IMG/VR virus record: IMGVR_UViG_3300050821_017996
Coordinates: 1 to 35,071 of that record
Strand: one strand, 5' to 3'
Source of the DNA: a virus
Length of the DNA stretch: 35,071 bases
Shown here piece after piece: positions 1 through 35,071 of this stretch (its first letter is position 1; each line of letters opens with the position of its first letter). A program made the translations under genes and the position numbers. The notes beneath the pieces were generated by a model, which saw nothing but the letters and a program-made list of their open reading frames with translations, ran no database searches and was not told the origin of the DNA.

Positions 1-487
1 TGTAGCGAATGCGCACGGCGCCGGTTTGCCGCCGCGCGAAGGGCCAGCGCTGGCCATAGATGGGTTCCACGAAGCCGCGGCGGGCATAGGGGCCGGCAGC
101 GGCCGAGTAGGTCCAGAGGTTCGTCGGCGGCGAGCCCCCGTCCGTGAAGGACTGGAGCACACCGTTGGGATCGATGTACTCGACGCTGAGGACTTCCTGC
201 AGCGGCGGATGGGGCAACTCAATCCGCGCGTCCATCCCGCATGCGCCGATGAACGGAAAGGCGTCGAGCCAGGCTTCCCGCGTTTCCGTGAGCGGCGGCC
301 GGCCGGTCTGCTCGGCAAAGTACGACGCCGCGCCAATGATGTTGACCGCGATCAGGGAATCGTCCAACGCGTTGAGGGAGCGGATGTGAAGCTTCGCGTA
401 GTCGAGGGTCAACGCTGAGACGGGCGGCGACCCATCGGCCACCGAACTAATGAACGTATCGGTGAGCACGAGTTCTGACGTCCTCAT
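1..487 (-). CDS. Head-tail connector protein, gp6-like (3' end cut by window edge)
   Basis: Translating the minus strand from the ATG at 487 gives an uninterrupted 162-codon frame to the window edge. The N-terminal part reads ALTLDYAKLHIRS and continues LIAVNIIGAASYFAEQTGRP, the helical pattern of HK97 gp6 / phiE125 gp8 head-tail connectors, which form the ring below the portal. A later stretch, ELPHPPLQEVLSVEYIDPNG, is also typical of that family. The start overlaps the preceding glycosyltransferase stop by ATGA, so it is translationally coupled. The stop lies outside the window. Plus-strand frames here look like shadows. Family assignment is from remembered motifs, not a search. Confidence 0.75.
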   Translation of the reverse strand, partial: MRTSELVLTDTFISSVADGSPPVSALTLDYAKLHIRSLNALDDSLIAVNIIGAASYFAEQTGRPPLTETREAWLDAFPFIGACGMDARIELPHPPLQEVLSVEYIDPNGVLQSFTDGGSPPTNLWTYSAAAGPYARRGFVEPIYGQRWPFARRQTGAVRIRY

Positions 488-1059
488 GCGACCGCCTCGC
501 CTTTCGGTCGACACAGGTACGTCACGGTCGAATCCCACACGAGCGCGTCGGGCGGATAGTGCGCCAGCGTCGAGACGCAGAAGTCGTAGTCGCACACATA
601 GCGTGAGGACCACTGGCCGAGCCGGGCCGGATCGTTCGGGGTCACGAACTGTGGGCCGCCGTGATTGCCGCAGCGCACCGTCGGCTCGCGCCAGATGACG
701 TCGCCCCACGGCGCAATCATGCGGAACATCAGCGGTCGACCGGGATGCGCCGCGCAGCCCGTACGCATCGCCGCAAAGGCCCCGGGCAGAAAGATGTCGT
801 CGTCGTCGAGGAAGACGAGGTGTGTGCCGGTCGCGTGCAGCATCCCGCGCCGCCGTTCCACGGCGCCCCAATTCCCGCCAGGCGGACACGGAAGAAACGT
901 ATAGCCGCGCCGAACCGCCGCGTCGCTGATGGCGTCGCCATGGCCGACCACGAGCACCTGGTCGTCGGCCGCGAGCGGCTGATCGGCGAGTGACTGCAAC
1001 GCGCGGGTGAGCGACGGCCTCCCGATGGTGGCGACGATGACGGAGAACCGCGGCGTCAT
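484..1059 (-). CDS. Family 2-type glycosyltransferase (GT-A fold)
   Basis: A 191-residue protein that starts FSVIVATIGRPSLTRALQSL, the opening beta-strand and nucleotide-binding loop of GT2 enzymes. The metal-binding acidic patch LVFLDDDDIFLPGAF lies near residue 85. A downstream aromatic and cysteine-rich segment (RYVCDYDFCVST) may form the acceptor side. It probably moves a sugar from a nucleotide donor to a phage or host surface acceptor; donor and acceptor cannot be read from sequence. The start overlaps the upstream glycosyltransferase stop by 4 bases, and it lies last in the glycan cassette before the head-tail connector. It is short for GT2 but contains the catalytic core. Confidence 0.75.
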   Translation of the reverse strand: MTPRFSVIVATIGRPSLTRALQSLADQPLAADDQVLVVGHGDAISDAAVRRGYTFLPCPPGGNWGAVERRRGMLHATGTHLVFLDDDDIFLPGAFAAMRTGCAAHPGRPLMFRMIAPWGDVIWREPTVRCGNHGGPQFVTPNDPARLGQWSSRYVCDYDFCVSTLAHYPPDALVWDSTVTYLCRPKGEAVA

Positions 1060-1733
1060 GCGGCGAGGCCTCGGAGCCGATCGACGGCGTCGCGGACGGC
1101 CCGCGCGTGGGTGCCCTGGAAGTACGTCGGGTCGCGTCGCAGAATGTGCTTGTCCGATTCGACGAAGACCCTGTCGGGATGATGTCCGGCCCAGTCGTGC
1201 TCAATCTCGACCGCCGGGATCATGACGCTGCGCCCGAAGGCCGCCATCACGTCGCGCAGGAAGAGGTCGCCCCAAAAGATCCGCGGGTCCCACACGAAGC
1301 CCAACCGTTCAGCCGCCGCCCGCGAGATGATCGAGAACGGATAGTGGGTCTCGTTCAGCGTCGTGACGCCCAGGTCAAAGAGGCCATCGGGAAAGAGGTT
1401 CGCGGCCGCCAGCACGAGCGCGGGCCAGCCCGGCGTCTTGAAGACCATGTCGTCGTTGCCGCACAACAGGACATCGCCCGTCGACGCGGGCAGGAGTTCA
1501 TTGAAGAAGCTGGGCAAGCTCTGGTAGCCCTGCCGCCGCGGACCCACGATCATCAGATGCCCGAGCGCCGCCAGGAACAGGGCCGTATCGTGATCGTCAT
1601 CGTCCACACGGAAGACCAGTTCGGCGTCATGGTTGAGCGGATGCACTGTTCGCGCGTACGACGCGAGTAACGTCTCGAGCCGCGCGAGGCGCTGACGGGT
1701 CGGGACGAGGACGGAGATCTTAGTGAACGACAT
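1056..1733 (-). CDS. Family 2-type glycosyltransferase
   Basis: A 225-residue protein that opens KISVLVPTRQRLARLETLL, the GT2 nucleotide-sugar-binding start. Two acidic motifs follow, FRVDDDDHDTALF near residue 42 and VLLCGNDDMVF near residue 92; the second sits where the DxD metal site is expected. The C-terminal half, with WGDLFLRDVMAAFG and EIEHDWAGHH, resembles the acceptor-domain part of phage and capsular GT2 proteins. The ATG lies 14 bases inside the preceding small gene, so the two are probably co-translated. Substrate is unknown. Confidence 0.75.
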   Translation of the reverse strand: MSFTKISVLVPTRQRLARLETLLASYARTVHPLNHDAELVFRVDDDDHDTALFLAALGHLMIVGPRRQGYQSLPSFFNELLPASTGDVLLCGNDDMVFKTPGWPALVLAAANLFPDGLFDLGVTTLNETHYPFSIISRAAAERLGFVWDPRIFWGDLFLRDVMAAFGRSVMIPAVEIEHDWAGHHPDRVFVESDKHILRRDPTYFQGTHARAVRDAVDRLRGLAA

Positions 1734-1887
1734 GCAGTTGACGCAGGCGCGTCAGGACATACGCCATTTGTTCTTCGGTCAGTTCGCCCGAGTCGGACGC
1801 GACGAGCGCGACGTTGTTCTCAAACGTGATCGCACACCCGGCGCAGCTCCGGAGATGGGCAGAGAGCGCCGCATACGCCGGCCGCAT
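1720..1887 (-). CDS. Small hypothetical protein
   Basis: A 55-residue protein. The ATG at 1887 directly follows the radical SAM stop (TGAGATG); an in-frame ATG at 1902 would give five more residues but lies inside the upstream gene. It contains a single CAGC pair near residue 15 (LRSCAGCAITF), too little for a full zinc site unless it dimerizes, and a C-terminal helix (EEQMAYVLTRLRQL). No family is recognised. Its position between a radical SAM enzyme and a glycosyltransferase suggests an accessory role in the same pathway, which is inference from context only. Confidence 0.55.
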   Translation of the reverse strand: MRPAYAALSAHLRSCAGCAITFENNVALVASDSGELTEEQMAYVLTRLRQLHVVH

Positions 1888-1888
1888 C

Positions 1889-4747
1889 TCAGTGGCCCGC
1901 ATACGTCAACACGCTGGCCGCCGCCGCATCCGGCAGCACCCCACTTCTCACCGCTTCGTCTTGCCGTTGCCGAATGCGGACGTCCTCGTCCCATTCGGCT
2001 TTCGCCCAGCCTTCCGCCACGAGAAACTGGAACATCTCATTCTTGATGCGAAACATATCCTCGATCGTCGCGCCGTGTGGCCGCACGAGGATCTCGTCGC
2101 GGTCACTGAACCCGACTATCCATTGATTGTCATAGTTGAAATCGACGATCTCGATCCCGCTCTCCTGGGGATGGGTCCACCAGCGACTACCGGGATAGGG
2201 GATGCCCACAGCTAAGTTGCAGGAGTCGAGATAGGGCTTGACGCTCTTCAGCCAGGCCATCGTCTCGCGCGCCGTCTCGACGGTCTCGCCGGACATGCCG
2301 GCCACGAGAAAGGCGATCGTGTAGAAGCCATGCTCCTTGGCCTTCTTGAGTGCGGCGGTGTTCTGAGCAACGGTCGTGCCCTTCTTGTTCGCGTCGAGGA
2401 CTCGCTGACTCCCGGACTCGATGCCGAAGCACGTCACTTTCGTGCTCATCATCTTCAGGGATTCGGCAACATGGTCGTCCATCGTGTTGACACGGGTGTG
2501 GATGCGGCAGGCGAAGTCGTCCGGGCCGAATGCACTCTGAATGGCCGTGGCTAACTCGCGCAGTTTCGTGCGGTGCAGAGAGAATGTGTCGTCCTGAAGC
2601 TTGAAATGCCGCACACCTTTATCCATCACGAGCGCCATCTCGGCGATGATGTTGTGCGGGGAACGCCACCGCGGCGCCTGGCCAATCCAAGGGGTCGAGC
2701 AGTTATGGGTGGCGATGCCGTGCGCGAAGAACGTCTCGTGCCCGGCTACTGAGAGGGGATAGACCTGACCTCGACCCACGAAGGATACGAACTCGACACG
2801 CACCCAGTCGCCAGAAATTCTTTCGCGAGGGCAGCCGCCGAGTGCTTGTTCGCGTTCGTCCGCAGCGCATCTTCCCAAAAGTTGAGCACCGCCCACCCCT
2901 TGCCGAGATAGTCCTGCAACTGGATGGCCATATCTTCCGGCGTATGCCAGTGCCGGGATGAAAAGAGTATCGCGCGGCGCTCCGACACGTGCCGCATATC
3001 CGGATTGCGCCGCTTGCCAGACTGACACGGCCCAATCCAGAATTGCCGGCCACCACAATGGACAATCGGTAAGCCAGCCTGCTCGAAGCAGTCGAACAAT
3101 TCCAACTCTTGCGCGCTCGAGACTGCGCGAGACGGCGGACTGATCCGTCCTTCTCGATAGGCGCGCTTGAGGGATACTGCCATCCTCGCCGCAATCTCCG
3201 GTTGTCGCATTGGGTTGTTGGCCTTCATCCGCTCCGACATCGCTCTTCGACCTGGTGTATCGAGCTTCGGCTTTCGTCGCGGCTTGATCGATGCCCGTGG
3301 TGCAAGCACGTACGGCGTGGCTGGCCGCGTCGGTCCAACGGCCTTTCTTCCGTCGGCGTACTGTTGCCTGACCGTCGCCGTCATCTTGGCGAGCGTGGCC
3401 GGATCGTCCATCGGATTGCCACGCGCCATCCGCGCCATGTGCGCTGCGCGCCACTTCTCGGTGTGCGGGATCGCCCACGGATGATCGAGACGCGCCGCTT
3501 TCTGCGCCGCCATCCGATTGGCCTGATTGGCCCGCGCGGCTTCCGCCAGGCGCGCTCTCACTTCCGGTGTTGGCGTTCGACCGCGATGGGCTCGTGCTAT
3601 CGCTTCGCGCGCGCATGCGTCCGAGCACGTCAACCGGATCCAGCCCTTCGGTGATCGATTGAGATGCTGGACGCCGCAGACGACGCAGAAACGAACCTTC
3701 GCAATCCTCGGCATTCTTCCATCCTTCAGGCGTGACGAAGGGATGGTCAGCAGTCACGCCGAGGACGGTGCCATCCTCTAAGTGAAGATAGACCACATCA
3801 TCAGCCTGACGGGAAGCAATCGCTGTGACTGCGCGAGGCTCTATGAGCCCAGTCGACCGATCAAATGATAGGACGGAATCGCCGGCTTGCAGCCACTCAA
3901 TTGGCTGCTGTGAGCCATCGGCCATGTCAATGAGAGTCCCCTGCACAAAACAGTACGTGCACCGATACGGGCAGCCTCTGCTGCCGATGAGGGACATAAC
4001 AGCGGACGAGGCCTCTGGGTGCGCGGCGTTGGGAAAGTACTTCCGCTTCATCACCGCGACGCCGTCGTTGTAGATATGGTCGAGCGGCAGGAGATCCCAC
4101 GCCGGAAACGGAATCGCGTCGAGGTCCATCGCGTCGGCCTTGTCGCCGTAGTAATACGGCTGGAGCCGGCCGGCGTCCCAGTCGGTCAGCATCTGCAGCG
4201 TCGCGACCTCGCCTTCCATGACGATCACGGTGTCGAAGAGTTGACGGCCGTCCGCCGCGCGATAGTCGCGCCGCGTGGCGAGCGTGCCCTTGTAGTGGTA
4301 CGCGTCCTGTCGGCCGGCTTCTTTGACTTCTTTCGGCTCGTAGGACGGATGCGGCCCACCTGCCACGAGCAGCGCGTCAGGATTCCGGTCTTTGATATAA
4401 GCCGCCAGTTCAAGGGCTTCTCCGAACTGCGGCGTGCAGAAGCCGAACATGTGCACGTCCGCATCCATGACCGCATCGGGGAGGTGGATGTTCCCCTCGT
4501 AGCGCTTGTCGAGCATCGACGTGACGACGATCTCGTGGCCCTGCGCGCGAAGGAGCCCGGCGATGTAGAGCACGCCGAGCGGGATGTTTGTCTTGCTGTC
4601 CGCGAGCCAGGGCGACGACGGCAGAATGCAGTGGATCTTTTTGCGAGGGATGCGCCCGATCGGCAGCCCGGTGCCCGTGATCGTGCCGCAGAGACTCGCG
4701 TCACTCATCTGGTAGCCGGACGACGCCATCGTGAGCGGCTTCGCCAT
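1889..4747 (-). CDS. B12-binding radical SAM enzyme interrupted by an intein (952-residue precursor)
   Basis: Residues about 37-200 look like a cobalamin-binding domain (IPLGVLYIAGLLRAQGHEI, then MFGFCTPQFGEAL and LLVAGGPHPSY). The radical SAM core follows: the cluster motif CxxxCxxC occupies residues 259, 263 and 266. After residue 683 the barrel resumes (KLQDDTFSLHRTKLRELA, then TCFGIESGSQRVLD and GMSGETVETARETM). Residues 266-682 are an intein; removing them leaves a 535-residue enzyme with the cysteine motif restored. Such enzymes perform methyl transfers or rearrangements on sugars, lipids and peptides, and its glycosyltransferase neighbours suggest a glycan or surface substrate. The start forms TAATG with the upstream gene. 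The exact reaction is unknown. Confidence 0.85.
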   Translation of the reverse strand: MAKPLTMASSGYQMSDASLCGTITGTGLPIGRIPRKKIHCILPSSPWLADSKTNIPLGVLYIAGLLRAQGHEIVVTSMLDKRYEGNIHLPDAVMDADVHMFGFCTPQFGEALELAAYIKDRNPDALLVAGGPHPSYEPKEVKEAGRQDAYHYKGTLATRRDYRAADGRQLFDTVIVMEGEVATLQMLTDWDAGRLQPYYYGDKADAMDLDAIPFPAWDLLPLDHIYNDGVAVMKRKYFPNAAHPEASSAVMSLIGSRGCPYRCTYCFVQGTLIDMADGSQQPIEWLQAGDSVLSFDRSTGLIEPRAVTAIASRQADDVVYLHLEDGTVLGVTADHPFVTPEGWKNAEDCEGSFLRRLRRPASQSITEGLDPVDVLGRMRARSDSTSPSRSNANTGSESAPGGSRAGQSGQSDGGAESGASRSSVGDPAHREVARSAHGADGAWQSDGRSGHARQDDGDGQATVRRRKKGRWTDAASHAVRACTTGIDQAATKAEARYTRSKSDVGADEGQQPNATTGDCGEDGSIPQARLSRRTDQSAVSRSLERARVGIVRLLRAGWLTDCPLWWPAILDWAVSVWQAAQSGYAARVGAPRDTLFIPALAYAGRYGHPVAGLSRQGVGGAQLLGRCAADEREQALGGCPRERISGDWVRVEFVSFVGRGQVYPLSVAGHETFFAHGIATHNCSTPWIGQAPRWRSPHNIIAEMALVMDKGVRHFKLQDDTFSLHRTKLRELATAIQSAFGPDDFACRIHTRVNTMDDHVAESLKMMSTKVTCFGIESGSQRVLDANKKGTTVAQNTAALKKAKEHGFYTIAFLVAGMSGETVETARETMAWLKSVKPYLDSCNLAVGIPYPGSRWWTHPQESGIEIVDFNYDNQWIVGFSDRDEILVRPHGATIEDMFRIKNEMFQFLVAEGWAKAEWDEDVRIRQRQDEAVRSGVLPDAAAASVLTYAGH
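2702..3952 (-). other. Intein (417 residues) in the radical SAM [4Fe-4S] motif
   Basis: The intein begins at the cysteine codon 3952-3950 and ends with His-Asn at 2702; the +1 residue is a cysteine. Block A reads CFVQGTLIDMADGSQQPIEW with GDSVLSFD after it. Block B reads GVTADHPFVTPEGW, with the conserved T332 and H335 of the precursor. Block F reads GHETFFAHGIATHN and block G is HN followed by Cys. These are the complete class 1 Hint splicing motifs. The third cluster cysteine serves as intein residue 1, and Cys+1 replaces it after splicing. Between block B and block F the in-frame translation is a low-complexity Ser/Arg/Gly-rich stretch that covers the endonuclease gene in another frame. 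Confidence 0.9.
2746..3714 (-). CDS. EDxHD (Vsr-like) homing endonuclease, nested out of frame in the intein
   Basis: A 322-residue protein, one frame off from the intein. The ATG at 3714 follows AAGGA at ribosome-binding distance. The N-terminus has a zinc-finger-like set of cysteines at 10, 13, 30 and 34. Two repeated DNA-binding-like elements, each with NPM followed by a helix ending in YADGR or YREGR, lie near residues 100-123 and 167-190. The C-terminal catalytic part matches EDxHD endonucleases: AQELELFDCF, then FWIGP, NPDM (238-240), RHWHTPEDM (254-262) and GWAVLNFWEDAL. Its last 20 or so codons overlap the intein C-terminal blocks and look like a by-product of that frame. It likely cuts intein-free alleles to drive homing. 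Confidence 0.8.
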   Translation of the reverse strand: MPRIAKVRFCVVCGVQHLNRSPKGWIRLTCSDACAREAIARAHRGRTPTPEVRARLAEAARANQANRMAAQKAARLDHPWAIPHTEKWRAAHMARMARGNPMDDPATLAKMTATVRQQYADGRKAVGPTRPATPYVLAPRASIKPRRKPKLDTPGRRAMSERMKANNPMRQPEIAARMAVSLKRAYREGRISPPSRAVSSAQELELFDCFEQAGLPIVHCGGRQFWIGPCQSGKRRNPDMRHVSERRAILFSSRHWHTPEDMAIQLQDYLGKGWAVLNFWEDALRTNANKHSAAALAKEFLATGCVSSSYPSWVEVRSIPSQ

Positions 4748-5505
4748 TAGTACGGCGACCCCCCCTCATGTCGGGCCCACAGCGTTCGCGGTTCGATGCC
4801 CTTCGCGCGGAGCTGCGCATGGGCCAGGGCCAGGTCGCGCGGCGCCGCATGCCACGGATGCCAGAACATCGTCTGCGGAATGCGCACGAACTCGGTGCCG
4901 GTCGCGTGCAGGCGGTACTGGAAGTCGGTCTGCGCATGGCCCCAGGCCGTCAGCGATTCGTCGAGCCCGCCGACGCGGTCGAATGCCGAGCGCCGCGCCA
5001 TCCAGACGCCAGCGTCGGTCGCCGTGTAATCGAAGTGGGTGCCGCGCATCACGCCTGGTCCGCAGCGCCGCCAATCGGCGGCCTCGCAGTGCGCGATGTC
5101 GGCGGCCAGGTGACAGCCGTTGCTCGTGACAAAGCCGTCCCAGTCGTCCGGCTTGTCGGCGGCGACGGCGACACACCGTCGAAGGAACTCGCGGTCGAGG
5201 AGATAGTCGGCGCGCGTCATCAGAATCCAGGGCGTCGCCGACGCGCGGACCGCGACGTTCGACGACCACGAGTGCGTCCGCATCGGGTCGCCATGCTTGA
5301 ACGAATACACCCGGGCCGGCATCGGAAATGCGTGGGCCGCGACACGGTCGAGAATCGCCTGCTGACGATCCGCGGTGTCGTTGTCCACGAGGACGAGCTC
5401 GTGGACGCGCGAGAGATCTTGCTGGCGCACGGAGTAGAGCGCCGCGTCGAGATTCGCCAAGCCGAGGCTCTTGAAGTACGTGCAGCAGATCGTCAGGGTG
5501 ATCAT
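4747..5505 (-). CDS. Family 2-type glycosyltransferase
   Basis: A 252-residue protein that starts LTICCTYFKSLGLANLDAAL, a GT2 donor-binding opening. Typical motifs follow: ELVLVDNDTAD near residue 37, TPWILMTRADYLLD near residue 92 as the metal-site region, and RRSAFDRVGGLDESLTAWG near residue 170, which matches the GGxDE acceptor loop of GT2 enzymes. That loop makes this one of the more confident assignments in the cassette. It overlaps its upstream neighbour by ATGA and its downstream radical SAM gene by TAATG. Donor and acceptor are not readable. Confidence 0.8.
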   Translation of the reverse strand: MITLTICCTYFKSLGLANLDAALYSVRQQDLSRVHELVLVDNDTADRQQAILDRVAAHAFPMPARVYSFKHGDPMRTHSWSSNVAVRASATPWILMTRADYLLDREFLRRCVAVAADKPDDWDGFVTSNGCHLAADIAHCEAADWRRCGPGVMRGTHFDYTATDAGVWMARRSAFDRVGGLDESLTAWGHAQTDFQYRLHATGTEFVRIPQTMFWHPWHAAPRDLALAHAQLRAKGIEPRTLWARHEGGSPY

Positions 5506-6128
5506 GCGAGCGCCTCGACGAACTGCGGATACGCGGTCAGCCGAAACACGAACGAGGCGACGTCGAGATGGCGCCAGCGCACCCCCTGCTCCAGCAGCGT
5601 GGCGATGAGTCGCCAGTCCCAGGCGAACTCGGTGAACGGGAATCCGTTCGGAAACAGGTCGTCGAGGACGCGGCGACGGAACAGCGGCTGGCCCAGGTCG
5701 ATGCCCGCGCCTCGCGGCGGCGCGAACCGGAGATCCTTCCGGCCCGCATAGCGGCAGGAGCTGTATACGAACCCGAGACCGGTGTCGGCGTCGAGCGCGG
5801 TGATCAGCGGCCCGAAGTGACCGGGCAGGTACGCGTTGTCGTCCGAGAGGAAGCAGACGAACTCACCGCGCGCGACCCGCAATCCCGCAAAAGCCGGCGT
5901 CATGCCCCAGTCGTTCGCCCTCGTAGCGCAGGTGATGTGCCGAACGCGGGCATCGGCGGTGTGGGCCACGAGTTGATCGATCTCGGCTTCGATCGCCGGA
6001 CCGGGCGCATCGGAGACGATGATCTGTTCGAACTCGGCCAGCTCGTTGTGTTGCACGGCCCGCAGGCAGCGCGCGAGGCACGCGGTTCGGTCATAGACCG
6101 TCGTGACGATGCTCACGCGCGGCGTCAT
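5502..6128 (-). CDS. Family 2-type glycosyltransferase
   Basis: A 208-residue protein that opens VSIVTTVYDRTACLARCLRA. It has FEQIIVSDAPG near residue 36 and GEFVCFLSDDNAYLPGHF near residue 90, the second giving the DD(N) metal-binding site. A later stretch, FAWDWRLIATLLEQG, corresponds to the region after the catalytic base in compact GT2 enzymes. Both ends overlap neighbours by 4 bases, so it is firmly in the operon. Its sequence differs enough from the neighbouring GT2 genes that a recent tandem duplication is unlikely. Confidence 0.75.
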   Translation of the reverse strand: MTPRVSIVTTVYDRTACLARCLRAVQHNELAEFEQIIVSDAPGPAIEAEIDQLVAHTADARVRHITCATRANDWGMTPAFAGLRVARGEFVCFLSDDNAYLPGHFGPLITALDADTGLGFVYSSCRYAGRKDLRFAPPRGAGIDLGQPLFRRRVLDDLFPNGFPFTEFAWDWRLIATLLEQGVRWRHLDVASFVFRLTAYPQFVEALA

Positions 6129-6442
6129 GGAATCCCGGCCTCTCCGTCCTCTCCGGCTGGTCCTTTGAGATGCGCGAAAAATTCTGGGGGAGCACCATCG
6201 TGCGTACCAGCCGGCGGTTTACTGTTGCGTTTGCGTTCGTCCTCAGCGAGCGCCTGCTGTGCGGCGGCTTTCAAGGCATCGGCAAAGAGGTCTAACCGAT
6301 CCCCGCGTACGAACATCTCGTATCGCATGAGCAGGCCGGCATGGGGTTCGATCCGAACTTCCAGCAATGTGCAATCATCCGGCACAAGCCCTCGGGCGAT
6401 CAGTTCCTTTTCGAGCCGCGCCGTATGCACGATCGCGCTCAT
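6125..6442 (-). CDS. Hypothetical protein in glycan cassette
   Basis: A 105-residue protein. The ATG at 6442 overlaps the upstream glycosyltransferase stop by ATGA; longer in-frame starts lie inside that gene and are rejected. The N-terminal two thirds look alpha/beta (TLLEVRIEPHAGLLMRYEMF) and the rest is a charged helix with a Gly/Pro-rich tail. No catalytic motif is visible and no family is recognised. Being coupled on both sides to glycosyltransferases, it may be an accessory or assembly protein for them, but this is only context. Confidence 0.6.
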   Translation of the reverse strand: MSAIVHTARLEKELIARGLVPDDCTLLEVRIEPHAGLLMRYEMFVRGDRLDLFADALKAAAQQALAEDERKRNSKPPAGTHDGAPPEFFAHLKGPAGEDGEAGIP

Positions 6443-7347
6443 GCGGCCACCGCCGATCCCACCGTCGTGAGCACCGTCTGAAGCCGAGCCGCGTAGGTGT
6501 GCGGCGCCAGCCGTTCCATGCACCGCACGCGAATCGCCTCCGCGCTCGCGGTGTCGGTGAGCAGCGCGGTGACGATGGAGACACACTCATCGACGGTGCG
6601 GAACGTCGGCAGCTCGGGCACGAGCGTGGCGATCTCCGGCCGCCATTCGGAGACGACCAGGGCGCCGCACGCGAGGGCTTCGTACACGCGCGGATTGAGC
6701 GAGGTCGCCGGCACGTTGTCGCGGTTGAAGTGATGCTTCTCTCGGAACACGTTGACGACGATCCGCGTCTGTCGATAGAGCGCGGCCGTCGCCGCCGGCG
6801 CGATGTTCAGCCCAAGGCACAACTGCTTCACGACCTGGTCGGACCACTGGCCCCCGACGACGTAGCTCAGAAGTCCGCGCGCCGCGAGCGCCGCGAGATA
6901 CCGATCGCGCGCCGGATTCCCGCCGCCGATGAAGCCGACGGCGTGGATGCGTTGCGCATCGCCTGGATAGTGGACATGAGGGTCGTAACAAACGGGGAGA
7001 TAAGCGGAGCGTGGATGCCGGTGCAGCGTTGCCGGGTCGTTGACGAAGACGTGATCGAACTTGCCTGACCAGGTGCTCGTGTCGTCGACTTCGTACGGCT
7101 CGTCAAGAATCCAAAGAGCCGACGTCGGCGCCGCGACGCGCGGACCCCACTGTTGGAACCGCCGACCGTGAACCACGAACAGCAAATCTGGCGCGAAGGC
7201 GCGGACGCGCGCGGGCAGGTCAGGCACGTTCCAGTCGGCGTGCGCATACTCGATCCCGAGATCGCCAGCCGCGTGCACCAGGCCGTCCGTGAAGACCGAG
7301 CCGCAGCTCAAGAACTGATAGTCCACGCCGAAGACGCGCGGCCTCAT
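6439..7347 (-). CDS. GT-B type glycosyltransferase (family 1-like, CgeB-like)
   Basis: A 302-residue protein from the ATG at 7347 (ATGA overlap). It starts RVFGVDYQFLSCGSVFTDGL and has a Rossmann-like APDLLFVVHGRRF segment. The C-terminal half carries HAVGFIGGGNPARDRYLAAL and the GT-B donor-binding pattern SLNPRVYEALACGALVVSEW, in which the glutamate contacts the nucleotide-sugar ribose, followed by TFRTVDECVSIV. This matches Glyco_trans_1_2 / CgeB-type proteins. It is the only clear GT-B enzyme in a cassette otherwise made of GT-A enzymes, consistent with a multi-step oligosaccharide pathway. Confidence 0.75.
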   Translation of the reverse strand: MRPRVFGVDYQFLSCGSVFTDGLVHAAGDLGIEYAHADWNVPDLPARVRAFAPDLLFVVHGRRFQQWGPRVAAPTSALWILDEPYEVDDTSTWSGKFDHVFVNDPATLHRHPRSAYLPVCYDPHVHYPGDAQRIHAVGFIGGGNPARDRYLAALAARGLLSYVVGGQWSDQVVKQLCLGLNIAPAATAALYRQTRIVVNVFREKHHFNRDNVPATSLNPRVYEALACGALVVSEWRPEIATLVPELPTFRTVDECVSIVTALLTDTASAEAIRVRCMERLAPHTYAARLQTVLTTVGSAVAA

Positions 7348-7961
7348 GCGACACGCCCCAGTCGGTCGAGCTCGTCGTGCAGCGTGTCGACGGGGAAACA
7401 TTCCAGCGCACTGCCCGGCGTGCAGTTGACGACCGTCACGCCGATCGCCGCAAGCGGCTCGACGAGACTCGGGAAGGCCGCGAGCATCTGCGGATACGGC
7501 GACGCGTTCGGACCGGGATGATCGGCGTGCCAGTGCTTGCGGCCGTCCGGGGCGTCGCTCAGGTCGTAACCGAGCAACACAATCCGCGCCGCGCCGAGAT
7601 GCACCGCGAGGTTGATGGCTTGATAGCCCGAGTTCATGCCCGTGCGTAAGCCGGTCGGGTCGAGCTCGAGTCCGAGCGGCCCGGTGTTCTTGAGCACCTG
7701 GACGTCGGGATAGAGGGTGGGCAGCATCGGCGCGACCGAGTACTTCAGCCCGGTGAAGGTCGGCGCGCCCTTCTCCCAGCCCCACCACTTTCGATCGGCA
7801 GCGTAGAGCGCACCGGCCCACGGCGCGAGCCTGTAACTGTTGTTGATGGCGATGACGCGCGCGCGCCCGCGGCAGGCGTTGACGTCCGCCGTCGTCAGTG
7901 ACGGACCGGCGCCGAGCAGCACGCACGTCTCGCCGTTCCACAGTTTCGGAACCGTCGTCAC
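7344..7961 (-). CDS. DUF115 / MptE-like protein, putative glycan-modification enzyme
   Basis: A 205-residue protein with a GTG start that overlaps the upstream stop by GTGA. The N-terminal CVLLGAGPSLTTADVNACRG carries the GPSL loop, and ARVIAINNSYRLAPWAGALY follows. The middle has RTGMNSGYQAINLAVHLGA and then ARIVLLGYDLSDAPDGRKHW. This layout is seen in DUF115/MptE-like proteins and related phage proteins found with sialic-acid or flagellin-glycan genes. The reaction is uncertain: a transferase acting on a nucleotide-activated sugar is the best guess from the glycosyltransferase context. The GxGPSL loop and GYDLS strand are the best-supported parts. Confidence 0.6.
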   Translation of the reverse strand: MTTVPKLWNGETCVLLGAGPSLTTADVNACRGRARVIAINNSYRLAPWAGALYAADRKWWGWEKGAPTFTGLKYSVAPMLPTLYPDVQVLKNTGPLGLELDPTGLRTGMNSGYQAINLAVHLGAARIVLLGYDLSDAPDGRKHWHADHPGPNASPYPQMLAAFPSLVEPLAAIGVTVVNCTPGSALECFPVDTLHDELDRLGRVA

Positions 7962-8056
7962 CGCTTGCCTTTCTTAGGGGGCTTCGTGGGCGGCGGGTTG
8001 TTCTGCGTCGACATCGCGCCGACCGCAGCCTTGGGCTTCGCCTTGATGCGGGTCAT
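7958..8056 (-). CDS. Very small lysine/proline-rich protein
   Basis: A 32-codon frame from the ATG at 8056, which overlaps the collagen-like gene stop by ATGA, to a TGA that overlaps the next gene start by GTGA. The product is basic (MTRIKAKPKAAVGAM, then PPPTKPPKKGKR). The precise coupling at both ends is the main support; no conserved domain can be expected at this size. It might be a small structural or nucleic-acid-binding peptide, or simply maintain translational coupling. Confidence 0.5.
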   Translation of the reverse strand: MTRIKAKPKAAVGAMSTQNNPPPTKPPKKGKR

Positions 8057-9405
8057 CGGTAGTCCCGTCCGGGATCGCCCTTGTCACCCTTCGATCCCTG
8101 CTTGCCGTCCGTCCCGGCTGGTCCTGGCTTCCCATCACCACCGCGGCGCACCATCAACTGCCAGTCCTTGGACTCGCCAGGCTTGGCCGTCGTCGAGACG
8201 AGACACGTCCAGGCGGAGTTGCCAAACGTCACCACATCGCCGGGCGTATAGGCCTCGCCCGCCCGGTACACATTGCGATAGATCAGCACCGGGAAGGTCA
8301 GGCGGCCGCCCGTGATCGGCGTCCCGTCCTTGAAGCAGAACTCCACGGTCCGCTCATCGACCCGGACGATCTGAAGCTGCTCGAGCGTCCCGTCTCGACC
8401 GTTCAGTCCTGGTGCACCATCCTGGCCGGTGTTGCCCTTGGTACCAGCCTGCCCGTCCTGGCCCACCACCACACCCAAGGTATGCAGCGTGCCGTCCGAC
8501 AAGGTGAGGACCAGCGTCCCGTCCTTCGCGATGAGGGCGCCCGCCACGCCGACGCCGTCTTTCCCTGGCATTCCCGGCTGGCCGTCCTTCGGGGCTGGCA
8601 ACGTCCCCACCGCCCGTCGCACGGCGTCGTCCACGAGTGCGGCGATGACCTCTGGCGAGACGTCTGCACCCGCCTGGCCGTCCTGGCCATCGCGGGGCAG
8701 CGGCAGCGCAGCCACCGCTTTGGCGATCTCCGTCACGATCTGATCGGGGTCGGCGTCACGCCCGTCACGGCCGTCTTTCGGCGGCGGCACGAGCGCGGCA
8801 GCGCGCCGCACGATCTCGTCCAGGTCTACCGCGGGCGCATCATGCCCGGGTGGGCCCTGCTCCCCGTCATGGCCAGGGGGCCCATCCTTCGGCGAGGGGA
8901 CGAGCGCGGCGGCACGTTTGGCCACCTCATCAAGATCGAGGGCTGGCGCATCCTGACCTGGAGGACCGGGCTCACCGACCGGACCGGGAACGGCCGCGCG
9001 CGCCTCTACGGCCGCGAGACGTTCGAGCAGCGGCAGTTGGGCGGCCCTGATGTGCGCGAGCACAGCCGCCTTGCCGGATGCCATGCACGGACAGTCCGGA
9101 TCGCATGTCGGGCAATCCTCCGGACACGGTTCCCCGCCGGGCGTCTGCCGTTCGCACGGACAGGACGACCGTCCGCAGGAGACGCACTGACTGAACGCCT
9201 CGTCCTCGTCGTCGTCCTCGTCATCCTCGGGTTTGCTCCGGGATTCCACGACCGCCACGCGCTCACGCAGCGCGCCGATGTCGCCCCAGCGGGCTTCCCA
9301 GCCCGCGATCTGGGACTGGAGCACCTTCACGTCGGCCACGATCGGCGCCATGGCGGCCTTGATCCCGGCCGCGATCACCGCGGCAATCTTCTCGGTCTCC
9401 GTCAT
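8053..9405 (-). CDS. Collagen-like fibre/appendage protein with cysteine-rich insert
   Basis: A 450-residue protein. Residues 1-60 are a helical, coiled-coil-like segment, followed by an acidic run. Next comes a cysteine cluster (FSQCVSCGRSSCPCER and PCPEDCPTCDPDCPCM), probably metal-binding or disulfide-forming. From about residue 140 there are Gly-X-Y blocks (GPVGEPGPPGQDAP, GPPGHDGEQGPPGHDAP) alternating with helical blocks that share the pattern DLDEVAKRAAALVPSPKDG. A C-terminal domain (YRAGEAYTPGDVVTFGNSAW) resembles the carbohydrate-binding module of phage tail and chitinase proteins, followed by a final collagen tail. Next to the portal gene, it is likely a trimeric surface fibre. Confidence 0.75.
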   Translation of the reverse strand: MTETEKIAAVIAAGIKAAMAPIVADVKVLQSQIAGWEARWGDIGALRERVAVVESRSKPEDDEDDDEDEAFSQCVSCGRSSCPCERQTPGGEPCPEDCPTCDPDCPCMASGKAAVLAHIRAAQLPLLERLAAVEARAAVPGPVGEPGPPGQDAPALDLDEVAKRAAALVPSPKDGPPGHDGEQGPPGHDAPAVDLDEIVRRAAALVPPPKDGRDGRDADPDQIVTEIAKAVAALPLPRDGQDGQAGADVSPEVIAALVDDAVRRAVGTLPAPKDGQPGMPGKDGVGVAGALIAKDGTLVLTLSDGTLHTLGVVVGQDGQAGTKGNTGQDGAPGLNGRDGTLEQLQIVRVDERTVEFCFKDGTPITGGRLTFPVLIYRNVYRAGEAYTPGDVVTFGNSAWTCLVSTTAKPGESKDWQLMVRRGGDGKPGPAGTDGKQGSKGDKGDPGRDYR

Positions 9406-10829
9406 GCGGCGACCTGAAGGAGTTCCTTGTAGACGAGCGCGAGTAATTCGTCGTGGTCGAGCGCTTTCGGGGACGGCACGGGCGTCGGATCGCCCGGTCT
9501 CGGCAGGCCGTCCGTCGGCGACGACAGCAACGCAGGCGGCACCGGTGGCGGATTGGCGGCTCGCTTCGCCGACGCTTTATCGCGCGCATCCAGCGCAGGG
9601 AGGCTGATGTTTTGCCCCTGCAGGTACGGCGCGTCCCCGCCCTTGACGGGCTTGTAGTTGAACTTCGCGCGCGCTTCATTCGGGGAGTAGACGCCCCCGA
9701 CGATCCCCTTCGTCGCGACGTCCATCTTCTGCGACGAGTCCATGCGGTCCAGGGACTCGAGGTCGAAGCCGACTTCGTAGCTGACGTCTTCGAGTTCCAA
9801 GCCCTCCGTCAGACAGAGTTCGATGGACTCGAAGTAGTACTGGAGGCACTGGCTGTAGTACTGCTGGCCGAGGGCGTCGACGTTGTTGTATGACGGGAGG
9901 GGCCCGACGCCGACCAGAAAGCCTGGCACATGATGGACGCTGCAAATCTTCTCATCGTCCCATCGGAGCTGATCGATGAGCTGGGCGTCCACGGCCGACA
10001 TCACGGCCGGCTTCTCGAATTTCAGCCCGTCCCCGAGCACCGCCACTTTCCCGATGTTGTCTTCGCCGGCGTAGTTCTCCTGCCAGTACTTCTCCAGGCG
10101 CTCGGCGGTCTCCGGGCTGATCTGCCCGGGCGCGGTCAACACGCCGCCGACCTGCGAGCCACGCTTGAAGAGCCGCGTCGCGTTGCCCACGATGGTCAGC
10201 CCTTGCATCGCCGCGTGCCCGCACGCGAAGACCTGCGAGAACCCACAGAGCGGATGGTAGGGAGCGAAGCCGATGTCGTGGATGATTTCGCGCGCCGGAA
10301 TCACGATCGACGCTTCGGTCAACTCGGCGAGGAGATCCTGCTGACAGGCGTAGTAGACATCGCCAGACGGAGTGACGAGGGGGCGCACTCGTAACGGGTC
10401 CAGCAGATAGAGCGCGGTGACGATGCCACGCGCGTCCCGTTGTTTCAGCGCGTAGGTATTGCCCCGCATCAACTTCGACAACATCCAGTACGTCAAAAAC
10501 TGGATGCGGTTCTGGTAGTGGTTCGGCCGTTCCAGCACGGGGGCATACGGGGAGTGGCGATCCACTTCCACATCGATGCCGGCCACCTCTTCGATGAGCA
10601 TCGGCCGAATCTTCGCGACATCGCCCGCGATCAGCGTGACGCACGCCCAGTACGTCGGGTGCGTCATCACGTCTTCGACGGGGGCGATCACGCCGCGCTG
10701 CCAGGCGCCGGCGAAACTCTCGCGTACGATCGGCCACCAGGCCATGGGGCCCGGCAGGTGGGTGATGAGATCGCCGCCTCCCGCCTTGGTGCGCAGCTCG
10801 AGGCTGAACGATCCAATCTGGATCTTCAT
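9402..10829 (-). CDS. Portal protein, HK97 family
   Basis: A 475-residue protein of usual length for HK97-type portals. Diagnostic regions include HPTYWACVTLIAGDVAKIRP, then RGNTYALKQRD, LYLLDPLRVRPLV, GFAPYHPLCGFSQVF and a wing/stem segment RLFKRGSQVGGVL. The clip/crown end has VHHVPGFLVGVG and NNVDALGQQYYSQCL. It forms the dodecameric DNA gate at the head vertex, through which the terminase packages DNA. The proline-rich C-terminus (about 45 residues) is probably disordered. The start shares one base with the upstream stop (TGATG) and the stop overlaps the fibre gene start. Confidence 0.9.
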   Translation of the reverse strand: MKIQIGSFSLELRTKAGGGDLITHLPGPMAWWPIVRESFAGAWQRGVIAPVEDVMTHPTYWACVTLIAGDVAKIRPMLIEEVAGIDVEVDRHSPYAPVLERPNHYQNRIQFLTYWMLSKLMRGNTYALKQRDARGIVTALYLLDPLRVRPLVTPSGDVYYACQQDLLAELTEASIVIPAREIIHDIGFAPYHPLCGFSQVFACGHAAMQGLTIVGNATRLFKRGSQVGGVLTAPGQISPETAERLEKYWQENYAGEDNIGKVAVLGDGLKFEKPAVMSAVDAQLIDQLRWDDEKICSVHHVPGFLVGVGPLPSYNNVDALGQQYYSQCLQYYFESIELCLTEGLELEDVSYEVGFDLESLDRMDSSQKMDVATKGIVGGVYSPNEARAKFNYKPVKGGDAPYLQGQNISLPALDARDKASAKRAANPPPVPPALLSSPTDGLPRPGDPTPVPSPKALDHDELLALVYKELLQVAA

Positions 10830-11026
10830 CAGGCCTCAGCCTTCAGATCGCGCGAGTCCTCGGCCTTCAGATCGCGGCGCTTGTACTGTTTCTTGTCTGG
10901 GGTGTGGTCGACGACGCGCTCAACCGCGCCGACGGATTCGAGCACCGCGCCGGCGGCTTCCTCGGCGTCGAAGATCTCGCCGGGCTGTTGCCCTTGGGGG
11001 CATTCCTTCAGGGCTCGGAATTTCAT
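10829..11026 (-). CDS. Small head-module protein
   Basis: A 65-residue hypothetical protein between the proline-rich protein and the portal. The N-terminus (MKFRALKECPQGQQPGEIFD) and the AAGAVLESVGAVERV segment resemble short phage proteins often found beside portal genes, possibly small head or chaperone-like factors. The C-terminal end carries a near-perfect tandem duplication, RDLKAED then RDLKAEA, also visible in the DNA. The family function is not known to me. Confidence 0.6.
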   Translation of the reverse strand: MKFRALKECPQGQQPGEIFDAEEAAGAVLESVGAVERVVDHTPDKKQYKRRDLKAEDSRDLKAEA

Positions 11027-11047
11027 GGTCCCTCAAACGCAGGGAAT

Positions 11048-11075
11048 CGAGGACGGCCCCGGCGAGCCGTCCTCG
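11048..11075 (-). terminator. Strong hairpin in the capsid-portal interval
   Basis: A perfect 10-bp inverted repeat (arms 11048-11057 and 11066-11075, 8-base loop) lies between the proline-rich ORF and the 65-residue gene. No clear T-run follows on the minus strand, so it may be a partial terminator or an mRNA-stabilising structure that sets capsid versus portal expression rather than a full terminator. Confidence 0.5.
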
Positions 11076-11080
11076 GGGAA

Positions 11081-11218
11081 TCACTTGCTCTCGTCGCGAT
11101 CGCCGGACGTCTCTGTGTCGTCTGGCGGGTCGATCGTCACCGGCGGCTCCGGCGTCGGTGGGTCGTCCGGCGGCGGCGGTGCCGCCGGTTTACTGGTCGA
11201 TGGGTCCGTAAAGGGCAT
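11081..11218 (-). CDS. Small proline/aspartate-rich protein
   Basis: A 45-residue frame with an ATG at 11218. It is preceded by GGGAGAG at 7-base spacing, a good ribosome-binding site. The product is almost entirely low-complexity (PAAPPPPDDPPTPEPP, then acidic TETSGDRDESK), so it is probably unstructured. It follows the capsid fusion by about 40 bases and is followed by the hairpin at 11048-11075. It could be a minor head decoration or assembly peptide. Support is the ribosome-binding site and position rather than any homology. Confidence 0.5.
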   Translation of the reverse strand: MPFTDPSTSKPAAPPPPDDPPTPEPPVTIDPPDDTETSGDRDESK

Positions 11219-11255
11219 CGGAACTCTCCCGCCGCTCAGGGGTCACCCGATCGCG

Positions 11256-14200
11256 TTACGCGCGATAGGCCGCCGGTCCGATGTAGCGTGCCGCGCCGGT
11301 GCGCCGCAGCTTCCAGTTGATCTCCCGGGTGGCCATCAACCCGACCATGCCGGTCTGCCACAGCGAGACCAGCGACGCGCCCGTGCCTGTCAAGCCGGAC
11401 TGGGACGAACTCGTCTGCATCTCGATCGAGGCCTGATCGCTCGCGTCGATCGTCACCACGCCGTCGTCGGAGAGGTACACATCGCCCGCCTTGACCGCGA
11501 CGATGATGTCTTCGAGCGGGGACCCTTCCGAGACCATCGACTCCGAGGTGATGACCGGGAACCCGAGCAAGTTGCCGCCCGCCATCGTGATGTTCGGGAA
11601 GCTCTGCACGCCCAGGGTGTTGATCATCAAGCTCAGATTGAGCGCGTCGATCGTCGACATGATGATCACGATGTCGCTGGGATCGAGGAGCAACGTGGCG
11701 AAGGTGGCGAGCAGCGTGGCAAAGTCCGTGCGGAACGCCGCCGCGGTCGCCCCCGACGGCGCGAGCGGGGTTGTGTTGAAGGTGACCGAGGCCGGCGAGG
11801 TATTCGCCACGGCGGCTTTGGCCGGGTTGATGAAGTCGATGTCCTGTTTCACGATGACCGATTTCGTGAGGTCATCGCGGACCTTGGCTTCCGCACTCGG
11901 ATTACTGAAGCGCATCTCTTCCTTGGTCAGGATCGCCAGCGCGGCGAGGTTGGCCCACGTCAGGGTCACGTTGAACGACGTCGCCGCGCTCGGCAGCACG
12001 GGCAAGCCCTCTCCCTTCCACGCGGCCGTGAAGCCGGCCGAGAAGCCGGACACGCGCGTGTTGAACGGCACACGCCGTAGCGGGGGAATGCCGTTCAGGC
12101 CAAACTTGCCGAGGATCGTGCGCGGCCGGAGATACTCGATGAAGTCGTCCATGATGGCGTACGGCACGAGGTCGGAGAGGTTGTTCGCCGTCTGCGCCGC
12201 GCCGGCGCCGACGCCAGCCTTTTGCTGCAGGTCGATCAACTTCTCGATCCCGGCGGCGTTGTCCCCGTAGTTCTGCCGCGCAATCTGCTTGGCCTCGAAG
12301 TGATTGCCCCTGGCCATCCCCATGCACATGGCATAGCGGGCGAAGTGCACGCCCGGCGGCAGCGGCCGCTCCACCGTAATCACGCCCGCACGCGCCTGCC
12401 CGCCTTCAGCCGGCGTGCGACCGGCGACCGGCGCGGCGGCCGCCCTCTCGCGCGCTTCCGCGGCGCGCAGACGGACCAGGTGGTCGTCGATTTCCTTGAT
12501 TTCCTCGATGAGCGTGTCGTGCTCTTCCTTCTGGGCCGCATCAAGGGTCTGACCCGTCTCGGCCGACTGTTCGAGGATCGCATCCGTTGCCGCGACCTTC
12601 GCGGCGCGCGTGTTCACGAAGCCGGCAATCTGATCGGCATAACTTTTCTTCATGGGGCGTTCCGTGCGCATCTTCACGACGCGCGATAACCCCGGAACAC
12701 CGGGCGTGGGTGGACGATCGACGGCGGCCCCAGCGCCGGACACGGCGAGGCCGGTATCGAGTGATTTGATCGTCTGAATCGAGGCGTCCGTGTTCGCCGG
12801 AATCGTCACGGCGGAGAGTTCATGCCACATCCATTTCAGGTAGTGATAGCCGCCGGTGGCCTTGTCGTAGGCCTCTTCGATCGACGAGAAGCCGATCGAG
12901 AGTCCGCGGACCAGCTTCATCGTGATCGACTGCCAGGCCATATCCAGGCGGTCTTTGAGCACGCCCGGCGTGTCGGTCTGGGCGATGCGCGCCTGAATCT
13001 CGATTCCGGCCTTTGATGATTTGGCGGCGAAGACTTGGCCGATCGGCTGCCCGCTATCGTGTTGCCAGAGCAGCGGAATGGGCAACGTGAACTCGGCGCC
13101 GTCCGGCTCGACGACGTCGCCGTAGAAATCGGTCGAGGCGCTGGTCGCAATCCCCGTGATGACGCGCTGCTCCGCGTCGATGCTCTTAATCTCGAGGCGT
13201 GAGTAGGCGCGTCGACGCGTGGGGCTGGCCGTCTTCTGCTTCAGGGCCGGCGCCATCCGATACCGCGAGCCGACGCGCTGGGTGTTGGTGATGAGGTCGC
13301 GCTGCTCCGCGAGCTTCGTCAGCGCGGCCGTGAGGGCCTGGTCGAGCGGCAGGGCGTCCTGCTCGGCGATGATGGTGGCAAAGCGCGCGAGCTCTCGGAC
13401 GTGCGCGCCGCTATACCCCTGGGTCGCGGTCACCGCCCGGCCGAGGTCGGCGGGCGTCAGGCCGGGCAACCATTTCAGGAGCATCTGCTTGCGGGCGTCA
13501 TCGCTCGGCAGATCGAACTTCAGCACGTCGTGAAAGCGCCCGGGCCGGTCGATCAACGCGGCCGGTAACTGCTCGGGATAGTTCGTCGTCATCATCGTGA
13601 CAACGCCCGTACTCCGGGCGACCCCGTCCATCTCCGTCTTGATGAGATCGACGGTGGTGTCATAGAGCCAGTTGTCGATGTCCTCGAACACGACGACGGA
13701 CGGGGCGCATTCGCGGGCGAGGTCAAACGCCTGGCTGAACCCACCGAAGCTCCCGCTGTAGTGGAAGTCCCGTGAACTGACCCAGATGAAGGTGGCCTGC
13801 GCGTCATTCCGCACGATGCGCGCCGCGAGCGTCTTGCCGGTGCCTGGCGGCCCCATCAGGAGCACGCCGCGGTTCTCGAGGGCCTTGCCCTTCGTGTTGA
13901 CGAGGCTGACCACGCGGCCCAGCGCCGCGGCATTCTTGGGGTCGAGAAACAGATCGGCGAAGGTCTCGTCGGTCTTCGGCAGGAACTCCCCCGAGAGCGA
14001 GAACGCCTCGCCCTTCAGAAAATTGATCTCGCCGGCTCGCGTCTGGATCGCGCCGAGTAACGTCTGGGCGGTGCCCAGGGATCGCATCCCGTAGACGGTC
14101 ACATCTAGCCCGTACCAGGCGGGCTCGACCCGGAGCGTCGCACGCGGGCCGGTCGGCTCCGCCTGCCGGACGAACCGCATCCCATCGATGAGGAAGTCGG

Positions 14201-14534
14201 CGCTCTTGGTCGAGTTGAGCTGGATGATGTTGTAGCTCGGCGGCGTTTCTTCGCCGCGCCAGTTCAGGTTCCGGACGTCATCGACCGACCAGGCGCGCAG
14301 GACATCATCGACGGCCGTGAGGAACGCGCCCATCCGCACCGCCGGCACGCGCATCTCGCGCCGTTCGAGCGCCTTGATGTCGACCCCGAGGTATTGAGCG
14401 ACCAACGCCTCTTCGATCGATTGCGGCGGAAATTCGGCGCGCGCGACATCGAACGCCGTTGAGAGGCGCCGATTCCAGCGCAAGGGTTCGACGTGCACGA
14501 CGGTGGCACGATCGATGGCGGCGCGTAGGGTCAC
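11256..14534 (-). CDS. AAA+ ATPase / HK97 prohead protease / major capsid fusion protein
   Basis: One uninterrupted 1092-residue frame with a GTG start. Residues 1-200 are an unrecognised N-domain. Residues about 220-400 are an AAA+ ATPase: Walker A GPPGTGKT (228-235), Walker B VVVFEDID (280-287), sensor-1 MTTNYP (315-320) and arginines at 330 and 333. Residues about 443-590 are an HK97-type U35 prohead protease: H492 in LLWQHDSGQPIG, S546 in RGLSIGFSS and the HELSAVTIPANTDA motif (571-584). Residues about 628-700 are a coiled-coil delta-like domain. Residues about 720-1092 are the HK97-fold capsid. No good internal ribosome-binding site separates the parts. Protease-capsid fusions are known; the N-terminal AAA+ is unusual. 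The protease could cut the parts apart during maturation. Confidence 0.85.
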   Translation of the reverse strand: MTLRAAIDRATVVHVEPLRWNRRLSTAFDVARAEFPPQSIEEALVAQYLGVDIKALERREMRVPAVRMGAFLTAVDDVLRAWSVDDVRNLNWRGEETPPSYNIIQLNSTKSADFLIDGMRFVRQAEPTGPRATLRVEPAWYGLDVTVYGMRSLGTAQTLLGAIQTRAGEINFLKGEAFSLSGEFLPKTDETFADLFLDPKNAAALGRVVSLVNTKGKALENRGVLLMGPPGTGKTLAARIVRNDAQATFIWVSSRDFHYSGSFGGFSQAFDLARECAPSVVVFEDIDNWLYDTTVDLIKTEMDGVARSTGVVTMMTTNYPEQLPAALIDRPGRFHDVLKFDLPSDDARKQMLLKWLPGLTPADLGRAVTATQGYSGAHVRELARFATIIAEQDALPLDQALTAALTKLAEQRDLITNTQRVGSRYRMAPALKQKTASPTRRRAYSRLEIKSIDAEQRVITGIATSASTDFYGDVVEPDGAEFTLPIPLLWQHDSGQPIGQVFAAKSSKAGIEIQARIAQTDTPGVLKDRLDMAWQSITMKLVRGLSIGFSSIEEAYDKATGGYHYLKWMWHELSAVTIPANTDASIQTIKSLDTGLAVSGAGAAVDRPPTPGVPGLSRVVKMRTERPMKKSYADQIAGFVNTRAAKVAATDAILEQSAETGQTLDAAQKEEHDTLIEEIKEIDDHLVRLRAAEARERAAAAPVAGRTPAEGGQARAGVITVERPLPPGVHFARYAMCMGMARGNHFEAKQIARQNYGDNAAGIEKLIDLQQKAGVGAGAAQTANNLSDLVPYAIMDDFIEYLRPRTILGKFGLNGIPPLRRVPFNTRVSGFSAGFTAAWKGEGLPVLPSAATSFNVTLTWANLAALAILTKEEMRFSNPSAEAKVRDDLTKSVIVKQDIDFINPAKAAVANTSPASVTFNTTPLAPSGATAAAFRTDFATLLATFATLLLDPSDIVIIMSTIDALNLSLMINTLGVQSFPNITMAGGNLLGFPVITSESMVSEGSPLEDIIVAVKAGDVYLSDDGVVTIDASDQASIEMQTSSSQSGLTGTGASLVSLWQTGMVGLMATREINWKLRRTGAARYIGPAAYRA

Positions 14535-14590
14535 TGGTGCATCTAGCCTGGACCCGATGGCGCGGGGCGAGTTAATTCAGTAGAAAGAAC

Positions 14591-14764
14591 TCAGCGGAGT
14601 TTCACGATCAAGAGCTCGCGGATGGTCTTCGAGATGCTCTGCTCTTCGCGTTTGGCGAGCTCGATGAGGCGATCGTGCATGCTCGCCGGCAGCCACACGG
14701 AGGCGCTCGAGCGTGGCTCAAGGACGCGCGTCGACCCGAGCGGACGGCCAGGCGGCCGCTTCAT
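14591..14764 (-). CDS. Small ribbon-helix-helix DNA-binding protein
   Basis: A 57-residue protein. The ATG at 14764 overlaps the terminase stop by ATGA. After a basic proline-rich start (MKRPPGRPLGSTRVLEPR) comes SASVWLPASMHDRLIELAKR and then EEQSISKTIRELLIVKL, the strand-helix-helix pattern of Arc/MetJ/CopG-type repressors. It may bind DNA as a dimer. Its place between TerL and the capsid fusion suggests local transcription control or a role in packaging. Confidence 0.65.
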   Translation of the reverse strand: MKRPPGRPLGSTRVLEPRSSASVWLPASMHDRLIELAKREEQSISKTIRELLIVKLR

Positions 14765-16530
14765 CCCTTCCTCCCGCCCAACACCAGGATCTGATACTCC
14801 GGCTGGCGCACCGGCGCCGCCATCGCGCGCGACAGAGCCGTCCACATCGCCACCGGCCCGTCAATCTTGTTCGCGGAATCCTTCCCGCCGGCTTTGCGCG
14901 GATAGATCTCGTCCTTGTAGCTGCGCTCGATCACGACGTTGGTAATCATCCAAGCCATCGCCGGGTTGCCGTCGTGCTGCAGCTTCTTCGCGAGCACGAG
15001 GCGTTCGGTCAGCTTCATCGCCGGGTCCATCGTCTCGACGGTCTGCGGCACGGTGACCACGAACCGGTCCACCGCATCCCGGCCCATGCGCGGCTCGAGG
15101 ACGCGCTTGAGCTCCTGCTGCATCTGGGCGGCCAGTGCTCGATCGAAATCGATCTCCCTTACCTGCAGGAGCAGATCGCACCACCGCACGAGGTCGGCCT
15201 GAATCCGGGCGAAGTCGGCCTGATCCCCGTCCGTCTCGATGATGTGCCCCTCGTGCACCCAGCCGGACATCTGGGCAATGGGTGACCGGTCGATCGTTGC
15301 CTTCGGGAGATAGAAGCGCCCGACGATCGCGTACGCGTCCGCGGCAATCTGGAACACGGCGACGAGCGCCGCAATGTCGCGGACCTCGGCCAGGTCGACC
15401 CCGATCCAACAGGGGAAGCCCTTGAGCGCCTCGATCGTCACGCCCTCGACCGCGCAGGTTTGCCAGAGCGTCGCGGTCATCCAGGAGGACTCGGTGCGAA
15501 TCCAGACGTTGAAGTGCTTTGTGAGGATGTTGTTGAGCGCCGCCGGCGAGTGCTGCGCCTCCGCAATCTTGCGCACCAGATCATCCGCCTGCACACTCAC
15601 GCCGTAACTGGGATTCGCTTTCTGCTGAACGGCCGGCTGACGAATGTCATCGCCCGGGTCGATCCCATACACGGTCCCGAAGAACGCCTCGTCGATCGCC
15701 ACGCCGTCGAGCACCTTCTCGAGATATCCGAGCTTCTGATGGCAGATGCCGCCGATCTCCACCCCGGCCGTACTAATGCCGATGATCAAGGGCTGGAGGC
15801 GCGCGCCGGTCGCGGTGTCGATCACGTTCCACACGGCGGGGGTCTTGTGCGCATGGAGTTCGTCGACGATGGCCAGCGAGATGTTCAGGCCGTCGAGGCT
15901 ATTCGCGTCGGCCGACAGCGGCAGGAACTTGCTGGCGGTCGCCGGCACGGTCAGCGATCGTGACGTCTCGGACCCGAGCCGCACGCCGTAGTACTCGCGG
16001 AACTGGGGTGACCGCTTGGCCATCTCCCAGGCGATATCCGCCACCGCCTTCGCTTGCTCGCGAGTCGTGGCTGCCGAGACGCACAACGCCCCGGGCTCGT
16101 GCTCCTCGGTCAGCCCGTAGAGCGCCAGGACGGCGCCCATCGTGCTCTTCGCATTCTTGCGCGGGACCAGGATCAGCGCGATGCGAAAGCGCCGCAGGCC
16201 CTTGGCATTCGCCCAACCATAGAGCGTGGTGAACACCCAGCACTGCCACGGCTGCAGCACTAGGGTCCGCCAGATGGGCAGGTCGTGCTCGTCGCGGGCG
16301 ACGACCTCGGCAAAGCCCCGGCCGGTCACATACGGCAAGAGCTCGGCGAATCGGCAGATCCGGACCGCGAGCTCCGGGTCGAAGTGAAAGGGAAAGCCCG
16401 GCGTGTCCTGCCGGTCCAGGTCGCGCCGATTCCGCGCACAGGCCCGCTGCACTTGAGCGCTCGCCGGAATCGTGCCATTGAGGATGTCCGCCTGATACTG
16501 GGCCGCGATGGCCAGGTAGTCGCGACTCAC
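14761..16530 (-). CDS. terL: Terminase large subunit
   Basis: A 589-residue protein of usual length for HK97-type large terminases. The ATPase domain has the Walker A-like loop VPRKNAKST (122-130), the Walker B motif SLAIVDELHA (218-227) and the coupling segment IIGISTAGVE (249-258). The nuclease domain follows, with WIGVDLAEVRDIAALVAVF containing the first metal-binding aspartate, and a late DGPVAMWTALSRAM typical of the family C-terminus. It pumps DNA into the prohead through the portal and cuts it. It overlaps the small subunit by 4 bases upstream and the RHH gene by 4 bases downstream. Confidence 0.9.
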   Translation of the reverse strand: MSRDYLAIAAQYQADILNGTIPASAQVQRACARNRRDLDRQDTPGFPFHFDPELAVRICRFAELLPYVTGRGFAEVVARDEHDLPIWRTLVLQPWQCWVFTTLYGWANAKGLRRFRIALILVPRKNAKSTMGAVLALYGLTEEHEPGALCVSAATTREQAKAVADIAWEMAKRSPQFREYYGVRLGSETSRSLTVPATASKFLPLSADANSLDGLNISLAIVDELHAHKTPAVWNVIDTATGARLQPLIIGISTAGVEIGGICHQKLGYLEKVLDGVAIDEAFFGTVYGIDPGDDIRQPAVQQKANPSYGVSVQADDLVRKIAEAQHSPAALNNILTKHFNVWIRTESSWMTATLWQTCAVEGVTIEALKGFPCWIGVDLAEVRDIAALVAVFQIAADAYAIVGRFYLPKATIDRSPIAQMSGWVHEGHIIETDGDQADFARIQADLVRWCDLLLQVREIDFDRALAAQMQQELKRVLEPRMGRDAVDRFVVTVPQTVETMDPAMKLTERLVLAKKLQHDGNPAMAWMITNVVIERSYKDEIYPRKAGGKDSANKIDGPVAMWTALSRAMAAPVRQPEYQILVLGGRKG

Positions 16531-17003
16531 GAGCCCGCCACCTGGGCGAAGGGATTCACAGCCGCCTTCGGCTTCTCACCGGTGGCCGGCTTGCCGAAGG
16601 CCGTCAGCTTGAAGTCCTTCAGGGAGACCGCCAGCTGTCCCGCCTGCCCGCGACGCTCCTTCAGGTAGGGCAACGCGTCCTGGGTGGCGATCCCGAGCAC
16701 GGCAATCCGGTCATCGATCGCCCGGACCATGGCCATCCGGAGACACAGTTCCCGAAACCCGGCCCGCGTGGCAAGGGTCAGCGTGCGCTCGGCCAGCGCC
16801 TGATCGGCCCAGGCCCGCCAGCAGGCTTGTGCCGGGGCGTTCAGGTCAGCCGGCGGCTCCCGCAAGCTTGCCTGCGCCTCCGCCGGAACAGCCGGCGGCA
16901 ACTCCGGCGTGGTGGCGCGCCGGGTCCCATTCATCCGAAGCACGTTATCCGGCTTCGGACCCGGCTTGCGCCCTGCCCCGACGCGACGTCCACCTCGGCC
17001 CAA
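16527..17003 (-). CDS. terS: Terminase small subunit, P27-like
   Basis: A 158-residue protein that probably begins at a TTG at 17003, with AGGAGGT about 10 bases upstream. The N-terminus GRRVGAGRKPGPKP is the basic segment of P27-family small terminases. It continues with LREPPADLNAPAQACWRAWA and a helical oligomerization region (TRAGFRELCLRMAMVRAIDD). It recognises the packaging site and recruits the large subunit. The stop overlaps terL by ATGA. Direct repeats just upstream could be part of its binding site. Confidence 0.75.
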   Translation of the reverse strand: MGRGGRRVGAGRKPGPKPDNVLRMNGTRRATTPELPPAVPAEAQASLREPPADLNAPAQACWRAWADQALAERTLTLATRAGFRELCLRMAMVRAIDDRIAVLGIATQDALPYLKERRGQAGQLAVSLKDFKLTAFGKPATGEKPKAAVNPFAQVAGS

Positions 17004-17024
17004 TGTGTCAGCGACCTCCTACAG

Positions 17025-17060
17025 AATCAAAGACGACCCCACCAAAATCAAAGAACGACC
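17025..17060. repeat. Two direct repeats upstream of terS
   Basis: AATCAAAGACGACC (17025-17038) and AATCAAAGAACGACC (17046-17060) are near-identical direct repeats, 21 bases apart start to start, in the 117-base gap between the HNH gene and terS. The rest of the gap has an AT-rich patch. The position just before terS is where cos/pac or operator sequences often occur. Confidence 0.5.
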
Positions 17061-17120
17061 AGCCGGTTGTTTGAAAAGCCCATTTTTGTAAATTCGAGGC
17101 TGAACTGGTTCCGCGGGGCG

Positions 17121-17564
17121 TCACCCTGAAATCTTTTGACTCCCCCCACCCTCGCGGGCGGTCTTCCGCTGATGGCACTGCGCACAGAGCAACTGAATGC
17201 GCGTCACGTCGCACACGATGACCGGGTTCCGCCGTTCCCAGTCGGCCAGGGGCGGTTCATGGTCCAGGTGAAGGCTCGATCCGTCTCGGCTGGTATAGGT
17301 GAACACGCCGTCGTCTCGGCATTGGCTGTCGCGGCTGCGTGGTCCGTCTGGCAGCGCGGCTCCACAGACTGGGACGACATTGGCCTCCACCAGGGCGGCG
17401 AGGAAGCGACGGCGGAACGGTTGCCAGTCTCGGGAGGTATAGCCCCGCTGATGAGCCGTGCCGCGGTACTGCTCCTGCTGCCGGGCATGGATCGGACAGC
17501 GTCCGTGATGGACCAACGTCGGACAGCCCGAGGCCGCGCAGGGCCGCAAGGGCGCGGTCGGCAT
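17121..17564 (-). CDS. HNH endonuclease next to terminase
   Basis: A 147-residue protein. The N-terminal part has CAASGCPTLVHHGRCPIH, a cysteine set seen in phage HNH proteins, then QEQYRGTAHQRGYTSRDW. The HNH core is HLDHEPPLADWE, CDVTRIQLLCAQCHQRKTARE. An insertion between the two halves contains further cysteines. HNH proteins encoded next to terminases in HK97-type phages assist genome cutting at packaging. The position directly upstream of terS fits that role better than a mobile element. The two-base-context AGGTTAGG precedes the ATG as a weak ribosome-binding site. Confidence 0.8.
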   Translation of the reverse strand: MPTAPLRPCAASGCPTLVHHGRCPIHARQQEQYRGTAHQRGYTSRDWQPFRRRFLAALVEANVVPVCGAALPDGPRSRDSQCRDDGVFTYTSRDGSSLHLDHEPPLADWERRNPVIVCDVTRIQLLCAQCHQRKTAREGGGSQKISG

Positions 17565-17596
17565 CCTAACCTCGTTCCACGTGCCACATACCCTTA

Positions 17597-17611
17597 ATCC
17601 TGCAATAGGAT
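17597..17611. promoter_or_regulatory. Small inverted repeat upstream of packaging genes
   Basis: ATCCT-gcaat-AGGAT forms a 5-bp perfect inverted repeat in the 71-base gap between the HTH gene and the HNH/terminase genes. It could be an operator for the adjacent HTH protein. No confident -35/-10 pair is visible. Short repeats like this occur by chance. Confidence 0.25.
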
Positions 17612-17635
17612 GCGGGGTAGAGACTGTGCCGTTTA

Positions 17636-17833
17636 CTACCGAATCTGCGTCTTTCTTTGGGCGAGTAACCGAAGCAAGGTGCTGGTCAGAATGGTGTAGC
17701 GGCCGGTTGGGGAGCGCACGGCGGGAATCGTGCCGAGACGAATCCAGGCACGAACGGTTTCGGCCGTGATCTCTAACCGGCGCGCGGCGGCGGCTGGCGA
17801 GATGGGGAGATCAGCATCAGTGGTCGTGTTCAT
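17636..17833 (-). CDS. Excisionase / MerR-like helix-turn-helix protein
   Basis: A 65-residue protein with the pattern SPAAAARRLEITAETVRAWI followed by RLGTIPAVRSPTGRYTI, which matches the winged MerR-type HTH of excisionase and phage regulatory proteins (DNA-binding domain, excisionase family). It is a stand-alone domain. Directly upstream of the HNH-TerS-TerL operon, it may regulate late transcription; without an integrase in the window an excisionase role cannot be supported. Confidence 0.65.
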   Translation of the reverse strand: MNTTTDADLPISPAAAARRLEITAETVRAWIRLGTIPAVRSPTGRYTILTSTLLRLLAQRKTQIR

Positions 17834-17847
17834 TCAAGAACTTGTAA

Positions 17848-18243
17848 TCACAATTCAACTTGGTTCATCAGGCGGTCGAGATCGACCAGGTCATCGTCAT
17901 AATCATGCTGATATTCCCAAGTCCGCATGCCGGACTCTAAGACTTCCTCTAGACGCACCAGCAGTTCCAGTTGCAGAACGAGACCTCTCTTCAATGCGCG
18001 CCGAAACATGAAACGGCTCACGTGCCGCTGACGCTGTCGAGCGCTCACGCGCTTGTGTCTTTCGCATCGTTGGAGCACGTCACGGCCTGACAGTCCCACG
18101 TCATACACGGCGGGTGCATCGCATCGCTGAAACTTCGAATCTATCCAGCGACACGTCGGCGGGTCTGGTTCCACGAGAAAGACAGCCGTGCCGGATGGAA
18201 GTGATGCCCGCGCATCTTGGCTCAGATAAGCAGGAGTCTTCAC
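17848..18243 (-). CDS. Hypothetical protein with possible zinc site
   Basis: A 131-residue protein with a GTG start that overlaps the upstream glycosyltransferase stop by GTGA. The middle contains PPTCRWIDSKFQRCDAPAVY and LQRCERHKR, giving three cysteines and a histidine that could bind zinc. The C-terminal half is a long helix (ALKRGLVLQLELLVRLEEV) with an acidic end. It resembles small zinc-finger phage proteins but no family is recognised. Confidence 0.55.
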   Translation of the reverse strand: MKTPAYLSQDARASLPSGTAVFLVEPDPPTCRWIDSKFQRCDAPAVYDVGLSGRDVLQRCERHKRVSARQRQRHVSRFMFRRALKRGLVLQLELLVRLEEVLESGMRTWEYQHDYDDDLVDLDRLMNQVEL

Positions 18244-19025
18244 CGTAAAAACCTCGGCTGCTGCCGATCGCCATCCCAGTTTTCACCCCAGCGCGGTTGC
18301 TCGGTGCACAGGTGATAGACCACCGCCGTCGGCAGAATGGCGCGCTTGGTCGCCGGCCAGAGCGCCGCGAACAGCATGTCGTCGTGCGCCGCCGTGCCCA
18401 AGCTGTACGGGTAGTCCTTCTGGCAGGCACTGAACCAGAGCTGGAAGTACCCGATCGGCAGATAGCCGTAGAGCGTGCTGACGAGACGATGTCCGATCGG
18501 CCGGTCAACGACCGGCTTCATCAGCAAGCCGTAGGTGTGCTGCGGCACGAGCGAGCCGAGATATTGCTTCAGTTCCGCGGGCCCGATGATGTCCACCCGA
18601 TCGGCGCCGTAGATCGTGCTTTTATCGAGGTGTGTGTGGTTGAACAGGATCCGCCGGAAGTTATCCGGCAGGATGATGTCGGCATCGAGATGCAGGCGCC
18701 AGCCGTAGTACTGGAAGTACGACATGCCCGCATTGATGGCCGCGCCTTTGTTCATCGTGCGGCCGTTCTTGAAGAACAAGTCGGTCGTCACACAGTGCGC
18801 GCCGTGCTTCCGAGCCACGGACTGCGTGCGTTTGTCGTCATGGGAGGTGACGACGATCATTTGATCGAAATGTGGGTGGTTGAGGCCGAGCGTGACGTCG
18901 AGGAGGTCGTCGAACCCCACCGAGACGGTGACGCCTTCCAGGCGCAGCGCATCATCGGGCGGTTTGGCTTGACTGACCTTTTCCGGCGCTGCACCTCGCA
19001 TCATGTCGTGAATCTCGACCGACAT
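18240..19025 (-). CDS. GT-A glycosyltransferase
   Basis: A 261-residue protein preceded by GGGAGAGACG, a good ribosome-binding site. It opens DALRLEGVTVSVGFDDLLDV, and FDQMIVVTSHDDKRTQSVAR marks the donor-binding part. The metal-binding DxD is in YGWRLHLDADIILPDNFRRI near residue 113, and a conserved-looking GTAAHDDMLFAALW region follows near residue 215. It is separated from the main glycan cassette by the packaging and head genes, so it may act on a different acceptor or be an outlying member of the same pathway. Confidence 0.7.
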   Translation of the reverse strand: MSVEIHDMMRGAAPEKVSQAKPPDDALRLEGVTVSVGFDDLLDVTLGLNHPHFDQMIVVTSHDDKRTQSVARKHGAHCVTTDLFFKNGRTMNKGAAINAGMSYFQYYGWRLHLDADIILPDNFRRILFNHTHLDKSTIYGADRVDIIGPAELKQYLGSLVPQHTYGLLMKPVVDRPIGHRLVSTLYGYLPIGYFQLWFSACQKDYPYSLGTAAHDDMLFAALWPATKRAILPTAVVYHLCTEQPRWGENWDGDRQQPRFLR

Positions 19026-19035
19026 CGTCTCTCCC

Positions 19036-19275
19036 TCAGTGCACCGTCAGCGGCCGTGCGACCGGTGTCTCGAACACACATCCACGGGTATCCATCGCCT
19101 GCACGCTCAGGTTGTAGACGCCCGGCACGATCGGCACCGAGATCGCCAGCGCGCGGACGCTGCGCAAATCGCCGGTGGGGTCCGGCACGTCGCTCGCCAC
19201 GCTGACGACGCCGTTCAAGGTCAAGCGCACTTGAAGATCCACCATCGCCTGCGGTCCCACGAGCGCCGATAGCAA
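19036..19275 (-). CDS. Beta-rich C-terminal module, probable frameshifted continuation of upstream exported protein
   Basis: The 79-residue frame starts at a TTG, but the same frame is open and looks coding up to the TAA at 19387-19389 (for example GIGISSWTSPIAIGAQGTVL), with no ATG, GTG or TTG in the extra part. The product looks like an immunoglobulin-like or beta-sandwich module (VDLQVRLTLNGVVSVASDVP, then VPGVYNLSVQAMDTRG). It is probably the C-terminal part of the exported protein upstream, reached through a frameshift or a sequence error. If independent, it would be a small hypothetical protein without a convincing ribosome-binding site. Confidence 0.5.
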   Translation of the reverse strand: MLSALVGPQAMVDLQVRLTLNGVVSVASDVPDPTGDLRSVRALAISVPIVPGVYNLSVQAMDTRGCVFETPVARPLTVH

Positions 19276-19331
19276 GACCGTTCCTTGCGCGCCGATCGCA
19301 ATCGGCGAGGTCCAACTCGAGATCCCGATGC

Positions 19332-19811
19332 CTATCGGACCCTGACCGTCGTTACACCCGCCAACGATCGCCCGGGGGAAAAAGGGTTACTCGCGGCGCT
19401 CCTGGGTGAGTTCAGGCTGCCTGTCGCCGGATTCCCATTGGCAATGATCGTCGCCACGTACCCGACCCCGGCGGGCGTCGACTGCAGAAACGCCAGCACC
19501 GGCGCCACGTTCAACGGGAACGTGTAGTTATTCCCAAACGCATCCGGCGGCACCAGCGGCACCACACTGGCGACGGGCACCACGATGCCCGTCCCGAAGG
19601 CCGTCGCCGACTGCCCGACGCAGAGCGCGGGCGGACCAGCGGTGACTGACGTGCAGGCGAACAGGTCGAACTGATACGACAGCGTGTTGGCAAAGTCCGC
19701 CGCCGTCGCGGTGAAATTCGCACCGGTTGGCGCGATGACGATCTGCGCCTGAGCGGAGACGGCCCGCACCAGACACGCCACGAGCAACACCGCGCGGAAC
19801 AGAGTCTTCAT
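19332..19811 (-). CDS. Exported protein with signal peptide
   Basis: The ATG at 19811 follows GGAG; an in-frame upstream start at 19880 is less likely. The N-terminus MKTLFRAVLLVACLVRAVSA is a clear signal peptide with a predicted cut near AQA, unusual in a phage structural operon. The mature part is beta-rich (GANFTATAADFANTLSYQFD, then FACTSVTAGPPALCVGQS) with two cysteines. It may be a moron or lysogenic-conversion surface protein. The C-terminal 20 residues after the homopolymer at 19374-19383 differ in character, and a -1 shift there would continue into the adjacent beta-sandwich frame. Confidence 0.6.
   Translation of the reverse strand: MKTLFRAVLLVACLVRAVSAQAQIVIAPTGANFTATAADFANTLSYQFDLFACTSVTAGPPALCVGQSATAFGTGIVVPVASVVPLVPPDAFGNNYTFPLNVAPVLAFLQSTPAGVGYVATIIANGNPATGSLNSPRSAASNPFSPGRSLAGVTTVRVR
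19374..19383 (-). other. Homopolymer slip site (T5C5 on coding strand)
   Basis: The coding strand reads TTTTTCCCCC. The -1 frame opens just before it, after a TAA at 19387-19389, and continues to 19036 without a start codon for over 100 bases. This is what a -1 frameshift, programmed or an assembly error, would look like. Confidence 0.45.
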
Positions 19812-19884
19812 TGCGACCGCTCCTTCACTGAACGAGTTGAACCACCAGCCACCTGGCCCGACACCCCAGGCGGCTGGCACGCGT

Positions 19885-20187
19885 TTACTGCGAGACCGGT
19901 ACGCCCGCCGTCACGGCGAACGACGCCAGCGCGCCCGCGACCACGACGATATCCACCGTATCGGTGATCCCGCTGGTCGGATCGGTGATGACAATTTGCG
20001 CCGTGCCGGCCACACCGGCGACGCAGTTGCACGAGAGCCCATCGGCCGACGGCGCCACCGCGACGACGGTCGGCGTGTTCGAGACCCACGTCGGCACGTC
20101 GGTGATGGTGACGGGCGCACCCTTGGCGTCTAAGCCGCCCGTGATCGTGAGCGTCACTTGCTGGGAGTCGGTGAGTTGGACGGTCAT
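19885..20187 (-). CDS. Ig-like domain protein
   Basis: A 100-residue protein from the ATG at 20187, preceded by AAGGAAG. It is a single beta-sandwich of the bacterial Ig-like (Big_2) type: TVQLTDSQQVTLTITGGLDA, then APVTITDVPTWVSNTPTVVA and GTAQIVITDPTSGITDTVDI. Such domains decorate phage capsids, tails and fibres, where they bind surface carbohydrates weakly. The frame is open upstream to a GTG at 20325 and that 46-residue extension (ANVDVLWDRSTGALAIRQHL) also looks protein-like, so a longer form cannot be excluded. Confidence 0.7.
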   Translation of the reverse strand: MTVQLTDSQQVTLTITGGLDAKGAPVTITDVPTWVSNTPTVVAVAPSADGLSCNCVAGVAGTAQIVITDPTSGITDTVDIVVVAGALASFAVTAGVPVSQ

Positions 20188-20331
20188 GAATTCTTCCTTG
20201 CTAGGCCCGAGATGGGGTTGCTCCGTGACGGGGCCGATACGCCACGACAGGTGTTGACGAATGGCCAACGCACCGGTGCTCCGGTCCCAGAGCACGTCGA
20301 CGTTGGCGAGAATCGGAATCTCCACGGATGC

Positions 20332-20541
20332 CTATGACCTTAGCCGCCCGGCACGCCGATGTACACCGCCTGTGCGTTCGGACACACGGGGGCGACGATT
20401 CGTCTTCGGATTCCCGCGGATCTCGTCGAGCGTTTGCGCGGCGTCCCACAGATCGGCGGTGGCCTGCTCGAGCCGGGCGCCGCCGAAGACGTGCACGAGG
20501 AGGTCGGCGAGATCGCGCAGGCGATCGGGTAACGTCGTCAT
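20332..20541 (-). CDS. Small hypothetical protein
   Basis: A 69-residue protein. The ATG at 20541 overlaps the upstream stop by ATGA; the longer in-frame start at 20607 lies inside the neighbouring gene. The N-terminal part is helical (LPDRLRDLADLLVHVFGGAR, then LEQATADLWDAAQTLDEIRG), and the C-terminal third is basic and probably disordered. No domain is recognised. Confidence 0.55.
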   Translation of the reverse strand: MTTLPDRLRDLADLLVHVFGGARLEQATADLWDAAQTLDEIRGNPKTNRRPRVSERTGGVHRRAGRLRS

Positions 20542-20702
20542 AACACCTGTCGCACGCGCAGCGCCTCCACGAGTTGCCGCTTTCGACGCCGGATCGCCAC
20601 GCGACACCGCCGAATCCGATCACGGGAGGTCAGCCGAGCGATTTGCTCGATGAAATACTGGATCTCCTGCCGTAATTGCGTCGGCGTCTTGGGGTCTTTC
20701 AT
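20538..20702 (-). CDS. Small basic helical protein
   Basis: A 54-residue frame whose ATG at 20702 and stop at 20538 both form ATGA overlaps with neighbours. The product is one basic helical stretch (TPTQLRQEIQYFIEQIARLT, then CRVAIRRRKRQLVEALRVRQ). It is shorter than usual gene-finder limits, but the exact coupling on both sides supports it. Function unknown; nucleic-acid binding is possible from the charge. Confidence 0.5.
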   Translation of the reverse strand: MKDPKTPTQLRQEIQYFIEQIARLTSRDRIRRCRVAIRRRKRQLVEALRVRQVL

Positions 20703-20989
20703 GGGGCACTGGGTTCGGGGTCCGAGGTCCGCTCCGCCGCGTCACAGAGGGCGGCGAGTTCCATCCACCACGTTTCGTTGTAGTGATCGACGATGTCGTC
20801 CCGATGCTGTTCCAGGAGCGCCCGCAGCGCCGAGACGGGCACGGCGGGTTCAGGCGCGTCAATGGGCGCCACGGTCATTGAGCCGGCCGTCATCACCTCG
20901 GTTGCCAAGTGTGTGAACACGTTGCAGGCCGGGCAGGTATACAGGTTCCCGTACAGCTTCCCGCATGAGGGACAGACCCAGAGACTCAT
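20699..20989 (-). CDS. Zinc-ribbon protein
   Basis: A 96-residue protein that starts directly after the upstream stop (TAGATG). The N-terminus VCPSCGKLYGNLYTCPACNV provides a CxxC/CxxC zinc ribbon. The rest is helical (PVSALRALLEQHRDDIVDHY, then ETWWMELAALCDAAE) with a Pro-rich end. Likely a small DNA- or protein-binding phage factor; no specific family is recognised. Confidence 0.6.
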   Translation of the reverse strand: MSLWVCPSCGKLYGNLYTCPACNVFTHLATEVMTAGSMTVAPIDAPEPAVPVSALRALLEQHRDDIVDHYNETWWMELAALCDAAERTSDPEPSAP

Positions 20990-21250
20990 CTACGTCCACC
21001 GTTCTCGCGGATCCGCCCACATCGCATAGACGTCCGGCCGGATCGGATCACAGACTAGCTCGCGGACGTCGTCGGTGAAGTCGTAGCGGTTCGCGGCCCA
21101 GCAGTCCGGGTTCGGTTGACTGTCGCGACAGAACCGCCAGTAACGCGGGCCGATGAGCACGACGCGCGGCGTCGACAACGGATGCAGGATCACCAGCGTC
21201 CGCTTCAGAGGAAAGTAGTCGCAGCGGGCGCCCCCAGCGTAGAGGATCAT
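20990..21250 (-). CDS. Hypothetical protein
   Basis: An 86-residue protein with ATGA coupling to the upstream gene. It has a strand-rich N-terminus (KRTLVILHPLSTPRVVLIGP) and an aromatic segment RYWRFCRDSQPNPDCWAANR, then a short acidic part. No catalytic motif or known family is seen. Confidence 0.5.
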   Translation of the reverse strand: MILYAGGARCDYFPLKRTLVILHPLSTPRVVLIGPRYWRFCRDSQPNPDCWAANRYDFTDDVRELVCDPIRPDVYAMWADPRERWT

Positions 21251-21456
21251 CCCGCTTTCTCCCGCGTATCGCCCCAGCTCACCAGATCTGACGGTGACGC
21301 TTCTACGCGTCGTCTCACCTCGTCATCCCTGGCTGCCCGCACGGCTTTCGGCGGCACCGTATACCGTTCGATGTGCACCGAGCCGTCGTGACAGCGCCAT
21401 TGGCATTCGACGGTTTCGCCCTCGTGCGCGCGAACAACTCGGACGAATTCGGTCAT
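21247..21456 (-). CDS. Hypothetical small protein
   Basis: A 69-residue protein coupled by ATGA on both sides. The N-terminal half looks like a small beta-rich domain (EFVRVVRAHEGETVECQWRC, then SVHIERYTVPPKAV), and the C-terminal part is charged. It is not recognised. It belongs to a run of small tightly coupled genes between the winged-helix proteins and the Ig-like protein. Confidence 0.5.
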   Translation of the reverse strand: MTEFVRVVRAHEGETVECQWRCHDGSVHIERYTVPPKAVRAARDDEVRRRVEASPSDLVSWGDTREKAG

Positions 21457-21923
21457 CCGTGGCTCCTGCCGTGCGTTTTCCCCATCGTCAAGCCGTTCGA
21501 GGCCAGCGGTGATTGGCTCGGATAGTCGGCCGTCAGCGGTCCACTGCAGTCGTTCGCCACTTCCAGTTCCTCGACCGGTTCCGGATGCTGACCGGTGGCG
21601 CCGACAAGAACTCGTGTCATCGGTTTCGCCCGGGCCAAGGTCCGATCGTGCGCTCGCTCCAGGAGATCCCGCCGGACCTCCCGTTGGCTTTCCTCCGCGA
21701 TGACGTCGGCCAGCGTGCGGCGTCCCCGAGGCGTGTACGCCTTCGATCGGAGCGGGGGGATCTCGGGCTCGACCCGTTCGACGATCGCCGCAGGCTGGGC
21801 AGGCTCGTCAGGACTCTGGGGCATCTCGTCGGCCTCCTTCCCGTCGCGCCAGGCCTGCAGCGTGCCATCAAACCCACCAGGCGAACTGCGCGCGATCGCG
21901 GCCAGGCGCTTGCCTTGGAGCAC
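21453..21923 (-). CDS. Zinc-finger protein, N-terminal part possibly frameshifted
   Basis: The frame from the GTG at 21923 gives 156 residues, mostly charged and low in structure (GRRTLADVIAEESQREVRRD is the clearest helix). The same frame upstream encodes ARCPDCGKVRPAGGSARCPD followed by C, a CxxC/CxxC zinc ribbon that runs directly into this protein, but no standard start codon precedes it. In the expected position a TTG at 21997 overlaps the upstream stop (TTGA) in the wrong frame. A one-base shift near 21980-21993 would join that start to the ribbon. So either the sequence has an indel or the gene starts at GTG 21923 and lacks the ribbon. Confidence 0.55.
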   Translation of the reverse strand: MLQGKRLAAIARSSPGGFDGTLQAWRDGKEADEMPQSPDEPAQPAAIVERVEPEIPPLRSKAYTPRGRRTLADVIAEESQREVRRDLLERAHDRTLARAKPMTRVLVGATGQHPEPVEELEVANDCSGPLTADYPSQSPLASNGLTMGKTHGRSHG

Positions 21924-21993
21924 GCAATCGGGGCAGCGTGCCGATCCACCGGCCGGACGAACTTTCCCGCAATCGGGACACCGAGCCGCCGGC

Positions 21994-22389
21994 TCAAGGC
22001 GCCTCCTTCGCCGGACGTTTGCCGCGTGCCGGCGGCAGCGAGAACTGCCGGTTCATCGTCGATCCGGTCGCCACGACGGCGCCGCTGGTGATCAACGCCT
22101 TCATCTGGAACGTCAATGCCGGACGGGTCATCTTCAACGCCTTCGCGAGATCGCGCGGGCTCATCGGCTCACCGTGGTGCTTGAGCTGATCGAGAATCCT
22201 GGCGTCGTCAGGGAGGCTCCGATTGCGTGGCATCGCTCTTGCCCCCCCCCATTTTTTCTGGACGTCCCGCCGTCGGACGGGTGCCGGATCGGTCTCGCCG
22301 GCGAGGCCGCGCAACGTCTCGATCGCGTGCGTCAAGGCATCGCGTTTCTGTTCGAGGTCGAGAATCAAGGCGGGATAGTCCAGACTCAT
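21994..22389 (-). CDS. Winged-helix DNA-binding protein
   Basis: A 131-residue protein preceded by GAGGAG. The N-terminal third is a helix (LILDLEQKRDALTHAIETLR). After a short linker comes a winged helix: DDARILDQLKHHGEPMSPRD, then LAKALKMTRPALTFQMKALI and a strand with wing-like TGSTMNRQFSL. This is a compact regulatory protein, probably a transcription factor of the phage. The linker is encoded by A6 and G9 runs (plus-strand 22242-22256), so the frame depends on exact homopolymer length. The stop overlaps the next gene region. Confidence 0.65.
   Translation of the reverse strand: MSLDYPALILDLEQKRDALTHAIETLRGLAGETDPAPVRRRDVQKKWGGARAMPRNRSLPDDARILDQLKHHGEPMSPRDLAKALKMTRPALTFQMKALITSGAVVATGSTMNRQFSLPPARGKRPAKEAP
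22242..22250. repeat. Homopolymer run C9 (G9 on coding strand)
   Basis: A nine-base C run followed by AT6 lies inside the winged-helix gene linker. Such runs can slip in replication or sequencing and would switch the frame downstream, removing the DNA-binding half. Confidence 0.6.
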
Positions 22390-22395
22390 CGCTCC

Positions 22396-22881
22396 TCACA
22401 ATTGCTTCAGCGAGTACCGATCCCCGTTCTTCGTCAAAAGACTCACCCGGTTCATTTTCGCGATGGCGTCATAGATCGTCTGGATGCGTCCGGTGCCGAT
22501 GGCGACCGCAATCTGTCGATTGGTCATCTCGGGCTGCAGCAGCAACGCCTCGATCACTTTCGCGCAGGTCGGACCGAGCCGCTCTTTCCACGAATCCCAG
22601 ATCGCCTTCAGCCTTGGATTACTTGATACGCTCGGCGTGGGTGCGGACTCTTCCACGCCGGCCGCGTCGAGTTCCCCGAACACGCCTTGCAACGCCCGGT
22701 AGAGCGGTGAGAGTTGACGACGGAGCGCGGCGAGCGACCGGGCCGCGTCTTGCTTCGCGGCTTTCGCGTCCGCCTTGGCCTGCACGAGTTCGGCGCGGAG
22801 ATCGCGGAGTTCCTCTTCGAGCGCCTCGATCCGCGCGACTGGCTGTTCGTCGAATTCAACCTGACCTTCAATCAGTCTCAT
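22396..22881 (-). CDS. Coiled-coil plus winged-helix regulator
   Basis: A 161-residue protein from the ATG at 22881 (ATGA overlap with the J-domain gene). Residues about 20-70 are a long charged coiled coil (ARIEALEEELRDLRAELVQA). Residues about 95-161 look like a winged helix: PTCAKVIEALLLQPEMTNRQ, then IAVAIGTGRIQTIYDAIAKM and LLTKNGDRYSL as the wing. It may be a dimeric transcription regulator. It lies next to a second winged-helix gene, and the two may act together. Confidence 0.6.
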   Translation of the reverse strand: MRLIEGQVEFDEQPVARIEALEEELRDLRAELVQAKADAKAAKQDAARSLAALRRQLSPLYRALQGVFGELDAAGVEESAPTPSVSSNPRLKAIWDSWKERLGPTCAKVIEALLLQPEMTNRQIAVAIGTGRIQTIYDAIAKMNRVSLLTKNGDRYSLKQL

Positions 22882-23519
22882 CGGCTCGCTCCCACCGCCG
22901 TCGGGCCGGCATCGGCCGCCAACGCCATGAACCCTTTGAAGGCGCGCTCCAGCATCGACGACGTCCCGCACCGCTCAATCTGCCGCATGGCTTTCAACGT
23001 GAACGCAATCGCGGCCAGGTTCAGCCGCACTTCCTTGAATGTGTCGCAGGCAATGACGAAGTCGGGCGCGGCCGTCGCGCGGTGAATCCAGCGCAGGGCG
23101 TGATCGCGATGGACGGTCAGCGCCCGAAACATCTCGAGGTCGCCGCCTTTGTCCGGATGATGCTGGGCCGCCAGGCGCCGGTACGCGGTCTGGACCTGGT
23201 CATCGCTCGGATCGGGGTCGTGAATCCCCAGCGCGTCTTGCCAGCGGAAATCTTCTTTCAGGGGCATCGAGAAATAGATCGCGACGCCGACATCGCGCGG
23301 GTCCACGCCCGTCGTCATGACCCCGCGCAGATTCAGTGGCACGTTCGTGGAAATCACAGCGACCGGCGCCTTGCGTCGATCGAGTTCCTTCGCGAGTTCC
23401 TCGCGGTAGTCGTTCGCCTTGCGCTTCCACGAGGCCATCGCGCGCTGATCCTGTGGACGAGTACGAGGCCAATTCTCCGGCCACGAAAGGGGAAACGATT
23501 CTTTCTTGTCAGCGGTCAT
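22878..23519 (-). CDS. Phage J-domain (DnaJ-like) protein
   Basis: A 213-residue protein preceded by AGGAG and AAGGA. A J-domain core lies at residues about 93-140: WQDALGIHDPDPSDDQVQTA, then YRRLAAQHHPDKGGD, with the HPD motif at 121-123. The J-domain is central, not at the N-terminus, and the flanking regions are phage-specific: MPLKEDFRWQ before it and helical FTLKAMRQIERCGTSSMLER after it. J-domains stimulate Hsp70 ATPase, so the protein may recruit host DnaK for replication or assembly. Confidence 0.8.
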   Translation of the reverse strand: MTADKKESFPLSWPENWPRTRPQDQRAMASWKRKANDYREELAKELDRRKAPVAVISTNVPLNLRGVMTTGVDPRDVGVAIYFSMPLKEDFRWQDALGIHDPDPSDDQVQTAYRRLAAQHHPDKGGDLEMFRALTVHRDHALRWIHRATAAPDFVIACDTFKEVRLNLAAIAFTLKAMRQIERCGTSSMLERAFKGFMALAADAGPTAVGASR

Positions 23520-23531
23520 GTGGTCCTTCTC

Positions 23532-23873
23532 CTATGCGGGCTTCCGCGATCCGTTCTTCGGCCAGCCGCCAGGCGGTGCGGTCGGATCAACCGGAGCGCC
23601 CCGCGAGAGGGCATTTGCCTCCAGCGCCACGGCCCCCTTCAGCCGCCGCGCCGGCGGGGCCTCGTCGTTGCTCATCGGCAAGAAGCCGGTGCTCTGCAAC
23701 GCGCCGGTCGTTTTCAGGAAACTGACTTCGACCTTGGCGGATTCGACGATGACCTTGGCCACCTCGGCGACGGCCTTCGCGCGCGCGAGATCCATCGGGT
23801 CGTCCTTGTCCTTCAGCCCTTCGAGCGTTTCGAACAAGTGATTACGCAGATCTTCGATCTTGTTCTGAGGCAT
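23532..23873 (-). CDS. Conserved phage hypothetical protein
   Basis: A 113-residue protein with a helical N-terminus: MPQNKIEDLRNHLFETLEGL, then DPMDLARAKAVAEVAKVIVE and SAKVEVSFLKTTG. This pattern recurs in small phage proteins near replication genes. The C-terminal part is Pro/Gly-rich and probably disordered. It overlaps the HNH gene end by 32 bases. Function unknown. Confidence 0.6.
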   Translation of the reverse strand: MPQNKIEDLRNHLFETLEGLKDKDDPMDLARAKAVAEVAKVIVESAKVEVSFLKTTGALQSTGFLPMSNDEAPPARRLKGAVALEANALSRGAPVDPTAPPGGWPKNGSRKPA

Positions 23874-24573
23874 GCGACGTTCTCCGGCGCACCTGACGGG
23901 TGAGCGCGCCCAACAGCTGAATCGTTTGCGCGAGTGACTCGGGTAACGTGTGAACGGAATTGCGGCGCATCAACTCGCGCCGGGTGTGGAGTTCCAGGTT
24001 GTCGACGTCGACGTGCCACCGATCGCGGTCTTTGAACCAGAGGCAGTGTCCCGCGGGCACCGGGCCGTGGACGCGCTCCCAGATCAGCACGTGCTCAGGT
24101 CTCCAGTTCACCGTCCATGGCACCAGCGGGACGTCCGAGATCTTCCGATAGAGATACCCGTCGACCAGCCGCGTGCTGCCGATCGGCATCCACCGCGTGC
24201 CGCGCGCGCCTTTTTTGAACTGCGTCTCTTTCATCCGGCCCGGTCCCCACCCCGGCCGGCGCAATCCTTTATTCGGGGGGACCTGGCCCGGCTTGAAGCG
24301 AAAGGCGGCGCCGACGTGATCGCCGCGCCGGAGTCGGCACGCCTCCGGACTCGCCAGATAGGCGGCGCTCTTGCGCACGCCGAGTACACCGGCCCGCGCA
24401 TAGACCGCAGTGAGGCTTCGTCGCAACGATCGCGCGAGCACGTCCGTCCGCGTATGCGGAAAGGCGCGACGGATCCGCGCATCGTCGGCTTTGCTCCAGA
24501 GACGCTTCCCCGCACGGCACAGGCAGACGTGCCCGTCGACGACCTGGCGATAGACGCCAGTCTTCGTCTTCAC
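23842..24573 (-). CDS. HNH endonuclease, homing-type
   Basis: A 243-residue protein with a GTG start overlapping the upstream stop by GTGA. The N-terminus looks like a DNA-binding helix-turn-helix (LWSKADDARIRRAFPHTRTD, then VLARSLRRSLTAVYARAGVL). The HNH-type core reads VDGYLYRKISDVPLVPWTVN, then RPEHVLIWERVHGPVPAGHC, WFKDRDRWHVDVDNLELHTR and RELMRRNSVH. This matches phage homing-type HNH nucleases with the HNH_3 layout. It is the second of four nuclease genes of HNH or homing type in the window and is probably a mobile insertion. Confidence 0.8.
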   Translation of the reverse strand: MKTKTGVYRQVVDGHVCLCRAGKRLWSKADDARIRRAFPHTRTDVLARSLRRSLTAVYARAGVLGVRKSAAYLASPEACRLRRGDHVGAAFRFKPGQVPPNKGLRRPGWGPGRMKETQFKKGARGTRWMPIGSTRLVDGYLYRKISDVPLVPWTVNWRPEHVLIWERVHGPVPAGHCLWFKDRDRWHVDVDNLELHTRRELMRRNSVHTLPESLAQTIQLLGALTRQVRRRTSHASEQDRRSA

Positions 24574-24803
24574 GCGCGTCTCCGCCCAGAGCCGCGGCTC
24601 TGGCCGAAATTCTCGGCCTGACAGAACTCCGCGAGTTCACGCCGGCCGGGAATGTTCCGCATGGCGCGATCGAGCGGTACGCATTCCGTGCAGAGCGTCT
24701 GTTCTCGGTTTGCCCACCCGCAGCCGTTCGCGCAGGGCTCGTATTCAGTGCACCGGCACCAGCGACACCGCCCCGGTTTGTCTGTGAGGTAGATCGCGCT
24801 CAT
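24570..24803 (-). CDS. Cysteine-rich zinc-binding phage protein
   Basis: A 77-residue protein coupled by ATGA to its upstream neighbour. It has GRCRWCRCTEYEPCANGCGW followed by LCTEC, a dense set of eight cysteines seen in small phage proteins that carry a CxxC-x5-CxxGC pattern. It likely binds one or two zinc ions. The function of this family is not known to me. A basic C-terminus (GQSRGSGRRRA) could contact nucleic acid. Confidence 0.65.
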   Translation of the reverse strand: MSAIYLTDKPGRCRWCRCTEYEPCANGCGWANREQTLCTECVPLDRAMRNIPGRRELAEFCQAENFGQSRGSGRRRA

Positions 24804-25135
24804 GGCCGAGCCGTGTCCTTCCCGTCCAGGTCCTGCACCGCCTCCGCGCTCCGGCGCGTCGCCCGATGATGGGTGGTCATACCGCGCTTACCCCCCCCCT
24901 CGAGATCGTCGAACAAGGACCGGGAGTCGTCGTACTGCTCGCGGGTCAGCCGATCACGCATCAGTCGCGAATGCTGCAGTCGGCGATCCAGTGACCACTG
25001 CGGCGCGCGGTCCGTCGCGTCGATCAGCGTGACGATCGCGGCGCAGGCCTTCGCGGCGCCATCACAATCGACCGAGACGTGCAGTCCTTCGAGCGCCAGG
25101 ACTCGAATCCGATCGAGCAGCCAGAGATCGTTCAC
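24800..25135 (-). CDS. Hypothetical protein
   Basis: A 111-residue protein whose GTG at 25135 overlaps the metallopeptidase stop by GTGA; longer frames from 25378 lie inside that gene. The N-terminal half is helical (LWLLDRIRVLALEGLHVSVD, then CDGAAKACAAIVTLIDATDR) and the rest is charged. A nine-base C run (24891-24899) lies in the coding region, so the C-terminal 35 residues depend on its length. No family is recognised. Confidence 0.5.
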   Translation of the reverse strand: MNDLWLLDRIRVLALEGLHVSVDCDGAAKACAAIVTLIDATDRAPQWSLDRRLQHSRLMRDRLTREQYDDSRSLFDDLEGGGKRGMTTHHRATRRSAEAVQDLDGKDTARP

Positions 25136-25902
25136 CGGCCCGACTCCGCCGGGACGCCCGGCTCGATCGGCGCCTCGAACTGGAGCCCGTCGTCGGTGGC
25201 CACGCGCACATGATCCGGACAGGTGGGGCGCCCGGCCGGGCCTGTGGCCGCCGCCTGCAAGATGGCCCAGACCTCCGCCTCGCGCCGTTCGGCCTCCGTC
25301 CACTGCGCAATCACGTCGATCGAGACGACGGCGCCGGCGGCGAGTAACGCCTCGCGGACTCGTGTGTACCCGACCCATTCGTGCGCCCGTGATCGGGCGC
25401 GGTCGAGCCGCTCGGCAAAGACCTGCAGGTCGCGCTTCCAGGCGCCATAGCGTTCGGCGATGCAGGCAAAGTCTTCCACGTCATGCTTGCGAATCCGATA
25501 CACGACGCGTCCGCGTTCGTTCTCGACGGGATCGCCGTGGTCATCCAGTTTCACCGACGCGTGCTCCAGTTCATGATCGAGCAGCGCGCGTCGTTGCAGG
25601 TCGGTCGTGAGCGGGTCGAGCCAGAATTCTTGCCGTAACAAAATCACGAAGTCGTACGCGAGCAAGTCGGCCACTTCTCGTTCGAGCTCGGACACCTTGC
25701 GACACTGCCCCAGCGTCACGTGTCCGTCGGCATCCGGCGTCCAGCTCGTTTGCCAGGCCAAGGCGATGCGCGCGTCGGCAATCTCGCGGTGATGCGCATC
25801 GACGAGTTGCTGGAGCAGCGCATACATCGACTGACCGACATCGGAATCCGGACGCAGGAAGCGATACGGCACGGTTGGAGGTTTCTGAATCTTCATCGTC
25901 AT
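25132..25902 (-). CDS. Putative phage metallopeptidase (HExxH)
   Basis: A 256-residue protein preceded by AGGTGACGC. The zinc-peptidase motif HELEH occurs at residues 110-114 within LQRRALLDHELEHASVKLDD. Other family features are YDFVILLRQEFWLDPLT before it and VVYRIRKHDVEDFACIAERY after it, which match the PhageMetallopep-type (Pfam PF18894) proteins. It may cleave a host or phage protein, or a protein bound to DNA; the target is unknown. The C-terminal 90 residues are less conserved in character. Confidence 0.75.
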   Translation of the reverse strand: MTMKIQKPPTVPYRFLRPDSDVGQSMYALLQQLVDAHHREIADARIALAWQTSWTPDADGHVTLGQCRKVSELEREVADLLAYDFVILLRQEFWLDPLTTDLQRRALLDHELEHASVKLDDHGDPVENERGRVVYRIRKHDVEDFACIAERYGAWKRDLQVFAERLDRARSRAHEWVGYTRVREALLAAGAVVSIDVIAQWTEAERREAEVWAILQAAATGPAGRPTCPDHVRVATDDGLQFEAPIEPGVPAESGR

Positions 25903-25905
25903 GCG

Positions 25906-26484
25906 TCACCTCGCGAGTTCAAAGAGAGACTGGTCCCGGAACAACGGTTGATCGCGCGGCAGCAGGCCAATCCCCGCACTCGCTTCCACCCAGACATCGC
26001 AATGCGGCGGCTCCGGTTGGCCGTTCACGATCGCGACGTAGCGTTTCATCACGACCAGGTCGACGACCTGGCTGTCATCGCGATACGCAATTTTCGTGAG
26101 CGAGTCTTCGACCACGCGGAGACACTTCGAGGCATCGGGCTTCGTGAGATGTGGCGGCGTCGCGGCGCCCGGCCGGGTGTACTTACCGGTGAGATACTTC
26201 GCCGGCCGCGGAAAGTAAAACGCAATCGTCAGCCGCGCGCCGCACTCGAGGAGGCCGCGTTCATCCGCCGGCAACGCCTCGATCGCATGGCTCGCCGCTT
26301 CGGCCAGGAGCGCTTGCCAGCCTTTCGTTTTGGGATTGTCGTTCGTCGTGCTCGTGAGCAAGATCGGCTTGCCGTGCTTATTCAGGAGTAGCTCGCCTGT
26401 GGATTTATTCTTCGCATAGAACCCCCAACTTCGCGTCGAGCCCTTGGTCTGGGCCACACCCATCGTGCGGAAATAGAGCTGCAC
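25906..26484 (-). CDS. RusA-like Holliday junction resolvase
   Basis: A 192-residue protein with a GTG start. The conserved RusA core is LTIAFYFPRPAKYLTGKYTR, then PHLTKPDASKCLRVVEDSLT and KIAYRDDSQVVDLVVMKRYV. The acidic catalytic residues are in KPDASK (115-120), VVED and YRDD (134-137), with a supporting lysine near 147. It resolves branched DNA made in replication and recombination before packaging. The N-terminal VAQTKGSTRSWGFY segment is the usual RusA opening. It sits between a metallopeptidase and the plus-strand island. Confidence 0.85.
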   Translation of the reverse strand: MQLYFRTMGVAQTKGSTRSWGFYAKNKSTGELLLNKHGKPILLTSTTNDNPKTKGWQALLAEAASHAIEALPADERGLLECGARLTIAFYFPRPAKYLTGKYTRPGAATPPHLTKPDASKCLRVVEDSLTKIAYRDDSQVVDLVVMKRYVAIVNGQPEPPHCDVWVEASAGIGLLPRDQPLFRDQSLFELAR

Positions 26485-26485
26485 G

Positions 26486-26884
26486 CTAGTTGCCTCGCTC
26501 GAGAAACCAATGCGGAATTCCGCCGTCCGTCACGAACATCAGTTCCGGTGTCTGGGTGCTCTGCGCGATGAACCTCCAGGCGCGGAGCACGGCATCGGCC
26601 ATCGCGTCGCCGCTGCGATAGCGCGCATGAATGTGCGTCACCGCGTCTTCACGAATCGACACCGACAGATGCGTGCCCACACGTCCATCCGGCAAGCGAT
26701 CCAAACTCACGATCAACCGCCAGCCATCCGGCGTATCGAAGACATGCCGCGGATCGCTACTCGGTGCCGCTCGCAGTCCGCGACTCACCGCGAGTTCGTC
26801 GACCACGTCCGCAACGGCGGCCGGATATCGAGCCCGCAGCGCAGTGAGGCCTTCGACGGACACGGGGACGCGTGGGTAACTCAC
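26486..26884 (-). CDS. Hypothetical protein
   Basis: The GTG at 26884 is preceded by AAAGGTGG at a 4-base spacing and is the preferred start; an ATG at 26908 would add 8 residues but lacks a ribosome-binding site and sits in the divergent promoter. The 132-residue product begins VSYPRVPVSVEGLTALRARY, has GWRLIVSLDRLPDGRVGTHL and HLSVSIREDAVTHIHARY, and ends with LMFVTDGGIPHWFLERGN. It looks like a small alpha/beta domain but is not recognised. Confidence 0.6.
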   Translation of the reverse strand: MSYPRVPVSVEGLTALRARYPAAVADVVDELAVSRGLRAAPSSDPRHVFDTPDGWRLIVSLDRLPDGRVGTHLSVSIREDAVTHIHARYRSGDAMADAVLRAWRFIAQSTQTPELMFVTDGGIPHWFLERGN

Positions 26885-26901
26885 GCTGCCACCTTTTTGT
26901 A

Positions 26902-26930
26902 TTGACATTTCATCATGGCGTAGCTACAAT
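26902..26930 (+). promoter_or_regulatory. Sigma70-type promoter for the plus-strand pair
   Basis: TTGACA (26902-26907), a 17-base spacer, then TACAAT (26925-26930): a perfect -35 and a one-mismatch -10 at ideal spacing. The ATG at 26937 begins 7 bases after the -10, where transcription should start, so the first gene would be leaderless. Confidence 0.8.
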
Positions 26931-26936
26931 TAACTT

Positions 26937-27143
26937 ATGACTGACCCGTTCCGCGACATGTTCGAGGCGCTGAAGCAGACTGCGGAGGGCGTCGTCCAAG
27001 CGATGAATGGCGTTAAGAAGATGGCGGACGCCGCCCTCCTCGCGCGCGATGAACACGAAGATCTCCGGGAGACCGTGCAACGCCTCGAAGCGCTCGTCCT
27101 CGATCTCGTGCGGCGATTGCCGCCGCCGGAACACCCGGTCTGA
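26937..27143 (+). CDS. Small helical protein, leaderless
   Basis: A 68-residue protein on the plus strand, against almost all other genes. It is strongly helical: DPFRDMFEALKQTAEGVVQA, then KMADAALLARDEHEDLRETV and QRLEALVLDLVRRL. No ribosome-binding site precedes it and the promoter places the start of transcription at or near its ATG. It may be a small coiled-coil partner of the BrnA-like protein encoded just after it, or an autonomous early repressor or anti-repressor. No family is recognised. Confidence 0.65.
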   Translation: MTDPFRDMFEALKQTAEGVVQAMNGVKKMADAALLARDEHEDLRETVQRLEALVLDLVRRLPPPEHPV

Positions 27144-27167
27144 TAACCCGCACGGAGCGATACGACA

Positions 27168-27479
27168 ATGCGAGCAAAGCCAGCGTCCGGCGTCCCGGAC
27201 GAAGAAAATCCGGAATGGACCGCTGAGGACTTCGCCCACGCGAAACCCTTTGCCGAGGTGTTCCCGGATCTCGCCGCGAAGGAGATCGCGAAGCGTGGAC
27301 GTGGTCCGCAAAAGGCCCCGACCAAACGCATGGTCAGCTTGCGCCTCGATCCGGACGTCCTCGCGCGGTGGCGGGCCAGTGGGGCAGGCTGGCAACGCCG
27401 CATCAATGACACCCTGGCGCGCCATGCGCCGCGGCGACGCCGGACGCCGGCGGCGAGGTCGCGCGCGAAAACGTCGTAA
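27168..27479 (+). CDS. BrnA-type antitoxin-like DNA-binding protein
   Basis: A 103-residue plus-strand protein preceded by GGAG. It has the BrnA signature: NPEWTAEDFAHAKPFAEVFP, then GRGPQKAPTKRMVSLRLDPD and VLARWRASGAGWQRRINDTL, with a ribbon-helix-helix near residues 52-87 and a basic C-terminal tail. BrnA normally represses its own operon and neutralises the RNase BrnT, but no BrnT-like gene is adjacent: the partner is a short helical protein. It may thus act as a phage regulator rather than a toxin-antitoxin antitoxin. Confidence 0.75.
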   Translation: MRAKPASGVPDEENPEWTAEDFAHAKPFAEVFPDLAAKEIAKRGRGPQKAPTKRMVSLRLDPDVLARWRASGAGWQRRINDTLARHAPRRRRTPAARSRAKTS

Positions 27480-27489
27480 CCGATCGCAG

Positions 27490-27705
27490 TCATGCCGCCA
27501 CCGGATCCGGCGTCCAGCCGTGGCCACACCAGGTGCAGCTGCGGCGGCGGACGCCACGTGTCATGTATTCGATCGCCCCGCGCTGGCCGCAGTTCGGGCA
27601 CTGGGCCGCGGTGAGATCGGCCGCCAGTTGTCGGTTCGACGGGAGCTTCATCATGTTGCGTTTGCCCGCCGGACGGATGCCAAGCTTCTCGTTGATCGAC
27701 GTCAT
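27490..27705 (-). CDS. Small zinc-ribbon protein
   Basis: A 71-residue protein. After MMKLPSNRQLAADLTAAQ comes CPNCGQRGAIEYMTRGVRRR and then SCTWCGHGW, a two-CxxC zinc ribbon with a treble-clef-like spacing. This small family is common in phage replication regions. It may begin at the second methionine pair (MMKLPSN) instead of the first, though a GAGG lies before the first ATG. Confidence 0.65.
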   Translation of the reverse strand: MTSINEKLGIRPAGKRNMMKLPSNRQLAADLTAAQCPNCGQRGAIEYMTRGVRRRSCTWCGHGWTPDPVAA

Positions 27706-27708
27706 ACC

Positions 27709-28026
27709 TCAGCCCTCTTCGCCGACTTCCCGATCACCGATCTGTTTCGTCTTCGCGTCGAGCGGCGCATACTCCTTACCCTTGAACGTCTGTGTCAGTC
27801 GCGCCATCGTCTCCGTGATGGCGACTGTCTCCGCGGCCCGATCCGGCAACGGCAGTAGATCGACCGGTACGGGTTCGTCGGCGCACTCACGACAGCGCAC
27901 CTTCGTCAACGTGCTCCGGGGAGGCGCACGCCCCAACGTCAAGACGAGCACGGGATCGCTCACGTTCATCAGGTTCCCGCAGCAGCCACACCGCCGCCGA
28001 ATAGCGATCCGTGTCCACGTTCTCAC
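27709..28026 (-). CDS. Zinc-finger-like protein
   Basis: A 105-residue protein with a GTG start overlapping the upstream stop by GTGA. It has RRRCGCCGNLMNVSDPVLVL followed by TKVRCRECADEPVPVDLLPL: two cysteine pairs about 30 residues apart that may bind zinc. The C-terminal half is helical and charged. Unassigned family; it lies between the helicase-loader-like and zinc-ribbon genes. Confidence 0.55.
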   Translation of the reverse strand: MRTWTRIAIRRRCGCCGNLMNVSDPVLVLTLGRAPPRSTLTKVRCRECADEPVPVDLLPLPDRAAETVAITETMARLTQTFKGKEYAPLDAKTKQIGDREVGEEG

Positions 28027-28751
28027 GGCTCCGGCTCGAGCGGCACGCGCCGCGCAATGAGGCGGAGTGGCTCCATCGCGGTCACCGGTTGGTCGGCCGG
28101 GGTGTCCTCCCGCGTCTCGAGAGCGCGCGCCACGTTCTGCCGCCAGATCTCGCGCTCTTCCTCGCTGGTTGCGGCCAGGCGCCGCCGAACGGACGCGGGT
28201 AACTGCGGCACGTCGCCAGCTGGGAGCTGCCGAGCCGTGCCCGGCCTCGGCTCATCCCAACCCGTTTCGTAGTTCTTCCGCGCGCAAAAGCCCTCGAGCG
28301 TGACGCCGTGTGTGAGGCCACGGTCCCGATAACTGCGATAGACGCGCTCGAATTCCCGCCGCTTCGCCACCCAGAGCTCGGGCGAGAGATCGGCGCCACA
28401 GGCCTGTTCCCACGATCTGAAGATCGCCACGAGGGTGGCGGCGATCGCCCCGTCCTGAAACGTCGGCGATTGGTAGGCGCCCACGACGCGAGCCTGGCGC
28501 TTGTATTCGAGCCACGCCTGCTCGATCGCGTTCGAGTCGTCGGGCACGATCAGCGCGCGGAGTTCCGCCGGGCGCGGCATGAAGGTCTTCGTCCGGCTCG
28601 CCATCTCCAGCGCCTGGAGGCAGTCGATCAAGGGGAGATCTCGGAGCGCATCGAAGTACAGCATCTGGGCGGCGTCCGAGAATTCCCGCTCGAAGACTTC
28701 CGCCACGGCGGACAGGGCAACGAGAAACTGCGGAGCGTCGTGCGGCGTCAT
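28023..28751 (-). CDS. Putative helicase loader / replication protein
   Basis: The TGATG junction places the ATG at 28751, just after the replication protein stop; a GTG one codon earlier is also possible. The N-terminal domain (QFLVALSAVAEVFEREFSDA, then MLYFDALRDLPLIDCLQALE and MPRPAELRALIVPDD) resembles G39P-type loader/inhibitor domains that bind replicative helicase. The middle (SPTFQDGAIAATLVAIFRSW, then ELWVAKRREFERVYRSYRD) is helical; the C-terminus is Pro/Arg-rich. Directly after a DUF1376 replication protein this is a common arrangement. The assignment is by pattern and position. Confidence 0.55.
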   Translation of the reverse strand: MTPHDAPQFLVALSAVAEVFEREFSDAAQMLYFDALRDLPLIDCLQALEMASRTKTFMPRPAELRALIVPDDSNAIEQAWLEYKRQARVVGAYQSPTFQDGAIAATLVAIFRSWEQACGADLSPELWVAKRREFERVYRSYRDRGLTHGVTLEGFCARKNYETGWDEPRPGTARQLPAGDVPQLPASVRRRLAATSEEEREIWRQNVARALETREDTPADQPVTAMEPLRLIARRVPLEPEP

Positions 28752-29422
28752 CACTTCCCCCGAGCCTGAATCTGCGCCGCCGCGCGCGCGGCCGCTGCCA
28801 GGTTTCGCTTCAGGCGTGGCGACCCTTTCAAGAGCGGACCGGCCTCCGAGCCTGATTTCTTTAAGGCTGCCGCCGAATTTCCGTGAGGGGCGGCCCCCTT
28901 GAGGGGGCTCCCGCCGACGGCGGGTGGGGGTGGATCAGCGCGTCCGTTGTGTGGACGCGCTGAACCGGATCCGGAGATCGGATCCGGAGACGGAGACGGA
29001 GACGGAGACGGAGACGGAGACGGAGAATCGGGTTTGTTATGGCTGGTGTTATCAGCCGCGTTAGCGCGTGCGTTATGGTGCGCGTTACCGGCCCCGTTAT
29101 GTTTTGCGTGGCGATTACGGTAGTTCCGTTGGTTCTCTGATCGCCGGGCGGATTCCGCCAGCACGCTGTCGAGCGTCTCGTTGTGCCAGCCGTCCGGCTT
29201 CCGTTGAAACCGGCGCATGACCGCGGCCCGGACCGTTTCCCACTTCAGGGCATCGCCGCACGCTTTCGCGAGCACGCGCTCGTCGGTCGGCAGCGGACCG
29301 CCGCGAAGACTGGCTTCATCCAGGAGGTTACGGTACGCGCCTTGTTCCTCGAGCGTCATATCCGTATACGCCGTGCTCTTCCGCCAGCGATCTACCCACC
29401 ACCACAAGCCTGTCAACCGCAT
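28751..29422 (-). CDS. DUF1376-type replisome-organizer protein
   Basis: A 223-residue protein. The N-terminal domain (YTDMTLEEQGAYRNLLDEAS, then GGPLPTDERVLAKACGDALK and WHNETLDSVLAE) matches DUF1376 / replisome-organizer N-domains that bind the phage origin. The middle is a low-complexity linker with a run of Ser-Pro repeats, encoded by the hexanucleotide repeat, and the C-terminal part is basic. It probably binds DNA to start replication together with the next gene product. Confidence 0.75.
   Translation of the reverse strand: MRLTGLWWWVDRWRKSTAYTDMTLEEQGAYRNLLDEASLRGGPLPTDERVLAKACGDALKWETVRAAVMRRFQRKPDGWHNETLDSVLAESARRSENQRNYRNRHAKHNGAGNAHHNARANAADNTSHNKPDSPSPSPSPSPSPSPDPISGSGSARPHNGRADPPPPAVGGSPLKGAAPHGNSAAALKKSGSEAGPLLKGSPRLKRNLAAAARAAAQIQARGK
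28986..29027. repeat. Hexanucleotide tandem repeat (GGAGAC), seven copies
   Basis: Six GGAGAC units plus one GGAGAA lie in frame in the DUF1376-type gene and encode the Ser-Pro repeats of its linker. Copy number changes would lengthen or shorten the linker without a frameshift. Confidence 0.9.
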
Positions 29423-29479
29423 ACCCCGCGCAACCCTTCTCTCGCGCCCTGGCCGTCTGAACTTCCGAGATCGCGTGAA

Positions 29480-29507
29480 GCCGGCGCGCCCTTATGAACG
29501 CGCCGGC
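29480..29507. terminator. GC-rich hairpin before the DUF1376-type gene
   Basis: A perfect 9-bp inverted repeat (GCCGGCGCG / CGCGCCGGC) with a 10-base loop lies in the 107-base gap between the 98-residue gene and the DUF1376-type gene. No T-run follows on the minus strand. It may be a weak terminator or a regulatory mRNA structure. Confidence 0.45.
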
Positions 29508-29529
29508 CCGAACCTCTGCCTCCTATCTA

Positions 29530-29826
29530 CTAGGTCCTGCGGTTCCGCAACTCCTGCGCCTGCAAGTTCGGCAGCACGCGCGGATCCGTCGCCCGCGATT
29601 CCTCAAACGACGCGATCAAAAACTCGCCATCCTTGTCGACGCCGACCAGACTCGGAGAGTGGCCGATCCAGTCGCAGGTTTGCAGGAACATGACCTGCTC
29701 ACCGGTGTCCTTGATGATGCCCTCGGTGGGGAACGGGAGCGCGCTAGTGGTTCCCAGGAGCTGCTGCTGCTGACTGGACCCCTGAGCCTGATCACCTTGC
29801 GCGCGCTGTTTGCCAAGTCGATACAT
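29530..29826 (-). CDS. Hypothetical protein
   Basis: The ATG at 29826 follows AGGAGGT at a 4-base spacing, a strong ribosome-binding site, so it is preferred over the in-frame start at 29889. The 98-residue product has a Gln-rich start (KQRAQGDQAQGSSQQQQLLG) and a mixed alpha/beta part (EQVMFLQTCDWIGHSPSLVG, then VDKDGEFLIASFEESRATD). It is not recognised. An isolated gene with its own upstream AT-rich region, it may be expressed separately from its neighbours. Confidence 0.6.
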   Translation of the reverse strand: MYRLGKQRAQGDQAQGSSQQQQLLGTTSALPFPTEGIIKDTGEQVMFLQTCDWIGHSPSLVGVDKDGEFLIASFEESRATDPRVLPNLQAQELRNRRT

Positions 29827-29860
29827 AGTTACCTCCTGCCTGTCACTCTTTCTCTCACGT

Positions 29861-29937
29861 CCTGACGGGATTGTCAGGGAGCGCCTCACGTCAACTCATG
29901 AACTATCTCGAACTAATGAAATGCCAATGAAAACTAA
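29861..29937. promoter_or_regulatory. AT-rich intergenic region with inverted repeat
   Basis: CCTGAC-gggatt-GTCAGG (29861-29878) is a 6-bp perfect inverted repeat that could be an operator. The adjacent 29884-29937 is AT-rich with repeated AACTAAT/AACTAT-like words. It is the most AT-rich part of the right half and may hold a promoter or replication-related site; I see no clear -35/-10 pair. Confidence 0.4.
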
Positions 29938-30114
29938 TCACTCGTAACTGCCTTCGTCTTCGTCCCAGTCGTCCGGATAGTCAGTTACCTCACTGTCGTC
30001 GCGGTCGTCGCAGTGTTCACACTGGGCTTCAGCGTCGGTGTGCTCGAAGACAATGTCGTCGATGTCACCTCGGCAGTAACAGACGATGCCGCATTCCGGA
30101 CAACAATGGGCCAT
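29938..30114 (-). CDS. Small cysteine- and acid-rich protein
   Basis: A 58-residue frame from the ATG at 30114. It has MAHCCPECGIVCYCRGDIDD, then AEAQCEHCDDRDDS and a very acidic end (YPDDWDEDEGSYE). The CCxxC / CYC / CxxC arrangement recurs in small phage zinc-binding proteins and gives the best support. It overlaps the C-terminal part of the upstream 123-residue frame by 130 bases in another frame; the cysteine pattern suggests that this frame is the real one in the overlap. Confidence 0.6.
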   Translation of the reverse strand: MAHCCPECGIVCYCRGDIDDIVFEHTDAEAQCEHCDDRDDSEVTDYPDDWDEDEGSYE

Positions 30115-30356
30115 GACATCATCCCGTGCTCAGCGCCGTTTCGCATGCGCGTGCCCCGCGCTCGTGTTCGAGCCTCTCGTTGCTGTGCCCGAAAGAGATC
30201 GGCCTTGTCGAGGTCATGCGCGGCCGCGGCGATGAACCCGACGCGGCGCACCTCCTCGATCAGTGCCACCAGGATCGCGAGCGCTGGTGCGCCTGCGTGG
30301 ATCTGCTCTGCGGTGAGCCCTTCGAGCCGGGACCGAAACGTCGGCTTCTTCTTCAT
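29985..30356 (-). CDS. Hypothetical protein with atypical C-terminus
   Basis: A 123-residue protein from the ATG at 30356 (ATGA overlap). The first 80 residues look like a normal protein: RSRLEGLTAEQIHAGAPALA, then ILVALIEEVRRVGFIAAAAH and DLDKADLFRAQQRE. The last 40 are Ser/Thr-rich and overlap the cysteine-rich gene in another frame, so they may be out-of-frame translation. The natural end could be nearer 30110 if a base was lost. No family is recognised. Confidence 0.5.
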   Translation of the reverse strand: MKKKPTFRSRLEGLTAEQIHAGAPALAILVALIEEVRRVGFIAAAAHDLDKADLFRAQQREARTRARGTRMRNGAEHGMMSWPIVVRNAASSVTAEVTSTTLSSSTPTLKPSVNTATTATTVR

Positions 30357-30565
30357 GACGCGAGCCCATCGAACAGCGCGACATACCCGCAGCTGAGTGC
30401 GAGGATCGTGAACGCGAGCAGCGCGAGATAGTCGCAGTAGCCAAACGCCGTCCAGGCAATCCCGCCGCACGTCACGCCGGCCAAGAACACAAAGAGTCGC
30501 AGCGTCCACCGATTGAGCCCCTGGACCCAGCGTCCGTCCTGCAGGTCGAGCCAGCCGTCTTTCAT
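30353..30565 (-). CDS. Small membrane protein, two transmembrane helices
   Basis: A 70-residue protein coupled by ATGA on both sides. A hydrophilic start (MKDGWLDLQDGRWVQGLNRW) leads into TLRLFVFLAGVTCGGIAWTA, then YLALLAFTILALSCGYVALF, two predicted membrane helices separated by GYCD. It is the first of several small membrane proteins in this run. A holin-like role is possible, but no endolysin is seen nearby. Confidence 0.65.
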   Translation of the reverse strand: MKDGWLDLQDGRWVQGLNRWTLRLFVFLAGVTCGGIAWTAFGYCDYLALLAFTILALSCGYVALFDGLAS

Positions 30566-30819
30566 GCGCGCCTCCATCGGCCGTCGCGCACATACAGCAC
30601 CCGCCCGGCTCCGCGTCGCGCCCGCACGATCTCGAATTCCGGGTCGTGGATTTCGTCGCGCCACATGAGCCAGCGCGTCATCATCGGGATCCGGATCGTC
30701 TTGCGACGTTGGGCATCGCCGAGCTGCACAATGCGATGGCCGCGGCCTTTCAGATCCGGCGGATCGGGTCGGCTCAAGAGGCGACACAGCCGTTCAAAGG
30801 TGCCGCGATCGAGATTCAT
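30562..30819 (-). CDS. Hypothetical basic protein
   Basis: The ATG at 30819 follows AGGAGG at 5-base spacing and overlaps the upstream stop by ATGA, so it is preferred over the GTG two codons earlier. The 85-residue product is basic: LDRGTFERLCRLLSRPDPPD, then KGRGHRIVQLGDAQRRKTIR and EFEIVRARRGAGRVLYVRDG. It may bind nucleic acid; no domain is recognised. Confidence 0.6.
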   Translation of the reverse strand: MNLDRGTFERLCRLLSRPDPPDLKGRGHRIVQLGDAQRRKTIRIPMMTRWLMWRDEIHDPEFEIVRARRGAGRVLYVRDGRWRRA

Positions 30820-30995
30820 CGCCACCTCCTGATGCGTTCCGATCGGAGCTGCTCCGCCATCCAGCGTTCTCGGGATTGACGGGCCGTCTCCTCAAGCCTG
30901 TGTCGACGCGCCTCTTGCCGGATCACGACCATGAGGACCGAGATGAGCCCTGCGAAAATGAGACCGAAGGCCAGGACCAGGGCGAGCCGGTTCAT
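30816..30995 (-). CDS. Small single-span membrane protein
   Basis: A 59-residue frame from the ATG at 30995 (ATGA overlap) to a TGA overlapping the next start. The N-terminus MNRLALVLAFGLIFAGLISV with LMVVI after it is a membrane helix, followed by a basic and acidic cytoplasmic or periplasmic helix (EARRHRLEETARQSRERWMA). It is below the usual length for automatic calling. A spanin- or Rz-like role is possible but unproven. Confidence 0.6.
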   Translation of the reverse strand: MNRLALVLAFGLIFAGLISVLMVVIRQEARRHRLEETARQSRERWMAEQLRSERIRRWR

Positions 30996-31138
30996 GACGA
31001 CTCCCGGGAGCGCCGCGCGGCCTCATCCCGACGGCGCTCGTATCGACGGATCCAAAGGTGGAGGGAGATGAAGACGCCAACGGCTATGCCCGCAAAGGTG
31101 GCGAGATAACTGGCGACGAAGGTCACGAGGTACCTCAT
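30992..31138 (-). CDS. Small single-span membrane protein
   Basis: A 48-residue frame from the ATG at 31138 (ATGA overlap with the HNH gene). It has one membrane helix (LVTFVASYLATFAGIAVGVF) and a basic C-terminal tail (WIRRYERRRDEAARRSRESS). Together with the next gene it forms a pair of tiny membrane proteins with similar layout: one helix, then a charged helix. Function unknown. Confidence 0.6.
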   Translation of the reverse strand: MRYLVTFVASYLATFAGIAVGVFISLHLWIRRYERRRDEAARRSRESS

Positions 31139-31506
31139 GCGACCTTCCGGAACTGCACGTCTTTCGCGGACGTGCCGACGACCTCGATCTCGTGCGCGTG
31201 AATCTTCGCGTGGCACTTCGCGCACACCAGCACGAGGTTGTTCGAATCGTTCGCGCCGCCCTTTGACCGATAGATGATGTGATGCACCTGCCCCTGCTTC
31301 AGCGGGAGCACGATGCTGTCGAAGTGCACGAACACGCCGCAGCAGCGACACCGGTTCTTGTCACGCTTCCGGATGGTCTTCACCATGGCATCGGCGACCG
31401 TCTTCGCGTCCGCGTCCTTCGCCGCCTTCAGGAGAATGCGCGGCCGATCTTTCGGGATCGCCATCCGCGGGCGGTCCGTCAACGCCGGCAAGTGATCGAA
31501 GCTCAT
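31135..31506 (-). CDS. HNH endonuclease
   Basis: A 123-residue protein from the ATG at 31506 (ATGA overlap). It carries a McrA-type HNH: RDKNRCRCCGVFVHFDSIVL, then QGQVHHIIYRSKGGANDSNN and LVLVCAKCHAKIHAHEIEVV, with two zinc cysteine pairs and the H-N-H residues in order. It may be a recombination or packaging nuclease, or a free-standing homing-type element. The gene is fully integrated in the coupled run, which argues against a recent insertion. Confidence 0.85.
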   Translation of the reverse strand: MSFDHLPALTDRPRMAIPKDRPRILLKAAKDADAKTVADAMVKTIRKRDKNRCRCCGVFVHFDSIVLPLKQGQVHHIIYRSKGGANDSNNLVLVCAKCHAKIHAHEIEVVGTSAKDVQFRKVA

Positions 31507-31775
31507 CGATCGCTCTTCGTCTTCAGGACGGGACCTGGATTGACCAACATCCTCAAGGCCACTTCTTCGGCCCGTTCTTTCAGGCCACTCTCTGTCACCG
31601 GCCCGAGACACCAACTGGTGATATAGATCCAGCGCGGCTCGCCCATCGCGTCGGTTCCCAGCTGTTCAAGAACCGGATCCGAGATGTGGGGCCAGGCGGT
31701 TTGGTCCCGCACTTCATGCACGAGTCGATACCCATCGAGTGTGATGAGCACGGACGGCGCGCGTTCACGGCTCAT
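31503..31775 (-). CDS. Hypothetical protein
   Basis: A 90-residue protein from the ATG at 31775, five bases after the nuclease stop; the longer frame from 31904 lies inside that nuclease gene. It has a strand-rich N-terminus (SVLITLDGYRLVHEVRDQTA) and the aromatic GEPRWIYITSWCLGPVTESG, then a C-terminal helix. No family is recognised. Confidence 0.55.
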   Translation of the reverse strand: MSRERAPSVLITLDGYRLVHEVRDQTAWPHISDPVLEQLGTDAMGEPRWIYITSWCLGPVTESGLKERAEEVALRMLVNPGPVLKTKSDR

Positions 31776-31779
31776 GTGA

Positions 31780-32415
31780 TCAGAACTCCGACGCCAGCAC
31801 CGGGACCTGGGTGTCCACGAACCGGTCCTTGCAATCCGCGATATCGCAGAAGCCGCAGTCCTTCTGACTCGGCGTCGTCTGCGGTCGGACGTGCGATCCG
31901 ACACTGCGAATCACGGTGTAGATCTCCTCGCTCCGCATCGACGTCAACTCTTCCGGCGCAATCGGCAGCCGATGATCCTTGTAGACAACTTCCCCGCGCA
32001 GGTTGGTCAGGTACTCCTTGACACGCGGAACCACCAGCATGTAAATCAGCACCTGCCACCAATCCGCATGCCGCTGCTGCCCGGTCTTTCCATCGACCAC
32101 CAGCGTCACACCATCTTTCACGGCGATGAGATCCGGTTGGCCGGCGAGGATGGCGCTCTTGCCTTGGAGCTTGAAGTTGTTCTGGCCTTCGTGCGTCACC
32201 TTCCACTCATCGGCCCGGAGCTCCGCCGCGCGGGCATTGACGAGCACGGTGTGGTCAGCTGTCCAGGCGGCGAGATTGAACGAGGTATCCGGGCGCTTGT
32301 CGTACTTGAAGTGCGACTTCAGCCAGGCCTGATAGAGACAGGCTTGCTCGCCGGCGAGCAGCTTCGTCAACCAACTCACCCAGATGTACGGGACGGGTCG
32401 TGGCGTCGTACTCAC
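31780..32415 (-). CDS. Cas4/RecB-like PD-(D/E)XK nuclease with Fe-S cysteines
   Basis: The GTG at 32415 overlaps the upstream stop (GTGA); the longer frame from 32916 is antisense-like and rejected. The 211-residue product has the nuclease core GQPDLIAVKDGVTLVVDGKT (D95, D108, K110) and the RecB-family QxxxY motif in WWQVLIYMLV (Q121, Y125). One cysteine near the N-terminus (C26) and three at the C-terminus in CGFCDIADC (C187, C190, C195) match the four-cysteine Fe-S clamp of Cas4 and AddB nucleases. With RecT nearby it likely resects DNA ends for annealing recombination. Confidence 0.8.
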   Translation of the reverse strand: MSTTPRPVPYIWVSWLTKLLAGEQACLYQAWLKSHFKYDKRPDTSFNLAAWTADHTVLVNARAAELRADEWKVTHEGQNNFKLQGKSAILAGQPDLIAVKDGVTLVVDGKTGQQRHADWWQVLIYMLVVPRVKEYLTNLRGEVVYKDHRLPIAPEELTSMRSEEIYTVIRSVGSHVRPQTTPSQKDCGFCDIADCKDRFVDTQVPVLASEF

Positions 32416-32837
32416 GCGGCCTCGATTTCTCCCGGATCCGGGATCTGAATGCCCATTTCGGCGCCGAGTTGTTGGGCGCGCTCGATGAGGTCCGAGAATT
32501 CGATCTTGTTCAACCGGGCCGTCGATCCCCCCACAACGACTTCCTTGATGACTTCGCCGTTGCCGTCGTGCAGGAGCCGCTTCTCGGGTAACAGTTCCAA
32601 CTTGAGTACTTCGTGCATATCCTTCGGCCGATAGCCGCAATGGTCGGAGAACAGCTTCACGACGACGCCAAACCAAAATGCGTTCTGGGCGAGCGACCGG
32701 GCCGCATGCGCTTTTTCGATCGTGACGACCACATCGCAGTCTCTCCACCCGGCAATCGCCGTCATCATGGCTTGGCGACCGCGTAACTTGAGTTGGCCGC
32801 CCTCGACCCGGCCCGAGGTTTCGTACACCAGCATGTC
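32412..32837 (-). CDS. NinB-like recombination protein
   Basis: The ATG at 32837 follows GGAG and lies after the upstream stop; a GTG at 32888 would extend it into that gene. The 141-residue product has ARSLAQNAFWFGVVVKLFSD, then YRPKDMHEVLKLELLPEKRL, the pattern of NinB/YbcN-like phage recombination proteins, and a helical C-terminus (KIEFSDLIERAQQLGAEMGI). It sits between the RecT cluster and the Cas4-like nuclease, in keeping with a role in single-strand DNA handling. Confidence 0.55.
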   Translation of the reverse strand, partial: DMLVYETSGRVEGGQLKLRGRQAMMTAIAGWRDCDVVVTIEKAHAARSLAQNAFWFGVVVKLFSDHCGYRPKDMHEVLKLELLPEKRLLHDGNGEVIKEVVVGGSTARLNKIEFSDLIERAQQLGAEMGIQIPDPGEIEAA

Positions 32838-32857
32838 GACGACAACGCTCCAGGTTT

Positions 32858-33328
32858 TCAGAACCCGTCTTCCAAATCTCCCGCCCACTCGTCGGAGCCT
32901 TTCGCGCCGTTACCACGCACGGCCGCCTGCGTCTTCGCCGACCACCCGGCCCGCGCGCGTTTCGCCCAGCCTCGCGCGCGGCTCGCGCTGCGTCGGTCGT
33001 AGTCCGCTTTCGGTTTGCCCTTGTCGGTCAGCGCGCCGGCTTCCTCGTTCTTGCGTTCGAAGTAGTCGTAGGATTCCGCGAGGAGGTCCAGGAACTCGGC
33101 CGGGCACGCCGACATCGGCCGACCCTTGAGACTCGCCCCGGTCCAGTCGCGCGGGTTGAGCCGGACCTTCTCATCCCCGTACTGGGAATCGAGATCGCTG
33201 TCGCTGGCGATCGGTTTTGGCTTGGCCGCCCGCGCCTGGGTCACGCGCTGTTGACTGAGCGCCAGCAGCGTTTTCAACGTCGCATCCATGGATCGCAGGA
33301 CGACCAGGACGTCGTCTTGGTAGGCCAT
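32858..33328 (-). CDS. Conserved phage hypothetical protein
   Basis: A 156-residue protein that starts right after the upstream stop (TGAGATG). It has a helical start (DDVLVVLRSMDATLKTLLAL) and a distinctive middle: SDLDSQYGDEKVRLNPRDWT, then GRPMSACPAEFLDLLAESYD. The end is basic (SASRARGWAKRARAGWSAKT). I recall this pattern from phage recombination modules, but not its function. Position between RecT and NinB-like genes suggests a role in recombination. Confidence 0.6.
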   Translation of the reverse strand: MAYQDDVLVVLRSMDATLKTLLALSQQRVTQARAAKPKPIASDSDLDSQYGDEKVRLNPRDWTGASLKGRPMSACPAEFLDLLAESYDYFERKNEEAGALTDKGKPKADYDRRSASRARGWAKRARAGWSAKTQAAVRGNGAKGSDEWAGDLEDGF

Positions 33329-33329
33329 C

Positions 33330-34232
33330 TCAGGCGACCTTCCGCTCGAGCCCGGTCACGGCATTGGCGATCGCCTGGAGATCGGTCATCGCCAGGCTGA
33401 GCACGTGTTTCGCCATCTTGGTCCGGAGCAGGGGCAGCGGGACCGCTAGGAGGGCGGCGCCGTACGCCTCAAGTTTCCTGGCATCCGGCAGCACGGCCTG
33501 GATGCGCGCCTCCCGCTCGAGCCGTTCGAGTTCCTCCCGTTCGGCTTTGGCTTTCGCGTCGGCCTCGGCCTGGATGCGAGCCTGTCGTTCGAATTCGGCG
33601 CGTTCGGCCTGCTCCCGCTCGCGAGCCAGGGCCTGACGTTCCTCGTCAAGCTTGGCCCGCTCCGCACGCTGGGCGGCCTCGAGCGCGTCCCGTTCAATCC
33701 GGACGGCTTCCTGCTGCGCCCGTTGCCGGGCTTCGACCTCGAGGCGTTCTGCCGCCAAGGCGGCCCGTTCTCGCTCGAGCGCGGCGCGTTCGGTGGCGAG
33801 TCGCGCCTCTTCGGCTTCGCGAGCGGCGCGCTGCTCGGCTTCTTGCTTCTCCCGGTTGGCCCGGATTTCCGCCTCGAGGGCTTCGAGCTTGATCCGGTCC
33901 GCTTCGGCCTTCAGTCGAGCCTTCTCGTCGTCGACGACCGCTTTCTTGACCTTGAGCGGTTCTTCGATCTCGAGCAGCAGCCCGGTGTACCGTTTGGCTT
34001 CGGAATCCACCAGGCGCCCGTACGCGAGCGCGTCCGCTTTCAGTTCGACCCGGCGTTTCTCGATCGACGTCCGGGTGTCCCGCAAGCTGGCGATCGCCAG
34101 GCGGACCTGTTCGTAGCCCTCCGGGGTGTCTGTGGTCAGGTCGACGCACTTCGCCCGGAAGTCCGCGATCTGGGCCTCACTGACGTGATACCGCACGAGC
34201 GTGATCGCGGGCGTGGGTGTTTCGGTCGCCAT
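33330..34232 (-). CDS. Long coiled-coil protein, RecT-associated
   Basis: A 300-residue protein that probably begins at the ATG at 34232, which shares one base with the RecT stop (TGATG); a GTG one codon earlier is possible. Residues about 60-250 are a long charged coiled coil (DEKARLKAEADRIKLEALEA and repeats of ALERERAALAAERLEVEARQ). A small N-terminal domain (EGYEQVRLAIASLRDTRTSI) and a C-terminal domain (LPLLRTKMAKHVLSLAMTDL) flank it. It resembles DUF1351-type proteins coded beside RecT and is likely an accessory recombination factor. Confidence 0.65.
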   Translation of the reverse strand: MATETPTPAITLVRYHVSEAQIADFRAKCVDLTTDTPEGYEQVRLAIASLRDTRTSIEKRRVELKADALAYGRLVDSEAKRYTGLLLEIEEPLKVKKAVVDDEKARLKAEADRIKLEALEAEIRANREKQEAEQRAAREAEEARLATERAALERERAALAAERLEVEARQRAQQEAVRIERDALEAAQRAERAKLDEERQALAREREQAERAEFERQARIQAEADAKAKAEREELERLEREARIQAVLPDARKLEAYGAALLAVPLPLLRTKMAKHVLSLAMTDLQAIANAVTGLERKVA

Positions 34233-35071
34233 CACGCGGCCTCGGCTTCGCGAATTTCCGCGAGTTCATCCGGCGTGTAGAGACCCGCGAGCAGATCGGG
34301 ATAGATCATTCGCGCCAACCGCGATTGGGCGCGCGCGACGAGCATGTCAGTCGGGTTGCGCCCCCAGCCGCTCGCCAGGAATCGCTTTTCCCAATCCGGC
34401 TTTTCTTTCGGCCACGCCTGCCGCCCCATCTCGAACGTGTGCGTCAACTTGATCGGATTCCGGCTGCCCTTCCGCTTGGTTTCGTATGTGGCCTCAGTCT
34501 CGCTGAAGCTGATTGGTTCGAAGAATTCGGCGAGGCCGGCCTTAAGCACGAGCGCGACCATGAGCGACGCGGAGAGGGAATGCCGACCTTCGATCACGTG
34601 CACCGATCGGAGACTCGCCATCGCGGGTAGGCCCAGCTCGCGGCCCACCATAATCGTGCTCATGACTCCCTGCGGAGTACCGTACGCACTGAACATGCGC
34701 GAGTCGTACATGTTCTTCGCCAGCACGATCGCGTCCTTCATCGACCGAGGATCGAGCTGGCGTTCCCATTCGGCCGGCGCCGGCGCGAGGACGTCGGCGG
34801 GTTCACGAACGGCGATCGCGGTGGTCGATGCCGGGGCTTTCGTCCCGGACGGTGGATACACCTGGTCATCCAGCCAGCACTGAGGATCGTCGCAGCGCGG
34901 ACGGACATGGGTGCCGTCGCACTTCGGGCGTGCAGGGACTGGCGACGCGGGGCCATGGCGTTCGACCTCCTCGGCGCTCTCCGGATCCATCTCCTCCATG
35001 CCGAACGTCTCGACTTCCTTCGGTACGCGCTCGCGCGCGATCTCGTCAAACGGAACCGAGACATCCGTCCG
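34232..35071 (-). CDS. recT: RecT-family single-strand annealing protein (5' end cut by window edge)
   Basis: The frame is open to the window edge and reads as protein upstream of the ATG at 34999 (DDVSVPFDEIARERVPKEVE), so the gene probably starts outside. The visible part contains GRELGLPAMASLRSVHVIEG, then SLSASLMVALVLKAGLAEFF and the C-terminal signature GRNPTDMLVARAQSRLARMI followed by YPDLLAGLYTPDEL, typical of RecT-family proteins. It anneals complementary strands during phage recombination, probably with the Cas4-like nuclease encoded downstream. A cysteine-rich segment near DGTHVRPRCDDPQCW precedes the core. Confidence 0.75.
   Translation of the reverse strand, partial: RTDVSVPFDEIARERVPKEVETFGMEEMDPESAEEVERHGPASPVPARPKCDGTHVRPRCDDPQCWLDDQVYPPSGTKAPASTTAIAVREPADVLAPAPAEWERQLDPRSMKDAIVLAKNMYDSRMFSAYGTPQGVMSTIMVGRELGLPAMASLRSVHVIEGRHSLSASLMVALVLKAGLAEFFEPISFSETEATYETKRKGSRNPIKLTHTFEMGRQAWPKEKPDWEKRFLASGWGRNPTDMLVARAQSRLARMIYPDLLAGLYTPDELAEIREAEAA

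Follow-up and report, generated by a model that had tools for sequence, protein, structure and literature searches.

The window, by which we mean the whole stretch of DNA analysed here, is a virus record of 35,071 bases which is classed as linear. The locus under discussion lies upstream of the terminase genes and consists of two overlapping reading frames on the minus strand: P1, in the 0 frame, which encodes a probably exported protein, and P2, an open stretch in the -1 frame (Table 1). Beside P1 we identified neither a tail gene nor a tape-measure gene. Related terminases came from 57 viral loci and one cellular record, an Acidobacteria MAG, which is the sole cellular terminase match found; at the DNA level positions 10001-35000 had no match among phage records. 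Among the structural genes, a single 1092-aa ORF (11256-14534, minus strand) combines matches to an AAA ATPase, a prohead protease and an HK97-type major capsid protein (Pfam, PHROG), and the gene adjoining that for the portal (8053-9405, minus strand) specifies collagen repeats and a CBM5/12 carbohydrate-binding module.

Table 1. Features of the P1/P2 locus and neighbouring genes, with positions in the window
Feature	Position	Strand	Basis or remark
Gene upstream of P1, possible Ig-like phage protein	19885..20325	-	PHROG 215 'structural protein with Ig domain', E 0.66 only
P1, 0-frame ORF, probably exported protein	19332..19811	-	159 aa, ATG start; ORF listing and translation
Signal-peptide-like N-terminus, ca. 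20 residues	19752..19811	-	Own hydrophobicity rule; cleavage near AVSA/QAQ by eye
AGGAG, Shine-Dalgarno-like stimulator	19399..19403	-	Sequence; 12 nt 5' of heptamer, within published spacing
TAA opening the -1 frame	19389-19387	-	Sequence
Slippery heptamer C_CCT_TTT	19380..19386	-	Sequence; X_XXY_YYZ type, in phase with P1
P2, -1 frame open stretch	19036..19386	-	116 codons + stop; open 19386-19039, TGA 19038-19036
Possible stimulatory hairpin	19336..19374	-	13 bp + 3-nt bulge; starts 5 nt 3' of heptamer
P1 stop TAG	19334-19332	-	Sequence
Rival start TTG (19275-19273) with AAGGA (19286-19282)	19273..19286	-	Sequence; AAGGA 6 nt upstream
Next gene downstream, weakly glycosyltransferase-like	18240..19025	-	Pfam Glycos_transf_2, E 0.053, below cutoff
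Putative small terminase subunit	17003-16527	-	Position before large subunit; tblastn matches, same place in related loci
Large terminase	16530-14761	-	Family matches
Capsid-protease-ATPase fusion	14534-11256	-	Pfam and PHROG
Portal	10829-9402	-	Family matches

The ATG of P1 is preceded, 8 nt upstream, by the Shine-Dalgarno sequence AAGGAG. A preliminary description of this DNA, made from the letters alone, had taken P1 for a signal-peptide protein, and this is probable, since a hydrophobicity rule of our own flagged P1 alone among the 45 listed proteins of the window. P1 had no family match in Pfam, PHROG or NCBIfam, and its structure prediction (pLDDT 36) was unusable. Coding potential was scored with a codon model trained on 25 of the window's own genes, five of 30 having been removed from training by score. 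Up to the TAA (19811-19387) P1 scores +84.7 bits over 141 codons; the 17 codons of its tail past the break (19386-19335) score -8.8 bits, a value equally low in 0.9% of true windows.

The -1 frame is indeed open from the TAA down to 19036, as had been claimed, and its TGA ends 10 nt ahead of the ATG (19025) of the next gene, a tight packing which supports P2 being a coding sequence. Its first ATG, GTG or TTG is the TTG at 19275-19273, 111 bases into the frame (110 bases free of start codons had been reported). From this TTG to 19039 the -1 frame scores +39.1 bits over 79 codons, a value which no window among 162 taken off-frame from the contig's own genes reached, nor any of the open dinucleotide shuffles made with two backgrounds (239 and 257), so that the protein-like content ascribed to it is borne out. 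The first 37 codons (19386-19276) are weaker, at +5.2 bits; 0.8% of off-frame windows and 6.7% of open shuffles score as high, and with the second background the score is only +0.3 (5.7% of shuffles). With a five-frame background the codon advantage of the part of P2 before the TTG is 3 bits only. The codon profile of possible switch points peaks at 19413, upstream of the TAA and away from the heptamer; a single frame switch there is impossible because it lies before the TAA. Summed over the locus, one protein switched at 19386 obtains 128.8 bits versus 114.0 for two separate genes. The main part of P2 is thus coding, and its beginning is less certain.

The switch had previously been placed at a T5C5 run (19383-19374, minus strand). 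We revise this point: the slippery site which is in phase with P1 is C_CCT_TTT, which the run overlaps. A run of five T is short for transcriptional slippage. At the break P1 reads AAC CCT TTT TCC, and a -1 slip leads straight into P2, joining 144 residues of P1 to the 114 encoded by 19380-19039; the resulting 258 aa agree with the earlier estimate of about 257. Heptamers of the form XXXYYYZ occur in phase 14 times in the 8743 codons of 34 own genes, P1 counted, and any such heptamer is present in 12 of 441 19-codon windows of these genes. According to PMC4066793, C_CC.U_UU.U is among 18 motifs picked because they shift at above 0.10% when no stimulator is present and are under-represented in E. 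coli genes; the class H_HH.U_UU.Y belongs to the top bacterial shift-prone set.

The distance from Shine-Dalgarno sequence to shift site is given as 9-14 nt for -1 shifts in a passage of PMC5009743, and the AGGAG upstream of the heptamer falls within it. In the window three of 36 shift-prone heptamers have a Shine-Dalgarno match of at least five bases 8-15 nt upstream; in 59 related loci, some of them near-copies of one another, the figure is 31 of 1086. Heptamer and Shine-Dalgarno sequence together were found in one of 35 comparable ORF overlaps in the window, this being the P1/P2 site, and in none of 386 in the related loci, where nine of the 386 carried a shift-prone heptamer with or without a Shine-Dalgarno match; these overlaps are mechanical ORFs with a long -1 continuation and not proven genes, and the cut-offs for both motifs were set after the site had been seen. 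The looser Shine-Dalgarno motifs of PMC4066793 are passed by 1115 of 6958 random in-phase positions (16%).

Downstream of the heptamer the 45-nt fold containing the hairpin has a free energy of -16.2 kcal/mol, which 13 of 200 shuffles equalled or surpassed (z -1.71). Other windows and repeat runs gave z values from -2.4 to +0.3, the support varying with window size, and since the values spread so widely the hairpin is listed as possible. Stimulatory elements, whether an upstream Shine-Dalgarno sequence or a 3' structure, help a shift but do not accompany every one.

A single-sequence AlphaFold2 model of P2 is all-beta with eight strands (pLDDT 57, pTM 0.49). Foldseek searches with this model in two libraries gave no match at E ≤ 0.001, the matches above this value including phage Ig-like and Fn3-like proteins, and P2 had no match in the family libraries, Pfam among them. 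A repeat of Ig-like appearance in another genome (L067) aligns weakly to P2 residues 17-96. The beta-sandwich module proposed in the preliminary description is therefore plausible but weak. We regard the 114-aa extension as probably an Ig-like domain, a designation which, because of the low pLDDT, the weak fold matches and the lack of a family match, is a reasonable guess and not a result.

Homologues were sought widely. With P1, P2 and the next gene as queries for related loci none was confirmed; tblastn in phage records gave no match at E ≤ 1; and tblastn and phmmer in the related loci revealed no convincing homologue of P1 or P2 among the matches listed, a P2 match of 33 residues in locus L045 (E 0.014) being taken as chance. 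No match was found in 20 records queried with P2 and P1, in further stretches of related contigs at E ≤ 1, or among PDB sequences queried with P2; 27 further records queried with P2 only yielded one match, at E 0.448. In 396 genomes from the phylum of the cellular terminase match, P2 gave matches in five at E ≤ 0.01 (best 3.5e-4) and P1 in four (best 3.3e-3), both at chance level for a set of this size. Two degenerate DNA patterns were run over viral contigs: the first matched once, in a frame with about 50 codons from stop to stop which by eye was unrelated, and the second five times, none related by eye. Among the related contigs scanned, three (L028, L077, L079) carry an exported protein, 141-143 aa in length, and after it genes that have starts of their own; the exported proteins of L077 and L079 are near-identical. 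When the end of P1 was compared with these proteins, 79%, 34% and 38% of shuffles, respectively, were as good; since shuffling shows no similarity to P1, the likeness is an analogy of size and layout only. Directly after the short exported protein of L077 lies the gene for a pectate-lyase-like protein of the tailspike type with a signal-peptide-like start (11349-13154, minus strand), of which L079 has a near copy.

The explanation which we favour, at a probability of roughly 60%, is programmed -1 ribosomal frameshifting that makes two forms of one protein, of 159 and 258 aa. Ribosomes translating P1 would pause with the AGGAG paired to 16S rRNA, perhaps with the hairpin ahead of them, and the tRNAs for Pro (P site) and Phe (A site) on C_CCT_TTT would move back by one base and pair with CCC TTT. 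The majority of ribosomes would terminate at the TAG at 19334 and release the short form, while a fraction, at whatever rate the shift may occur, would continue in the -1 frame and complete the long form with its 114-aa C-terminal, probably Ig-like domain. Both forms would keep the signal-peptide-like start and so would leave the cytoplasm; the extra domain might plausibly bind cell-surface sugars or particles weakly.

The same arrangement could arise from a one-base insertion or deletion in the C3T5C5 run, whether introduced in error by sequencing or assembly or present as a natural mutation, which splits a single two-domain gene. The break does fall in a homopolymer-rich stretch and the 0-frame codon signal is lost at about the same place, and since indels also favour such runs the heptamer alone is not independent evidence for frameshifting. 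An indel does not, however, predict an AGGAG at 12 nt, given how few of the shift-prone heptamers in the related loci have such a sequence. Against it there is also a gene-level scan in which no other segment of the contig exceeded 10 bits beyond its best start, and hence no second break was seen, a weak argument because the same scan fails to flag P2 itself. Frameshifting and homopolymer error had been offered earlier as even choices; the continuation into the -1 frame stands, but heptamer and AGGAG together tilt the balance to a programmed shift, and we consider an indel unlikely.

Slightly less probable again is that the locus holds two genes, P1 stopping at its TAG and a separate 79-aa protein starting from the TTG at 19275. 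The AAGGA ahead of this TTG lends it some credit, as a Shine-Dalgarno match of at least five bases is found at six of the 34 own genes versus 3.7% of 164 internal TTGs; TTG is apparently the start of the putative small terminase gene as well, the five-frame codon score drops by only the 3 bits mentioned above if translation begins at 19275, and the exported proteins of related phages, of similar length and not detectably homologous to P1, are without an extension. Against this, TTG initiates one of the 34 listed own genes. The start would fall at residue 38 of P2, inside a strand predicted at 36-43 in what is a low-confidence model, and the stretch which aligns, weakly, from residue 17 with the L067 repeat would be lost. 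It would also leave 56 nt untranslated which are nevertheless mildly coding-like (+4.3 and +3.1 bits over 18 codons, levels reached by 10% and 8% of open shuffles), and would reduce heptamer and Shine-Dalgarno sequence to coincidence. That the -1 frame is untranslated and open by chance in GC-rich DNA is very improbable: although the 35 kb contain 128 ORFs of at least 100 aa, many of them overlapping and hence fortuitous (real genes are counted in), the codon score from 19275 was equalled by none of the off-frame windows or open shuffles and a 306-nt gap would precede the next gene.

If programmed frameshifting is accepted, the nearest parallels are the Ig-like C-terminal extensions made by -1 shifts in T3 gene 10 and Lactobacillus phage A2 (a section of PMC5009743, citing Fraser 2006, 2007); the same section lists frameshifted coat and tail proteins in the Listeria phages A118, A500 and PSA. 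As in T3 and A2, a -1 shift shortly before the first ORF ends would give some copies of a short protein a probable Ig-like domain. In these phages and those of Listeria, so far as that section describes them, the carriers are major coat or tail proteins, whereas P1 is small, has a signal-peptide-like start and matches no virion family; and the Ig fold of P2, unlike that of the T3 and A2 type of extension, is putative. As in phage lambda, where gpG and gpGT of the tail chaperone arise from a single start by a -1 shift, two proteins would be produced from one start, but P1 differs in lying upstream of the terminase genes, with no tail or tape-measure neighbour identified, and in its probably exported product. 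The layout of upstream Shine-Dalgarno sequence, slippery heptamer and 3' stem-loop resembles the -1 signals of E. coli dnaX and of the IS911 type as presented in parts of PMC5009743 and PMC4066793. Compared with these, the heptamer is C_CCU_UUU and not A_AAA_AAG, the hairpin is less secure, and the gene is unrelated. The Shine-Dalgarno spacing in dnaX is about 10 nt.

Frameshifted Ig extensions on phage proteins are already established, and the exported carrier is the unusual part. A literature search for a signal-peptide phage protein with a frameshifted Ig-like domain found nothing plainly on the subject, which is no proof that it has gone unpublished. If the reading is true, it adds another Ig extension made by frameshifting, this one in a lineage of uncultured phages for which an Acidobacteria genome record is the sole cellular terminase match found, and suggests that this device is not confined to coat and tail proteins. 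We put forward, more tentatively, that P1 may be a Sec-exported phage protein, neither capsid nor tail, which exists in two forms, the -1 signal dosing an Ig-like module on a secreted factor and not on the virion.

Elsewhere in the window, several glycosyltransferase-like genes are found between 484 and 7961 on the minus strand, of which the one at 7344-7961 matches a PHROG named alpha-2,3-sialyltransferase. A gene at 31780-32415 (minus strand) specifies a PD-(D/E)XK nuclease with a weak Cas4-like match (Pfam). Lastly, the 952-aa radical SAM protein encoded by 1889-4747 (minus strand) has a B12-binding domain and contains an apparent intein, with Hint and intein-splicing matches over residues 262-682.
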